A stretch of 51,747 nt of DNA, taken from Acetobacteraceae bacterium. Its GTDB lineage: Bacteria > Pseudomonadota > Alphaproteobacteria > Acetobacterales > Acetobacteraceae. The stretch covers positions 1 to 51,747 of the forward strand of contig JASHRV010000364.1 of NCBI GenBank assembly GCA_030037175.1, read 5' to 3'. Position 1 is the stretch's first letter. The number at the start of each line of letters is the position of its first letter. Position numbers and translations under genes: made by a program. This document shows positions 1 through 51,747 of this stretch, in pieces. The notes beneath the pieces were generated by a model. The model was not told the origin of the DNA, searched no databases, and saw only the letters and a list, made by a program, of their open reading frames with translations.

Positions 1-263
1 GTCGCGGATGATCGCGTCCTTGATGTCCACGGTACAGAACTGGTCGAGGCTGCTCACGAAGCTGTAGCCGAGCGCGACGACACCGATATCCGCCGGCACC
101 AGCAACCGAACCAGAACGAGCGCGTTGACCACCCCGAGCAGGCGGGTTGCCATCCGCCAGCCGATCACCCAGGCGGCGCCATGGGCCGTCCGCTCGAGGA
201 TCGATCCCGCCCGCGCAGCGGGTGCGAGCCCGCCACGCGCGCCTCCACCGCCTGGCCGCTCAC
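1..263 (-). CDS. Polysaccharide flippase (MATE/Wzx-like), N-terminal part only; apparent frameshift
   Basis: The gene runs off the left edge. The minus strand from about 231 to 1 encodes a membrane-protein N-terminus (motifs ERTAHGAAWVIGW, TRLLGVVNALVLVRLL, GVVALGYSF) that matches the second flippase at 24770-26341 closely in the same reading frame. The natural start would be the GTG at 263-261, overlapping the amidotransferase stop (GTGA), the same coupling seen throughout this locus. That GTG is in a different frame from the conserved flippase sequence and reaches a stop (TGA) about 90 nt on. One extra base in the G-rich stretch near 205-216 would join the frames. In the conserved frame the nearest upstream start is a TTG at 339, 79 nt inside the amidotransferase gene. 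So the gene is frameshifted, the sequence carries an error, or the start is unconventional. The flippase family assignment is firm; intactness is not. Confidence 0.7.
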
Positions 264-2203
264 GCCGGCACCGCCTCGGCCATTCTCTCGGGCGCCTGAG
301 GCGCCCCGGCCCGCCCGGCCAGGAACCCCTCGAACACAAGCAGGAGCCAGAGGGGCTGGCTATGGTCGAGCTGCCCGCTCATGTGCTCCTCGATCATGCG
401 CGCGAGCGCCGGGTGCGCGAAAAGCCCGCTCTCCAGCATGGCCGGACCGAGCAGCCGCGACTTGAGCCCTGCCTCTTCGCGGCGCAGTGCCGCGGCGAGC
501 GAGACCGAAAAACCTTGCTTGCCACGGCCCAAAATCTCCGGCGGCAGGAGCGGCCGCACCGCCTCCTTGAGCACGCGCTTGCCCTCCAGCCCGCTCCGCT
601 TGAGCGAAGCCGGCAGCGCGAGCCCCCAGGCGACGAGATCGTGGTCGAGGAACGGCGCCCGCACCTCGAGCCCGTTCGCCATGCTGGTGCGGTCCACCTT
701 CACGAGGATATCGCCCGGCAAATAGGTCGCGAGATCGACAAGCTGGGCCTGTGCAAGCGGATCGGCCTCGTCGCAGGCAGCCATCAGCGCGACGATGCGC
801 GCCGCGGGATCGTGGCCGTCGAGCGCAGCGCGCGTCGCGGCGGAAAAAAGGGTGCGGCGGCTTTCGTCCCGCGCCTTCGTCACCATCCGGTAATAGCCGA
901 GCGCGGAGTCGAGCCCGAGCTCCGTCAGCGTTGTTTTCGCTCGCAGCCAGCGCGGCGCGAAATCGAGCTTTGGATATGCGCGCGCCAGCGGCCCGAGCAC
1001 ATGCCGCCGCAGCGATGACGGGACATGCCGGCGCACCGCCTCGCCGAGGCAATGCCAGTGATAGCGCCGGTAGCCACCGAACACCTCGTCCCCGCCATCG
1101 CCCGAGAGCGCGACCGTCACGTGCTTGCGCGCCAGCGCCGAGACGGCGTGGGTCGGCACGGAGGAAAGGTCCCCGAAGGGCTCGCCGAAGATCGCCGCCT
1201 GGTCCGCGGCAGCCGCGATGATATCGGCAGGCCTGGAGAGCGCGGTGTGATGGGCGGTGCGATAGCGCGCGGCGACGAGAGACGCGGGCGCGCGCTCATC
1301 CTCGGCTCCGGGAAAGCCGATCGTGAAGGTATCGAGCGGAGCGGCGCGTCGGGTGGCGGCGAGCGCAACCACACTGCTGGAATCGATCCCGCCTGAGAGA
1401 AAGGCGCCGAGCGGGACATCAGCCACGAGTTGCCGCTCGATCACCTCGTACAGCCGCGCGCGCAGCGCCGCCGCCGCATCCGCCTCTGCCGGCGCCGTCG
1501 CGGTGGGTGGCGCCCAGTACCGGACCGGCTCGGGCATCGGGCGCCCATCCTCGATCAGCAGAAAATGCCCGGCCGGAAGCTTGCGCACGCCCGCGAAGAT
1601 CGAGCCCGGCTCCGGCACGTAGCCATAGGCGAAGAAATCCTCGACCGAAGCCGGATCGAGCCGATCGAGCATGCCCGGCACCGGCGCCAGCGCCGTGATC
1701 TCGGAGCCGAACACGAAGCTCCCATCAGGTGCCGTTGCGTAATAGAGCGGCTTTTCCCCGAGCCGGTCGCGCGCAAGCAAAAGACGCCCCTGCTGCCGGT
1801 CCCAGAGTGCCAGGGCGTACATGCCCCTGAGCCGCTCCAGACACCCAGTGCCCCAGCTCTCCCAGGCATGGATCACGGTTTCGGTGTCGCAGCGTGTCGC
1901 GAAGACATGTCCTAGCGCGGCGAGTTCCTCGCGCAGGGCGCGGAAATTGTAGATCTCCCCGTTGCAGAGGAGTACCACCGAGCCGTCCTCGCTGAACATC
2001 GGCTGATCTCCGCCGGAGAGATCGATGATCGCGAGCCGGCGGAACCCGAACCCGAGCCCGGGCTCGCTATGGAAGCCCTCCCCGTCCGGGCCGCGATGGG
2101 CAATCGCATCCGTCATCCGACGAAGCAGCCCCGCTGGCACTGGCGGCAACCCCACCCGACTAACGCCCCCCGCACTGCGGAAGATGCCCGCCAGACCGCA
2201 CAT
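260..2203 (-). CDS. asnB: XrtA/PEP-CTERM-associated amidotransferase (asparagine synthase-like)
   Basis: 647 residues. Start at ATG 2203 is fixed by the class II glutaminase rule that Cys2 is the nucleophile (MCGLAGIF); an earlier in-frame start exists but would bury Cys. Glutaminase domain about 2-210 with HRGPDGEG (37-44) and NGEIYNF (81-87); synthetase domain from about 240 with the ATP-pyrophosphatase loop SGGIDSS (270-276) and the later SGDGGDEVFGGY motif. The family hydrolyses glutamine and transfers ammonia to an ATP-activated carboxylate. Members of this length next to exosortase/EPS genes form a distinct group thought to amidate a uronic acid or peptide in the EPS, rather than make free asparagine. 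Its stop overlaps the start of the flippase downstream. The actual substrate cannot be read from sequence. Confidence 0.93.
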   Translation of the reverse strand: MCGLAGIFRSAGGVSRVGLPPVPAGLLRRMTDAIAHRGPDGEGFHSEPGLGFGFRRLAIIDLSGGDQPMFSEDGSVVLLCNGEIYNFRALREELAALGHVFATRCDTETVIHAWESWGTGCLERLRGMYALALWDRQQGRLLLARDRLGEKPLYYATAPDGSFVFGSEITALAPVPGMLDRLDPASVEDFFAYGYVPEPGSIFAGVRKLPAGHFLLIEDGRPMPEPVRYWAPPTATAPAEADAAAALRARLYEVIERQLVADVPLGAFLSGGIDSSSVVALAATRRAAPLDTFTIGFPGAEDERAPASLVAARYRTAHHTALSRPADIIAAAADQAAIFGEPFGDLSSVPTHAVSALARKHVTVALSGDGGDEVFGGYRRYHWHCLGEAVRRHVPSSLRRHVLGPLARAYPKLDFAPRWLRAKTTLTELGLDSALGYYRMVTKARDESRRTLFSAATRAALDGHDPAARIVALMAACDEADPLAQAQLVDLATYLPGDILVKVDRTSMANGLEVRAPFLDHDLVAWGLALPASLKRSGLEGKRVLKEAVRPLLPPEILGRGKQGFSVSLAAALRREEAGLKSRLLGPAMLESGLFAHPALARMIEEHMSGQLDHSQPLWLLLVFEGFLAGRAGAPQAPERMAEAVPA

Positions 2204-2381
2204 ATCCCACCGCTCTCCCGACTCGACGCGCAACCTTAACGGAAGAAACAGCAGAGATCGCGGGTTGCAGCGTTCACGTTAACGAAATTCGTAATGTGAT
2301 CTGAGCAGGGTACGTTACACGCCGCGGTTGAAAACGCGTGCGAACCGCTTCATGTGCGGCCATAATTGCTGACGGACGATC
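2204..2381. other. Divergent intergenic region upstream of the amidotransferase
   Basis: About 178 bp between the amidotransferase start (minus) and a small plus-strand membrane gene. It is more AT-rich than its surroundings (around 2230-2330) and must hold promoters for at least the minus-strand gene. I found no sigma-54 -24/-12 match and no convincing sigma-70 pair, and no copy of the TGTAA-N8-GAMA box seen at the PEP-CTERM genes. Confidence 0.4.
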
Positions 2382-2687
2382 ATGCCCGACCGTCCGTGGA
2401 TCACGGACATGAAGATTGGACTCATGTCTCGGCTGGCCTCTCTACGCCCCACCCCGGACAACGCTGAAAAACGGCGCTCGGCGGGATCCCGCCTGCCCCC
2501 GCTCGCACCAAAGCGGACCGCCAAGTGGCTCTGGGAGGAGGATCTTCCGCCGGATCAGAAGTCCGGTCACGGGTTTGGCTACCGGCCCGGGCGTTGGCCC
2601 TGGCCGCGCGCTGCGCTCGTGATCGGGTTCCTTTCGCTCGTCTTCTGGATCGTGATCGCCCTCCTGGTCGTGCATTTCACGCGGTGA
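2382..2687 (+). CDS. Small hypothetical single-pass membrane protein
   Basis: 101 residues if started at ATG 2382; ATG 2409 or 2424 are equally possible because none has a strong ribosome-binding site. The N-terminal 70 residues are basic and proline-rich, followed by one clear hydrophobic segment at about residues 76-98 (AALVIGFLSLVFWIVIALLVV) and a three-residue tail. It faces the divergent amidotransferase and overlaps the 3' end of the convergent epimerase by 11 nt. The C-terminal tail-anchor layout would leave the basic part in the cytoplasm. I do not recognise the family; the membrane segment and position are the only support that it is real. Confidence 0.55.
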   Translation: MPDRPWITDMKIGLMSRLASLRPTPDNAEKRRSAGSRLPPLAPKRTAKWLWEEDLPPDQKSGHGFGYRPGRWPWPRAALVIGFLSLVFWIVIALLVVHFTR

Positions 2688-3606
2688 GACGAGACGCAGC
2701 GAGCAGCCGCGCGAGCCCCTCGCCGATCGGCACCGGCATGCCGAGGCCGAGCGCCCGCCGCCCGTGCTCCGGATCGCCCACGGAATGCCGGATCTCGCCA
2801 TCACGCGCCGGACCGTGGCGAATCTCGGGCGCCACGCCGCACACCACCCCGATCCGCTCTGCAAGTTCGCGCACCGAAACCCCCACCCCCGTGCACACAT
2901 TGAACACCGGCGCGCCGGGCGGCAGACGCTTCATCGCCGCCGTCAGCGCCCGCACCACATCGGCCACGAAGACGAAATCCCGCGTCTGACCGCCATCACC
3001 ATAGATCGTGACCGGCAGGCGCCGCGCGAGCCGCTCTGCGAAGATCGAAACCACGCCGGAATAGGGCGAATGCGGGTCCTGCCGTGGGCCATAGACGTTG
3101 AAGAAGCGCAGGCCCACGGTCGGAATGCGGTGCACGTGCGTGGCGACAGCCGCGTGCAGCTCGCTTCCGTATTTGTCCGCTCCGTAGGCCGAAAGCGGGC
3201 GCTTCTCCGCGTCCTCAGCAAGAGGCAGCGCGGCAGGCTCGCCATATACGGCGGCCGAGGAGGCATAGACCACCGGAATCGGCGTCCCGACCATGGCGAT
3301 GGCGTCGAACAGAGTCACCGTGCCCCCGAGATTGGTCAGGTGCGTGGCGAGCCATTCCCGCACTCCGCGCTCGACCGAGGCGATCGCCGCGAGATGAAAG
3401 CACCCGGCAACGCCGGCGAGGGCCTCGCGCACGGTGGCGGGATCGCCGACGTTGCCTTCGATCAGGCCCGCCCCGGGCGGCAGGTTCTCACGCTTGCCGC
3501 TCGAAAGATCGTCGAGCACGCGAACGGAATGTCCGCCAGCAAGCAACGCCTCGCAGAGATGCGAGCCGATAAAGCCGCAGCCGCCGGTGACCAGGAACGT
3601 CTTCAT
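2677..3606 (-). CDS. NAD-dependent sugar-nucleotide epimerase/dehydratase
   Basis: 309 residues, extended short-chain dehydrogenase fold. NAD-binding GGCGFIGSH at 8-16, acidic D32/D33 after the second strand, catalytic ASSAAVYG (115-122) and the YxxxK pair Y141/K145, then the sugar-binding region with RFFNVYGPRQ. This matches UDP-glucose 4-epimerase/UDP-glucuronate-epimerase-like enzymes supplying an activated sugar for the EPS. Start ATG 3606 overlaps the stop of the upstream GT4 by 4 nt (ATGA). It is the last gene of the operon running down from 7624. Which epimer it makes is not decidable here. Confidence 0.9.
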   Translation of the reverse strand: MKTFLVTGGCGFIGSHLCEALLAGGHSVRVLDDLSSGKRENLPPGAGLIEGNVGDPATVREALAGVAGCFHLAAIASVERGVREWLATHLTNLGGTVTLFDAIAMVGTPIPVVYASSAAVYGEPAALPLAEDAEKRPLSAYGADKYGSELHAAVATHVHRIPTVGLRFFNVYGPRQDPHSPYSGVVSIFAERLARRLPVTIYGDGGQTRDFVFVADVVRALTAAMKRLPPGAPVFNVCTGVGVSVRELAERIGVVCGVAPEIRHGPARDGEIRHSVGDPEHGRRALGLGMPVPIGEGLARLLAASRLTA

Positions 3607-4685
3607 TCCTCCCGCCCCCTGTCGCCCTTGAATAGCGCCCCGTAACGCTGGAACATCATGAGCTGGTCGAAGTCGCGTTCGGCCCTTGCCCGGTTCGCCG
3701 CCCCGATCGCGTGCCAGCGCGGCGTGGCCGCAAGCAGCACGCCGAGCGAGCGCGCCAGCGCCGCATCATCACGCCCGGAGATGAAGGGCCGGTTCTCAGG
3801 GGCCACCATGTCGGCGATATCGCCGACATCGGTCGCGGCGATGGGCAGGCCGGAGGCCATCGCCTCGAGCACGGAGAGCGGCATCTGCTCGGTGTCGGAA
3901 GAGAGGACGAAGATATCGAAGCTGCGATAGAGCGGTGCCGGATCGGCGACATCGCCCAAAAATTTCACCGCGAGGCCAAGCTCCGCGGCAAGCGCGGCAA
4001 GCCGGCCGCGCTCCGGCCCGTCGCCTGCGATCACCAGCCCGGGCCTATGGGTGGCCGCAAGCCCGTGCGCCACCCGGAGCAGTCGGGCCACATTTTTCTC
4101 GGGCCGGAGCCCGGCGATGCAGCCGATGACCGGCGGCTCCGCCCGTGCCGGCGCGTCAGCAGGGCGGAACCGCGCAAGGTCGATCCCGTTCGGGATATAG
4201 CGGACCCGCCCCGCCGGCAGGCGCCAGACATCGCTCGCGATGCCGAGCAACACGCGCGAGGGCACAACGACCAGGCTCCGCCGCAGCGCGAGCCGGCGGG
4301 CCCAGACGCGGCGGGGTATCTGGCGCTCGCGCTCCGCGGGCCCGAATCCGTCCTCGGTATGGATATGCCGCACCAGCGGAAAAAAATTGGCCATCGCCCA
4401 TTCGATGGCGCCCCAGTTGCTTGTCACCAGCACATTGGGCTTCAGGTGTGCGAGCATTCGGCGATAGCGCCAAAGCCGCAGCGGCAGGGAGCCGCTGGGC
4501 GGGGCCGGCGGAAAGGAAATGTCGAGCTCCGGCGAAAGCCGGCTTCTGGCGCCGAGATCGCCGTCGAGCGCGATCACCGCGTGGCGGAATGCGGGGCCGA
4601 AATGGTTGGCGAGTGCGATGAACCGCATCTGCGCGCCACCCGCGGCAAAGCTCGGGAAGACGTGCAGCAACAGCTTCCGCATCAT
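3603..4685 (-). CDS. Glycosyltransferase family 4
   Basis: 360 residues from ATG 4685 (followed by a second ATG), chosen because it overlaps the upstream stop as ATGA. GT-B fold: N-terminal acceptor domain with the FAAGGAQMRF loop near the start; C-terminal donor domain with IPNGIDLARF, CIAGLRPEKN, VIAGDGPER and the EQMPLSVLEAMASGLPIAATDVG segment carrying the E-x7-E nucleotide-sugar motif. Retaining transferase expected to add one sugar to the lipid-linked repeat unit on the cytoplasmic face. Lies between another GT4 and the epimerase in the same operon. Donor and acceptor are unknown. Confidence 0.9.
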   Translation of the reverse strand: MMRKLLLHVFPSFAAGGAQMRFIALANHFGPAFRHAVIALDGDLGARSRLSPELDISFPPAPPSGSLPLRLWRYRRMLAHLKPNVLVTSNWGAIEWAMANFFPLVRHIHTEDGFGPAERERQIPRRVWARRLALRRSLVVVPSRVLLGIASDVWRLPAGRVRYIPNGIDLARFRPADAPARAEPPVIGCIAGLRPEKNVARLLRVAHGLAATHRPGLVIAGDGPERGRLAALAAELGLAVKFLGDVADPAPLYRSFDIFVLSSDTEQMPLSVLEAMASGLPIAATDVGDIADMVAPENRPFISGRDDAALARSLGVLLAATPRWHAIGAANRARAERDFDQLMMFQRYGALFKGDRGREE

Positions 4686-5815
4686 CGCCTGATGGCGAGA
4701 TCGGCCTCGGCGAATGCCACTACCCGGGCGGCATTGCCGGCCCAGGTGAAGTCCCGGCGCTTGATCTCGGCCCGCGCCGTTTCGCCGAGCCGAAGCCTGA
4801 GCGCCGGGTCGGCCGCCAGCCGCGCGATCGCCTGCCACATCGAGTCGGGCCGGTCGGGATCGAAGAGCAGCGCGCTTTCCTCGTGGGTGACGATCTCGCG
4901 GATATTGGGCTGGTCCGGAGCAACGACGGCGCAGCCTGCGGCCATGTATTCGAAGAGCTTCAGAGGCGAGGCATAGGCGAGCGCGCGCGGCTGCAGGGCG
5001 ATGTCAAAGCCCGCCAGCAGGGAAGGCACCGTCTCCCTCGGCGCAAGCCCGGTGAATCGCACCCGCCCCCCGCAGCCGAGCGAACGGGCCAGCGCCGCGA
5101 GCGCCGGGCACGCCGGCCCCTCGCCCGCCACCACCAGCGAAAGGCCCGGACCCGCTTCGGCGATGCCGCGAATGACCGCGTCCAGCCCATGCCAGGGCCG
5201 GGCAAAGCCGATGAAGCCGAGGACGAGGTCCTGCCCCTCGCGTGCCGGCCTGCGGGGCAGGAAGCGGCCTGGATCGACCCCATTCGGGGTGATGGCAATA
5301 CGCTCCGCCGCAACACCTTCGGCGACAATCATTCGGCCGAGCGCGCTGGTGACGGCGAAGATCCTGTCGGCCGCGCGCCAGACCCGGCGCTCCGCGGCGC
5401 GGGCGAGGCCGCCAAGCCCGATCCCGCCGAAGCGGCTCCGCTCTTCGGCGAGCGGCGCATTCACCTCGAGATAGAACGGCACCCGACGCCTTCGTGCGAG
5501 CCAGGCACCGGCAAGGTAATAGAGATTGTAGCGCTCATAGATCAGGTCCGGGCGGAACCCGGCAGCAGCCCGGGCGAGGCGGCGCGCCGCGGGCAGGTTG
5601 TAGGCGAGCTCGGCCAGTTCGGCCACCGCGCGCGGCAGCAGTCGCCGCGCCAGCACCACCGTCCGGCTCTCGCCTCCGAAATCGGAGCGAGCATAGAGGC
5701 TCGGACCTACCACCAGCACCTCGTGGCCAGCAGCGCGCAGCGCGCCGACCAGTTCCTCGATATGCACGGACTGCCCATCATGAGACTGAATGCGGTGACT
5801 GTAGAGGATCCGCAT
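4682..5815 (-). CDS. Glycosyltransferase family 4
   Basis: 377 residues from ATG 5815; a GTG directly before it (5818) could also serve. The upstream acyltransferase stop overlaps this start (TGATG), so translation is coupled. GT-B fold: N-terminal HRIQSHDGQSVHIEELV glycine-loop region, C-terminal ITPNGVDPGRF, GFIGFARPWHGLD, VVAGEGPA and SPLKLFEYMAAGCAVVAPD with its donor-binding glutamates. Predicted cytoplasmic, membrane-associated retaining sugar transferase in EPS repeat-unit assembly. Specificity not inferable. Confidence 0.9.
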   Translation of the reverse strand: MRILYSHRIQSHDGQSVHIEELVGALRAAGHEVLVVGPSLYARSDFGGESRTVVLARRLLPRAVAELAELAYNLPAARRLARAAAGFRPDLIYERYNLYYLAGAWLARRRRVPFYLEVNAPLAEERSRFGGIGLGGLARAAERRVWRAADRIFAVTSALGRMIVAEGVAAERIAITPNGVDPGRFLPRRPAREGQDLVLGFIGFARPWHGLDAVIRGIAEAGPGLSLVVAGEGPACPALAALARSLGCGGRVRFTGLAPRETVPSLLAGFDIALQPRALAYASPLKLFEYMAAGCAVVAPDQPNIREIVTHEESALLFDPDRPDSMWQAIARLAADPALRLRLGETARAEIKRRDFTWAGNAARVVAFAEADLAIRR

Positions 5816-6921
5816 CACGATCTCCGACCACGGCCGAGCACTGCCATCAGGCGCCGGCGCCCGGCGCCTACGAAAGAATGGCCGATTTCGGCGATGCCGC
5901 GCACGCTTCGCGGATCGGCAAGCACAAGGCCGATCCGCTGCCGCCTTCCTGCGGCCCAGAGCCGCTTGTACGGATCATCGCCGCGCCCGAAATCGAGCTC
6001 GGCGATCCGCTCCTCTCTAAGCAGGTGCTCAATCATCAGGGCAGTGAGCACGGTACCGGGTGAGGCCTGAGCCAGGGCCTCGTCATGGGCGAGCTTGAGC
6101 AGCATGGCGCGCCCGCCCGAGACGATCCAGAATTGCACCGCGGCTACCTGCTCCCCAAGCCGGAGCACGCCAAGCCGGAGAAGACCCGCCTCAGCCGCCG
6201 CCCGCATCAGCGCCGGCTGGAAGGCGGGAAAGGGCTCAGGCTCTTTCCAGCTCCGCGCATAGACCGCCTCATAGGCGGCGATTCCGTCCGCGAGCGCCGC
6301 CCCGCCGGTGACCAGGGAGAAGCCCTGCTCCGTCCCCGCGCGACGCGCTTTTCGCCGGATGGTCGCCCGCAGCGCCCCGGGCCGCGCCGCGAGATAGTCG
6401 GTGAAGGAGCGGCCGGCCACGCTCTCGTGCCAGTTGCCGAAATGATCGAAGCGCAGCACGGCAAGCCCCGCGCTTCGCAGCCCGGCGATGAATGGCTCGA
6501 GACTGGGCGCCTCGGCTTCGAGGGAGTCGAGTCGCACCGGCGCAGGGCCGCGGAGGAGTCGCCCGATCAACGCCCCCGCCTCCACCGCCGGGAAACCCGG
6601 CACGAAGAACGGACGATAGGCGCAGCTGTAGGGGCCGGTCAGGGCGCCGAGTCCTGTCCCGTCGGCTCGGCCGGCAAGCGGCAGCAGGGCGAAGGGCACG
6701 CCGCCCGCGCTGCAGACGGCGAAACGCGGCACACAGCCCGCGGGCAGGCCGTGCGCAATCAGCGTGGCGAACCAGAGGCGGCTCGCAAAGAAATCCTCGC
6801 CGGGATCGCCGAAGAGCTCCAGGGCAGCGTCCGGCAGCGCCGCAAGCGCGTCATGGACGCAAAGCGCGACAGGCTCGCCCTCAGTAACGCAAATGGTACC
6901 AGACAAGGCCAATCCATTCAT
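5815..6921 (-). CDS. CelD/FemAB-like GNAT acyltransferase
   Basis: About 368 residues. The double-GNAT family usually annotated 'cellulose biosynthesis protein CelD' is recognisable from the C-terminal half: RATIRRKARR helix, QFWIVSGGRAMLLKLAHDE and LDFGRGDDPYKRLWA, the usual late family signature. The role is likely acyl or aminoacyl transfer to a surface polysaccharide or its precursor. The start is uncertain: ATG 6921 overlaps the 3' end of the YdcF gene by 41 nt and has no clear ribosome-binding site; in-frame TTGs at 6912 or 6906 are alternatives. The 3' end overlaps the GT4 start. One of three proteins of this superfamily in the window. Confidence 0.8.
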   Translation of the reverse strand: MNGLALSGTICVTEGEPVALCVHDALAALPDAALELFGDPGEDFFASRLWFATLIAHGLPAGCVPRFAVCSAGGVPFALLPLAGRADGTGLGALTGPYSCAYRPFFVPGFPAVEAGALIGRLLRGPAPVRLDSLEAEAPSLEPFIAGLRSAGLAVLRFDHFGNWHESVAGRSFTDYLAARPGALRATIRRKARRAGTEQGFSLVTGGAALADGIAAYEAVYARSWKEPEPFPAFQPALMRAAAEAGLLRLGVLRLGEQVAAVQFWIVSGGRAMLLKLAHDEALAQASPGTVLTALMIEHLLREERIAELDFGRGDDPYKRLWAAGRRQRIGLVLADPRSVRGIAEIGHSFVGAGRRRLMAVLGRGRRS

Positions 6922-7624
6922 GAAAGGCGTAGTATGCATCCACCCATGCCGTGACGGTGGGCGCAAAATCCGCAAGCACAGGGGTGGGCATACGATCGAT
7001 CCGCACCGGCACGGCCGTGGCGATGATGCCGAAATGACGGAAACAGAAGAGCGCGCGCCGCATATGCCATGCATGGGTGACGAGATAGATCGAGCCTATG
7101 CCGTGATGGCTCAGAATCGCCGCGCTGAAGGCCGCGTTCTGCCAGGTGTTCGCCGATTGCCCGTCCTGCCAGCGGACCGGAACGGCGAAATCCTGTTCCA
7201 GCGCTGCGGTCATTCTGGAGGCGATCGAGGGGCCGCCGCCGGTATCCGGCCGGCCACCGGTGACCAGGATCGGGAGATGGACGCGATCGTAAAGCACCGC
7301 CCCGGCCGCCACGCGTTCGAGCGTAAGCGGCCCGATGCCGAATCCGCTCGGCCCCACCGCATGCACGACATCTCCGGCGAGAATCACGATTGCTTGAGGC
7401 GGGTCTTCGGGCGGTGGTGTGAGGGGCAGGCCCTGCTCGAGCGAAGCCAGCAGGGTCCCCGAGACCGCCGGCATCGAGAGAAGCAGGAGCAGGGCCGCGC
7501 TGATCCCGCTCAAAACGAGCCCAAGGCAACGCCAGCGCCAGCCGAGCGCTGCTCCGGCGACGGTGAGCGGAATCACCGCCAGCGGCGGCACCACCAGCGC
7601 CGTGGCGAAAACATTGAGCGACAT
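6881..7624 (-). CDS. YdcF/ElyC-like (DUF218) membrane-anchored protein
   Basis: 247 residues. Two N-terminal hydrophobic segments (about 5-28 and 33-58) followed by a DUF218 domain: AIVILAGDV strand, VLYDRVHLPILVTGG with the conserved TGG, SANTWQNAAFSA (the usual E is replaced by Q-N context) and YLVTHAWHMRRAL. The family includes E. coli ElyC and SanA, linked to envelope polysaccharide and undecaprenyl-phosphate metabolism; biochemical activity is still unclear. First gene of the minus-strand operon ending at 2677, so its promoter lies in 7625-7939. Starts at ATG 7624. Confidence 0.85.
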   Translation of the reverse strand: MSLNVFATALVVPPLAVIPLTVAGAALGWRWRCLGLVLSGISAALLLLLSMPAVSGTLLASLEQGLPLTPPPEDPPQAIVILAGDVVHAVGPSGFGIGPLTLERVAAGAVLYDRVHLPILVTGGRPDTGGGPSIASRMTAALEQDFAVPVRWQDGQSANTWQNAAFSAAILSHHGIGSIYLVTHAWHMRRALFCFRHFGIIATAVPVRIDRMPTPVLADFAPTVTAWVDAYYAFHEWIGLVWYHLRY

Positions 7625-7939
7625 TCAGCAATCTATCCAGGCTTGCGACGCGGCGGTGCACTTGCAGTCTGCCAGCTTGGCGCAGAGAGGACCAAGCGGG
7701 CGGCGATCCGAGCCGGCAGGTGCGGCCGGGCAGCGGGACGGCCGGCGGTCGATGCGCCCGCTCATTGACCTTTGCCCGCCCGCCGCTTCAGGCTTCGCCA
7801 ATTGGCCACTCAACCCATGCATGGTCGGAAGCACGGGGAGAAGGAGAAGGGAGACCGCTCCCATGCGGCTCGAACCGCGAACGGGTGCGATCTTCCCGCA
7901 TTGGCACGGACGGCAGCCGGAAAGGGCACGGCCGCCTCG
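7625..7939. other. Divergent intergenic region, 315 bp
   Basis: Separates the YdcF operon (minus) from a CelD-like gene (plus) and must carry promoters in both directions. The only suggestive element is TGGCACG around 7910, a perfect -24 half of a sigma-54 promoter, but the -12 half is GCAG instead of TTGC at the right spacing, so I do not call it. No tRNA, small RNA or additional gene is convincing. Confidence 0.35.
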
Positions 7940-9085
7940 ATGACGGATCTGCGGGTTAGCCTTGCGCCAGTGCCGGACGCCGACGCGCTGGGCGAGCGAT
8001 GGGAAGCGCTGGAAGAGCGCTCCGACTGCTCGTTCTTCCAGAGCTGGACCTATACCGGATGCCTCATCCGGGAACGGTTCCCGGACCCGCTCCTGCTCGA
8101 AGTCCGTGGCGCAGATATGCCCCGGGATGTGCCCATCGCACTTGCTCTCTTCAACCGCCGCCGCGAGCGGTTCGGAGCCGAATGCCTGCTGCTTGGGGAA
8201 AGCGGCATCGCCTCGTTCGATACGGTCTTCATCGAGCATAATGGCCCGCTGGTGGCACGCGGTTTCGGCCCGACCGTTCTGCCGCACCTGCTGCGCGCGG
8301 CGATCAAGCGTCGCCTTGCACCATGGACTCTGCCGACGGGTCGGCGCGTCGTGCTGAGCGGCGTCAATGACGAAGTTCTCGCCGCTGCCCGCGCGAGCGG
8401 CATGGTGACGGCGCTCAGGGAAACGCGGCTCGCGCCGGTCGTCGATCTCGCCCTCCTTCGGCGCGAGGGCCTCGGCGTGCTCGACCGGCTGAGCGCCAAT
8501 GCGCGCTACCAGCTTCGCCGTTCGGAACGGCGTTTTTCGGCATCGGGCCCCGTCATGGTCCGCCGCGCCGCGGACGCAGCGGAGGGACACCGGTGGCTCG
8601 AGGCGCTCGCGGCGCTGCACCAGCACACCTGGCAGAGCCGTGGCCAGCCGGGCGCTTTTGCGGACGAGAATTTCCGCCGCTTCCATCACGCCCTGATCGA
8701 TCGCGGGCTCAGGCTGGGGCAGGTCGACCTCTTGGAAATAACGGCCGGAGAGCGCCGCCTCGGCTACCTTCTGAACTTCGTGTACCGCGGCACTGTCTAT
8801 GCATATCAGAGCGGGTTCGATTACGCGCTTGCCGACCGGCACGAGAAACCCGGACTGACCGCGCACCATCACGCGATCGAGATGTATTTGCGGGAAGGTC
8901 TCGACCACTACGATTTTCTCGGCGGCGCTGAGCGCTACAAAACGAGTCTGGCCGGAACGGCGAGCCGCCTGCACTGGGCGGTGCTGGCGGCTCGGTGGTC
9001 GCCTCCGGGAATGCTGTTTCGCCTCAGGCACGGCTACACCACGCTCGCTGCCGGATTGCAGCGAAACGGTGGCCGCGAACGGTAG
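7940..9085 (+). CDS. CelD/FemAB-like GNAT acyltransferase
   Basis: 381 residues from ATG 7940. Same superfamily as the gene at 5815-6921 but a different subgroup. Visible signatures: SFFQSWTYTGC near the N-terminus, NARYQLRRSERRF (helix preceding the acetyl-CoA fold), HQHTWQSRGQPGAFAD, GYLLNFVYRGTVYAYQSGFD and YDFLGGAERYKTSLA. Likely acylates or otherwise decorates a polysaccharide precursor in the cytoplasm. Monocistronic: it is divergent from the YdcF operon and ends 25 nt before the convergent PEP-CTERM gene, with no room for a separate terminator. Confidence 0.82.
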   Translation: MTDLRVSLAPVPDADALGERWEALEERSDCSFFQSWTYTGCLIRERFPDPLLLEVRGADMPRDVPIALALFNRRRERFGAECLLLGESGIASFDTVFIEHNGPLVARGFGPTVLPHLLRAAIKRRLAPWTLPTGRRVVLSGVNDEVLAAARASGMVTALRETRLAPVVDLALLRREGLGVLDRLSANARYQLRRSERRFSASGPVMVRRAADAAEGHRWLEALAALHQHTWQSRGQPGAFADENFRRFHHALIDRGLRLGQVDLLEITAGERRLGYLLNFVYRGTVYAYQSGFDYALADRHEKPGLTAHHHAIEMYLREGLDHYDFLGGAERYKTSLAGTASRLHWAVLAARWSPPGMLFRLRHGYTTLAAGLQRNGGRER

Positions 9086-9110
9086 GCGGCGAGGGAGCCC
9101 AGCAGGAGCG

Positions 9111-9803
9111 TCAGAGCCGCTTCCGGCTCCGGGCGAAGATACCGAGGCCAATGAGGGAGGTGCCGAGGAGAAGGAGTGAACCCGGTTCCGGCAGTGGGGG
9201 ATCCCCGGGGGGATCCCCAGGAGGATCCGCGGTATCGATCGTGCCCCATACGAGTCCCGGCCCTGCGAGCGTGATCGTGTATTCCTCGGTAATCGAGAAG
9301 AGGCCGCCTGTAAAATCGATGTACGAGAAGTCCGTGGCGCTTGCCGCTTTGGCAAAGCGCACCGACGAGAGCGGCGTGCCTATTCCGTAAAGAGCGTCCG
9401 CCGCGCTGTAAAAGGTTGCCTCGGTGATCGACGCCGTGGATCCAAGCAGTACACCGACGGTGAAGTCGCTGACGATATCGGCGAGGCCCGCCGGGCTGGC
9501 GAGCCCTTGCGCGGTGATCCAGATGTGCAGCGTGCCCGACGAGGAGACCGCGGCGCTGAGGCTGGTGGACTCGAGGAGAGCGCCGGCCGTGCCGGCCTGC
9601 GCAAGGGATCCGCTGAGCAGGAAGGAGCCGTAGCTCAGGGAAAGGCTGCCCGCCATGCCATTGCTGGAATCGACGGTGGTGATCCGGCCGCCATTGACGC
9701 CGGACTCTTGCAATCCGATCGAGACCAGATCGGCCTTGGCCTTTGGGATCCAGGAGAGCCCGCAGGCTGCCGCGAGGAGAACGGCGAGGAGAATTCGGGC
9801 CAC
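9111..9803 (-). CDS. PEP-CTERM sorted surface protein (second tandem copy)
   Basis: 230 residues from GTG 9803. This start is chosen because a GGGGA ribosome-binding site sits 7 nt upstream and because the sigma-54 promoter at 9847-9862 rules out the longer reading from 9869. Signal peptide about 1-25 ending at AKA, then a small Ser/Gly/Thr-rich domain beginning DLVSIGLQESG, a DPPG repeat linker (encoded by repeated GGATCC units, 9197-9230) and a C-terminal sorting signal: LPEPGS, a hydrophobic stretch, and the basic end RSRKRL. Expected to be exported, cut by exosortase XrtA at the PEP motif and retained at or released to the surface with EPS. Clear paralogue of the neighbour at 10051-10722; function of the mature domain unknown. 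Confidence 0.9.
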   Translation of the reverse strand: MARILLAVLLAAACGLSWIPKAKADLVSIGLQESGVNGGRITTVDSSNGMAGSLSLSYGSFLLSGSLAQAGTAGALLESTSLSAAVSSSGTLHIWITAQGLASPAGLADIVSDFTVGVLLGSTASITEATFYSAADALYGIGTPLSSVRFAKAASATDFSYIDFTGGLFSITEEYTITLAGPGLVWGTIDTADPPGDPPGDPPLPEPGSLLLLGTSLIGLGIFARSRKRL

Positions 9804-9846
9804 TTCGATATCCCCGGTTGACGACTCTATCCCGTCGGCAACCGGA

Positions 9847-9862
9847 GCAAGATTCGTGCCCA
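9847..9862 (-). promoter_or_regulatory. Sigma-54 (-24/-12) promoter of the second PEP-CTERM gene
   Basis: Minus strand reads TGGGCACGAATCTTGC: GGCAC-N5-TTGC, the sigma-54 core with GG and GC at the required spacing. Transcription would start near 9836, giving a leader of about 33 nt before GTG 9803. Requires an AAA+ activator; PrsR encoded at 35881-37284 is the obvious candidate. Confidence 0.85.
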
Positions 9863-9913
9863 CAGCCAAATGATTGAAAGGAAATGCCCCTCTTCATCCC
9901 AGGGTTGCTCAAC

Positions 9914-9930
9914 TGTAAAGAAATTGGACA
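9914..9930 (-). promoter_or_regulatory. Upstream activator box (candidate PrsR site) of the second PEP-CTERM gene
   Basis: On the plus strand this reads TGTAAAGAAATTGGACA; the same 17-nt pattern (TGTAAAGAAWTNNGAMA) occurs at 10831-10847. The two boxes lie 53 and 54 nt from the -24 GG of their promoters, upstream of it, which is where a sigma-54 activator should bind. A looser match, TGTAA-N8-GACG, lies further up at 10033. That PrsR binds it is inference. Confidence 0.7.
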
Positions 9931-9991
9931 GGACTTCGCGATTCCGATCCCGCGCTGAGTGTTCTCTTCACATTCCTGAAGCGGAGGCGCC

Positions 9992-10023
9992 AAAAAAACG
10001 GCCGGGGTGGGCGTTCCCCGGCC
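9992..10023 (-). terminator. Rho-independent terminator of the first PEP-CTERM gene
   Basis: On the minus strand: stem CGGCCGGGG / CCCCGGCCG (9 bp including the outer pair), 8-nt loop, then a run of seven T. It sits 28 nt after the stop of the gene at 10051-10722 and isolates it from the next PEP-CTERM gene, so the two copies are separately transcribed. Confidence 0.93.
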
Positions 10024-10050
10024 GCCAGATGTAAGGCTTTCCGACGTTCT

Positions 10051-10722
10051 TCAGATGCGCCGGCGACGGGTCCAGCCGATCATGCCGAGGCCGAGAAGAC
10101 CGGTGCCAAGCAGGGCCAGCGAGCCAGGCTCGGGAACGTCTTGCAGGGAGATCGTACCGGCCGAGCTGCCCGCTCCGGTCGCCACGATGGTATAGACTTC
10201 CGTGATCGAATAGGGGCCGGTGAAGTCGGGCACCGGATCGGTTGACGACGCAGAGCTGATGTTCGTGAAGGTCGCCGAGTCAAGCGCTGTCCCGAGGCCG
10301 TACGCGGTGTCGGACGTATCGACGTAGGTTTGCTCGGTGACGGTGCCGATGGACCCGATCAAGGTAGTCAGGGCGAACCCGCTCAGCATGTTGTAGGTGC
10401 CGAGCGGCCCGGTGACACCGGTCTCGGTCACATAGACAGTGAGCGTACCGGAACTGCTGGTCGAGGTATTGATCGACGAGCTGTCCATATCGGGTTGCGG
10501 CAAGGGCGGTGTGCCGGTCCCGGAAATTTGGTTGAGGGTGAAGGTTCCGTAGCTGCCGGAGAAGGTTGCGGATCCGCTGCCCGTCTGGACGGTCTGAATG
10601 GTCCCGCCATTGTAGCCAGCTTCTTGAAGCCCGATGGAAACCACATCGGCTTTTGCCTGCGGAGCCGCCCACGCAAACCCTGCCGCGCCGAGTACGATAG
10701 CTGCAAGGAGTTTCTTGTTCAT
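10051..10722 (-). CDS. PEP-CTERM sorted surface protein (first tandem copy)
   Basis: 223 residues from ATG 10722, with AGGGGA 5 nt upstream. Lysine-containing signal peptide about 1-25 ending QAKA, then DVVSIGLQEAGYNGG and a Ser/Thr/Gly-rich domain, and a classical C-terminal signal at 196-223: VPEPGS, hydrophobic helix, RRRR end. Exported by Sec, cleaved by XrtA. The pattern of conserved pieces (VSIGLQE.G.NGG, SSGTL, YGxGT, YSITE.YTI) shows it is a tandem duplicate of 9111-9803. It has its own sigma-54 promoter and terminator, so it can be controlled independently. The many Ser/Thr could be glycosylated, but this is not shown by the sequence. Confidence 0.95.
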   Translation of the reverse strand: MNKKLLAAIVLGAAGFAWAAPQAKADVVSIGLQEAGYNGGTIQTVQTGSGSATFSGSYGTFTLNQISGTGTPPLPQPDMDSSSINTSTSSSGTLTVYVTETGVTGPLGTYNMLSGFALTTLIGSIGTVTEQTYVDTSDTAYGLGTALDSATFTNISSASSTDPVPDFTGPYSITEVYTIVATGAGSSAGTISLQDVPEPGSLALLGTGLLGLGMIGWTRRRRI

Positions 10723-10762
10723 CGTAGTCCCCTGTTGAAATCAGGCCTTGTGCAGATTGAAA

Positions 10763-10777
10763 GCAAGGGTCGTGCCA
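10763..10777 (-). promoter_or_regulatory. Sigma-54 (-24/-12) promoter of the first PEP-CTERM gene
   Basis: Minus strand reads TGGCACGACCCTTGC, a perfect match to the sigma-54 consensus TGGCACG-N4-TTGC. Predicted start near 10752 leaves about 30 nt of leader containing the AGGGGA site before ATG 10722. The best promoter in the window. Confidence 0.93.
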
Positions 10778-10830
10778 GCCGCTCAAGATGCTGAAAAAGC
10801 GTGCTTTCCCTGAAGAGACGTATGCGGCTC

Positions 10831-10847
10831 TGTAAAGAATTCCGAAA
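10831..10847 (-). promoter_or_regulatory. Upstream activator box (candidate PrsR site) of the first PEP-CTERM gene
   Basis: Plus strand reads TGTAAAGAATTCCGAAA, matching the box at 9914-9930 in 13 of 17 positions and at the same distance from its promoter, within one nucleotide. It lies just downstream of the deacetylase gene end (10863). Confidence 0.68.
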
Positions 10848-10862
10848 CCTTGGCAGGGCCCC

Positions 10863-11903
10863 TCAGCAGCGCCGCGTTGGGTCGATTTCCTTTCCAGGAA
10901 CAAGGCGTGCGGCCACGGCACTGACCGCTTCCGCCCTCCCGCCGCACTCATTCAGAAAGAAGGTCAGGTACTCATCGAGCGCAGCGAGGAACCGGTCCCG
11001 GTCTTCGGCACTGCGTACATAGGGCGACCCGCCCGGCAGAAGCGAAGAGCTGTGGTAGGTGAGCATGAAAAGCCGCTCGCCCTGGGTGAGGGCCGCACGT
11101 GTCTGGCGGATCATATCCGCGAGACTATGGCCCTCCGGAGAAAGGCGGAGGCGCTCGATGAGGCCGATCCGCGCAGCAATGGCAGGCAGGCGAAGCCGTC
11201 GGCCCCACTGCGTCGTAAGGCGCGGATAGAGAAGGGGGCCAAATCGGGCCAAGCTGCCGGTAAAATGTACCGAGAGCGGCAGGGCGGTCACGCCCGCCGC
11301 GGTAACGAACGGGCTCGCCGGCAGGGCAGTGAAATCCGGCCCCGCCTCCTCGGAAAAATCGGAATATGGCACGACGCTCGCGTCGATCCGGTAGCCGAGC
11401 GTGGCAAGAATGGCGTCGGTCGTCGGGCCGATCCCATAACGGCCCGCCTTGTAGATCGTCGGGCGCTGACCGAATCCCTCGGTGATGCAATCCGTAAGAC
11501 GCGCCAGCTTTTCCCGCTCGATCGCCGGCGGCAGATTGCCCGGATAGGAATGGAAAGCATCCACCGGGGCGCCCGCCGGCGGATTGACCCAAGGGTGAAG
11601 ATGGGCGCCGATCTCGCAGCGCCCGACCGCGGCGAAAGGCCGGAGGACGGCGCGCGCCGCTTCGGACGAAGCCACGGGATAATCGATGACGTAAGCCGGC
11701 ACCACGCCGCGGCGATCGAACACCGCCTGGGCGAGTGGCTGGTGAAGAATGTTCTCGGTCGCGGTCGCCGCCGCATCAAAGGGGGCGGACCAGCCGAACT
11801 CCTCCTCCGTATCGATGACCACTGTAAGGGTGGGAGGATGGCCGGCAGGAAGGCTCAGTCGACGCACGGCGCGAAAGCATCGGTCGGGCGGTGGAGCCTT
11901 CAC
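10863..11903 (-). CDS. Polysaccharide deacetylase-like (NodB/WalW-type) hydrolase
   Basis: 346 residues. N-terminal TVVIDTEEEFGWS (catalytic/metal Asp at about 31) and EIGAHLHPWVNPP (metal-binding His 101 and 103) define a carbohydrate esterase family 4-like fold; later KAGRYGIG and LTYHSSSLLPGG supply the remaining active-site strands. No signal peptide, so the enzyme would act in the cytoplasm on a precursor, like WalW-type proteins. Start overlaps the ATP-grasp/phosphatase gene stop by 4 nt, implying one functional pair. It is distinct from the exosortase-type deacetylase at 46976-47866. Confidence 0.82.
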   Translation of the reverse strand: MKAPPPDRCFRAVRRLSLPAGHPPTLTVVIDTEEEFGWSAPFDAAATATENILHQPLAQAVFDRRGVVPAYVIDYPVASSEAARAVLRPFAAVGRCEIGAHLHPWVNPPAGAPVDAFHSYPGNLPPAIEREKLARLTDCITEGFGQRPTIYKAGRYGIGPTTDAILATLGYRIDASVVPYSDFSEEAGPDFTALPASPFVTAAGVTALPLSVHFTGSLARFGPLLYPRLTTQWGRRLRLPAIAARIGLIERLRLSPEGHSLADMIRQTRAALTQGERLFMLTYHSSSLLPGGSPYVRSAEDRDRFLAALDEYLTFFLNECGGRAEAVSAVAARLVPGKEIDPTRRC

Positions 11904-13636
11904 GCTGCAAGGCTCTCCACAATGGCGATGGTCAGGGCGGCAACCGCGGCGGCGATGCGGGTATAGGTTCGCGTGAAGGTCGCGATATCGCCGCCGTCGG
12001 GATCACCGATCTCGCGAGGCCCGTCGCTCGCCTTGAGAAAGCTTCCGAGCATCACTGTCGGCGCCCGCATCGCGGGATGGATGGTGCGCAGATCGTCGCG
12101 ATTGCGCCCGTCGAAGATGATAACCAGAGTCACTTCCTCAGCGTCACGCTCCGAAAGATGGGTGGAACGATGGCCGGAGAGATCAACTCCGAAGCCCTGC
12201 GCCGCTGTGATCGCCGCCAGCGGCGATGGCGCTCCGTCACGCGGGAGCGTGCCGGCGGAGAAAATGCAGAGGTTGGGGACGCGGCTGTCGAGATTACGCC
12301 GGAGGAGCTCGGCGGCGAAAGGGCTGCGGCAGATATTGCCGCGACAGAGCACCGCGACCGTCGTCGGCCCGACGCGCGATTGCCGCATGATGTAACGCAC
12401 GAGTCGTCGGTCGCGTTGGCGGAGCGCCTGCGCGCTGCCGGGAAGCCGGCGGAGAAGGCGGACGGCGATCTCGGCGCTCGCCTGCTTAACCTCGGAAAAA
12501 CCTGGGGAGGGATCATCGGAAACCAGCACGTCGAGATGCTCGCGACCAAGAGCGAGGCGGCCGTATTCCGCCCCCGCTGAGACCAGATGACGGATCACGG
12601 CAGCCGGCCGAGCCCGTAAATCGTGCGCCTCGGCCAGAATCTGGCGCGCGTCGGGGAAAAGGTTGCGCGCATAGATACCCGGCCGATACGTTCGCGCCGG
12701 CGCTTCCTCCCCCTCCACCAGGAGGCGATACCAGAGATATGGAAAATCCACGCCGAGCGAGAGCGGAAGCGGCATCGAGCCCCATGGCCGCGCATTCACT
12801 TCTAGGAGGATCCACGCCCCGGTTTGCGAATCGATCTTGAATTCGACCATCGCAATGCCGGTGAAATGGATGGCACCGAACAGGCGTTCGACTGCGGCGA
12901 GGAGGTCGGGCGAGAGGGGCGTGCTCACCCGGTAGAAACCGGCGCCGCCGCGTTCGCGGGCGCGGGTATGCTGGAATGCTTGCAGGACGGTGCCGCGACT
13001 CGCGAGGACGGAGACGCCGGCGCCCTGGCCCGCAAAATAGGATTCGGCGAGATGCGGCGCCTCGCCCAGCCGTGCAAGGGTGGCTGCGAGTCTGGCCTCA
13101 TTCGCAAAAATCTCTGCCCGGCCACGCGCATGCAGCGCCTCCAGCCGATACGAGCGGCAGGGTTTGAGGACCAGTGGCAAACCCAGCTCGGCGATCAGCT
13201 CTGGCGCGTTCTCTCTGGGCCGGACGAGCCGGCCGGAAGCGAGGGCAATGCCGAGCCCGGCGACGAGCTCCCGGGTGCGTGCCTTGTCGAAGAGGATTTC
13301 GATCGCCCTGGAGCTCGGCAGGGCGAGCCGGGCGAGGCCGTCGAATTCGCTGCGATACCGATCGACGGGAAGGAGAGTGCGCTCGTCGCAGGGAATGACG
13401 AGGTCGAAGGCTTCACGGCGGAGGAGTACCGCCATACGTGCGCACCATTCGGCGCCATCGCCGAGATAGGGCGGCAGCCGGTGCACCGCGGCAATATATC
13501 TGGATCGCAGGGCAGGAGAGCTGAAATCGGCAGGAGCGGCGTGCACCGAAATGCCGGCTCGACCAAGGGAGCGAACGATCGCAAGGAAGCTTCTCGTATC
13601 GTCGCCGAGCACGAGGGCTTTGCCGCGACTCCTCAA
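11900..13636 (-). CDS. ATP-grasp ligase fused to low-molecular-weight protein phosphatase
   Basis: 578 residues from TTG 13636, chosen for the GGAG 8 nt upstream and the match of KALVLGDDTRSFLAIVRSLG to ATP-grasp N-termini; a GTG nine codons later is possible. N-terminal about 400 residues: preATP-grasp Rossmann part, LVLKPCRSYR, and the Mg/ATP motif VEFKIDSQTGAWILLEVNARP. C-terminal about 150 residues: LMW phosphotyrosine phosphatase with the C-x5-R loop CRGNICRS (Cys431, Arg437) and the general-acid Asp545 in GDPDGG. ATP-grasp enzymes join a carboxylate to an amine or thiol; LMW-PTPs of EPS loci usually dephosphorylate the tyrosine kinase. Both active sites look intact, so it is bifunctional. 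Coupled to the deacetylase. The ligase substrate is unknown. Confidence 0.85.
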   Translation of the reverse strand: MRSRGKALVLGDDTRSFLAIVRSLGRAGISVHAAPADFSSPALRSRYIAAVHRLPPYLGDGAEWCARMAVLLRREAFDLVIPCDERTLLPVDRYRSEFDGLARLALPSSRAIEILFDKARTRELVAGLGIALASGRLVRPRENAPELIAELGLPLVLKPCRSYRLEALHARGRAEIFANEARLAATLARLGEAPHLAESYFAGQGAGVSVLASRGTVLQAFQHTRARERGGAGFYRVSTPLSPDLLAAVERLFGAIHFTGIAMVEFKIDSQTGAWILLEVNARPWGSMPLPLSLGVDFPYLWYRLLVEGEEAPARTYRPGIYARNLFPDARQILAEAHDLRARPAAVIRHLVSAGAEYGRLALGREHLDVLVSDDPSPGFSEVKQASAEIAVRLLRRLPGSAQALRQRDRRLVRYIMRQSRVGPTTVAVLCRGNICRSPFAAELLRRNLDSRVPNLCIFSAGTLPRDGAPSPLAAITAAQGFGVDLSGHRSTHLSERDAEEVTLVIIFDGRNRDDLRTIHPAMRAPTVMLGSFLKASDGPREIGDPDGGDIATFTRTYTRIAAAVAALTIAIVESLAA

Positions 13637-13844
13637 GGCGCCGGCTCCAAGCCCAGATGAGCCTGGCCGCGAGGGTGCGAGGCAATGCCGGCTGTCCGCC
13701 CCGCTCCGAAACTGACGTTCTCGCGCGCGTTCGGCCCAACCGGCATGAAGACACCTGGCGTTCGTGCTGCCTCTGTAGGAACCCATGGCGCCAATCCCGC
13801 ACCGCCGCAAGCCTGCCCGCCGATGGCAGCGGCCGGGTGGAGGA

Positions 13845-14831
13845 TCAGGTGTCGCCGAACGAGCGGAGCGCGAGCCATGCCGTATAGCCAGCCCACTTGA
13901 TAGTCGGGCCGACGCCCAGAGCCTCGCGGGCATAGGCCGCAGCGTCCGTATAGCGGCCGGAAGCGGCCAAGGACTCCGCAATCTTTTTCAAGGCATAGAC
14001 CTTATGGCGGCGTGCGTGAGCGCGGATCGCCGGATGGCGCGCGAAGAGCGTCGCACGATCGAGCACGCGGAGCTGGAAAAGTCGCTTCTCGAGTTCGGAA
14101 AGTGCCGTTGTCATGTTCGCGGTTTTTGCCGGATCGGGGATGTTGTGGCGAGAGACGATCGCCGGCGCATATCTCATCGCCGCTGCGCGATCGATCAATC
14201 GGAGATAGAGATCACGGTCGCATTCCCAGCGGATCGTTTCGTCCATGCCGCCGATCTCCTGGTAAAGTGCGCGGCGAACGATAAGCGTGTTGAGATGACA
14301 GAAACCGACGCTCTTGAGAAGCTCGGAGACGCTGACAGTGTAGGCACCTCTGCGGTCCGGCCGATTGCCGGAATCTGTAAGGATTTCCGACAGGTCCTCG
14401 ATCCAGATCGGGCCCGGCCTGTGCTCACCATGCAGGAAGGCAGCTTGGTTGGCGAAATAGAGATCGACCGGGACCGGCTGCTCCGCAATCACCGCCTGGG
14501 CGTTGGCAAGATGGGAGGGATCGGTCCAGCAATCGTCATCGTCGAGAAAGCAGAGGTAGGGAGCGCTTGCCTCAGCGACACCGACATTGAGCGCGTAGCT
14601 TTGCCCGTGCCCCCTGGGCCGAGGTGCAAGAGCGAAAGAGCGCAGACGACAGGCGGCGGCCGACGCGTCCTCAATGGCAGCTTCATAGCCGGACTGATAC
14701 TCGGCGGCTGAGCCGTCGTTGACGACGATGATCTCGATCTCCGGGCCGGATTGCGCGAGCACGGAGCCGAGTGCCTGGCGGAACAGGGCCGGACGGTTGC
14801 GCGTCGCGATGACCACCGAGAAGAAGGGCAT
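13845..14831 (-). CDS. Glycosyltransferase family 2
   Basis: 328 residues from ATG 14831 (GGAAAC 6 nt upstream). GT-A fold at about 1-220: FSVVIATRNRPALFRQALGSVLAQ, IIVVNDGS, and the metal-binding CFLDDDDCW (DxD). The C-terminal third ends with a helical segment, AIRAHARRHKVYALKKIAESLAASGRYTDAAAYAREAL, which looks like a TPR-like pair. Inverting transferase for the EPS repeat unit. It follows the sulfotransferase by 31 nt in the same direction, and 208 nt without a gene separate it from the next gene downstream (13637-13844, nothing convincing there). Confidence 0.9.
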   Translation of the reverse strand: MPFFSVVIATRNRPALFRQALGSVLAQSGPEIEIIVVNDGSAAEYQSGYEAAIEDASAAACRLRSFALAPRPRGHGQSYALNVGVAEASAPYLCFLDDDDCWTDPSHLANAQAVIAEQPVPVDLYFANQAAFLHGEHRPGPIWIEDLSEILTDSGNRPDRRGAYTVSVSELLKSVGFCHLNTLIVRRALYQEIGGMDETIRWECDRDLYLRLIDRAAAMRYAPAIVSRHNIPDPAKTANMTTALSELEKRLFQLRVLDRATLFARHPAIRAHARRHKVYALKKIAESLAASGRYTDAAAYAREALGVGPTIKWAGYTAWLALRSFGDT

Positions 14832-14862
14832 CTTGTTTCCGATGGGCCGGCTCGACGACAGC

Positions 14863-15627
14863 TCAATCTTCGGCAGAGCGATGGATATGGGCGTCAACGT
14901 GAATCTGTTCCTCTCGCGGGACGCCGCAGAATTCGAGCAGCTCCGATTGGAACTCAATGTCGTCGAGGCGTTCGGTTTCGACGATGCGAAAGACGTCGCG
15001 CTGGCGCGAAACAATCGCCTCCGCCTGCTCGTAATAATAGTCCCAGTACATCGCAATTGCCTCACGCTTCGATGCGGCCCGGAACTTGGGGAAGCACTTG
15101 TCCCAGACGGGGTCTTTCTCCCAGGTTGTACCGTCATGGTCCATCCAGAAGTTCCGGGATTCGTGATAAGACGTGCGGGTGATCAGGCTGGAGAGGCGAT
15201 CGGCGACACGCTTCGAACGCCACCGCTCGATCGCAGACTTGCGCATCCAGCTTCGGATGGTCTTCTCCCGGTCGCGGCGCAGGCACACGAACCGCACATT
15301 GGGATTATGGCGGGCAAGCAGTTCCACGTAGGTGAGATAGTAGAAGGCGATGTCGCCGATCAGGCGTACCCGCTGCATCCGGCAGAGCTCGTCGTACGCC
15401 CGAGCGGCCACTGCACGGGAGAGATCGACGGTGAGCATGGAGGGATCGCCGCCGTCGAGGATCGCCTGGAACTCGTCGATCGTGTTGATGAAAGGCCGGG
15501 GCGTGCCGGAGAAGCGGACCGCGGACGGGTTCATTTCGTGGAAGCAGAGAGAGTCTGTCTGCGCGTTCAGAAGCCTGGCAAGAGAGGCGGTGCCCGAGCG
15601 CCCGGTGCCGAGCCCGATAATGATCAT
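14863..15627 (-). CDS. Sulfotransferase-like protein
   Basis: 254 residues. N-terminal GLGTGRSGTASLARLL matches the 5'-phosphosulfate-binding loop of PAPS-dependent sulfotransferases (TGRSGT, 8-13), and VRFVCLRRDREKTIRSW the 3'-phosphate-binding strand and helix. The C-terminal part ends with DIEFQSELLEFCGVP, typical of the family. It would transfer sulfate from PAPS to a sugar hydroxyl of the EPS or a lipid-linked intermediate. No PAPS-synthesis genes are in the window, so the donor must come from elsewhere. First gene of a two-gene minus-strand unit with the GT2. Confidence 0.82.
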   Translation of the reverse strand: MIIIGLGTGRSGTASLARLLNAQTDSLCFHEMNPSAVRFSGTPRPFINTIDEFQAILDGGDPSMLTVDLSRAVAARAYDELCRMQRVRLIGDIAFYYLTYVELLARHNPNVRFVCLRRDREKTIRSWMRKSAIERWRSKRVADRLSSLITRTSYHESRNFWMDHDGTTWEKDPVWDKCFPKFRAASKREAIAMYWDYYYEQAEAIVSRQRDVFRIVETERLDDIEFQSELLEFCGVPREEQIHVDAHIHRSAED

Positions 15628-15938
15628 CGGCGCATCTCCCCGGCATGCCAGCCATTCGCGTTCCGCGGATCATGCCTTGCGGCGGGAGAAAACCGGAAAA
15701 TTCTGCCCGATCTTTCAGCAGCAATTTCGTAGGTCACTGATTCCCCACATGTTTCACGTGAAACATCAGTACAACTCAGAAGGGGCTCTTGTCCCCCCTT
15801 TGTATAGTTTCGGGCTCTGAAAGGTATTGCTAAGAGTCCCTTGCACCTAACGGGAACGTCCTCCCGGCGTGACTTCGTGGACAGAAGCCTCGCTTGCCCG
15901 GTTGCGCGCGACGCGCGACATAGCAGGCGGAGGGTAGA
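15628..15938. other. Divergent intergenic region with a parS-like site
   Basis: 311 bp between the sulfotransferase (minus) and the GT2-like gene (plus). Contains the palindrome at 15749-15766 (listed separately) and a locally AT-rich stretch at 15700-15840. GGAGGG just before 15939 is the ribosome-binding site of the plus-strand gene. No credible gene inside. Confidence 0.5.
15749..15766. other. parS-like centromere site (ParB binding)
   Basis: ATGTTTCACGTGAAACAT is a perfect 18-bp palindrome whose core TGTTTCACGTGAAACA (15750-15765) is exactly the widely conserved bacterial parS consensus bound by ParB. It is in an intergenic region, as parS sites often are. Chromosomal parS sites usually cluster near oriC with parAB; neither is visible here, so this is an isolated site, a sign of origin proximity, or a secondary replicon's site. 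Confidence 0.85.
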
Positions 15939-16928
15939 ATGTGGACGATCGAACCGGAACAGATCTGGAAGAAGGCACGCCGGCCGGGGATCTCGGGCTT
16001 CATGCGCCTCAAGAATGAGGCCGAGTGCCTCGATCGGGCCGTTGAGACGCACATTGGCGGGCTGGACGAACTGGTGATGGTTTATAATGACTGCTCCGAT
16101 GAGACGCCGGAGATCTGCCGGCGATGGGCGCATAAGTTCCCGGAGAAGATCAAGATTATCGAGTACGAGCCGCGTGTCATCCCGATCGGGACGCCTGAAT
16201 CACTGGCGATCGACGCACGCTCGCCCCATTGTATCGCCAATTACTACAACTTCGCTCTGTCGCACACGAGCTGCAAGATCGCCATAAAGATCGACGGAGA
16301 TCACCAAGCTGTTACCAAACGCTTCACAAATATCTGCGACCGCGTGCGCCACCGTTTGCCGCCGAAACGGCGCTATCCAATTTACGGGCTCAACCTTACG
16401 ATCGACCGCAGCGAGATAGTGATCTACAATTTTTATCACTATTCGCCGCGGTTCACCGGGCAGGATGTCACGAAAATAGGCCCCCCGCCCTTCACTTCCG
16501 GGGATCACGCCTTCTACCACGTCGATGCCACGTGCTGGCATACCGTCGATCCGGTCGAGGGCTTCGAAGTCATCGACCTCGCGGACAAACCGCGCTTCCG
16601 AAGTGCGCCGCTGACATACTGCTTCTTCCACCTCAAGGGGATGAAAGCAGATCGAGGAACCGGTAACTGGGGGTGGGCGGGCAAGGGCAACGACCACGTC
16701 CGTGCCGAATGGATCGCCAACGTGGTCTCTGTCGATCCCTCCCATCTTGCCACGATCGAGGCCATGCGCCGACACAATCCGCTCTATTTCCGCGGGGCCA
16801 GGCTTTACGAGGAGTTGCGCGAAGCGTTTCCGACCATCCCGGTGCGGATGCCGGCGGGCGCTTCGATGCCAAAGCGAGGCGTGCGCGATCGCCTGGCCGA
16901 TCTCTGGTATCGGGTCGCGTATCCGTGA
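15939..16928 (+). CDS. GT2-like glycosyltransferase (GT-A fold)
   Basis: 329 residues from ATG 15939 with GGAGGG 5 nt upstream. SGFMRLKNEAECLDRAVETHIGGLDELVMVYNDCSDETPEI is a GT2-type N-terminal with the nucleotide-binding acidic residues, and IAIKIDGDHQAV carries a DxD metal motif (DGD). The central HxTVDPVEGFEV and YCFFHLKGMKADRG region resembles the acceptor side of family 2-like enzymes often labelled 'glycosyl transferase family 2' in EPS clusters. Followed after 49 nt by the FkbM methyltransferase in the same direction. Donor unknown. Confidence 0.75.
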   Translation: MWTIEPEQIWKKARRPGISGFMRLKNEAECLDRAVETHIGGLDELVMVYNDCSDETPEICRRWAHKFPEKIKIIEYEPRVIPIGTPESLAIDARSPHCIANYYNFALSHTSCKIAIKIDGDHQAVTKRFTNICDRVRHRLPPKRRYPIYGLNLTIDRSEIVIYNFYHYSPRFTGQDVTKIGPPPFTSGDHAFYHVDATCWHTVDPVEGFEVIDLADKPRFRSAPLTYCFFHLKGMKADRGTGNWGWAGKGNDHVRAEWIANVVSVDPSHLATIEAMRRHNPLYFRGARLYEELREAFPTIPVRMPAGASMPKRGVRDRLADLWYRVAYP

Positions 16929-16977
16929 GGTCGCCGGGCGCCCTGCTTCCCGCCCTTTTGGTGACCGGGCGCACGCA

Positions 16978-17793
16978 GTGAGCGCCCTGGTCCGAGGGAC
17001 GCTGCGGCGGCTTCAGGAACTGCTTCGCAGCGGCAGGCGAGTGGCGTGCTATAGGGTCGGTGACCAGTGGGTCATCATCAATCACCGCGGGACGAGAGCC
17101 GATCTCGGCGTCATCCGTCAATGTTTCGACGAACGGCAATACGAGATCCCGGAGTGGCGCGCCCGTTATCGGACCCATGCGGACGCTTTTTACCAGAGCG
17201 TCATTGCGGCCGGGAAATCACCGCTGATCGTCGATTGCGGCGCGAATCTCGGCGCCAGCGTGCTCTGGTTTTCCGTTCGCTACCCTGAGGCCGAAATCGT
17301 TGCGATCGAGCCTGCCACGGACAATTTTTCTCTGCTGCGCCGTAACTGCTCCACCGAGAGGATCGATCTGCGGGCCGCTGCCGTGGGGCCGCGGGACGGC
17401 GTAACGCTCCTTTCCGATCCAGGCGAGGGAGCATGGGGGTACCGGACGGGGAATGATGGCGCGCGAGGCTATGAAGTCCCGATGATTTCGGTCGGCACGG
17501 TCCTGGCCAAGAAGTCTGCCGAGCGGTACGAACCCTTCATCCTGAAGCTCGATATCGAGGGAGCCGAGAAAGCGCTGTTCGCCGGGAGTTGGAAGGCGCT
17601 GGACCGGTTCCCTGTTGTTGTCATCGAACCGCATGACTGGATGGCGCCGGGCAGCAGGATCGCCTGCGGCTTCTTCCGGTTCCACAGCGAGACGGGGCGA
17701 GATTTCGTTCATCGCGGGGAGAATATCTTTTCGATCTCCTATCGTAATCTTATAGGATCGGCCGGTGGCCGCGGGAACGCAAGCCCGCCATGA
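16978..17793 (+). CDS. FkbM-family SAM-dependent methyltransferase
   Basis: 271 residues from GTG 16978. No ATG precedes the conserved sequence and no strong ribosome-binding site is visible, so the start is tentative; translation may be coupled to the preceding gene. FkbM signatures: LIVDCGANLGASVLWFSVRYPEAEIVAIEPATDNF (SAM site), and the late FILKLDIEGAEKALF with VVVIEPHDW. FkbM enzymes O-methylate sugars. In this setting it probably caps or decorates an EPS sugar. Confidence 0.88.
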   Translation: MSALVRGTLRRLQELLRSGRRVACYRVGDQWVIINHRGTRADLGVIRQCFDERQYEIPEWRARYRTHADAFYQSVIAAGKSPLIVDCGANLGASVLWFSVRYPEAEIVAIEPATDNFSLLRRNCSTERIDLRAAAVGPRDGVTLLSDPGEGAWGYRTGNDGARGYEVPMISVGTVLAKKSAERYEPFILKLDIEGAEKALFAGSWKALDRFPVVVIEPHDWMAPGSRIACGFFRFHSETGRDFVHRGENIFSISYRNLIGSAGGRGNASPP

Positions 17794-17830
17794 ACGGCGG
17801 GACGGTGATATAGGCTCGCTCCCCTTGCAT

Positions 17831-17852
17831 AAAACCGCCCAGAATGCGGGGC
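17831..17852 (-). terminator. Possible weak terminator of the GT8 gene
   Basis: Minus strand: CGCCC, 8-nt loop, GGGCG, one G, then TTTT, about 90 nt after the GT8 stop at 17944. The short stem makes this tentative; it lies between convergent genes, where a terminator is expected. Confidence 0.35.
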
Positions 17853-17943
17853 GCGTGAGGAGCTTCCTCCGGCTCACCCGGGCTTTCGGGAACTCGCCAT
17901 CGACCGCGCGGGGTTACTTTCCGCGTCTTTCGGACCCGGCCAC

Positions 17944-18870
17944 TCAGAAGGCCGCTTTCAGAACCCTCTTGACCCCTTTCGGCAAGACCATCGACGCGGT
18001 CTTGCGCAGCCGATTCATTGGTGTGCGATCTGCGGGGACGAAATCGCGCCATTCGGTCAACCGCAGGTATTTCTCATACTCCGCCTTCCGCGGGTGATTG
18101 CAGAGATAGGTCCACGGCTTGGACCAGCCGTTGAAATGAATGATGCGGGCTTCGCGCAGGACCGCTTGAATCTCCGCCCGCGGCAGCGGGAGGACAGGCG
18201 GCTCGCGGAAAAACGGCCGGATGACATTCCATTTGTAATCGAGCCGCTTCCTCCTGCCGTGGAAGCAGGCGTTCAGCACGTCCTGATCGAGCTCGCGCAA
18301 ACGCGCATGATTGGCGGAAACATAGTCGAGCGCTTCGTCCAGGGCGCGGGTCCGGCGCCATTGTTCGATATCTATGAGCAGTACGCCGGCGTTGAAATAG
18401 CCGTCCTCGGCGCGCATTCCGAGATTCTCCACACCCCGTTGCGACCCGGGAATGTCGACCGCACCGAGCAGCGCCCCGCCAAGATCGACATTCCAGAGAG
18501 GGGCTACGCTGCCGACGATTACCATGTCGCTGTCGAGATAGAGCGCTCGATCGATGTTTGCACCGAAGAAGTCTGCGACCCAGAGGCGAGTCCAGTTGTC
18601 CAAGGTATAGTGCGCCCGCGGGTTGAGCGGTAGAACGCGATCCGCGGGCGGCGCGAATTGTCGGAACCGTAACGAATGGTTGCGAAAAACTTGAAGCGAA
18701 CGCCGAAGTTTGTCTTCGTTCAATGCTTCTCCTTCCCGGCTCACCATGACGACGTCGAAGAAGAGGTCCTGGCTGTTCGCCAGCAACGAGGTCAGGCAGA
18801 CCGCCGCGTGCTGTTGGAAGAGGGCGTTGGTGCAGAGAAGAACCTGCGCGCATGTTCTGCTTGGCATCAT
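17944..18870 (-). CDS. Glycosyltransferase family 8
   Basis: 308 residues from ATG 18870 (a second ATG follows immediately). GT-A fold with QVLLCTNALFQQHAAVCLTSLLANS at the N-terminus, the metal motif YLDSDMVIVGSV (DSD), GYFNAGVLLIDIEQWR and LDQDVLNACF, and the late HFNGWSKPW with the catalytic-site His, all characteristic of the LgtC-like GT8 family. Retaining transfer of galactose or glucose is typical. It stands alone on the minus strand, divergent from the phage-like cassette and convergent with FkbM. Confidence 0.92.
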   Translation of the reverse strand: MMPSRTCAQVLLCTNALFQQHAAVCLTSLLANSQDLFFDVVMVSREGEALNEDKLRRSLQVFRNHSLRFRQFAPPADRVLPLNPRAHYTLDNWTRLWVADFFGANIDRALYLDSDMVIVGSVAPLWNVDLGGALLGAVDIPGSQRGVENLGMRAEDGYFNAGVLLIDIEQWRRTRALDEALDYVSANHARLRELDQDVLNACFHGRRKRLDYKWNVIRPFFREPPVLPLPRAEIQAVLREARIIHFNGWSKPWTYLCNHPRKAEYEKYLRLTEWRDFVPADRTPMNRLRKTASMVLPKGVKRVLKAAF

Positions 18871-19192
18871 GTCTCGCTCGGAGGCACTGGTGAGGGACGC
18901 GGGCGCGCCGGTCGCTCGGGAAGTGGGGGCGCTTGGCGTGGTTGGGGTACGCTTACCCGAAAGGGTCACCTCGCTGTTTCGGGGCAAGGCTGGGTCCGCT
19001 CTGTCGGTGGTGTCACGGGAGTGACATGAGGTGGTGAACCGGTTCCGATTTCGAGGACCGCCCTGTTTCCGAGCGCCGCACTTTATAGATATTCCATTCT
19101 GCAGCCGGTTCCCGTGGGCGACCAGACAATTCCATGTGAAGCGAGGGACGCGGGCAAAAGCCGCCGGCGGGCGGGCGTCGATCGAAACAAGC

Positions 19193-19222
19193 TTGACCCA
19201 GTGGAGCAGTTCAAGGGATAAA
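19193..19222 (+). promoter_or_regulatory. Candidate sigma-70 promoter of the phage-like cassette
   Basis: TTGACC, 18-nt spacer, GATAAA: five and four of six consensus positions. It would give a leader of about 185 nt containing the hairpin at 19321-19350. Moderate match only. Confidence 0.4.
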
Positions 19223-19320
19223 CTGCGCTATTATCCTATTCGTGTGCGGACATTGGGCCGCATCCGGCCTGTCGCAACGCCCCCGCGGGCACGGCGACGA
19301 TTTGGACAATCGCAGAAGAG

Positions 19321-19350
19321 ACATTCGCCGGGAAGGCCCCGGGCGAATGT
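19321..19350 (+). promoter_or_regulatory. Stable leader hairpin
   Basis: Arms ACATTCGCC-GGG and CCCG-GGCGAATGT pair over 12 bp with a single bulge and a short loop. No U-tract follows, so it is not a standard terminator; it lies 65 nt before the start codon of the phage-like gene, where it could stabilise the messenger or control its translation. Confidence 0.5.
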
Positions 19351-19414
19351 CATGGGAGGCGCCCGCCGCGCGGCCCCCATGCCCACACACGCCAAAGCCA
19401 AAGGAGACCTGCCC

Positions 19415-19984
19415 ATGAACGTTGCCCAGTCGTCGGCGAGCGCTGCCCTCAACGCGCTCGATGCGCTCTACAACTCCGGCACGCTCACCCTCTATCAGGG
19501 TGCAATCCCGGCGACGCCCGAGACGCCGATCAGCGCGCAGACCGCGCTCGCCAAGTTCACCTTTGCGGATCCGGCCTTTGCCGCGCCAATCTTCACCAGT
19601 CTACAGGAAGTAGCGGCCGCTTCCTTCGCCAACCCGAGCGTCGCGCCGAGCGCGGATGGTACGGCCTGCTTCGCCCGTGCCGTTGCCAGCACTTACGGCA
19701 CCGTCCTTGCCGATTATACGGTCGGCGCTGCGTGGCAGCCTGGTGCGACCGTGATGGCCGGCCAGTACGTGGTCAGCAACGGGAATACCTATGTCTGTCA
19801 GACGGCTGGCACCACGGCGGCAAGCGGTGGCCCGAGCGGCACCGGAACCAACATCGCCGACGGGACGGCGGTATGGAACTTCAACAACGCCGGCAGCACC
19901 GACATCGTGATCTCGACGACGGCGCTCAACACCGGCATCCCGCTCAACGTGACGAGTCTGACGCACGCGCTGCCCGCCGTCTGA
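19415..19984 (+). CDS. Phage decoration/tail-type structural protein with inserted carbohydrate-binding-like module
   Basis: 189 residues from ATG 19415, chosen for AAAGGAG ending 9 nt upstream. The ends resemble a small structural protein common in tailed phages and prophages: ASAALNALDALYNSGTLTLYQGA followed by LAKFTFADPAF at the start, and DIVISTTALNTGIPLNVTSLTHALP at the end. Between them, about 105-158 (WQPGATVMAGQYVVSNGNTYVCQ to GTAVWNF), is a module seen repeatedly in phage tail/fibre proteins and resembling CBM5/12-like carbohydrate-binding folds. No signal peptide and no PEP-CTERM tail. It is 23 nt upstream of the large gene and surely co-transcribed with it. I recognise the family by eye only; no search was possible. 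Confidence 0.65.
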   Translation: MNVAQSSASAALNALDALYNSGTLTLYQGAIPATPETPISAQTALAKFTFADPAFAAPIFTSLQEVAAASFANPSVAPSADGTACFARAVASTYGTVLADYTVGAAWQPGATVMAGQYVVSNGNTYVCQTAGTTAASGGPSGTGTNIADGTAVWNFNNAGSTDIVISTTALNTGIPLNVTSLTHALPAV

Positions 19985-20007
19985 CTGCGTCCCCAAGGCA
20001 GTGCCAG

Positions 20008-23000
20008 ATGACCAACATCGTTCTTCCGACCTTCCCCGCTCTCGCCTCCGGGGCGATCTTCATTAAGGGCATCGCGAACAACGGGAACGGCGCGAGCGGC
20101 GCGCAGTACGTGACGTTCGCGCACTCCTTTCAAGCGGGGCAGCTTGCGGAGGGTATTGGCCTCAGCGCCGATTTCAGTTCCGGCGCCGTTCCCTGCCAAG
20201 TCGATGTCAAAACACGCTATGCGGATGGCTCAGCTGCGCACGCCATCATCAGCGTGCAGGCGCCAGCGGTTGCGGGCGGCGCGACGAGCTGGGGCCAGTT
20301 CTCGCCGGCCGCGCCGCCCGGTGGCGCCGATTTGAGCTTCCCGAGCGCGCTTGGCTCCAACACGCTCTCTCTGGAACTCGCTGCGTCCCAGCTCCCGGAC
20401 TGGACCGCTTCGGACACCCAGACGCTCGGCGCATTGATCGTCCCAGCCGCGGGCAACGAGGGCGGCTACATGTTCCAGTGCACGACGACCGGCGTGACCG
20501 GCACGACCGCCCCGACCTGGCCGCAAACCGTAGGCGCGCCCGTGACGGACGGCGGCGCGATCTGGACCAACGTCGGGCCGAATTTCAGCGGCACGCTAAC
20601 GCAGGATCTGGTGGCGCTGGTCAACGCGGCGACACCGAATCTCTGGCTCAATGGCCCGCTTGCGATCGAAGGCCGAGCCTCAGCGATCCTCTATGAAACG
20701 CTACGCGTGCAGATCGATATGCGTGCCTATGCCGACGGCACGATCAACGCCGACGTCATGCTGGCCAACGATATCGCGACGACGATCACCAGCGGGCAGT
20801 CAGTCTTCGGGGGCACGCTAGCCTACGCCGCGAGCCTCGTGCTGAACGGGAGTACCGCCTATGCGAGCGCGGCACTCCAGCACTATCTGTACGAGAACTG
20901 GAGCTGGCAGGTCGGCACCGTTGCGCGTGTCGTCAATTCATCGCAAGATCTGACCCTTCAGATTATCCACAGCCCGAACGATTTCATCGCCGCCCAGGCG
21001 ACGCAAGCCTATAACACGACGCTTGGCGTGGTGGAGCAGGCTTCGGCAGGAGTGGGTCCTTATCAGGGCGCGCAGGGTTTCGTCGCGGCCGCAGGATTCG
21101 GCGAGCCTCTTACGAACCCGAGCTTCAATGGCAGCAACCTCGTTGCCTATAGCATGGCCGGCGTTGGCGGGCGACCCGACATCGGGCTCAACGACTCCTG
21201 GTGCTGCTGGTGGTACGTCACGCAGAACCAGTCGTTTCTCGGGACGAATTTCGAGTGCGCCAAGGTCGGCGGCAGCATCCCGTGGCATTTCTGGAACGAG
21301 GAGACGGGCGATTACATTACGACCGACGATTCTCCGTACCTTTGGTCGGAGATTGGCCCAGGTACATACGCACAGCCTTACACGCCGCAGTATGGCGGCC
21401 TTACGTTGCTGGCGCTGACGACCACGGACCCCAACTGGGACATCCAGACGGCACATTTCCCCGAACTTGTTTATCTGAGCTATGTCACCACAGGACGACG
21501 GTACTTCCTGGATGAGCTGAACGCCGTGACGGCGTGGGTCGAGACATCGGCGCCGCAGAGCGGGCCTTATAGGAATTACGCCCAGGGCCTTGTGATGCGG
21601 CAAGGACAGGTGCGCGCCGCCTCCTGGGGAATACGCAATATCCTCTACGCGACCTATGCCAATCCGGACGGGAGCACGATGAAGCTCTATTTCCGGCAGA
21701 TGCTCGACAACAATCTTTATTGGTTCCTCACGCAGATGGGAACCTATCAGGCGATTCAAGGGCCCGAATGCTTCGGCTGGTATCCGGACTGGAGCTACGG
21801 GTCAAACCTGGCAAATTGGGAGGAGAGCTATCTCTTCTCCAGCCTCAGCATGGCGGCGATCATGGGCCATCCGATCGCCTTGCAGATCTGCCAATGGATG
21901 GCGAACTATTTCATTGGCCTCTTCACCAACGGCACGAACAATCCGCCGAGCGGATTTCCTCCCGCGGAGGCCGTGGTCTATGTGATGGAGGTCTTCCAGG
22001 ACTTCGGAACGGAGACCGGATACGGTACCGCCTACGCATGGGGCAGCCAATGGCTTCCCGCACAGACCTGGGAGGCGATCGAAAGCCTCATTCAGCAGTC
22101 GGGAATATCAAACATCTCCGACGGCGAAGTTGTCTGGTTCGCGGGCGTCGGCGGAGGCAGCGGTTCTTACGGAGACTACGGGCAGCTTCTTTGGATCACC
22201 CTGGCCAATTACATCACGCTGGGCCAGCCCGGCGCGAGCGCAGCGCTGACCACGCTGCAGACGATGACCGCGGCGAACGGCACCAACGCCCCTTATATCG
22301 ACGACGCGAGTTGGGCCGGGGACAACGACCAGTTCCTGACGATGGTGATCTCGCGCACGCTCAACGATTCTCAGATCCTTCCTGCCGCCGCCGCGCCGTC
22401 CGCCGCGCCGATCAACGCCAATCCGGTGGTAGGAACACTCGGCGCCGCTGCCGCTATGACAACGGGCGGCGTGCCGGTCGATTCGATGTCAGGCGCGCCG
22501 ATGGTCGGCGCGCTGAAGGTCAAGGGGGCTCTGTCGGTGACGGTCGGGAATACGAATTTCCTTGTAGACGGAACGGTCGCTTTCGGTGGCGTGAGCGCCA
22601 GCGCGATCTCCGGTTCGCTCACGACCGACAACGCGGGCGATGTGATCGTTCTCTTCATCGAGAGCGACGGTGGCCCCGTGACCGGGGTCACGGACACGGC
22701 CGGCCTGACATGGATGCGACGGAAAAACGTCGTGTTCAACGGCGTCCAGCAATTCGACGAATGGTATGCCGTGGCGCCGAAAGCGTTGAGCGGCGACGTC
22801 ATCACGGTCAGGCAGACCTATTCCGAGTATCTGGCCGCGTGTGCAGTCGCGGTCAGCGGCGCGAACACGTCCGCCCCATTCGACGACAATCCCTCCGTTC
22901 CGGCCACCGCCGCCGGAACAGACATCTCGATCTCGACCAGCAACGCCAACGACTTCGTCATCGGCGGCTACCGGGTCGGGCTGACGGCGAGCCCGACGGC

Positions 23001-23358
23001 GGGCGCCGGATGGATTCAGGACTGCGGACAATTCTATCTGCTCGTCGAGCACCAGTTCACCTCGGCCACACAGTCCGCGCTCGCGCTTACGATTGGAACC
23101 GGAAACGGCAACGAGCAAGTGGGCATCGGGGATGCGATCGTCGCGGCGATCCAGCCTGTGGCACTCTCGGGCGCTCCGGTGATCGGGCCGCTCGCGGCGG
23201 CCGCGGCGCTCGCCCTGCCAACCTACGCAGTTCTGGCGGCGAACGCGTCGGAGGCTGTTTCCGAGCTGGAGAGCGCTCTGAGCGCGCTCGGGCAGTGGCA
23301 GGCAGCGATGGCGGCGCAGGCGGCTTCAATCGAGGCAGTGCTTGCCGGACTCACGTGA
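20008..23358 (+). CDS. Large multidomain protein, putative polysaccharide-active enzyme with phage-fibre-like modules
   Basis: 1,116 residues from ATG 20008. An N-terminal beta region (1-135), an inserted module at about 140-190 (similar in type to that of the preceding gene), then a core ending near 795 that is a clear paralogue of the secreted protein at 26338-28434: both share VGGRPDIGL (386-394 here), a Trp-rich patch before IPWHFWN, DYITTDD, RNYAQGL, QVRAASW and YANPDGSTMKLYFRQM. The helical, aromatic-rich core suggests an alpha/alpha-toroid lyase or hydrolase, but I cannot name a family or catalytic residues. The C-terminal third has a beta-sandwich of the kind found in phage and adhesion proteins (GVTDTAGLTWMRR, VSGANTSAPFDDNP) and ends in an Ala-rich helix. 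No signal peptide is visible. Confidence 0.7.
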   Translation: MTNIVLPTFPALASGAIFIKGIANNGNGASGAQYVTFAHSFQAGQLAEGIGLSADFSSGAVPCQVDVKTRYADGSAAHAIISVQAPAVAGGATSWGQFSPAAPPGGADLSFPSALGSNTLSLELAASQLPDWTASDTQTLGALIVPAAGNEGGYMFQCTTTGVTGTTAPTWPQTVGAPVTDGGAIWTNVGPNFSGTLTQDLVALVNAATPNLWLNGPLAIEGRASAILYETLRVQIDMRAYADGTINADVMLANDIATTITSGQSVFGGTLAYAASLVLNGSTAYASAALQHYLYENWSWQVGTVARVVNSSQDLTLQIIHSPNDFIAAQATQAYNTTLGVVEQASAGVGPYQGAQGFVAAAGFGEPLTNPSFNGSNLVAYSMAGVGGRPDIGLNDSWCCWWYVTQNQSFLGTNFECAKVGGSIPWHFWNEETGDYITTDDSPYLWSEIGPGTYAQPYTPQYGGLTLLALTTTDPNWDIQTAHFPELVYLSYVTTGRRYFLDELNAVTAWVETSAPQSGPYRNYAQGLVMRQGQVRAASWGIRNILYATYANPDGSTMKLYFRQMLDNNLYWFLTQMGTYQAIQGPECFGWYPDWSYGSNLANWEESYLFSSLSMAAIMGHPIALQICQWMANYFIGLFTNGTNNPPSGFPPAEAVVYVMEVFQDFGTETGYGTAYAWGSQWLPAQTWEAIESLIQQSGISNISDGEVVWFAGVGGGSGSYGDYGQLLWITLANYITLGQPGASAALTTLQTMTAANGTNAPYIDDASWAGDNDQFLTMVISRTLNDSQILPAAAAPSAAPINANPVVGTLGAAAAMTTGGVPVDSMSGAPMVGALKVKGALSVTVGNTNFLVDGTVAFGGVSASAISGSLTTDNAGDVIVLFIESDGGPVTGVTDTAGLTWMRRKNVVFNGVQQFDEWYAVAPKALSGDVITVRQTYSEYLAACAVAVSGANTSAPFDDNPSVPATAAGTDISISTSNANDFVIGGYRVGLTASPTAGAGWIQDCGQFYLLVEHQFTSATQSALALTIGTGNGNEQVGIGDAIVAAIQPVALSGAPVIGPLAAAAALALPTYAVLAANASEAVSELESALSALGQWQAAMAAQAASIEAVLAGLT

Positions 23359-23526
23359 TTCTTGCGCATCGCGCGTGCTCGCCAGCCGGACAGGCGGGTC
23401 GCACGCTCCTGTTACCTGACGGCACCGGCGACATGCGTTAGGCTTCGCAGGCTCGCCAGCGGGTGACGGTGGTCGTCTTCGAGCGTTGTAGCGTTCATTC
23501 GTCCGACCCGACCTCAGGGAGAGGGA
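23359..23526. other. Intergenic region, 168 bp
   Basis: No gene, promoter or terminator is convincing. A short direct repeat GCTCGCCAGC occurs twice (about 23388 and 23452). GGGAGAGGGA just before 23527 is the ribosome-binding site of the next gene. Confidence 0.4.
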
Positions 23527-24459
23527 ATGTTCTATCGCTGGCGACGAGCCTTTGCGGCCCGGAGGTTCAACCGGCGGATAGCGGGCATCTTCGCGACACC
23601 TCCGCTGCGCCTCATCGAAGCGCCGCTATCCATCGTCAGCATGGTCTCGATCGCAGACCTGCCGATGTACCTGCTGGCGATCAAGAGCCTCTACCGCCGA
23701 CTGCGGGGAGGGAAAGTCGTCGCGATCATCACGCGTGCTTCGCCGGCCTCCCTCCGCAGGCAGCTCGAGGCGCATGTGCCCGGCATCGAAATCGTCGAGA
23801 TCGAAAGCATCCCGGTCGGAGCCTGCCAGCGTGGCGGAACCTGGGAGAGGCTCCTCTACATTGCTGATCGCATGGAGCGCGAGTATGTCATCCAACTGGA
23901 TTCGGATACCCTTACGATCGGGCCGGATATTCCGGAAGTCGCAGCATGCGTCGCCGAAAACCGTTCGTTCGTGCTCGGCGGAGGGCCGGCTGCCTCCGGC
24001 CAGCATATCGTCTCGATGACCGAGGCGGCCGCGAGCATCGATTTTGTGAGCTCGTATATTGGTATCGTCGCCCAGCGCCGCCTCGACGCATACCCGGACG
24101 CACATTCGTTGCGGTACGTTCGGGGTTCGTCCGCTTTCGCCGGTTTTGCGCGCGACAGCTGCAGCCGACGAAAAATCGAGGAATTCCACCACACCATGGC
24201 CGGGTTGATCGGAGCGCGTTGGACGGAATGGGGAACCGAGCAGTGCGCGTCCAACTTCGCGATCGCCAATGCGTCGGGGGCGACTGTCCTGCCTTGGCCG
24301 GACTATGCCAATTTCCAGCCGGCGCGGTCCCCGGAAAGAGCACGGTTCCTGCACTTCCTCGGGGCGGTGCGCTATGAAAAGGGCTGCTACGTTCGGCTTG
24401 CCCGGCAGGCGATCCCCAGGATCGCCATGGAGAAAGGCAACGAGGTGGCCGGCCAATGA
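23527..24459 (+). CDS. Glycosyltransferase-like protein (GT-A nucleotide-diphospho-sugar fold)
   Basis: 310 residues from ATG 23527 with an excellent GGGAGAGGGA site. VSMVSIADLPMYLLAIKSLYRRL and the metal-binding motif YVIQLDSDTLTIG (DSD) fit a GT-A transferase of the GT8-like or uncharacterised group; RGSSAFAGF and EFHHTMAG belong to the acceptor side. It is probably another cytoplasmic sugar transferase of the locus. Exact family not assigned. Confidence 0.7.
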   Translation: MFYRWRRAFAARRFNRRIAGIFATPPLRLIEAPLSIVSMVSIADLPMYLLAIKSLYRRLRGGKVVAIITRASPASLRRQLEAHVPGIEIVEIESIPVGACQRGGTWERLLYIADRMEREYVIQLDSDTLTIGPDIPEVAACVAENRSFVLGGGPAASGQHIVSMTEAAASIDFVSSYIGIVAQRRLDAYPDAHSLRYVRGSSAFAGFARDSCSRRKIEEFHHTMAGLIGARWTEWGTEQCASNFAIANASGATVLPWPDYANFQPARSPERARFLHFLGAVRYEKGCYVRLARQAIPRIAMEKGNEVAGQ

Positions 24460-24769
24460 GGCGGGCATGACCCGAAAGACGCGTCCGGAGCGCGCTGCGA
24501 TATAACTCAACCGATTGTTGTGACGTTCCTCTCCGTTCGCTAGCATCAAAGTGAACGGAATCAAATGTTCCTATTCTGCCAAATCTGTTAAGCGCGTTCA
24601 GGACGAGCGGGGGCAGCCTATGCACCCGCCTCCCATACAGTCAAGGCAGGCGATGGATGGATAGCCCGGCAGGGGGCTCCCGGAATGCGGCTGACGACGG
24701 TTGGACCCGGCCAGTGCCGGTTGCCCCGATGGGGCGGGGCTTGGGCAACTGGCCAGCCGTTTCCCGCGC
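24460..24769. other. Intergenic region upstream of the second flippase, 310 bp
   Basis: Contains a 7-bp inverted repeat TCCGTTC/GAACGGA (24532-24538 and 24553-24559), a possible operator or a weak hairpin, and around it a loose sigma-70-like pair TTGTGA-N17-TAGCAT. No sigma-54 motif and no gene seen. AT-rich between 24500 and 24600. Confidence 0.35.
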
Positions 24770-26341
24770 ATGAGCGCCGAGCGGTCGATGAAGCCTGCCG
24801 CCACAGGCAGCGAGGATGCCGGCCTTGCGAGCCTTGCTCGGCCGGGCTCGATTCTCCAACGCACAGCCCACGGCGCCGCGTGGGTGATCGGCTGGCGGGT
24901 GGCGACACGACTGCTCGGCGTCCTCAACACCCTCGTCCTGGTACGGCTGCTGGCGCCCACGGATTTCGGCCTCGTTGCCCTCGGCTATGGTTTCGTGGGC
25001 GGCCTCGACGCACTCTGCACCGTCGGGGTCGAAGAAGCGATCATCCGCGACGATCGCCCCGACCGCGAGCTCTACGATACCGGCTTCACCATCAATCTTC
25101 TCCGCTCGCTCGGCATGGGGGCCGTTCTGGCCGCTACCTCCGCGACGATCGCGAGCCTGCTTGGCGATCGGCGCCTGGAGGCCATCGTGGTCGTTTTCGC
25201 CGCGATGATCACGCTCACCGGTCTCACCAATATCGGCGTGATCGACTTCCGGCGCTATATCGCGTTCGACAAGGAATTTTTCCTGCAGATCGTACCGCGC
25301 GTGCTGTCGATCGTAGTCGCGATCGCCGCCGCCATGATCTGGAGGAGCTATTGGGCGCTGGTCGCCGGGATCGTCTCCGCCAGCGTGTCCGGCGTGGTCT
25401 TCAGCTACTGGATGCACCCTTACCGACCAAGGTTGACGCTTTGCGCGTGGCGGCGATTGGCCGGGTTCTCTCTCTGGGTGTGGATGCTCGGCGTGATCAG
25501 AACGCTGCGCACCCAAGCTCCAAACCTTATTGTCGGTCGGCTGATCGGCCCTGCTTCGGTCGGGATACTGACCGTCGGCAACGAGGTGGCGAGCCTGCCG
25601 ATCACGGAGTTGGTCGCGCCGCTTAGCCGCGCTTCGTTCTCCGGATTCGCCGCCGGGCGCCAGAGTGATGCGGATCGCGCAGAGGATTTCCTGCGCATCC
25701 TGGGCGCCATGGCGCTGTTCACGCTCCCGGCCGGCATCGGCATCTCGTTGGTCGCCTATCCCGTGATCAAGCTTGCCTTCGGTCCGGACTGGCTGCAGGC
25801 GGTGCCGCTCGTCGAGGTGCTGGGGGTTGCCGGGACGATGACGCTGTTCGGATCGGTCAGCGCCACCTTGTTCACGGCGCACGCCTGGATGCGCCCGATG
25901 GCGAAGATCAGCGGTGCCACGACCATCGCCTGCGTGCTCCTGCTGGCGGCGCTCGTGCCTTATTTCGGCGTGCTCGGCGCAGCCTTCGCGATCGCAATCA
26001 CGGACGCATTCAACCAGGCGATCTATCTGGTGGCAACGTTGCACCGCCTGGGCCTTCGCCTGTCCGCGCTTTTCTCCCGGGTCTGGCGAAGCCTGCTGGC
26101 ATCCACGGCGATGGTGCTCGCGCTCGTGCGGCTCGGGCTCGGTTGGACAGTCCTTCCCGGCAACCAACTGGCCCTCGCGAGCCATCTGTTCTGGGCAGTC
26201 GTACTTGGTGCGGGCGTCTATTTCGCCTTCCTGCTCGGGGCATGGATGGCGGCGGGAAGGCCGTCGGGGGCGGAAGCGGATGTGCTTGCGCTGGCAACCC
26301 ATCTAGCGGGCAACGTCATGCCAGGCCGGAGGCACGCATGA
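24770..26341 (+). CDS. Polysaccharide flippase (Wzx/MATE-like membrane protein)
   Basis: 523 residues from ATG 24770; ATG 24788 is an alternative and neither has a strong ribosome-binding site. The protein is mostly hydrophobic with about 12-14 membrane helices, starting ILQRTAHGAAWVIGWRVATRLLG, and includes the typical VRLLAPTDFGLVALG, LRTQAPNLIVGRLIGPASVGILTVGNEV and ITDAFNQAIYLVATL segments. This family moves lipid-linked sugar units across the inner membrane. It shares its first about 100 residues with the truncated gene at the left edge. The stop overlaps the next start (ATGA), so flippase and the secreted enzyme-like protein are translated together. Confidence 0.9.
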   Translation: MSAERSMKPAATGSEDAGLASLARPGSILQRTAHGAAWVIGWRVATRLLGVLNTLVLVRLLAPTDFGLVALGYGFVGGLDALCTVGVEEAIIRDDRPDRELYDTGFTINLLRSLGMGAVLAATSATIASLLGDRRLEAIVVVFAAMITLTGLTNIGVIDFRRYIAFDKEFFLQIVPRVLSIVVAIAAAMIWRSYWALVAGIVSASVSGVVFSYWMHPYRPRLTLCAWRRLAGFSLWVWMLGVIRTLRTQAPNLIVGRLIGPASVGILTVGNEVASLPITELVAPLSRASFSGFAAGRQSDADRAEDFLRILGAMALFTLPAGIGISLVAYPVIKLAFGPDWLQAVPLVEVLGVAGTMTLFGSVSATLFTAHAWMRPMAKISGATTIACVLLLAALVPYFGVLGAAFAIAITDAFNQAIYLVATLHRLGLRLSALFSRVWRSLLASTAMVLALVRLGLGWTVLPGNQLALASHLFWAVVLGAGVYFAFLLGAWMAAGRPSGAEADVLALATHLAGNVMPGRRHA

Positions 26342-28434
26342 GGCACGGCAAACTCTCCGCATCGCTCGCATTCGCGTTTGCGGTCTCCCTGGCCACGCCC
26401 GCATTCGCCAGCCCCAGGACTGTGTTGGTCGCGTCTGCTGCCATTCCCCAGCCAACGCGGCCGGGCGAGATCGTCGGGCTGGTTCTGCAGAATCTCGGCA
26501 AGACGACGACACCGGTTCTGCCACTCACATTCGGTGAGGTATTCAAGCCGGGCGCGGTCATGCCGGACGACCAGCTTCTGCTCGACATTGGCAAGCAAAT
26601 CCCGATCCAGGTGGACCCTAGAACCTACAATTCCGATGGTTCGGTCGCCATGGCAACGCTCACCGTGATGGCGCCACCCTTGCCGGCGCGCACCGCTACG
26701 GGCGCGATAGTGGTGCGGGCTCCGGCCGACGCACCGCCGCCGGCTGCTCCCGTCGATCTTTCCGCAGTACTCGCGCATTACCACCTGAACGTCGTTCTCG
26801 ATTTCAAGACTCCTGACGGTTCGACGAATCGGATCACGGTCAATGGCGTGGCTGCCCTGCAGGCGGGCCTGCAGAAGGGCACAGCAAGCATCTGGCGCCA
26901 TGGCCCGGAGGCAAGCGAAGCGCTTGTCAATGTGCCGGTGCGCGGATCGTTCCGCCTTGTCTTCGACATCACCGCCTTCGCGAACGGCACGTTTTCAAGC
27001 GACCTGCGGTTCGACAATGATATCGCGATGCAGCCGGTTGGTGGCACCGTCACCTATGACGAGCAGATCATCCAGAATGGACAGACGGTCTCTCAACAGA
27101 GCAACATCACGCAGTTCCAATACCAGGACTGGCACACGGTGGTCGGCACCTCCAGCCCGGCTGCAGACGTGAACATCCAGCACGATATCGCCTATCTGGA
27201 AGAGACCGGGGCAATTCCCAACTTCGATCTCCATCTCGGTGTCGTCACCTCGCTTCTCGCCCAGGAAGCCGCCATCATGGCCAAACCGGGATGGGGGAAT
27301 CCCCTCTCGTCGAATTTTATAACGAAGTCGATGCCAGCGGTCGGCGGGCGGCCGGATATCGGCCTGACGACGGCGTGGAACGCGGCCTGGCTGATGACGC
27401 AGAATCCGATCGCTGCGCGGTTCGCCCTTGGCCAAGCCGACGCCGCCAGCGCGGTGCCTTGGCACTTCTTCTACCCCCCTGCCAGAGGATATCTCACCAC
27501 CCAGGATATTCCGACCATCTGGATCGAGGCTTCGCTCCAACACCCGTTCACCGCGACGCCCCTGACGCAGCCGCTGACGGTGGTCGACGGCTGGAGGGTC
27601 GATCCGGCGCATCAACCGGACCTCTCCTACGTCGCTTACCTGCTGACCGGCAGCGAGTACAACCTCGATCAGCTCAACGCGCAGGCAGCCTGGTGCGAAA
27701 CGATGTTCTGGCCGGCCCCTCAGGCACGAAACTGGGGCCAAGGGCTGGTGGTGCAAGGCAATCAGGTACGCGCCGCCGCTTGGAGCCTGCGCGAGATCGT
27801 CGAAGCAGCCTATGCCAACCCGACGGGTTCGCCGATGCAGCGCTATTTCCGGAAGATGGAGAACAACAATTTTTCTTGGCTGGTTGCGCAGATTCCCGCC
27901 TGGACAGCGAATGAAGGGCAAGCCTACGGCTACATTCCTGGGCTCTACGGCAGCCGCGGGTCGATGGGTGCCTGGGAACAGGATTTCCTGGCGAGCACCG
28001 TGGTGCTCGCCGCCGAGCAAGGCGACCAGCAGGCCGTTACCTTCCTCAAGTGGGAAAGCAATTTTCTGGTTGGACGCTTCCTCAACCAGGACAACGGTTT
28101 CAATCCGCGCGACGGGGTGGCCTACAACATTTTCACTTACGACCCCCACACCGGCCGGACCTACAAGACCTGGGCCGAGATTGAAAAGGCGACCGAAGCG
28201 GCAGATGGCTCCAACGGCAACGGCTGGAAGCGCAGCAACGGCTACTATGCCCAGCTTGGGCTGGCGAGCTTGGCGGGCATCATTAGCGTGACCGGGTCGG
28301 ACCAGGCTCGCAAAGCCTATCGCTGGTTGCTCGCCAGCGGCGCGCCTTTTATCGATCCCGTCTCGCGTGCGACCTGGCCCCAATTCGCCGTCGTGCCGCG
28401 CCGCGGGCGGGCGGCTCGTCCGGCGACACATTGA
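26338..28434 (+). CDS. Secreted paralogue of the large EPS-locus protein (putative polysaccharide-active enzyme)
   Basis: 698 residues from ATG 26338 (overlap ATGA with the flippase). Signal peptide about 1-25 (LSASLAFAFAVSLATPAFA). Then a beta-rich N-terminal part and a helical, aromatic-rich core collinear with the core of the protein at 20008-23358: VGGRPDIGL (335-343), VPWHFFYPP, GYLTTQD, LDQLNAQAAW, RNWGQGL, QVRAAAW, YANPTGSPMQRYFRKM. This version lacks the phage-like modules and carries a signal peptide, suggesting that it acts in the periplasm or outside on the EPS as a lyase, hydrolase or transferase. I do not recognise a named family and catalytic residues are not assignable by eye. 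Confidence 0.7.
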   Translation: MRHGKLSASLAFAFAVSLATPAFASPRTVLVASAAIPQPTRPGEIVGLVLQNLGKTTTPVLPLTFGEVFKPGAVMPDDQLLLDIGKQIPIQVDPRTYNSDGSVAMATLTVMAPPLPARTATGAIVVRAPADAPPPAAPVDLSAVLAHYHLNVVLDFKTPDGSTNRITVNGVAALQAGLQKGTASIWRHGPEASEALVNVPVRGSFRLVFDITAFANGTFSSDLRFDNDIAMQPVGGTVTYDEQIIQNGQTVSQQSNITQFQYQDWHTVVGTSSPAADVNIQHDIAYLEETGAIPNFDLHLGVVTSLLAQEAAIMAKPGWGNPLSSNFITKSMPAVGGRPDIGLTTAWNAAWLMTQNPIAARFALGQADAASAVPWHFFYPPARGYLTTQDIPTIWIEASLQHPFTATPLTQPLTVVDGWRVDPAHQPDLSYVAYLLTGSEYNLDQLNAQAAWCETMFWPAPQARNWGQGLVVQGNQVRAAAWSLREIVEAAYANPTGSPMQRYFRKMENNNFSWLVAQIPAWTANEGQAYGYIPGLYGSRGSMGAWEQDFLASTVVLAAEQGDQQAVTFLKWESNFLVGRFLNQDNGFNPRDGVAYNIFTYDPHTGRTYKTWAEIEKATEAADGSNGNGWKRSNGYYAQLGLASLAGIISVTGSDQARKAYRWLLASGAPFIDPVSRATWPQFAVVPRRGRAARPATH

Positions 28435-28549
28435 GCAGTCCATCTATCGTGCACGCCGCCTGGCCGGGATTGTCGCTGCGGTCCGATTTTGGCGTACAGT
28501 GTCCGGATCTCGATGATGATGCGGGTAAGCGGCGGCGGGGTGCTAAGAC

Positions 28550-29347
28550 GTGAGTGCGGCGGTGCCCGGAAGCCCGTATCCGACGGAAGCCGCATATGAG
28601 GTCTGCCGACTCAAATTTGATGCGGAAGGCCCGCTGGGCTGGTCTCCACGGATACGCCGGCGCTTCGGATATTTCACCCCGGATGAATGGTACGAGGCGA
28701 CCTTGTTTCGCCTCGTTGAGAATGGAACCGACTGGCTGGATGTCGGGTGCGGGCGCGATCTCTTCCCCTCCAACCGGCCTCTTGCACGACTTCTCTCCAC
28801 GCGTGCACACACGCTCGTCGGCCTCGATCCCAGCGAAAATATCGAGATGAACGAGTTTGTGCACGAGCGCGCTAAGTGCCCCCTCGAAGAGTACGAAACC
28901 GACCGGCGTTTCGATTTGATCTCGCTTCGTATGGTGGCAGAGCATATCGCTGACCCGTCCCCCGCCGTCGCCGCTCTCGGCCGCCTGACACGGAATGCCG
29001 GACGGATTGTGGTCTATACAGTGAGCAAGTGGTCCCCGGTATCCTTGCTGGCCGCTGCAACGCCGGTGGCGGTGCATCGCGCACTCAAGCGGACCCTCTG
29101 GAAGGTCCTTCCTGAGGACACGTTCCCTACGGCCTACCGCATGAATACCCGCAAGGAATTGCGACGCCTCTTCGCGGCAGGAGGCTTCGTCGAGGAAAGC
29201 TTCCTCTATCTAGATGATTGCCGTGGCCTGTCATGGTCACCGCTCACCCTGATGCTTGAACTCTCGGGATGGAGGGCTCTCCGGGCCGTCGGGTTGCGCT
29301 ATCCCGAACTCTGCCTTCTCGGCGTCTACCGGAAGAGGATGAATTGA
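28550..29347 (+). CDS. SAM-dependent class I methyltransferase
   Basis: 265 residues from GTG 28550; no ATG fits before the conserved sequence and the ribosome-binding site is weak. SAM motif WLDVGCGRDLF followed by LVGLDPS, then DLISLRMVAEHIADP and GRLTRNAGRIVVYT, with a Met/Trp-rich C-terminus. This is a methyltransferase type 11-like fold. It probably methylates a sugar or terminal group in the EPS pathway. Separated from the next methyltransferase by 13 nt. Confidence 0.85.
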   Translation: MSAAVPGSPYPTEAAYEVCRLKFDAEGPLGWSPRIRRRFGYFTPDEWYEATLFRLVENGTDWLDVGCGRDLFPSNRPLARLLSTRAHTLVGLDPSENIEMNEFVHERAKCPLEEYETDRRFDLISLRMVAEHIADPSPAVAALGRLTRNAGRIVVYTVSKWSPVSLLAAATPVAVHRALKRTLWKVLPEDTFPTAYRMNTRKELRRLFAAGGFVEESFLYLDDCRGLSWSPLTLMLELSGWRALRAVGLRYPELCLLGVYRKRMN

Positions 29348-29360
29348 AAAGTCATAGATA

Positions 29361-30248
29361 ATGTCGCAAACTCTCGAGCTGAGAAGAGACCGTCCCGGAA
29401 CCGAAGGCACGGCGATGAACTGGATATCCGATGACCAGCGGGACGCGATTCTCCGGGTGCCGCATTTCGGCCAGAGCCATTACGCGGTCTGGGATCTGAA
29501 TGACAACCTCAATTTCTACATGTTCCACTTCGTCGAGCCGTTCCTGGCCCGGCCTGATATGTCCAGCGCCCGCGTCATCGCCGACATCGGCGCAGGATAT
29601 GGGTGGCTGGCGATTGCGTTTGGTCTGCGAACGAATATCCGGATCATCGCGATCGATATGAACGAGCCGCGGCTCGTGGCCGCGCGGAAGATCGCGGAAG
29701 TTCTCGGTGTCGCCGACCGGATCGAGTGGCGCACAGGGGCAGCCGGCGCCTTGCCGCTGGAGGATCGGGAGGTGGATGCCGCCTATTGTATCGAAGTCGT
29801 CGAACACACAGGCAAGGATCCCAGTGTGATTCGGGATCTCGGGCGCGTGACCCGGGACATTCTGATAATCACCTCGCCGAACCTGCTGTTTCCCATGATC
29901 CATCATGACACCAGCCTACCTTTCTGCCATTGGCTACCGATGCCGATGAGGGATCTTTACGCCTCGGTTTGCGGCCGGAAAAATCGGCAGGATGGAAATC
30001 TCTTCTGGTCCCCCGGAGAGTTGATGGCCGTCCTCGGAGATTTCGAGAGGACGTCTTCCTTCTTCCAGTTCGCGGATTATGCCGAGTATGCGTGCGCTAT
30101 GCGAGGATTGGCGGCGGAACGGAGCGCGCCGCAGCGCCTCTCCGCTGCGGCGCGGGATAAGTATTATCGGCTTGCTTCGCTGGCCGGAAGGAATGCGATC
30201 TATTTTCTGCCGAACCTAGCCTCCTTGTTCCGCCGCCGCGCGGCCTGA
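29361..30248 (+). CDS. SAM-dependent class I methyltransferase
   Basis: 295 residues from ATG 29361. SAM motif VIADIGAGYGWLAIAFGL, acidic IIAIDMNEP, and DAAYCIEVVEHTGKDPSVIRDLGRV (the usual EVVEH motif IV region). The C-terminal third is specific to this subgroup. Tandem with the preceding methyltransferase but not closely similar in sequence, so each probably has its own position on the sugar. An internal ATG (29415) is possible. Ends just before the convergent GT4. Confidence 0.85.
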   Translation: MSQTLELRRDRPGTEGTAMNWISDDQRDAILRVPHFGQSHYAVWDLNDNLNFYMFHFVEPFLARPDMSSARVIADIGAGYGWLAIAFGLRTNIRIIAIDMNEPRLVAARKIAEVLGVADRIEWRTGAAGALPLEDREVDAAYCIEVVEHTGKDPSVIRDLGRVTRDILIITSPNLLFPMIHHDTSLPFCHWLPMPMRDLYASVCGRKNRQDGNLFWSPGELMAVLGDFERTSSFFQFADYAEYACAMRGLAAERSAPQRLSAAARDKYYRLASLAGRNAIYFLPNLASLFRRRAA

Positions 30249-30255
30249 ATTGCCG

Positions 30256-30285
30256 CCATCAGGGTACGGACAGGCTCCCTGATGG
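30256..30285. terminator. Bidirectional terminator-like hairpin between convergent genes
   Basis: Stem CCATCAGGG (30256-30264) and CCCTGATGG (30277-30285), 12-nt loop, midway between the stop codons of the methyltransferase (30248) and the GT4 (30314). No clear U-tract, so moderate confidence. Confidence 0.5.
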
Positions 30286-30313
30286 GCGCCGCCTTGGCCT
30301 TCTTGCCGACCCG

Positions 30314-31546
30314 TCACCGGGCGGGTACGACCGCCGCCTGGCGAGGGGAAACGTTCGCAGGAGGCAAACGGCTATGCAGGACCGCCTTGAACACCGCTGC
30401 CTGTCCTGCGCTCGTCGCTTCCCACCCGAAACGCTCGGCATAGGCGCACGTCGCAGCGCGTGACGGCGGCGCTGCGAGGAGGTCCTGCACCGCGGAGGCG
30501 ATTGCCTCGGGCGTGTTGGCCGCAGTGATGCGGCCGGAGTCGGCTCCTTGCACGACCTCGGGATTGCCCCAAACGTTCGAGGCCACCACTGGCGTGCCGC
30601 AGGCCATGGCTTCCAGCAGAACGTTCGCCCAGCCTTCGCGGCTGGATGCGAGAACGAGCGCTTCGGCGGCGGAGTAATAGAGGGGAAGCTCGGCCTGTCG
30701 CACGGCGCCGACGAAGTGGACTCTTCCGCCGAGCCCGAGCCGTGCCACGAGTGCTGCGAGCCCCGCGCGCTCGGGCCCCTCGCCCACGATGAGAAGATCG
30801 AGGTCCGGAAGGGAAGGCATCGCGGTGATGACGCGATGATGGCCCTTCCGTTCGATCAGATGCCCGACCGAAAGGATCGTTGGGCGGACGAGACCAAGCT
30901 TCGCGCGCGCTTCGCTCCTGGGCAGCGGACGGAAGAGAGCGGCGTCGACCCCATTGCGAAGAACCGTGACGCGGCCTGGTTCGGCACCGAGCTCGATCAG
31001 GCGCTGCTTCAGGGCTTCGCTCACCGCGACTAGCGCATCGGCACCGGCGATCGCGCGCTTGATCAGAAGCCGCGGAAAGAAATAGTCGGGACAGGCCGTC
31101 ACGTCCGAACCGCGCGCGGTGAGGATGACCGGCAGGCCGAAGCGCCGGCCGAGCCAGACCGCGGCAACGCCATCGGGATAGATATAATGCGCGTCGATCG
31201 CATCGAATGTGTGGCCTTCTGCGAGCAGGTGGGCGAGCGCCCACACAGCGGCCCGGTAGAGGAGGAACGGTGCGGCGGACATGCCGAGGCGCGGGATGAC
31301 GAGATAGCGCGGATGATGCACGGTAAGGCCAAGCCGTTCCTCGCGGCGCGGCGCGCGGGCATGGCGGGCCCAGGTGCCGAAGAGCGATGAGCGCAACGGG
31401 AAAAAAGGCACGGGCGCCAAAACAGTGCTCGTGACTTTCTCGTGCAGGACCAGATGGCGGAGCCGCGTCTCGACGAAGATGCCATGATTGGGCACGGCAT
31501 CGTTGGGATAGAGAGTGGAAAAGGTGAGCAGCCGTAGGGGTGTCAT
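30314..31546 (-). CDS. Glycosyltransferase family 4
   Basis: 410 residues from ATG 31546, fixed by the 4-nt overlap with the small membrane gene's stop (ATGA). GT-B fold: N-terminal LLTFSTLYPNDAVPNHGIFVE, DAHYIYPDG, ILTARGSDV; C-terminal VLRNGVDAALF, LSVGHLIERKGHH, LLIVGEGPER, ASSREGWANVLLEAMACGTPVVASNVWG. This subgroup (N-terminal PNHG.FVE) is common beside exosortase/EPS genes. It is the last gene of the minus-strand core operon starting at 40726. Confidence 0.92.
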   Translation of the reverse strand: MTPLRLLTFSTLYPNDAVPNHGIFVETRLRHLVLHEKVTSTVLAPVPFFPLRSSLFGTWARHARAPRREERLGLTVHHPRYLVIPRLGMSAAPFLLYRAAVWALAHLLAEGHTFDAIDAHYIYPDGVAAVWLGRRFGLPVILTARGSDVTACPDYFFPRLLIKRAIAGADALVAVSEALKQRLIELGAEPGRVTVLRNGVDAALFRPLPRSEARAKLGLVRPTILSVGHLIERKGHHRVITAMPSLPDLDLLIVGEGPERAGLAALVARLGLGGRVHFVGAVRQAELPLYYSAAEALVLASSREGWANVLLEAMACGTPVVASNVWGNPEVVQGADSGRITAANTPEAIASAVQDLLAAPPSRAATCAYAERFGWEATSAGQAAVFKAVLHSRLPPANVSPRQAAVVPAR

Positions 31547-31749
31547 CGCGCTCGGCGCATGCGGACGGAACGTACCTGGCGGCCGCGCGGGGAAGAGGCC
31601 CGGGAAGGGCCCTCGGCTTGTGCCTGATCGGGCTCGCGCATGTCGAACGGCGCCCAACGAGCGCTTCGGCCAGAAGCGGCGCGCACGGTCCAGAGCGCAA
31701 GCCACACGACGGTGAAAATCGCGAAAGTGAAGAACAGACCCTTGATCAT
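31543..31749 (-). CDS. Small single-pass membrane protein, coupled to both neighbours
   Basis: 68 residues. One membrane segment at about 3-21 (KGLFFTFAIFTVVWLALW) followed by a basic, disordered tail. Both ends overlap neighbours by ATGA: its start overlaps the ligase stop (31746) and its stop overlaps the GT4 start (31546). Such double coupling is strong evidence that it is translated. No family recognised; a role as a membrane adaptor between ligase and GT is only a guess. Confidence 0.75.
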   Translation of the reverse strand: MIKGLFFTFAIFTVVWLALWTVRAASGRSARWAPFDMREPDQAQAEGPSRASSPRGRQVRSVRMRRAR

Positions 31750-33098
31750 CGTGCGATGCGCCTGAGCCGCCAGGATGGAATCGCACCCGCCTGCGCCGGG
31801 CGTACGATTCGTGGGCGCCAGCCGGAGCGCTGGACGGGCCATGGATGGGAAGCCGCCGTCGCCGAGGCACGACGAAGGAGATCGCGCGTCGCAGCGAGGG
31901 CGACGAGAAGAGCGAAGGTGAGATCGTAATAGCCCATCGAGAGGAAGCTGCCAGCGCTCACGAAAGCGATGAGCGAGACCTCGGCCATGCGCGCGAAATC
32001 CTCAGCCCACGCCAGGGTGGGGTCACCGCGGGCAAGGCGGCGGATACGCCGGACATTGACGAAGCCGAGCACCAGCATGCCGACCCAAACGAAGAAGGCG
32101 GGAAAACCGTTCTCGCTCAGCACCTCGAACCAGATGCTGTGGACGGCGCGAGCCAGCGCGTTTGGATAGAACTGGTGCAGGACCTGGGGCGTCTTGGTGC
32201 TCTCATAGCCCGCGCCGGTGAGTGGACGAGCAAGAGCAATGCCGATCGCCTGGCCCCAAACAGTCAGCCGCGCCTCGGCAGATTGGTCTTGACTATAGTG
32301 ATCGATCGTCATCATGCGGTCTTTCCAACCGGCCGGCATGAAAGCGAGCCCGAGCGCGAGCAGCAACACCATGATGGGGCCGGTGAAGAGCCGGTGGCGG
32401 CTGTGCCACCACAAGAACAACCCTATGACGGCGAGCCCAAGCAAGGCGCCGCGAGAGTAGCTCGCGAGCACGGAGAGGAAAGTCAGGAGCATCGCAAGAG
32501 CGAGCCCTTTGCGAACGACCGCATGCGCCGAATGCAGGCGGAGATAGTTCATCAGCGGCAGGACGATCAGCAGCGCGACGGCGAGCTGGTTGTTGTCGCC
32601 GATGATCGAGTCGGGTGGGCCCCAGATGCGATCATGCCCGCCAGTCACGATCGCGAAAAGCCCGCCGACGACGCCGTAGAAGCCGAGCGAGATCACCATC
32701 ACCCAGATCAGCGCATGCAGGCGATGGCGGCTCGAAAGGAGTGAAGCGAGGACGAGGAGAAAGACGAGAGTCTTCATCTCCTGCGTCCAGGCCTGCAGGA
32801 CGCGGTCCGGCGGGCCGAGCGCGAAGAGGCTGGAAATGGAAGTGAGGATCAGGAAAAGGATGACCAGCAGGACCATCCCATTGGCGGGCAGACGTTTCGG
32901 CTCGCGTGCAACGATGCAGCCGACGAGTGTGGCAAGAACTGAGAGCAGGGCCCATGGCGGTGCGGCGGCGATCCCCCAGAGCTCCATCTGCGGGCTCATG
33001 AAGGAGATCCAGTAATAGGCGATCACGCCCGCCATCGGCGCGATTGCCGCCATCGGCAAAAGACCGCCCATGGCGAGCAGGAAGATCAGCCCGCGCAT
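31746..33098 (-). CDS. O-antigen-ligase/Wzy-like membrane protein, exosortase-associated
   Basis: 450 residues with about 10-12 hydrophobic segments, starting MRGLIFLLAMGGLLPMAA. The signatures for the exosortase A-associated 'putative O-glycosylation ligase' group are visible: AYYWISFMSPQMELWG near the N-terminus, RIWGPPDSIIGDNNQLAVALLIVLP in the middle, VLASYSRGALLGLAV, and the large periplasmic loop with LTVWGQAIGIALARPLTGAGYE and HSIWFEVLSENGFPAFFVW. It may polymerise repeat units or transfer polysaccharide to sorted proteins. It follows prsT after 23 nt, and overlaps the small membrane gene. Confidence 0.92.
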   Translation of the reverse strand: MRGLIFLLAMGGLLPMAAIAPMAGVIAYYWISFMSPQMELWGIAAAPPWALLSVLATLVGCIVAREPKRLPANGMVLLVILFLILTSISSLFALGPPDRVLQAWTQEMKTLVFLLVLASLLSSRHRLHALIWVMVISLGFYGVVGGLFAIVTGGHDRIWGPPDSIIGDNNQLAVALLIVLPLMNYLRLHSAHAVVRKGLALAMLLTFLSVLASYSRGALLGLAVIGLFLWWHSRHRLFTGPIMVLLLALGLAFMPAGWKDRMMTIDHYSQDQSAEARLTVWGQAIGIALARPLTGAGYESTKTPQVLHQFYPNALARAVHSIWFEVLSENGFPAFFVWVGMLVLGFVNVRRIRRLARGDPTLAWAEDFARMAEVSLIAFVSAGSFLSMGYYDLTFALLVALAATRDLLRRASATAASHPWPVQRSGWRPRIVRPAQAGAIPSWRLRRIAR

Positions 33099-33121
33099 CT
33101 TCCTACCCCCAGCGCCGTCCG

Positions 33122-35884
33122 TTACGAGTGGCTGGTGATCTTTTGCAGTAGTGCGCCCGCCGCTGCCTTCTCCGTGAATGTGGCCGTCCCGGCAACGATG
33201 GGCCGGAGCAGGGAAACCGCCGCGGCGTCCTGCCCGAGCCCGGCCAGCGCAGCGGCGAGATGATAGGTGACCGCGGGATCGGTGGGCGCTGCTTCATGGG
33301 CCTGCTTCAATAGCGCAAGGCCTGTCTGGCTTGGCTTCTGGCGGGTGAGGATCCAGCCGAGAGTGTCCGCGACGTGCGGGTCGCTGGAAAGGAAATAGGC
33401 GCGTTCGGCAAGTGCGGTGGCGTCCGCTTCTCCCTGTTGCGACCGCACCCAGGCGAGGTCGTTGAGGGCGGCAACGTTGGTCGGCTCTGCGGCGATCACG
33501 CCCTGCAGCCGACGTGCAGCGGAATCGAGTTGGCCCTCCTGAATTTCGATGCTGCCAAGGACCAGGGCAACAGAGATCGCCTCCGGTTGTCGCGCGAGAT
33601 AGGCGCGGAGCCGGGCCGCGGCGGCGGCTGGCTTACCGGCTGCCTCGAGCGCCGTGGCAAGCCGGATCACAAGGGCCATTGAAGGCGCCGCGGTAAATGA
33701 CGCGGCATATGCATCGGCCGCGGCGGCGGGCTGGTGCTGCGCCATGTAGAAGTCGCCGACGAGCGTGCGCGCCGCGGGCAAGTCGGCCGAGTCGGCGGCG
33801 AGCATCTTGGCCTCGGCGAGCGCGGCCGCCGGGCCGTGTTCATTGAGCGCGACGCCGACGAGACCCTGCAGCAGAGCGAGATTGCCGGGGTCCTGCGCAA
33901 GCCCGTCCTCAAGTGTGGCGCGGGCGGCGGAGAACGCTTTCTCCGCGGTCAGGAGACGCGCTAGCGTAAGCCGTGCCTCAACCGCGTTCGGCGTGTTGGC
34001 GATGAGCGTCCTCAGTGCATCCTGCGCTGCGAGCTGATTGCCGGCCGCGAGATTTGCCTGGATTTCCAGGCCGAGCAACGAGGGATTGCCGCCGATATTC
34101 TCGGTTGCGAGCAGATCGAGTGCCTTCCCCGGCTCCTTCATACTTATATCGAGCGAGGCGAGATCCGCGGTGATGGCATTGTCCTCGGGGGCTGCTCCAT
34201 GCGCGCGCTCGAGAACGGTATGGGCATCGGTGAGTTTGCCCTGGCTTGCGAGGAACGAGGTGAGAGCGGCGAGCGCTGCCGAATCTGTCGGGTTCTTCGC
34301 GACCGCAGCCATGAGGCGGCCCTGTTCTTCCTTGGTGTCACCATCCAGGGCGGCGACCCGCGCGAGGCCGAGTTCGCCGGCGAGCGAGTCCGGATGCGCC
34401 TTGAGCAACGCCGCGTAGGTCGCGCGCGCGCCATCAATGTCAAGCTCGGCAAGCTGCAGTTGCCCCCGCAGCACGGCATCCGCCTCCGCATCACCTTCCG
34501 TCCTTTGCAGAATGGCGAGGTTGGCGGCTGCAAGATCGTACTGCCCGGCACGGATCGCCACCTCGATCAGGGCGCGCCGCGCTGCGCTGTTCCCCGGAGC
34601 GAGAGTGAGCGCCTGCTGGTATTCCCGAGCGGCGCCGGCCGTATCTCCGAGCGCGAGCCGGATGGCGGCAAGTCCGAGATGCGGCTCCGCGAGCTTCGGC
34701 GAAAGCTTCGCCGCCGCCGAGAAGTCATCCGTCGCTGTCGTGAGGTCGCCCGTCGCCGCATAGGCCCGCGCGCTGAGAAGAAGCGTCGCGACGTCGTGCT
34801 GCGCTGGAGCGGGCAGTGTCCGCAGCGCCGCGAGCGCTTGTTGCGGCTGGCCCGCGTGTAGCGCGATTTCGGCAAGCAGCCGTTCTCCTCTGGGATCTCC
34901 CGGAAAGTGCCCAAGGAATTGTTGGGCGGCGTTGTCGGCTTCCGCCCATTGGCCGAGACGCGTCATGACCTCTGCTTGCAGCAGATAGATCTCGGGCACC
35001 CGGCTCATCATCGGCGAGAGCCTCTCGAGCAACAGACTCGCCTGGTGATCCTGACCGGTCCGTGCGAGCAGCAGCGCCCGCAGATAGAGACCTTGCACCG
35101 ATCCTGGCACCATGGCGAGGACGGCCTTGATTTCAGCCGCGGCCTTGGCATCTTCGCCAGCGCCGATCAGCGCATTGGCCATCTCCAACCGCACCTGTGG
35201 ATTGGAGGGTGCCTCGTTAAGCACCGGTCCAAGCAGCGTGATGGCGGCCTGAGCGTCACCGTCGGAAAGCAGGAGCGATGCCTTACGGAGCAGAGCTTCC
35301 CGATCATGCGGATCAATCGCGAGTGCTGCGGCAATCACCTGCGCAGCCGCCGCCAACTGATGCCGGGAGACATCAAGGTCTTCCTCGGCCAGCAGCGGTT
35401 CCACCGAACGCGGAGCCAGCTGCCGGGCAATGGCGAAGTCAGCGCCGGCGGCATCGAGTTGGCCGAGCGCCATCTCTGCCCGACCACGGCCTACCGCGAC
35501 ACGCGCCGCGATCGCCGGATCGGCGGCTCCGGGGGGGAAATCATGCAGCAGATCCTTGTATCGACCCTGGGCTAGATAGGTGTTGAGAAGGAGCGAGAGC
35601 GCGGGCCCCGGATCATAGCCATGATCCCTGGCCGCCCGCGCCTCGCGCTCTGCGGCTACCGCATCACCGAGCCAGAGATCAATCTTCGCCAGCTGCTCAT
35701 GGGCAGCGGCGTCGGCCGGGTTCAGTTTGACGGCGTTGCGCAGCTCGATCGCGGCCCCCCGCGGATCACCCTCTGCGAGCAGCACCTGGGCTCTGGCCGC
35801 ATAATCGGCGGCGCGGGCGCTTGCCGTTGCGGTGAAAAGCAGCGCTGCGGCTGCCAATAGCCCATGCCGGAGCGTTTGTCTCAT
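33122..35884 (-). CDS. prsT: PrsT-like TPR protein of the PEP-CTERM system
   Basis: 920 residues with a signal peptide (LAAAALLFTATASARA, about 9-25) and then tetratricopeptide repeats throughout (for example the YAARAQVLLAEGDPRGAAIELRNAVKLNPADAAAH unit and about twenty similar ones). PrsT forms the third part of the PrsK/PrsR/PrsT set and is thought to work in the periplasm with the sorting or EPS machinery. The family is usually a lipoprotein; here the cleavage region reads ASARAADYAAR with no cysteine, so this copy should be a soluble periplasmic protein. Start overlaps the prsR stop (ATGA). Confidence 0.92.
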   Translation of the reverse strand: MRQTLRHGLLAAAALLFTATASARAADYAARAQVLLAEGDPRGAAIELRNAVKLNPADAAAHEQLAKIDLWLGDAVAAEREARAARDHGYDPGPALSLLLNTYLAQGRYKDLLHDFPPGAADPAIAARVAVGRGRAEMALGQLDAAGADFAIARQLAPRSVEPLLAEEDLDVSRHQLAAAAQVIAAALAIDPHDREALLRKASLLLSDGDAQAAITLLGPVLNEAPSNPQVRLEMANALIGAGEDAKAAAEIKAVLAMVPGSVQGLYLRALLLARTGQDHQASLLLERLSPMMSRVPEIYLLQAEVMTRLGQWAEADNAAQQFLGHFPGDPRGERLLAEIALHAGQPQQALAALRTLPAPAQHDVATLLLSARAYAATGDLTTATDDFSAAAKLSPKLAEPHLGLAAIRLALGDTAGAAREYQQALTLAPGNSAARRALIEVAIRAGQYDLAAANLAILQRTEGDAEADAVLRGQLQLAELDIDGARATYAALLKAHPDSLAGELGLARVAALDGDTKEEQGRLMAAVAKNPTDSAALAALTSFLASQGKLTDAHTVLERAHGAAPEDNAITADLASLDISMKEPGKALDLLATENIGGNPSLLGLEIQANLAAGNQLAAQDALRTLIANTPNAVEARLTLARLLTAEKAFSAARATLEDGLAQDPGNLALLQGLVGVALNEHGPAAALAEAKMLAADSADLPAARTLVGDFYMAQHQPAAAADAYAASFTAAPSMALVIRLATALEAAGKPAAAAARLRAYLARQPEAISVALVLGSIEIQEGQLDSAARRLQGVIAAEPTNVAALNDLAWVRSQQGEADATALAERAYFLSSDPHVADTLGWILTRQKPSQTGLALLKQAHEAAPTDPAVTYHLAAALAGLGQDAAAVSLLRPIVAGTATFTEKAAAGALLQKITSHS

Positions 35885-37284
35885 GAGGATCCTCCATTCT
35901 GGGCGGGCTCCGCGGTGACGGGATCGGTAATGCTGGCAAGCCCGTGCATTTCGATCAGCCCGTAGAGCGTCGGCCGGCTGATACCGAGCAGCCGCGCGGC
36001 CCCCGCGACAGTGCCTCGGCTTTGCGCGAGTGCCCGTTCAATTACCTGGCGCTCGGCGCGGTGCCGGGCGGCGCGCAGATCGAGATCGGGTGGCGCACCG
36101 CCCGCAAGCTCGAGATCAGCAGCCTCGATAACCCGCCCATCCGCCATGATCACCGCGCGCTTCACTCGATTTTCGAGCTCCCGCACGTTGCCCGGCCAGT
36201 CATGGCCGGCGAGCGCGGCCAGAGCAGCCTCGCTGAAACCGCGCAGGTTGCGGCCGATCTCGCGATTGAAGCGGCTGAGAAAGAGTCTCGCCAACAGCAC
36301 CGCGTCGGTGCCGCGATCGCGCAACGGTGGGACACGCACGGTGACGGGGTTGAGCCGGTAGAAAAGATCGGAGCGAAAGCGCCCGGCCTCCATCTGCTGC
36401 TCGAGCGGCTGATTGGTTGCCGAAACGACGCGTACATCGACCGTGATCGGCTGGCGTCCGCCGATCCGCTCGATTGTCTGCTCCTGTAGGAAGCGTAGCA
36501 GCTTGACCTGTAGCGCGTGCGGCAGATCGCCGATCTCATCAAGGAAGAGCGTGCCGTGCTGGGCGCTCTCGATGCGGCCGATGGTTTGTTTCGCCGCGCC
36601 CGTGAAGGCGCCGCGTTCGTAGCCAAAGAGCTCGCTCTCCAGCAGGGTCTCCGGGATGGCACCGCAATTGATGGCGACGAAGGGCTTGGCGGCGCGCGGC
36701 CCGAGTTCGTGCAGAGCACGTGCCAGCGCTTCCTTGCCGGTGCCGCTTTCGCCGAGCAGCAGGACAGGAACATTGGTAGGCGCGAGCTTTTCGATGTCAC
36801 GGCAGACGCGCAGCATCGGCTCGGCGGCGGTGACAATCCGCTTGATCGCGCTCGCTCCGGCACTGTCGCTGAGGCGGCGGTTCTCCGCCTCAAGCGCGTG
36901 AAGGCGGAAGCCGCGATCGACAATCAGGCGCAGGACCTCGATTTCCACTGGCTTTTCGTAGAAATCGTGGGCGCCGGCGGCGATCGCGCGCAGCGCATTG
37001 GGCCGGCTACCGTTGCCGGTTGCCACAATCACCTTCATCTCTGGCGCGATCTTGAGCATTTCGGCAAGGGTGGCAAAGCCTTCCGAGACACCGCCGGGAT
37101 CGGGCGGCAGGCCGAGATCGATGATCGCGACCGGCGGGCGCCTCTTTTCAACAATCGACAAAGCCTGCGAGCGCGAGGAGGCGGTTAGTACCGTGCGACC
37201 CGGAAAAGCCCAGCGATACTGGCCGAGGAGTCCTGCATCGTCTTCGACGATCAGAAGTGCGGGTTCCAGAGAGGTTTCGTCCAT
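35881..37284 (-). CDS. prsR: PEP-CTERM-box response regulator PrsR (sigma-54 activator)
   Basis: 467 residues from ATG 37284, 10 nt after the prsK stop. Receiver domain 1-125 with acidic pocket D15/D16, phospho-acceptor D56 (IIDLGLP) and K111; AAA+ domain from about 145 with Walker A GESGTGKE (178-185), the sigma-54-contacting GAFTGA loop (225-230) and Walker B LFLDEIGDLP; Fis-type helix-turn-helix at the end (GTVAGAARLLGISRPTLYGLIEMHGL). It activates sigma-54 promoters when phosphorylated by PrsK. The two sigma-54 promoters with a shared upstream box at the PEP-CTERM genes 25 kb away are its likely targets. Confidence 0.96.
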   Translation of the reverse strand: MDETSLEPALLIVEDDAGLLGQYRWAFPGRTVLTASSRSQALSIVEKRRPPVAIIDLGLPPDPGGVSEGFATLAEMLKIAPEMKVIVATGNGSRPNALRAIAAGAHDFYEKPVEIEVLRLIVDRGFRLHALEAENRRLSDSAGASAIKRIVTAAEPMLRVCRDIEKLAPTNVPVLLLGESGTGKEALARALHELGPRAAKPFVAINCGAIPETLLESELFGYERGAFTGAAKQTIGRIESAQHGTLFLDEIGDLPHALQVKLLRFLQEQTIERIGGRQPITVDVRVVSATNQPLEQQMEAGRFRSDLFYRLNPVTVRVPPLRDRGTDAVLLARLFLSRFNREIGRNLRGFSEAALAALAGHDWPGNVRELENRVKRAVIMADGRVIEAADLELAGGAPPDLDLRAARHRAERQVIERALAQSRGTVAGAARLLGISRPTLYGLIEMHGLASITDPVTAEPAQNGGSS

Positions 37285-37294
37285 GCGCCGCTCG

Positions 37295-39424
37295 TCAGGC
37301 ACTGAGCGCGAGTGGTGCCGAAGCATCGCGGAGCGCGAGCGGCAAGCTGATGCGCATCGTGGTGCCCTCGCCCGGCGCACTGGCGACCAAGAGGTCGCCA
37401 TTGGCTTCGCGCAGCAGGGCGCGCGCCTGAAAAGCGCCGAGGCCGAATCCTGCCGGCTTGGTGGAAGCGAAGGGACGGAACAGCGCCTCGCGCACGAACT
37501 CTTCGGCCATGCCGCGGCCGCGGTCTTTGATCTCGATGATCACGCGGCCTGCCTGCTCGCTGAGGCTGATCCGGACTGCGACCCCCGGCGGAGAGGCTTC
37601 GATCGCGTTGTCGACCAAGTGGCGGATCACCGCGTCGAAAGCTGCCTCCTCCATGGGTACCCGAATATCTCTCGCCATGGTGTCCTCGTAGTTCGCACCC
37701 CGGTTCTCTTCCGCGGCGCATTCGAGCAGAACCGGTGTCGGGCCGAGCCCGCGCATGCCGGCCACCAGAACCTCAAGCCGTCGGCGTGGCGCGAGCAGCT
37801 TCTCTGCGTCTTTGGCGGCTGGCGCTTGCAAGCGCGCAAGCAATGCCGTGATCTTTTCGACTGACGCCCCCAAGGTTGCCATCAGGTCGTTGCGGAATTC
37901 GGGGTTGTCGAGATGCCGCTCGGCGTTGGCAAGCAGGAGGGAGAGGCCACTTGCGACATTCTTGATATCGTGGGCGACGAAGGCGAAGCGGCGGCCGGCC
38001 TCGGCGAACTGCCGGGCTTCCACCAGCGCCTCGGTGGCACGCTGTTCTGCGAGGAAGAGCGCGATCTCGCGCCCGACGATGCGCAGGAGATCGAACACTT
38101 CGCTGTCAAGGCGGAATGCTGCGCGCGGGGGCGTGAGCACGATAAATCCCATTGGCGCTCCGGCTGCTCCACTGGGAGGAGGCAGCGGAACAGCGAGCCA
38201 GGCATCCGGCAGATCGGCAAACCAGGCCCGCGAGGCTGGCGTGCCCGACATCCCTACGGCAACCGTATCGCCAGCGGCGAAGGCGGTAAGCAGCGGGTGC
38301 CCCGCGGTGACTGTCGCGCTCTCGAGTCGCGGCGCGTTCCAGCTGCCGATGGCGCGGAAGCAGAGAGGCTCAGAAGCGGACGGCTCACACAGGAAAAGCA
38401 CGCCGCCTGGACTGTCGACAATATCGGCAAGCGCACGGACGACCCGCTTGTGCAGAGCGAGGTAGGAACCGGAGGACGAGAGGGTTGCAATACACCGGGC
38501 CCACTCGCGCTGATAATCGTAGCGGCGGGCGAAGAAGTGATTCACCACGAGCGAACGCAGCTGCGAGCGAGCCGAACCCGAGGTGAGGAGGACAGCGATG
38601 GCGATGCAGCCGGCGAAGAGGAGACTCGCCTCCGTGAGCTGCCCCCAGCCAGGGCCGAAGCGACGGAAAACTTCACCTGCCGCGGCGAGCCCGACGAGAA
38701 AGATCCCGCCGAAGAGCAGCGTCGCGGTGTGGAAGACGACGCTGCGGGAAACGCCGACATCCTCTTTCCAGCGGCGCTGCCGCCGAGCAGCAAGCAGCAG
38801 GAGCGGCATAACAATGAGGCTGACAGGCGCCTGACCGAAGAAGAGCAGCGGCGAGACGCGCCTGTGGAGCACCGTATCGGCGTAGAGTGCGATCTCATAG
38901 AGAAACGTGCCACCGACCGCGACGCAGGCGAGATTGAAGTGCCAGCGCACTTCCTGTGAGGCATTGCGATAGAGATTCTCGAGCAGGAGCAGGATGCCAA
39001 TCGCAAATCCGAGCCGCGCATCGATACCGAGCGAAACGAGCGACGGCTCCACTGCGGTCCTCGGGCTCAGCCACGCGACGCAGGCAGCGATAAATATGCC
39101 GAAAGCGAATACGAACGCCGCTATCGTTCCTGCGCGCCAGTTAGGGGATGGGCCGGCGACTCGCCGCGCGATCACAAGAAGATAGCCGAACCAGGCGCCG
39201 GCGCGCAGGAAATCGAGTGCCGCAGCAGGCCCGAGCAGGTCCGGAACGGGATTCCAGGCAAGAGCAGCCGCCCACGCCGCGGTGAGCGCAGAGGCTCCCG
39301 CCAGCGCCACGTTGCTTCGCCCGGGCAGCCGCGGAATGAGCACCGCGCCCGCAGCGCCGACATAAGCTATCGAGCAAAGGGCGAACAGAATGGATGCGCC
39401 CGACATCGCCTCAACCCCGTACAT
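37295..39424 (-). CDS. prsK: PEP-CTERM system histidine kinase PrsK
   Basis: 709 residues from ATG 39424 (GAGG about 10 nt upstream, 12 nt after the sugar transferase stop). About ten membrane helices in 1-290, a GAF-like segment at about 310-460, then FVAHDIKNVASGLSLLLANAE with the phosphorylated His485, and a HATPase domain with the N box RHLVDNAIEAS (Asn606), KDRGRGM (633-639) and GFGLGAFQARALLREANGD. It autophosphorylates on ATP and passes the phosphate to PrsR; the signal is unknown. The membrane-helix plus GAF layout and the linkage to prsR and prsT give the assignment. Confidence 0.95.
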   Translation of the reverse strand: MYGVEAMSGASILFALCSIAYVGAAGAVLIPRLPGRSNVALAGASALTAAWAAALAWNPVPDLLGPAAALDFLRAGAWFGYLLVIARRVAGPSPNWRAGTIAAFVFAFGIFIAACVAWLSPRTAVEPSLVSLGIDARLGFAIGILLLLENLYRNASQEVRWHFNLACVAVGGTFLYEIALYADTVLHRRVSPLLFFGQAPVSLIVMPLLLLAARRQRRWKEDVGVSRSVVFHTATLLFGGIFLVGLAAAGEVFRRFGPGWGQLTEASLLFAGCIAIAVLLTSGSARSQLRSLVVNHFFARRYDYQREWARCIATLSSSGSYLALHKRVVRALADIVDSPGGVLFLCEPSASEPLCFRAIGSWNAPRLESATVTAGHPLLTAFAAGDTVAVGMSGTPASRAWFADLPDAWLAVPLPPPSGAAGAPMGFIVLTPPRAAFRLDSEVFDLLRIVGREIALFLAEQRATEALVEARQFAEAGRRFAFVAHDIKNVASGLSLLLANAERHLDNPEFRNDLMATLGASVEKITALLARLQAPAAKDAEKLLAPRRRLEVLVAGMRGLGPTPVLLECAAEENRGANYEDTMARDIRVPMEEAAFDAVIRHLVDNAIEASPPGVAVRISLSEQAGRVIIEIKDRGRGMAEEFVREALFRPFASTKPAGFGLGAFQARALLREANGDLLVASAPGEGTTMRISLPLALRDASAPLALSA

Positions 39425-39436
39425 GCCGAGCAATCC

Positions 39437-40726
39437 TCACCGCGCCCCTTCCTGAAACAACACCACGCGTACTGTGGCCGCGAGGATCGAGAGATCGAGC
39501 AGTAGGCTGCGATGCTTCACATAATAGAGGTCGTAGGCGAGCTTTACCTGCGCGTCTTCGATCGACGCGCCGTAGCGGTAATTGACCTGAGCCCAGCCAG
39601 TAATGCCGGGCTTGACCTGAGCACGATCGTGGTAGCGCGGGATGCACGCAGCGAGGCGCTCTACGAAGAAGGGCCGTTCGGGCCTCGGCCCGATCACACT
39701 CATTTCGCCGCGCAGCACGTTCCAGAGCTGCGGCAGCTCATCGATCCGGGTCAATCGGAGGAAGCCGCCGATACGCGTCACCCGTGGATCGGCCGGGCGG
39801 GCCCATTGAGGGTCGAGCCCCGCCTCTGCGTCAGCTCGCATGCTGCGAAACTTGACGAGCTGAAACGGTTGCCTGTTCAGCCCGACGCGCTCCTGACGGT
39901 AAAAGATCGGACCACGGCTATCGAGCTTGATCAGCAGCGCGGCGACGAGCGTGAGCGGCAGGGTGAAGAGAAGCAGCGTGATCGCAAGCACGATGTCGGC
40001 GCCGCGACGAACGGCCGCAGCATATTTCCCGCCCGCCGCCAATGCCGTGATGGCCGCAGAATGCGGGCGATCGAGATCGACGCGACCGAGCCATCGCTCG
40101 CGAAACTCTTCCTCGGTCAGCACCCGGACGCCAAGGCCGCGGCAACACTGTTTCAACTCAGTATCGACGCTGCACGTCGCCCCAGCGAGCACGACTGCCC
40201 AGATCTTATGCCGTTGGAGGGCTCCGAGCGCCGCGCGCCCGAACCTATCGGCAGGCATGACATCGGCAATGCGAAAGAGTGGGCCACGCCCGGGATCGAG
40301 AGCGGCGCCGGCCTCCGCCCAGTCGGGCGCCCCACCGAGCACCAGGATCGCCCGCTTGAACAGGCCGAGCCGGACCAAAAGGTAGAACCCAGCCGCGCCC
40401 GCAATAGCACCAGCAGCGGCGAGACCGAGCGACTCTGATGCGACGAACCGCCCACTCATCGTGCGCAGTCCAGGGACGAGACCGGCGAACAGAGCGGCAA
40501 GAAATACCAGCAGGGCAAGAATGATCACGAGGCAGACGGTCACGGCGGTGAGGCGCCTTAGCGGCACGCGCGCGGGCGCCGCCGGCAATTCGACGGCAGT
40601 CCAAAGCGCTCCGGCCAGGAAGACAATGATGCTGGCCGCGCTGGCGCCTGGAGCGTGCTGGACCCAAAGTGGGGTTACGGAGCCAAGTCCGGTCATCGCC
40701 GCCGTATTGTCAAAGAGGCTGGTCAT
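39437..40726 (-). CDS. Polyprenyl-phosphate glycosylphosphotransferase (exosortase-type initiating sugar transferase)
   Basis: 429 residues from ATG 40726 (AAGGGGG 6 nt upstream). Four N-terminal membrane segments, a Rossmann-like central part, a fifth membrane helix ([23 protein letters not shown]), and the bacterial sugar transferase domain: [38 protein letters not shown] and [17 protein letters not shown]. It transfers a sugar-1-phosphate to undecaprenyl phosphate and so starts each repeat unit. First gene of the minus-strand operon that continues with prsK, prsR, prsT and the ligase. Confidence 0.95.
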
Positions 40727-41130
40727 GGGTTCCCCCTTCCCGGACCACGCGCGGCGCCAAGGACGGCAATCGGAACCCATCGAAGATCGCGGCAGAGCCC
40801 GGACCGGACCGTCCGGGAGCTGCGAACGTCACCACCCGACGCGCGGGTTGAGCGGTCAGGTGTGATGTCGAGGGCGGCGAGAGCTTGTGACAAAACATAG
40901 GCAAGTGTCAAATCTTTAGACGCGTTGCGTTTACATTGTTTAACACATGGATCCGGAAACAACGAGAAACGAAAATTACAACATTTATCAACTTTTTGAG
41001 AGAACCGCAGACGATCCATATTTAACGTTGCGAAGTGAGCAGCGTCGGTATCTTTTGCACGTATCACATTCATTGGCTACGCGTCGTGTCGTTCAACACG
41101 GTCACGGCGACGTGAAAGAAGTGTGCAAAC
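40727..41130. other. Divergent promoter region of the two EPS core operons, 404 bp
   Basis: Separates the sugar transferase/prs operon (minus) from the export/xrtA operon (plus). The stretch 40895-41060 is markedly AT-rich in an otherwise GC-rich window, as expected for promoters. TTGAGA-N17-TATTTA (about 41000-41030) is a loose sigma-70-like candidate; TGACA/TGTCA half sites spaced 13 nt lie near 40890-40912. No sigma-54 motif and no TGTAA-N8-GAMA box found, so the core may be constitutive or controlled differently from the PEP-CTERM genes. Confidence 0.5.
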
Positions 41131-41796
41131 GTGACAATGGTCCGCAAGCCATCCGCGAAGCAGGCGTCCGCCCGGTCGGGCTTGCGCCTCCGCTCTATCC
41201 TGGCGGCACTGGCCGTGCTCGCCCTCGCCGCCTGCGCCGCAACGTCGGACCCACCTGCACCGCTGCGTGCTCCGCCGTCGGACGCCGACGCCGCCTATCG
41301 CATCGGGCCAGGGGACACGCTCACCATCTTCGTCGATGGCTCACCGGACCTCAGCGTCCATGCACTGCCGGTCCGTCCCGACGGCAAAATCTCGATACCG
41401 CTGGTGCCGGATGTTCCAGCGGTGGGCAAGACCCCGAGCGGGCTGGCCCAGGAACTCGCCAGCCGCCTGCGCAAGTACGTCAAGGACCCGAACGTCACCG
41501 TCATGGTGGACAGCTTCAACGGTCCGCTCGATCGCGCGATCCGGGTCGTCGGCCAAGCGACCGTGCCGCAGACCATCCCCTATGTCGACGGCATGACCCT
41601 GCTTGACGTGATGGTCGCAGTGAAGGGCCTGACGCCGTTCGCGGCAGGCAACAGCGCCAAGATCGTCCGCGACGTAGATGGCAAGGAGAAAAGCATCCCG
41701 GTCCAGATCGGCTCGCTGCTCAATCAGGGCGACATGACACAGAATGTCGCCATGCATCCCGGCGACGTCGTCGTCATTCCCGAGAGCTGGTTCTGA
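41131..41796 (+). CDS. Polysaccharide export lipoprotein (Wza-like, exosortase-associated)
   Basis: 221 residues from GTG 41131 (AAAGAAG 10 nt upstream; ATG 41137 is an alternative). Basic N-terminus, hydrophobic stretch and lipobox LAAC with Cys35; then the Poly_export domain (YRIGPGDTLTIFVDGSPDLS, VRPDGKISIPLVPDV) and a SLBB-like domain (IRVVGQATVPQTIPYVDGMTLLDVMVAVKGL), ending HPGDVVVIPES. It should form the outer-membrane/periplasmic channel through which the EPS leaves, together with the beta-barrel at 44217-46019. Followed after 8 nt by the chain-length gene. Confidence 0.93.
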   Translation: MTMVRKPSAKQASARSGLRLRSILAALAVLALAACAATSDPPAPLRAPPSDADAAYRIGPGDTLTIFVDGSPDLSVHALPVRPDGKISIPLVPDVPAVGKTPSGLAQELASRLRKYVKDPNVTVMVDSFNGPLDRAIRVVGQATVPQTIPYVDGMTLLDVMVAVKGLTPFAAGNSAKIVRDVDGKEKSIPVQIGSLLNQGDMTQNVAMHPGDVVVIPESWF

Positions 41797-41804
41797 GTGC
41801 ACCC

Positions 41805-43319
41805 ATGGACGATATTGCCCGCCTGTTGCATCGTTACGTTACCGGAACATGGCGGCGGCGATGGATCGCGCTCGGTGCCGCGTGGCTGATCTGCGTCGTC
41901 GGCTGGGTCGGGGTCATCAGCCTGCCGCCGAGCTATGAGGCGAGTGCCCAAGTCTACGTGGCCGCTGATCCGGTTTTGACGCCGCTGTTGCACGGCATCG
42001 CCATCGGCGGCGGCATCAGCAGCGAGGTCCAGCTGCTGCAACGCACATTGTTGAGTCGGCCCAATCTCGAAGCCCTCATCGCCAAGGCAGGTCTTGTACC
42101 CGCTCGTGACACAGTGTCGGGGCGCGAGGCTTTGGTGCAGCGGCTCTCGAAAACCATCCGGATCATCCCCGAGACCGACAGCCTGTTCACCATTGCCTAT
42201 CGTGATGCAGATCCCGGACGCGCCTACACGATCGTGCAGTCCCTGCTGAGTATCTTCATCGAGCGCGCGACCGGGTCGGACCAGACCGATCTGGCCAATG
42301 CCCAACGCTTTCTCGATAGTCAGATCGCGCTCTACCGACAGAGGCTTCGCGACACCGAACAGCGGCGAGCAGCGTTCCTCGCCAAATATATTCAACTTTT
42401 GCCCGGCGCAGACGGGAGTGTTTCCGAGTTCGATGCTGCGCGCGCCGCCGTGCGCTCGCTCGAAGGGCGCCTGCAGGACGCCGAAACGCGCCAGAGCATG
42501 ATTACGAGCGAGCTTGCGAAAACGCCGCCGATGCTCAATGCCACAGCGAGCGGGCCGGGCGGCCCATCCGCCAATGCCCAGGCCCTCGCGGCAGCCGAGC
42601 AGCATCTGGCCGAGCTTCGCCAGCGCTACACCGATGCCTACCCGGGTGTGATCGCCGCGCGCCAGACGATCACGGCGCTGCGGTCAGCGTCAGCCGGAGG
42701 AGCAACCGGAGCCGGGCTCCAGCAATCCGTTCCCAACCCGGTCTATGACCAGCTCAAGCTCCAGTTGATCGACGCGACGACCAGCGCGTTGTCACTCCAG
42801 CGCCAGCTCAAGGCGGCCACCGCCGAACGTGACAGGCTGGCGGCGCTCGCCCGCTCACAACCTGGGCTGCAGGCCGCGTTCATCAATCTCGATCGCAACT
42901 ACGAAGTCCTACGCAGGCAATACCAGGATCTGCTCACGCGGCAGGAATCGATGCAGATCACGGCCGCTGCAAATATCGATGCCAACCGGGTACAGCTGCA
43001 GGTGGTCAACCCACCGCAGATGCCAACAATTCCGATCGCCCCGCCGCGCGTGCTGCTGCTTGCCGCGGTCATGCTAGGGGGGCTTGGCGGTGGTGTCGGC
43101 ATTGCCCTGCTGCTCGCGCATGCTGATAGCTGCAGCTACACGCTCCAGGACCTGCGCAGCATCGGGTTGCCTGTGGCTGGCGGGATCTCGTTCAGGGACA
43201 TGCCGGCAGAGAGGCGTCGGGCGCTGCCAACGCTCGCCTTCGGTGCCGGCGTGTTCCTGCTCGCCGTGACCTTTGCCGGACTCCTGGCCCACGCCGGGCA
43301 TCTCGTGGGGCTGGCATGA
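41805..43319 (+). CDS. Chain-length determinant (Wzz/GumC-like, exosortase-type)
   Basis: 504 residues. Membrane helix about 21-42, large periplasmic coiled-coil region (about 130-400, e.g. QRLRDTEQRRAAFLAKYIQLL and AEQHLAELRQRYTDAYPG), the proline-rich VVNPPQMPTIPIAPPR before the second helix (about 420-440), and a third helix near the C-terminus (475-498). It controls polymer length and links the kinase-like ATPase to the exporter. The stop overlaps the next gene (ATGA). Confidence 0.93.
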   Translation: MDDIARLLHRYVTGTWRRRWIALGAAWLICVVGWVGVISLPPSYEASAQVYVAADPVLTPLLHGIAIGGGISSEVQLLQRTLLSRPNLEALIAKAGLVPARDTVSGREALVQRLSKTIRIIPETDSLFTIAYRDADPGRAYTIVQSLLSIFIERATGSDQTDLANAQRFLDSQIALYRQRLRDTEQRRAAFLAKYIQLLPGADGSVSEFDAARAAVRSLEGRLQDAETRQSMITSELAKTPPMLNATASGPGGPSANAQALAAAEQHLAELRQRYTDAYPGVIAARQTITALRSASAGGATGAGLQQSVPNPVYDQLKLQLIDATTSALSLQRQLKAATAERDRLAALARSQPGLQAAFINLDRNYEVLRRQYQDLLTRQESMQITAAANIDANRVQLQVVNPPQMPTIPIAPPRVLLLAAVMLGGLGGGVGIALLLAHADSCSYTLQDLRSIGLPVAGGISFRDMPAERRRALPTLAFGAGVFLLAVTFAGLLAHAGHLVGLA

Positions 43320-44197
43320 ACCAACCGCTCAAGCCGGCGCATCTTGTCGAGCGCGCCGCCAGGCGTCTGCGCGAGGGCGCGGAGCGCACGCCGGAGTCGG
43401 CGCTGCTGCCGGAGGATGCAGCGGCGCGGATCGCCGCTTCCCAGATTGCCGAACCAATCGCCGAGGCACTGGCCTCGCGCACCGCTTCAACTCTCGCCGT
43501 CGAGACCCTGGAAAATGCCGGCATGATTCCCTCCCGCGAACAACGCGATCGTATCGGCGAGGAGTTCCGCATCGTCGGCCAGCAGGTGCTGGCGGGCATG
43601 GTCACGGTGGAAGGGCCGACCGCACAGCGTAACGTGGTGATGGTGACCAGTGCACGGCAGGGCGAAGGAAAGAGCTTCGCCGCACTCAATCTTGCCGCCA
43701 ACCTCGCGCTTGGCCGTGACCGCTCGATCGTTCTCGTCGATGCCGATATCGGACCCGCTTCGCTCAGCAAGCGACTGGGCCTCGAAGCCGAGACCGGGCT
43801 GCTCGACATCGTGAGTTCTCCGGCGCAGCTCGGCGAGGCCGCCCTCGTCCGCTCGCGCATTGACGCGCTCACCGTCCTGCCGATCGGCGGCGGCACCGAC
43901 CCGGCCGGCCGTGCCCTGATCTCCACCCACCACCCGATCGCCGGCCTAGTGGCGACGCTCGCGCGCCGCTTCACCGAGCACCTCTTCGTCATCGATGCGC
44001 CGCCATGCCTCACGAGCAGCGATCCCGCGGCCTTGGCTGCTGTCGCGGGGCAGATCCTGATGGTTGTCGAAGCAGAGAAGACCCGCCGCAGCGAAATCGA
44101 AGCGGCGCTCGACCTGATCGATGCCTGCCCGAACATCAAGCTCCTGCTGAACAAGATCCGACTGACCACGCGCGACACGTTCGGCATTCGCTCATGA
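43316..44197 (+). CDS. BY-kinase-like ATPase (exosortase-associated 'tyrosine autokinase'), no tyrosines
   Basis: 293 residues from ATG 43316 overlapping the chain-length stop. ParA/MinD-type fold of bacterial tyrosine kinases: Walker A SARQGEGKS (112-120), Walker A' VDADIGPAS (141-149), Walker B HLFVIDAPP (222-230). These proteins normally autophosphorylate a C-terminal tyrosine cluster and pair with the chain-length protein. Here the C-terminus ends LTTRDTFGIRS, and I find no tyrosine anywhere in the protein, so it cannot autophosphorylate on tyrosine. It may act only as an assembly ATPase, or phosphorylate other proteins. Confidence 0.9.
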   Translation: MNQPLKPAHLVERAARRLREGAERTPESALLPEDAAARIAASQIAEPIAEALASRTASTLAVETLENAGMIPSREQRDRIGEEFRIVGQQVLAGMVTVEGPTAQRNVVMVTSARQGEGKSFAALNLAANLALGRDRSIVLVDADIGPASLSKRLGLEAETGLLDIVSSPAQLGEAALVRSRIDALTVLPIGGGTDPAGRALISTHHPIAGLVATLARRFTEHLFVIDAPPCLTSSDPAALAAVAGQILMVVEAEKTRRSEIEAALDLIDACPNIKLLLNKIRLTTRDTFGIRS

Positions 44198-44216
44198 GCT
44201 GCCGAATCGGGCGAGC

Positions 44217-46019
44217 ATGAGCGGTCGTGGCCATCGGCGTAGGGCCAGGACAGCGACGGTGATTGCAGTGCTGTTGGCCTGCTCTGCCGTTGCTGACAAG
44301 GCCTTCGCGCAGGATCAGGCAGCCGGTGCGGGCGGCGGCGGTTCCGCTGCTGGCAGCAACGCGGAAACCGGGGCGGGTAGCCAGACGCAAGGCTCCGTGC
44401 AAGGGGCACCGGGTGTCCCCGCTCAGGACACCGCCGCCACACCGACAGAGACCGAGTCCGCTCCGGCATCGGGGCTGGCCGCCACCACTGCGCCGCCTGT
44501 CGGGGTCGCAGTGAGGCTTGGCGATGTCGGCGGTCTCGTCGCCGCGGCCAACGCGGTCGGCGGTACCCCATTGCTGCGTCCACCGGGTCTCACCATCACG
44601 CCGAGCATCGGGCTGCAAGAGGAGTACACGACCAACGCCTTCGATACGGGAGCGAACCAGCGCTCCGATTTCATCACCACCCTCACGCCGGGCCTGCTGA
44701 TCAATCTCGCGACGCCGAACGCGACAGGCACGGTCAGCTACGTGCCGAGCTTTCAGCTCTATGCAAACCAGTCATCCAACAACAACATCGCCCAATATCT
44801 GAACGGCGCCGTCGACGCGACGCTTCTGCCGCAGACATTGCTGCTTTCGCTCCGTGCCTATGCGAGCGAACAGAGCACCGCCGGCGGCGTCGCTCCGGGT
44901 GGCGTGAGTACCCTTTCCACCAGCAACCAGACGACCAACACCGGCTTCTCTGTCAGCCCAAGTTTCGCGCACAAATTCGGCGATACCGGTACGCTCTCGG
45001 CCGGCTATTCGCTCTCCTATATCAACCAGAGCGGCAGTGCCGCCTTCGCGTCCGGCGCTGCACAGCCTTTCTTCCAAAGCTCCCGAACGGTGACGAACCA
45101 GGAAGATGCCTCCTTTACCACCGGGCCCGCCTTTGGCCGCTTCAACGACACGCTCTATGCGAGTGGAGCCCAGAACAGTGGCTCGGGCGTGCTCGATGGT
45201 GCCTATCAGTACCTGTTCACCAACACGCTTCGCTATGCCGTGCTGCGCCGGGTCTATGCCTTCGGCACGGCCGGTTACGAAAACATTTTCTATCCAAGCC
45301 TGCCCCCCGTCACAGTTCGCGACGGGGTCTGGGCGGCGGGGCTTCAGCTCACTCCGCACGGCAAGGACGACATCACGGTCGGCTACGGGCATTTCTTCGG
45401 TTTCAACGCGCCTTTCGCGCGCGCGACGATCGCTCTCACCGCCCGCACCCAGCTCGCGATTTCCTACTCCGAGGTCCTCGCCTCGTCCCAGCAGCTGCTG
45501 CAGGCCGCGCTCGGTGCCACCTCGGTCGATCCCTCCGGTAACCCGATCGACAGCCAAACCAATATTCCGGTGCTGCTGACGAACCAGCTTCTGAGCGTGC
45601 AGTCTGGCGTGTCTCGCACCTCCCAGTTCTCCGCCAGCGTAATCACCACCTGGCCGCGTGATACGCTCTCGCTCACATTTACGAGCGAGCAGCAGAAGCT
45701 GATTGCGAATGCGCCGGGCACCACCGGGTTCTCGCAGGACTCGATATCAGGAAGCCTCGGCTGGACGCACGCCCTGAGCCCGGTCATCTCCCTCTCTTCG
45801 TACGTGCAGATGGGCAGCACGACATCACAGGCCGTCGGCAGCGGGACAACGCCGGTATTCGCCGGTGAGCTCTCCCTGCTCGATCGGCTTTCCCCGACCC
45901 TGACCGCGAGCCTCCAGTACCAGCTGACGACGCAATCGCTGAACGATGGCAACGGCACGTTCGAAACCAGCAACAAGCTCGAGAGCGCCGTAATCATCGC
46001 CCTGCAGAAGACCTTCTAG
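44217..46019 (+). CDS. Outer-membrane beta-barrel EPS secretin-like protein (PEP-CTERM-associated)
   Basis: 600 residues. Signal peptide about 1-31 (VIAVLLACSAVADKAFA), a low-complexity Gly/Ala/Ser/Thr linker up to about 90, then a long beta-strand-rich part starting LTITPSIGLQEEYTTNAFD with about 16-20 alternating strands, ending in the outer-membrane signature ...IALQKTF with a terminal Phe. This type is found in exosortase-linked EPS operons and is probably the outer-membrane component for polymer exit. Twenty nt after the kinase gene. Confidence 0.88.
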   Translation: MSGRGHRRRARTATVIAVLLACSAVADKAFAQDQAAGAGGGGSAAGSNAETGAGSQTQGSVQGAPGVPAQDTAATPTETESAPASGLAATTAPPVGVAVRLGDVGGLVAAANAVGGTPLLRPPGLTITPSIGLQEEYTTNAFDTGANQRSDFITTLTPGLLINLATPNATGTVSYVPSFQLYANQSSNNNIAQYLNGAVDATLLPQTLLLSLRAYASEQSTAGGVAPGGVSTLSTSNQTTNTGFSVSPSFAHKFGDTGTLSAGYSLSYINQSGSAAFASGAAQPFFQSSRTVTNQEDASFTTGPAFGRFNDTLYASGAQNSGSGVLDGAYQYLFTNTLRYAVLRRVYAFGTAGYENIFYPSLPPVTVRDGVWAAGLQLTPHGKDDITVGYGHFFGFNAPFARATIALTARTQLAISYSEVLASSQQLLQAALGATSVDPSGNPIDSQTNIPVLLTNQLLSVQSGVSRTSQFSASVITTWPRDTLSLTFTSEQQKLIANAPGTTGFSQDSISGSLGWTHALSPVISLSSYVQMGSTTSQAVGSGTTPVFAGELSLLDRLSPTLTASLQYQLTTQSLNDGNGTFETSNKLESAVIIALQKTF

Positions 46020-46028
46020 AGGCAGCCG

Positions 46029-46979
46029 ATGTACGCCGAATATTATGGCTTTTCGGAAATGCCGTTCCGGCTGACACCGGACAGCCGCTTCTTCTTCCCA
46101 AGCAGCGAACATAGCCGCGCTCTTTCGCACCTGGTTTTCGGCCTTGCGCACCAGGAGGGCTTCATCGTCGTCACCGGCGAGGTGGGTGCGGGCAAGACGA
46201 TTCTGCTCGAGCGGTTGTGGGAACGGCTCGACCGGCGCTCGTATCTGGTCGGGCGCATCGATACCGCCCAGGTCGCAGCAGACGATCTGCTGCGACTCAC
46301 CGCAGCCGGCTTCGGCGTCGGTCAAGGCGCTGACAAGGCCGCGCTCCTTCGCGGAATCGCCGAGTCCCTGCGCGCTGAACGCATGGCCGGGCGAAGGTGC
46401 CTTCTGGTGGTGGACGAGGTGCAGGCGCTTAACCTGCCGGCGCTCGAGGAGCTGCGCATGCTCTCGAACATTGCCGAGGGCGGGCGCTCGCTCCTGCAGG
46501 CAGTCCTGCTCGGGCAGCCGCAATTCCGCCGCACGCTGGCAAGCCCGGAGCTCGACCAGCTCCGTCAGCGAGTGCTCGCCTCCTACCATCTCGGCCCGCT
46601 CAACGAAGGCGAGACTCGCGCCTACGTCGAACACCGGTTGCGCGCGGTCGGCTGGCGCGATCGTCCTCTCTGGGAGGAGGCCGCCTTCGATCTCGTGCAT
46701 CAATTCACCGGCGGCATTCCGCGACGAATCAATCGCCTGTGCGGACGGGTGTTGCTGCACGGTGCGTTCGAACGAAGCGAGGCGATCTCGGCAGAGATGG
46801 TGCAGGTGACGGCGGTCGAGCTGCAGGAAGATCTCGGCGATCTGCAGCGCCTTCCCCGGCCCGAGGCCGAGCCCGACTTCTTGGCCCGCCTGCAGGCGCT
46901 CGAGACCACGGTGGCTCGCCGGGAGCGTGTTTTCACACGCCTTCTCGACCTCTTCGAGGATCGCGGAGGACCACGATGA
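46029..46979 (+). CDS. Exosortase-associated AAA ATPase (ExeA-like)
   Basis: 316 residues. YYGFSEMPFRLTPDSRFFFPSSEH N-terminal signature of ExeA/TniB-like ATPases, Walker A GEVGAGKT (50-57), Walker B LLVVDEVQAL (126-135, Asp129/Glu130), arginine-finger region and RRINRLCGRVLL sensor helix. No membrane segment visible. In ExeA it energises secretin assembly; here a similar role at the EPS exit complex is likely. Stop overlaps the deacetylase start (ATGA). Confidence 0.93.
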   Translation: MYAEYYGFSEMPFRLTPDSRFFFPSSEHSRALSHLVFGLAHQEGFIVVTGEVGAGKTILLERLWERLDRRSYLVGRIDTAQVAADDLLRLTAAGFGVGQGADKAALLRGIAESLRAERMAGRRCLLVVDEVQALNLPALEELRMLSNIAEGGRSLLQAVLLGQPQFRRTLASPELDQLRQRVLASYHLGPLNEGETRAYVEHRLRAVGWRDRPLWEEAAFDLVHQFTGGIPRRINRLCGRVLLHGAFERSEAISAEMVQVTAVELQEDLGDLQRLPRPEAEPDFLARLQALETTVARRERVFTRLLDLFEDRGGPR

Positions 46980-47866
46980 GCACATATACCGCACCGCCGG
47001 CGCCCATCAACGCGATGACGGTGGATGTCGAGGATTATTTTCAGGTGCAGGCTTTCGCCGATACGATTCCGCGTGCCGCCTGGGAGACGATCCCGCGCCG
47101 GGTCGAGGCCAACACCGAACGGATCCTCGCCCGCTTTGCCGAAAACGGTGTCCGCGCCACGTTCTTCACTCTCGGCTGGATCGCCGAGCGGCATCCGGCG
47201 CTCGTCCGGCGGATCGTTGCCGCGGACCATGAGCTCGCGAGCCATGGCTACGACCATGTCCGTGCGGATCGCCTGGACGAAGCGGGCTTCCGCGCCGATG
47301 TCGGGCGCACGCGCCGGCTGCTCGAGGATATCGGCGGCGTCGCGGTGCGCGGCTACCGGGCGCCGACCTTTTCGATCGGAACTCGCAACCTCTGGGCATT
47401 CCGCGTGCTCGCCGCCGAGGGCTACACCTACAGCTCGAGCATCTATCCCATCCATCACGATCTCTACGGAATGCCGGACGCGCCGCGCGCACCGTTCCGG
47501 CCCGCAGGCACTTCTTTCTGGGAGATGCCGATGACGACGCTTGCCCTCGGCGGGCGTAATCTTCCTTGGGCGGGAGGGGGATATTTCCGGCTTCTTCCCT
47601 ACCAAATCTATGAGCGTGGCCTTCGTCGGCTGCTCCGCCACGATCGCCGGCCCGCGATATTCTATTTCCATCCCTGGGAGATCGACCCCGGCCAGCCGCG
47701 CATCGCCAACGGAAGCCTCCTTTCCCGGCTGCGGCATCGGCTGAACCTCCATGCCATGGAAGGACGCGTGGCGCGGTTGCTCAGCGCCTTCGCCTGGGAC
47801 CGCATGGATCGGGTTTTTGCCGCGGAACTCGCTGAAACCGCGCCCCAGCCCGACCTACGGAGCTAG
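46976..47866 (+). CDS. Exosortase-associated polysaccharide deacetylase
   Basis: 296 residues from ATG 46976. Carbohydrate esterase 4 (NodB) fold: NAMTVDVEDYF with catalytic/metal Asp17 and Asp20, ASHGYDHVRAD with metal-binding His90 and His94, GYRAPTFSI and FYFHPWEIDP. No signal peptide is visible. Members of this subgroup are restricted to exosortase-type EPS loci and remove N- or O-acetyl groups from the polymer or its precursor. The start overlaps the ATPase stop and the next gene begins 6 nt later. Confidence 0.93.
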   Translation: MSTYTAPPAPINAMTVDVEDYFQVQAFADTIPRAAWETIPRRVEANTERILARFAENGVRATFFTLGWIAERHPALVRRIVAADHELASHGYDHVRADRLDEAGFRADVGRTRRLLEDIGGVAVRGYRAPTFSIGTRNLWAFRVLAAEGYTYSSSIYPIHHDLYGMPDAPRAPFRPAGTSFWEMPMTTLALGGRNLPWAGGGYFRLLPYQIYERGLRRLLRHDRRPAIFYFHPWEIDPGQPRIANGSLLSRLRHRLNLHAMEGRVARLLSAFAWDRMDRVFAAELAETAPQPDLRS

Positions 47867-47872
47867 CCGCCC

Positions 47873-48904
47873 ATGCCGCTCCGCTGCCGCATGCTGGACG
47901 ATACGCTGGTAAGCGCGTGGGACGCATTCGTCCTCGCCCTGCCGGAGGGCACCTTTTTCCATCTCGCGCGATGGCGCGAGGTCATCGCCCGCGCCTTCCG
48001 CCACCCCGCCTGCTATCTGTTGGCCGAACGCGACGGACAGATCAGCGGAGTGCTGCCGCTCGTTCACCTCAGGACACGGCTCTTCGGCAATGGCCTCGTT
48101 TCGGTCCCTTTCTGCGTCTATGGCGGGCCGCTCGCCGCGGACGCGGAATCGGCCGCAGCGCTCGAGCAGGAGGCGGCGCGGCTCATGGAACGGAGCGGCG
48201 CGCGATTCTGCGAGTTCCGTCTGCTCCACGAAATCTCCAGCTCGTGGGAGATAGGTCCAAGCCTTTACGAAACTTTCCGCAAGTCCCTTGCGCCGACGGA
48301 TGAGGAAAACCTCAAGGCGATTCCTCGCAAGCAACGTGCGGTCGTACGCAAAGGGATCGCGAACGGCCTCACGGCGCGCGTCGATCGGGATGCCGATGCG
48401 TTCTTCCCGCTCTATGCCGAAAGCGTGCGCAATCTCGGCACGCCGGTGTTTCCGCGCCGCTATTTCCGCTTGCTGCTCGACGCCTTCCCGGAGAGCGCGG
48501 AGGTACTGACCGTCGAAGACGGTGGCCGGCCGCTCGCGGCGGTGCTCTCCTTTTATTTCCGCAATGAGGTACTGCCTTACTATGCCGGCGGCGGCACGGA
48601 AGCGCGCGTGCGCGCGGGCCACGAATTCATGTACTGGGAGGTGATGCGACGGGCGGTCGGGCGCGGTCTCGACCTCTTCGATTTCGGCCGCAGCAAGATC
48701 GATTCCGGCACGCACGCTTTCAAGAAGAACTGGGGCTTTACGCCCCAGCCACTCTCGTACCGCTATCTCCTCGCGCCCGGCGCACGCATCCCCGAGAACA
48801 ATCCCCGCAACCCGAAATACCAGCTCATGATCGCCGCCTGGAAGAAGCTTCCGCTCCCGCTGGCGAACGCGATCGGGCCGCACATCGTGCGCGGGATCGG
48901 CTAG
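47873..48904 (+). CDS. Exosortase-associated FemAB-like acyltransferase
   Basis: 343 residues. GNAT/FemAB-type protein with TFFHLARWREVI, RKQRAVVRKGIANGL (helix before the acetyl-CoA fold), VLPYYAGGGTEAR, and the diagnostic YWEVMRRAVGRGLDLFDFGRSKIDSGTHAFKKNWGF. The family is thought to add an amino acid or acyl group to the polysaccharide or peptide. The stop codon TAG (48902-48904) lies inside the left terminal repeat of the MITE-like element. The original stop was at the same place (see the element), so the protein is intact. Confidence 0.93.
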   Translation: MPLRCRMLDDTLVSAWDAFVLALPEGTFFHLARWREVIARAFRHPACYLLAERDGQISGVLPLVHLRTRLFGNGLVSVPFCVYGGPLAADAESAAALEQEAARLMERSGARFCEFRLLHEISSSWEIGPSLYETFRKSLAPTDEENLKAIPRKQRAVVRKGIANGLTARVDRDADAFFPLYAESVRNLGTPVFPRRYFRLLLDAFPESAEVLTVEDGGRPLAAVLSFYFRNEVLPYYAGGGTEARVRAGHEFMYWEVMRRAVGRGLDLFDFGRSKIDSGTHAFKKNWGFTPQPLSYRYLLAPGARIPENNPRNPKYQLMIAAWKKLPLPLANAIGPHIVRGIG

Positions 48905-49121
48905 AGGGTGTTATGAACCTTCCGCCATCGCTGGTTCGGCAAAAAGGAAGAAAGGTCGTTCTTTCTTGAAAGAAAGAACCAAAGAACTTTTACCCTTTCG
49001 TTCGGAGTCCCCGGCTGACGCCGGGTCCGGAAAACGGGGAAAAGCCTTTTTGCTTCTTTTTCTTCAGAAAAAGAAGGCTTGGTCTTTTCGATACTTCATC
49101 AAAATGCATAACACCCTCTAG
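48901..49121. mobile_element. MITE-like element inserted in the export/sorting operon
   Basis: 221 bp bounded by perfect 15-bp inverted repeats: CTAGAGGGTGTTATG (48901-48915) and CATAACACCCTCTAG (49107-49121). CTAG at both ends fits a 4-bp target duplication (or TA within it). The interior has no ORF and is AT-rich, unlike its flanks, with two hairpins: GTTCTTTC/GAAAGAAC (48958-48965, 48972-48979) and CTTCTTTTTCT/AGAAAAAGAAG (49053-49063, 49066-49076). Removing the insert with one CTAG gives GGCTAGGACGATG, where the FemAB stop is followed 4 nt later by the ATG of the next gene, as in the other tightly packed genes here. Non-autonomous; the transposase is not in the window. Family unknown, IS5- or IS630-like by target only. 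Confidence 0.85.
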
Positions 49122-49125
49122 GACG

Positions 49126-50361
49126 ATGCGCGAGCTCCTCTTTCTTTGCCATCGCATTCCCTACCCGCCCGACAAGGGCGACAAGATCCGGGCGTTTCAC
49201 GTCCTGAAGCATCTCGCGCAATCCTTCCGCATCCATCTCGGTTGCCTCGCCGATAACCCTTCGGATCTCGCCTTTCTTCCCGAGCTCACCGCGCGAACGG
49301 CGAGCCTCGCCTGCTTTCCGCTCAATCGTCGGACAGCGCGTCTGCGCTCGCTGATCACGCTCCGCCCGAACCGGCCGCTGTCGCTCGGCTATTTCCACGA
49401 TGCACGGCTCGCTTTCTGGGTGAACGAGACGCTGGCGCAGCGCCCGATCCGGCAGGTTTTTGTCTTCTCCTCCGCGATGGCGCCCTACGTGATGGATGTA
49501 ATGGCGGCGCGGTCCCTGCCGCGCATCCTCGACATGGTCGATGTCGATTCGGAAAAATTCGCAGCTTACGCGGACGCGGCGGGGCTTCCGATGCGCCTTC
49601 TCTGGATGCGGGAGGCGCGCACTCTGCTCGCCTTCGAGCGGCGCGCCGCCCGAGACTTCGACCATACCCTGTTCGTCTCCCAGGCCGAGGAAGCTCGCTT
49701 CCTGGCACTCGCCCCGGGTTGCGCCGGGCGGACCGGTTGGGTCGAGAACGGCGTCGATCTCGACTATTTTTCCCCGCAGCCCGACTTCGCTTCGCCCGAC
49801 GCCGCCGCCCCAAGCATCGTCTTCACCGGCACGATGGACTACCGGCCGAATGTCGATGCCGTGGTTTGGTTTGCCGATGCGGTGATGCCGCTTCTCACGC
49901 GACGGCGTCCGGCGCTTCTTTTCACCATCGTCGGCTCCGATCCGGCCCCGGCGGTGCAGGCGCTCGGCCATCGTCCCGGCATACACGTCACCGGGCGGGT
50001 CGCCGATACGCGCCCTTATCTTGCCCAGGCCACAGTCGTCGTGGCGCCGCTCCGTATCGGCCGCGGCATCCAGAACAAGGTGCTCGAGGCAATGGCCATG
50101 GCCCGGCCGGTGGTCGCCTCGCCTGCGGCCGCCGAGGGGATCCGTGGGCAACCCGGCCGCGATCTGCTGGTGGCAGGCGACGCCGATGCGACCGCGCGCC
50201 TGGTCGGGGAAGTGCTGGATGGCCGCCATCCGGGTCTTGGTGCGGCCGCCCGCGCAGCGGTGCTGCGCCATCACGACTGGAACGCCACCCTCACCCGACT
50301 CGATACGATGATTGAAGGAATGCGCCCTGTCGTTCCTGCCCCGGTCGGGGTCGAGGCATGA
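49126..50361 (+). CDS. Exosortase-associated glycosyltransferase (GT4)
   Basis: 411 residues from ATG 49126. GT-B fold: N-terminal LFLCHRIPYPPDKGDKIRAFHVLKHLAQ (the standard start of the exosortase-associated sugar transferase group), middle FVFSSAMAPYVMD, and the C-terminal GWVENGVDLDYFSP, IVFTGTMDYRPNVDAV, VAPLRIGRGIQNKVLEAMAMARPVVAS. Its ribosome-binding site is now supplied by the MITE's right end and looks poor (CTCTAGGACG). The stop overlaps xrtA (ATGA), so xrtA translation depends on this gene. Confidence 0.93.
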   Translation: MRELLFLCHRIPYPPDKGDKIRAFHVLKHLAQSFRIHLGCLADNPSDLAFLPELTARTASLACFPLNRRTARLRSLITLRPNRPLSLGYFHDARLAFWVNETLAQRPIRQVFVFSSAMAPYVMDVMAARSLPRILDMVDVDSEKFAAYADAAGLPMRLLWMREARTLLAFERRAARDFDHTLFVSQAEEARFLALAPGCAGRTGWVENGVDLDYFSPQPDFASPDAAAPSIVFTGTMDYRPNVDAVVWFADAVMPLLTRRRPALLFTIVGSDPAPAVQALGHRPGIHVTGRVADTRPYLAQATVVVAPLRIGRGIQNKVLEAMAMARPVVASPAAAEGIRGQPGRDLLVAGDADATARLVGEVLDGRHPGLGAAARAAVLRHHDWNATLTRLDTMIEGMRPVVPAPVGVEA

Positions 50362-51747
50362 GCGCCGTCATGCAGCCGGCCCGCCTGGAGACGGCCCCGC
50401 CGTGGGCGGTCCTGATCGCGGGCCTCGCCGTGCTTGGCTTCGTCTTCCATACCGAAATCAGCGCAGCGGTCTGGGTATGGGTATACTCGACCGCCTACAA
50501 CCATTGCTTCCTGATCCTGCCCATGGCGGCCTGGCTCGCCTGGCAGCGACGTTCGGCGCTCGCCCACGCCACGGCGCGGCCGACGATCCTGCCGCTGCCC
50601 GCAGCGCTCGGCCTTGGGGTCGTCTGGTTCGCGGCCGACCGGCTCGGCATCATGGAAGGGCGGCAGCTCGCCGCCATCGGCTTCGTCCAACTGCTGGTCC
50701 TGTCCGTGCTTGGCTGGCGGGCCTATCGGGCATTGGCGGCACCTTTGCTCTATCTCTTCTTCCTGGTGCCGTTCGGCGGCTTTCTCGTGCCGCTTTTGCA
50801 AGCTTTCACGACCCACTTCGTCGTGCACGGGCTCGACCTGCTCGGCATTCCGAACTTCAACGACGGCAACACCATCGAAATCCCGGAGGGTAGTTTCTAC
50901 ATCGCCACCGCCTGCGCCGGGCTCCGCTTCCTGATCGCTGCCATCGCCTTCAGCGTCTTCTATGCCTGCGTGATCTATCGCAGCCTGTCGCGCCGCCTTC
51001 TCTTCATCGGCGTCTCTCTCTTCGTCCCGGTGATCGCCAATGGGCTGCGCTGCCTTGGGATCGTCTGGCTCGGCCATGTGCTCGGCAGCGCAAGCGCGGC
51101 CGCGACGGACCACGTGCTCTATGGCTATCTCTTCTTCTCCATCGTGCTGATCCTGCTGATCCTGCTCGGCCTCGCTTTCCGCGAGGATCTCTCGCCCGAG
51201 CACGCACTTCCCACTCCGCGGACGCCGCACGGCGCAGCGCCGTCGGCGCGCTGCCTCGTTCCGGCCGGCACGGTCATCGTCGCAGCGGCGCTCTTCCCGA
51301 TCCTTGCCATCGGGATCAATCAGGCAGCCGCAGCGACACGTCCGGCTCCGCCGACGCTCTTTGCCAGCTGCACAAAGGCGCCGGCAGCGAGCGAAACGGT
51401 TCGGCGCTTCACTTGCAGCGAGCAGGCTTTGACCGTCACGCTTGCCGCCTTTTCCCCGCGCAGCGATCCGAAGCTCGTTCTGGACACCGAACGCGTGCTC
51501 GCCGGACAGAATGTCCCGGAGGCGGAGACACGCCCTCTCGCCGTCCCGGGCGCGACGCCGGAGCAGTGGCAACTGGTGATCGCCGGAACGCCGCCGGTGA
51601 TCACGGCGAGCGCGCTCTGGATCGATGGCGCCCCGGCGCAAGGCGGCCTCAGGACCCGGTGGCGTCAGGCGCTCAACAGCCTGTTCGGGGGGCGGTATCC
51701 GCCACTCGTCGTCGCGCTGCGGGCCGAGGGCACCCCCTCGGAAGCCA
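50358..51747 (+). CDS. xrtA: Exosortase XrtA with fused EpsI domain (runs off the right edge)
   Basis: At least 463 residues, open to the window end. Start ATG 50358 overlaps the GT4 stop. About eight membrane helices in 1-290; catalytic triad in the expected places: Cys186 (TACAGLRF), Arg231 (NGLRCLGI) and His252 (TDHVLYGY), the cysteine-protease-like active site that cuts PEP-CTERM proteins. From about 310 a periplasmic EpsI-like domain begins (FASCTKAPAASETVRRF, WQLVIAG, RTRWRQALNSLFGGR). Substrates are present in the window: the tandem PEP-CTERM proteins at 9111-9803 and 10051-10722. Confidence 0.97.
   Translation, partial: MSAVMQPARLETAPPWAVLIAGLAVLGFVFHTEISAAVWVWVYSTAYNHCFLILPMAAWLAWQRRSALAHATARPTILPLPAALGLGVVWFAADRLGIMEGRQLAAIGFVQLLVLSVLGWRAYRALAAPLLYLFFLVPFGGFLVPLLQAFTTHFVVHGLDLLGIPNFNDGNTIEIPEGSFYIATACAGLRFLIAAIAFSVFYACVIYRSLSRRLLFIGVSLFVPVIANGLRCLGIVWLGHVLGSASAAATDHVLYGYLFFSIVLILLILLGLAFREDLSPEHALPTPRTPHGAAPSARCLVPAGTVIVAAALFPILAIGINQAAAATRPAPPTLFASCTKAPAASETVRRFTCSEQALTVTLAAFSPRSDPKLVLDTERVLAGQNVPEAETRPLAVPGATPEQWQLVIAGTPPVITASALWIDGAPAQGGLRTRWRQALNSLFGGRYPPLVVALRAEGTPSEA

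Follow-up and report, generated by a model that had tools for sequence, protein, structure and literature searches.

Several described systems resemble parts of the gene pair analyzed here, designated P1 and P2. The PL26 exo-rhamnogalacturonan lyase PcRGLX of Penicillium chrysogenum (5xqg) shares its overall fold with the predicted model of P2 over residues 14–795; however, P2 is only 9–10% identical to it, does not reach the Pfam profile and has different ends. Connector proteins of the garland/BW3TFN type (7-7-1 gp014, Milano gp125/127, A511 gp105 and T4 gp8) resemble the predicted fold of P1, A511 gp105 at Z 4.9, and the likeness extends to two prophages in which a P1-type gene precedes a fibre- or decoration-like gene. 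Unlike these connectors, P1 has a CBM5/12-like insert and is encoded in a bacterial EPS locus. The head spikes of RcGTA, Rcc01079 and Rcc01080, likewise combine a small base with a larger polysaccharide-binding protein, and their locus numbers adjoin those of capsule genes. The RcGTA tailspike TspA (rcc02623) is, as P2 would be, a depolymerase of phage origin whose gene lies apart from those of the particle, although TspA is a beta-helix protein and P2 is PL26-like. An RcGTA-type GTA in the genus was considered and rejected, as the RcGTA marker PF13547 (GTA_TIM), the one marker searched, was found in none of the five genus genomes, all drafts; in a control search it matched one of 14 named genomes, Caulobacter vibrioides. 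Finally, EPS loci of the family encode PL26-like proteins (a P3 type and an RTX or CBM60 type), several of them in XrtA-type loci, whose core is homologous to that of P2. These proteins have signal-peptide-like starts or RTX/CBM60 tails (of six long host relatives scanned, five had RTX and one had CBM60), whereas P2 contains phage modules and clusters with a phage protein.

In this study, a window of 51,747 nucleotides (the whole stretch of DNA analyzed) from an Acetobacteraceae bacterium was examined. Our preferred explanation, in which we have moderate confidence, is that P1–P2 originated in a tailed phage of the genus as its polysaccharide-targeting (receptor-binding/depolymerase) module, was captured by the host's XrtA/PEP-CTERM EPS locus and has been retained there under selection.

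Locus context

Genes were called with a simple caller of our own rather than an annotation pipeline (Table 1). Neighbors were first named by eye and then tested, and the phage context, the type-I-secretion genes and the transposases were borne out. TIGR03109, TIGR03087 and TIGR03006 all scored above cutoff, marking an XrtA locus. An earlier note on this DNA had reported that no phage genes surround the pair, and this was upheld: among the 10 nearest neighbors scanned, no capsid, tail, lysis or integrase family was found (PHROGs, E≤1e-4), and the two PHROG matches obtained there were to a methyltransferase and a glycosyltransferase family. Its placement of the pair between glycosyltransferases is half shown, because the left neighbor is a GT8 enzyme but the right neighbor matches no Pfam family at E≤1. 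The leader upstream of the pair exists, but the significance given to it and its hairpin was not supported. Apart from the ribosome-binding site, the leader does not align with its counterpart in G183, a related species, where the hairpin is not kept; its folding does not exceed that of shuffled sequences (z -1.1), and it has no Rfam match. No promoter-like site was found, with 0.9 expected by chance.

Table 1. Coordinates of the gene pair, its parts and relevant neighbors in the window
Feature	Position	Strand	Remarks
GT8 glycosyltransferase, left neighbor	17944..18870	-	PF01501 E=2.5e-40; 68% in G183; start by own gene caller
P1	19415..19984	+	189 aa, ATG 19415, stop 19984; putative phage virion protein, predicted garland/connector fold, CBM5/12-like insert
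CBM5/12-like module in P1 (~residues 106-160)	19730..19894	+	PF02839 below cutoff; absent from five prophage-borne relatives
P2	20008..23358	+	1116 aa, ATG 20008, stop 23358; putative phage-lineage PL26-like spike/lyase
P2 N-terminal beta domain, residues 1-100, anchor-like	20008..20307	+	unusually conserved with phage homologue
Phage virion module in P2, residues 131-190	20398..20577	+	phrog_20658; common to resident prophage tail sheath protein
PL26-like core of P2, residues 201-790	20608..22377	+	predicted beta domain + alpha/alpha toroid; 5xqg fold match; invariant residues
Variable C-terminal part of P2	22495..23157	+	alignment; ~210-220 aa here; pLDDT <50 over 792-1077
C-terminal helix of P2, residues 1080-1115, possibly coiled coil	23245..23352	+	pLDDT 70-79 over 1081-1110
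Right neighbor, no Pfam match at E<=1	23527..24459	+	50% in G183, opposite strand there
P3, PL26-like host paralogue in the EPS locus, not in the pair	26338..28434	+	signal-peptide-like start; PF19501 15.6 bits

The first protein, P1

Sequence comparison identifies P1 as a likely phage virion protein of the garland/connector fold with a carbohydrate-binding-like insert. Its open frame was confirmed at 19415-19984, and P2 begins 23 bp further on. Residues 3–134 match phrog_3758, a 'virion structural protein' profile (E=3e-14), and residues 106–136 match CBM_5_12 (PF02839) at E=8e-4, below the cutoff of that profile. In a seven-row alignment, the ends of P1 align with five prophage-borne proteins (132–146 aa) that are missing the ~52-residue insert, in agreement with the earlier description of tailed-phage ends around a carbohydrate-binding-like module. 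In five other genomes of the family, genes resembling P1 have portal, head, terminase or integrase genes of phages in their vicinity, and the next larger gene has a fibre- or decoration-like product in G108 and G095. P1 alone as query gave no match in annotated phages or IMG/VR.

Both sequence and fold connect P1 to the garland/BW3TFN connector proteins. It matches 9rkv_A, a small component of the tail-fibre complex in Agrobacterium phage 7-7-1, by sequence (E=1e-5), and its predicted model (mean pLDDT 66) aligns with the same chain over 127 residues at Z 15.0 and rmsd 2.1. We infer that this chain is probably the garland protein gp014 of 7-7-1; the connector-fold reading leans on passages of PMC12796354 and PMC10811340. 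Rcc01079 is not among the rows listed from the P1 fold search, which excludes no homology.

The second protein, P2

Profile searches against phage families returned matches for both proteins. In P2, residues 131–187 match phrog_20658, a 'head decoration' module (E=1e-6), and the sheath protein of the resident prophage (L053) is 56% identical to this module over 61 aa. No Pfam or NCBIfam profile scored above cutoff on P2. PF19501 (PcRGLX_1st; cutoff 22.1 bits) gave no match to it even at E≤1 and remained below the cutoff in its relatives (P3, 15.6; L058, 14.8; L057, 20.1 bits).

P2 is predicted to adopt a PL26-like fold consisting of a RIFT-barrel and an alpha/alpha toroid, as the proposed comparison with toroid lyases had anticipated. 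Its model (mean pLDDT 64.7, mixed confidence) aligned with 5xqg over 523 residues, within positions 14–795, at Z 12.2 and rmsd 4.6. The four best rows of the search lay at Z 11.8–12.2 and the first non-PL26 row at 10.4, that is, 1.8 lower, on a scale for which the fold tool cautions that helical folds below Z ~13 may match by common arrangement alone. In the family alignment, R389, D391, H483, R536, R543, N569 and W604 are invariant in all 35 rows and are kept in P2. At 39 of the 121 family-conserved columns P2 differs, including D607 to S, and owing to these departures P2 may bind without cleaving. The notion of D607 as a uniquely lost catalytic aspartate was weakened, as S or A occupies this position in two host proteins too.

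The core had been described as locus-specific, which did not survive comparison: it is real, P3 and P2 being 33% identical (E=6e-73), yet phages carry a homologous core too. Of the other parts attributed to P2, the phage modules are borne out by phrog_20658 and the coiled end by a terminal helix, ~50% identical in G183, which may form a coiled coil. The preceding C-terminal part consists of 22-aa repeats in the P2 of G183 and of yet another sequence in the phage contig L127 described below. It was matched in two of 299 genomes of the order, its own and G183, and as a query it gave no match in phages or IMG/VR. That the repeats anchor P1 was an idea only; a self-made motif matched one further, unrelated-looking protein among 784 scanned.

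Relationship to a resident phage type of the genus

By sequence, P2 is related to a protein whose gene lies within a phage head–tail operon, the phage being of a type that resides in the genus. The homologue occupies positions 5720–8632 of the IMG/VR phage contig L127 and matches P2 residues 1–868 (41% in the best segment). It is encoded in a structural operon, with a prohead protease (PF04586) upstream, in the order head–tail adaptor (phrog_442), P2 homologue, a 7-bp gap, the next gene, sheath (phrog_23) and tube (PF04985), whereas the gene for P2 is located in the EPS locus. This phage is of the same type as the prophages resident in this species (G000) and in its neighbor G183, with 82–88% identity in the putative major capsid protein and 71–78% in the sheath; the capsid protein is named by position only, because it has no Pfam match and belongs to PHROG 13692, of unknown function. 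Since the contig has no P1-like gene, no phage with both members of the pair has been observed.

The sensitivity of the search depended on the query. P2 alone gave no match in annotated phages, IMG/VR or GTDB contigs; a three-row alignment found L127 alone in IMG/VR and one GTDB contig, JAKAWQ010000079.1, which its length and the position of the match identify as that of G183; and a 49-row alignment found L127 and eight more loci. The 49-row alignment omits L096 (truncated, with an extra N-terminal part) from the 47 core-homologue references, and the fragmentary homologues of L049 and L106 were likewise excluded. BFVD also contained a match, A0A6J5SAL0, from an uncultured Caudovirales phage (E=1e-12).

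A tree without viral rows places P2 beside P3 (SH-aLRT 86, stem 1.51), as would be expected if P2 were a host-born EPS enzyme that arose by duplication of P3 and acquired phage modules later. With viral rows included, P2 left P3, and P2, the G183 P2 and the L127 protein formed one clade at SH-aLRT 100; this tree used 24 of 47 host rows and nine viral rows, hand-picked, with L132 omitted as a copy of L133. The duplication, largely refuted by this tree, was rejected, and a host birth of P2 is scarcely credible.

The phage ancestry that we favor is accompanied by uneven conservation along the protein. Between P2 and the L127 protein, identity is 73% in the N-terminal domain and 44% in the core, and dN is 0.20 versus 0.56 at similar dS. 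The excess of N-terminal over core identity relative to L127 is +0.29 for P2 and +0.34 for G183, compared with a mean of -0.04 (sd 0.07, maximum +0.21) in 960 host-relative pairs with core identity of 0.35–0.75, which are not independent and come from a different alignment than the L127 comparison. Such conservation between P2 and the phage protein is as would be expected of a virion anchor.

Retention in related species

In a second species, G183, an orthologous P1–P2 lies beside the same GT8 and other neighbors at similar divergence. Homologues are therefore not confined to ordinary prophages: a phage homologue exists in L127, but an EPS-locus pair also exists in G183, as the proposed test of conservation in other EPS loci had sought. 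Against G183, dN/dS is 0.15 for P1 and 0.23 for P2, rising to 0.40 in the C-terminal part of P2, at a synonymous divergence of 0.75–1.6. These values show that the pair is under purifying selection in two species, in both of which it adjoins the same EPS genes. Passive cargo, in which two phage genes inserted into the locus by chance and are now being lost, could account for the broken copy in a third species, G134 (a stop in P1, P2 residues 25–248 alone found, and transposase genes adjoining), and for the absence of the pair from G058. However, P1 and P2 are constrained like the EPS genes GT8 (0.18) and P3 (0.185), which makes simple loss distinctly unlikely. An intact pair was found in only two of the five genus genomes, both draft assemblies, and its intact survival in two related species suggests that the bacterium now uses a piece of a virus on its own coat. 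The domesticated phage unit proposed earlier is thus sustained in part, namely in the phage-structural origin of both proteins, the predicted lyase-like toroid core and the residence in an EPS locus under selection.

A more elaborate possibility is that the phage gene moved from the head–tail operon to the EPS locus, from which P1–P2 now serves in trans as a spike, matched to and co-evolving with host EPS, for particles of the resident contractile prophage or for others that descend from it; the host would then keep the targeting part of a phage or of a phage-like gene-transfer particle. The G000 and G183 prophages are without P2 in the slot where the L127 phage has it, and the excess N-terminal conservation described above would suit a docking spike. 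Moreover, the prophage putative capsid gene is present in both genomes with an intact pair and absent from G134 and G058, and RcGTA offers a precedent, with base Rcc01079, fibre Rcc01080 and CPS genes rcc01081-86. However, only four genomes are informative; in the fifth, G200, which is 77% complete, the prophage gene is present but neither P2 nor P3 is matched. The prophage of G183 carries fibre-like genes itself, the pair's leader and the prophage share just short chance-like matches, and between P2 and G183 alone the N-terminal excess is only +0.20. We regard supply in trans as unlikely.

Discussion

Under the preferred reading, a captured phage module maintained by selection, P2 would bind an acidic polysaccharide containing uronate, in all likelihood the EPS that its own locus produces, and would probably cleave it by beta-elimination, while P1 would tie P2 into the assembly and add sugar binding. 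No obvious signal peptide is seen in P1 or P2, and no RTX repeats or serralysin C-terminal region were found in P2 at E≤1 (Pfam); exit is therefore predicted to occur by lysis, with the proteins free or on phage particles, after which they may trim or open the EPS. Alternatively, the pair could trim or mask an EPS receptor on its own cell and so block adsorption of other phages that use EPS, an idea prompted by the location of a receptor-binding module of phage origin within the locus of its probable receptor. No export route is seen for P1–P2, and such a defense appears very improbable.

In the open-licence literature, searches for a domesticated prophage depolymerase in an EPS locus, for an exosortase with a tail fibre and for PL26 with a phage depolymerase found no report of this arrangement. 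The arrangement ties a phage polysaccharide-targeting gene to a stable place in a host EPS locus, and because a relative is encoded in a phage, while a second species has an orthologous locus and a third a decayed one, the direction of capture becomes readable. These findings also show that PL26-like proteins move from phages to EPS loci of the exosortase type or the reverse. Should the pair dock on prophage particles, the binding site of a phage or transfer particle would be set by its own host, and the RcGTA head spikes encoded beside capsule genes pose the same question of host-set particle binding.

A phage-type gene pair in an exosortase A EPS locus

The neighbouring open genes P1 and P2, separated by a gap of 23 bp, are housed in an EPS locus of the exosortase A (XrtA/PEP-CTERM) type: genes of the window scored above cutoff for exosortase A (TIGR03109), the XrtA glycosyltransferase (TIGR03087), and the XrtA polysaccharide deacetylase (TIGR03006). 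Their left neighbour is a divergently oriented GT8 glycosyltransferase gene. The earlier note had described the pair as lacking surrounding phage genes, and none of the 10 neighbours scanned against PHROG (E<=1e-4) matched phage capsid, tail, lysis, or integrase families. P1 is preceded by a strong hairpin, about 13 bp long, for which no counterpart was found at the corresponding position in G183, another genome of the genus.

Coordinates of the gene pair, its relatives and associated features
Feature	Location	Length	Remark
P1	window 19415-19984	189 aa	open gene
P2	window 20008-23358	1116 aa	open gene
Hairpin	window ~19325-19355	~13 bp	upstream of P1
P3	window 26338-28434		PL26-like paralogue
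Broken pair, G134	L049:5210-8306
phrog_20658-like module site	window 20398-20577		in P2
phrog_20658-like module site	L053:919-2679
phrog_20658-like module site	L054:1041-1874
phrog_20658-like module site	L127:4835-5668
phrog_20658-like module site	L127:10248-12008

P1 resembles phage garland proteins

P1 matched PHROG 3758, a virion structural protein family (E=3e-14), and its best PDB sequence match was 9rkv_A (E=1e-5). The AlphaFold model of P1 (mean pLDDT 66, built on 7 sequences) aligned with this chain at Z 15.0 over 127 residues with an rmsd of 2.1, and the second row reached only Z 7.5. The 9RKV entry maps the tail fibres of Agrobacterium phage 7-7-1, in which the garland protein gp014 contacts both short and long tail fibres (PMC12796354); from chain size and fold, we infer that chain A is gp014. 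Garland proteins of phage Milano are described as folding like T4 gp8 and A511 gp105, which link receptor-binding proteins to the baseplate (PMC10811340). The proposal that P1 combines the ends of a phage protein with an inserted carbohydrate-binding-like module was borne out by alignment with five prophage-borne relatives, in which about 52 residues are inserted; the insert is CBM5/12-like with a match below the cutoff (E=8e-4).

PHROG 3758 was matched in 9 of 200 genomes of the bacterial family, three in the genus (the genome itself, G183, and G134 with a broken copy) and six elsewhere. In the five of these six other than G145, the neighbours of the P1-like gene were read from a PHROG scan: G095, G108, G143, and G191 showed phage genes for the head or for packaging (portal, terminase, major head protein, or virion protein), and G179 showed an integrase. 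The next larger gene looks like a fibre gene in G108 and like a fibre or head-decoration gene in G095.

P2 combines a PL26-like core with phage modules

When the model of P2 was compared with alpha/alpha-toroid lyases, as had been suggested, residues 14-795 (N-terminal domain and core) showed the fold of PL26 exo-rhamnogalacturonan lyases. Four PL26 entries headed the list (Z 11.8-12.2, 523-541 residues), followed by other alpha/alpha-toroid enzymes at Z <=10.4, although Z values under about 13 in helical folds can reflect a common arrangement. Weak, sub-cutoff matches to the PL26 N-terminal Pfam domain in P3, the host's own paralogue in the EPS locus, and in two other relatives point in the same direction. 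The model has a mean pLDDT of 64.7 and covers P2 without residues 792-1077.

Residues 131-187 form a phage virion module (phrog_20658), to which a segment of the resident prophage's tail sheath protein is 56% identical across 61 residues; the module also occurs in the head-tail adaptor of L127, a related phage. One phage type has the same phrog_20658-like module, of about 55 residues, in its sheath, its head-tail adaptor, and P2. The C-terminal part differs by carrier, being of one kind here, composed of 22-aa repeats in G183, and of another kind in L127; a terminal helix follows it in P2.

A phage lineage of P2

Single-protein searches for a phage source gave no match; an alignment query returned nine IMG/VR loci. 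One of them, L127 (IMGVR_UViG_3300032896_000025), encodes a 970-aa homologue matching P2 residues 1-868, with 41% identity in the best segment. The homologue's gene directly follows the head-tail adaptor (phrog_442), and 7 bp lie between its stop and the next gene, which has no Pfam family. A prohead protease (PF04586) is encoded upstream, and the sheath (phrog_23) and the tube (PF04985) are encoded downstream. The genome itself (contigs C343/C193) and G183 (C136) harbour resident phages of the L127 type, with respective identities of 82% and 88% for the putative capsid, 78% and 71% for the sheath, and 91% and 79% for the tube. Across these phages (L054/L105/L127), the slot after the adaptor is variable: it is empty in the genome's own prophage, where the flanking genes overlap, holds one small open frame without a Pfam family in G183 (our own gene calls), and holds the P2 homologue in L127.

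Other phage proteins with a PL26-like core (L128-L135 and L136) measure 579-616 aa, apart from one of 1534 aa and gp39 of EBPR siphovirus 1 (L136; 779 aa), a distant relative of P3 at 24% identity. Those tested mostly lie near tail, endolysin, or virion genes: tail-fibre and endolysin in L128, endolysin in L135, tail-fibre and baseplate in L134, and virion and DNA-ejection families in the vicinity of the 1534-aa protein in L131. By eye, L129, L130, L132, and L133 resemble L128 in layout, and scanned neighbours in L129, L130, and L133 belong to a family of unknown function. These proteins are likely unnamed phage depolymerases.

In a tree built by a quick method from 35 rows picked by hand, P2, its G183 orthologue, and L127 formed one group (SH-aLRT 100) separate from P3 and every host row used, and six viral proteins formed a second group among host rows. 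By these groupings with viral rows, P2 belongs to a phage lineage, and hosts and phages have probably exchanged members of the PL26-like family on more than one occasion. An earlier tree that placed P2 beside P3 had been made without viral rows; with these added, the placement was abandoned.

Identity to L127 is 73% in P2 residues 1-100 and 44% in the core (74% and 41% for the G183 protein). Among 960 host-relative pairs whose cores share an identity of 0.35-0.75, N-terminal identity averaged 4 points below core identity (sd 7, maximum +21); between P2 and the G183 protein it was 20 points above. Since dS is alike in the N-terminal part and core (1.2 and 1.4) and dN is lower in the former (0.20 vs 0.56), substitution rates indicate that the high N-terminal identity to L127 reflects constraint and not a recent exchange. 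Conserved virion anchors are common in phage tailspikes, and the pattern suggests that P2 may have kept the ability to dock on a phage-like partner.

Host relatives

P3 shares the P2 core (33% identity, E=6e-73), and P2 matches occurred in 35 of 200 genomes of the bacterial family, some to the short module only. Across this family, EPS loci repeatedly contain PL26-like proteins (P3 and L050-L104; placement of several judged by eye from neighbours), which come in two forms, often within one genome: short proteins (~700 aa), many with a signal-peptide-like start read by eye, and long ones with RTX or CBM60. The six long relatives scanned lack such a start by eye; five carry RTX repeats, two of these also a serralysin C-terminal region, and one carries CBM60. 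In L062, HlyD-type and C39-ABC exporter genes (Pfam) adjoin the relative. The core of the scanned proteins reached no Pfam or NCBIfam family. P2 has neither a clear signal-peptide-like start nor an RTX/serralysin-type export region.

Conservation and selection in the genus

The search for the pair in other EPS loci was answered by G183. Its P1-P2 pair likewise adjoins this GT8 gene, and the right neighbour also has its homologue next to the pair, although on the opposite strand. Identities are 79% (P1) and 61% (P2), with dN/dS of 0.15 and 0.23, compared with 0.18 for GT8, 0.185 for P3, 0.25 for the flippase, and 0.27 for the right neighbour, dS ranging over 0.75-1.6 in this comparison; within P2, dN/dS is 0.23 in the N-terminal part, 0.19 in the core, and 0.40 in the C-terminal part. 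The pair is resident in the EPS locus and under selection. Both genomes are drafts, G183 being a metagenome bin; misassembly is unlikely because the gene order is common to the two assemblies.

In G134 the pair is broken, with a stop in P1, P2 cut to residues 25-248, adjoining DDE transposase genes, and EPS-locus genes near. The pair was not found in G058, nor were P2 or P3 in G200 (77% complete), whose EPS locus is seemingly unassembled. The prophage putative capsid gene is present in the genome itself, G183, and G200 and was not found in G134 or G058; the intact pair tracks the prophage across the four judgeable genomes, too few for proof.

Predicted function

A simple hydropathy look found no clear signal peptide in P1 or P2; export of P2 is possible given its moderately hydrophobic start, which has no positive charges. 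Seven residues that never vary across the 35 rows (35 of 35) are retained in P2. It may nevertheless bind without cleaving, since 39 of 121 conserved columns differ between P2 and the family.

The layout resembles RcGTA head spikes and TspA. RcGTA has a head spike with base Rcc01079 and fibre Rcc01080 (PMC7296036), a fibre that binds capsule, with capsule genes including rcc01081-01086 (PMC10218006), and a biofilm-degrading tailspike, TspA, encoded outside the GTA cluster (PMC13420450). The consecutive locus numbers make spike and capsule genes neighbours. However, the single RcGTA marker tried was not found in the genus and the TspA fold differs from that of P2, which argues against an RcGTA-type pair.

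In the predicted mechanism, P1 would be a connector carrying an extra sugar-binding module, and P2 would most likely bind, and probably cleave, an acidic polysaccharide, for which the EPS of its own locus is the first candidate.
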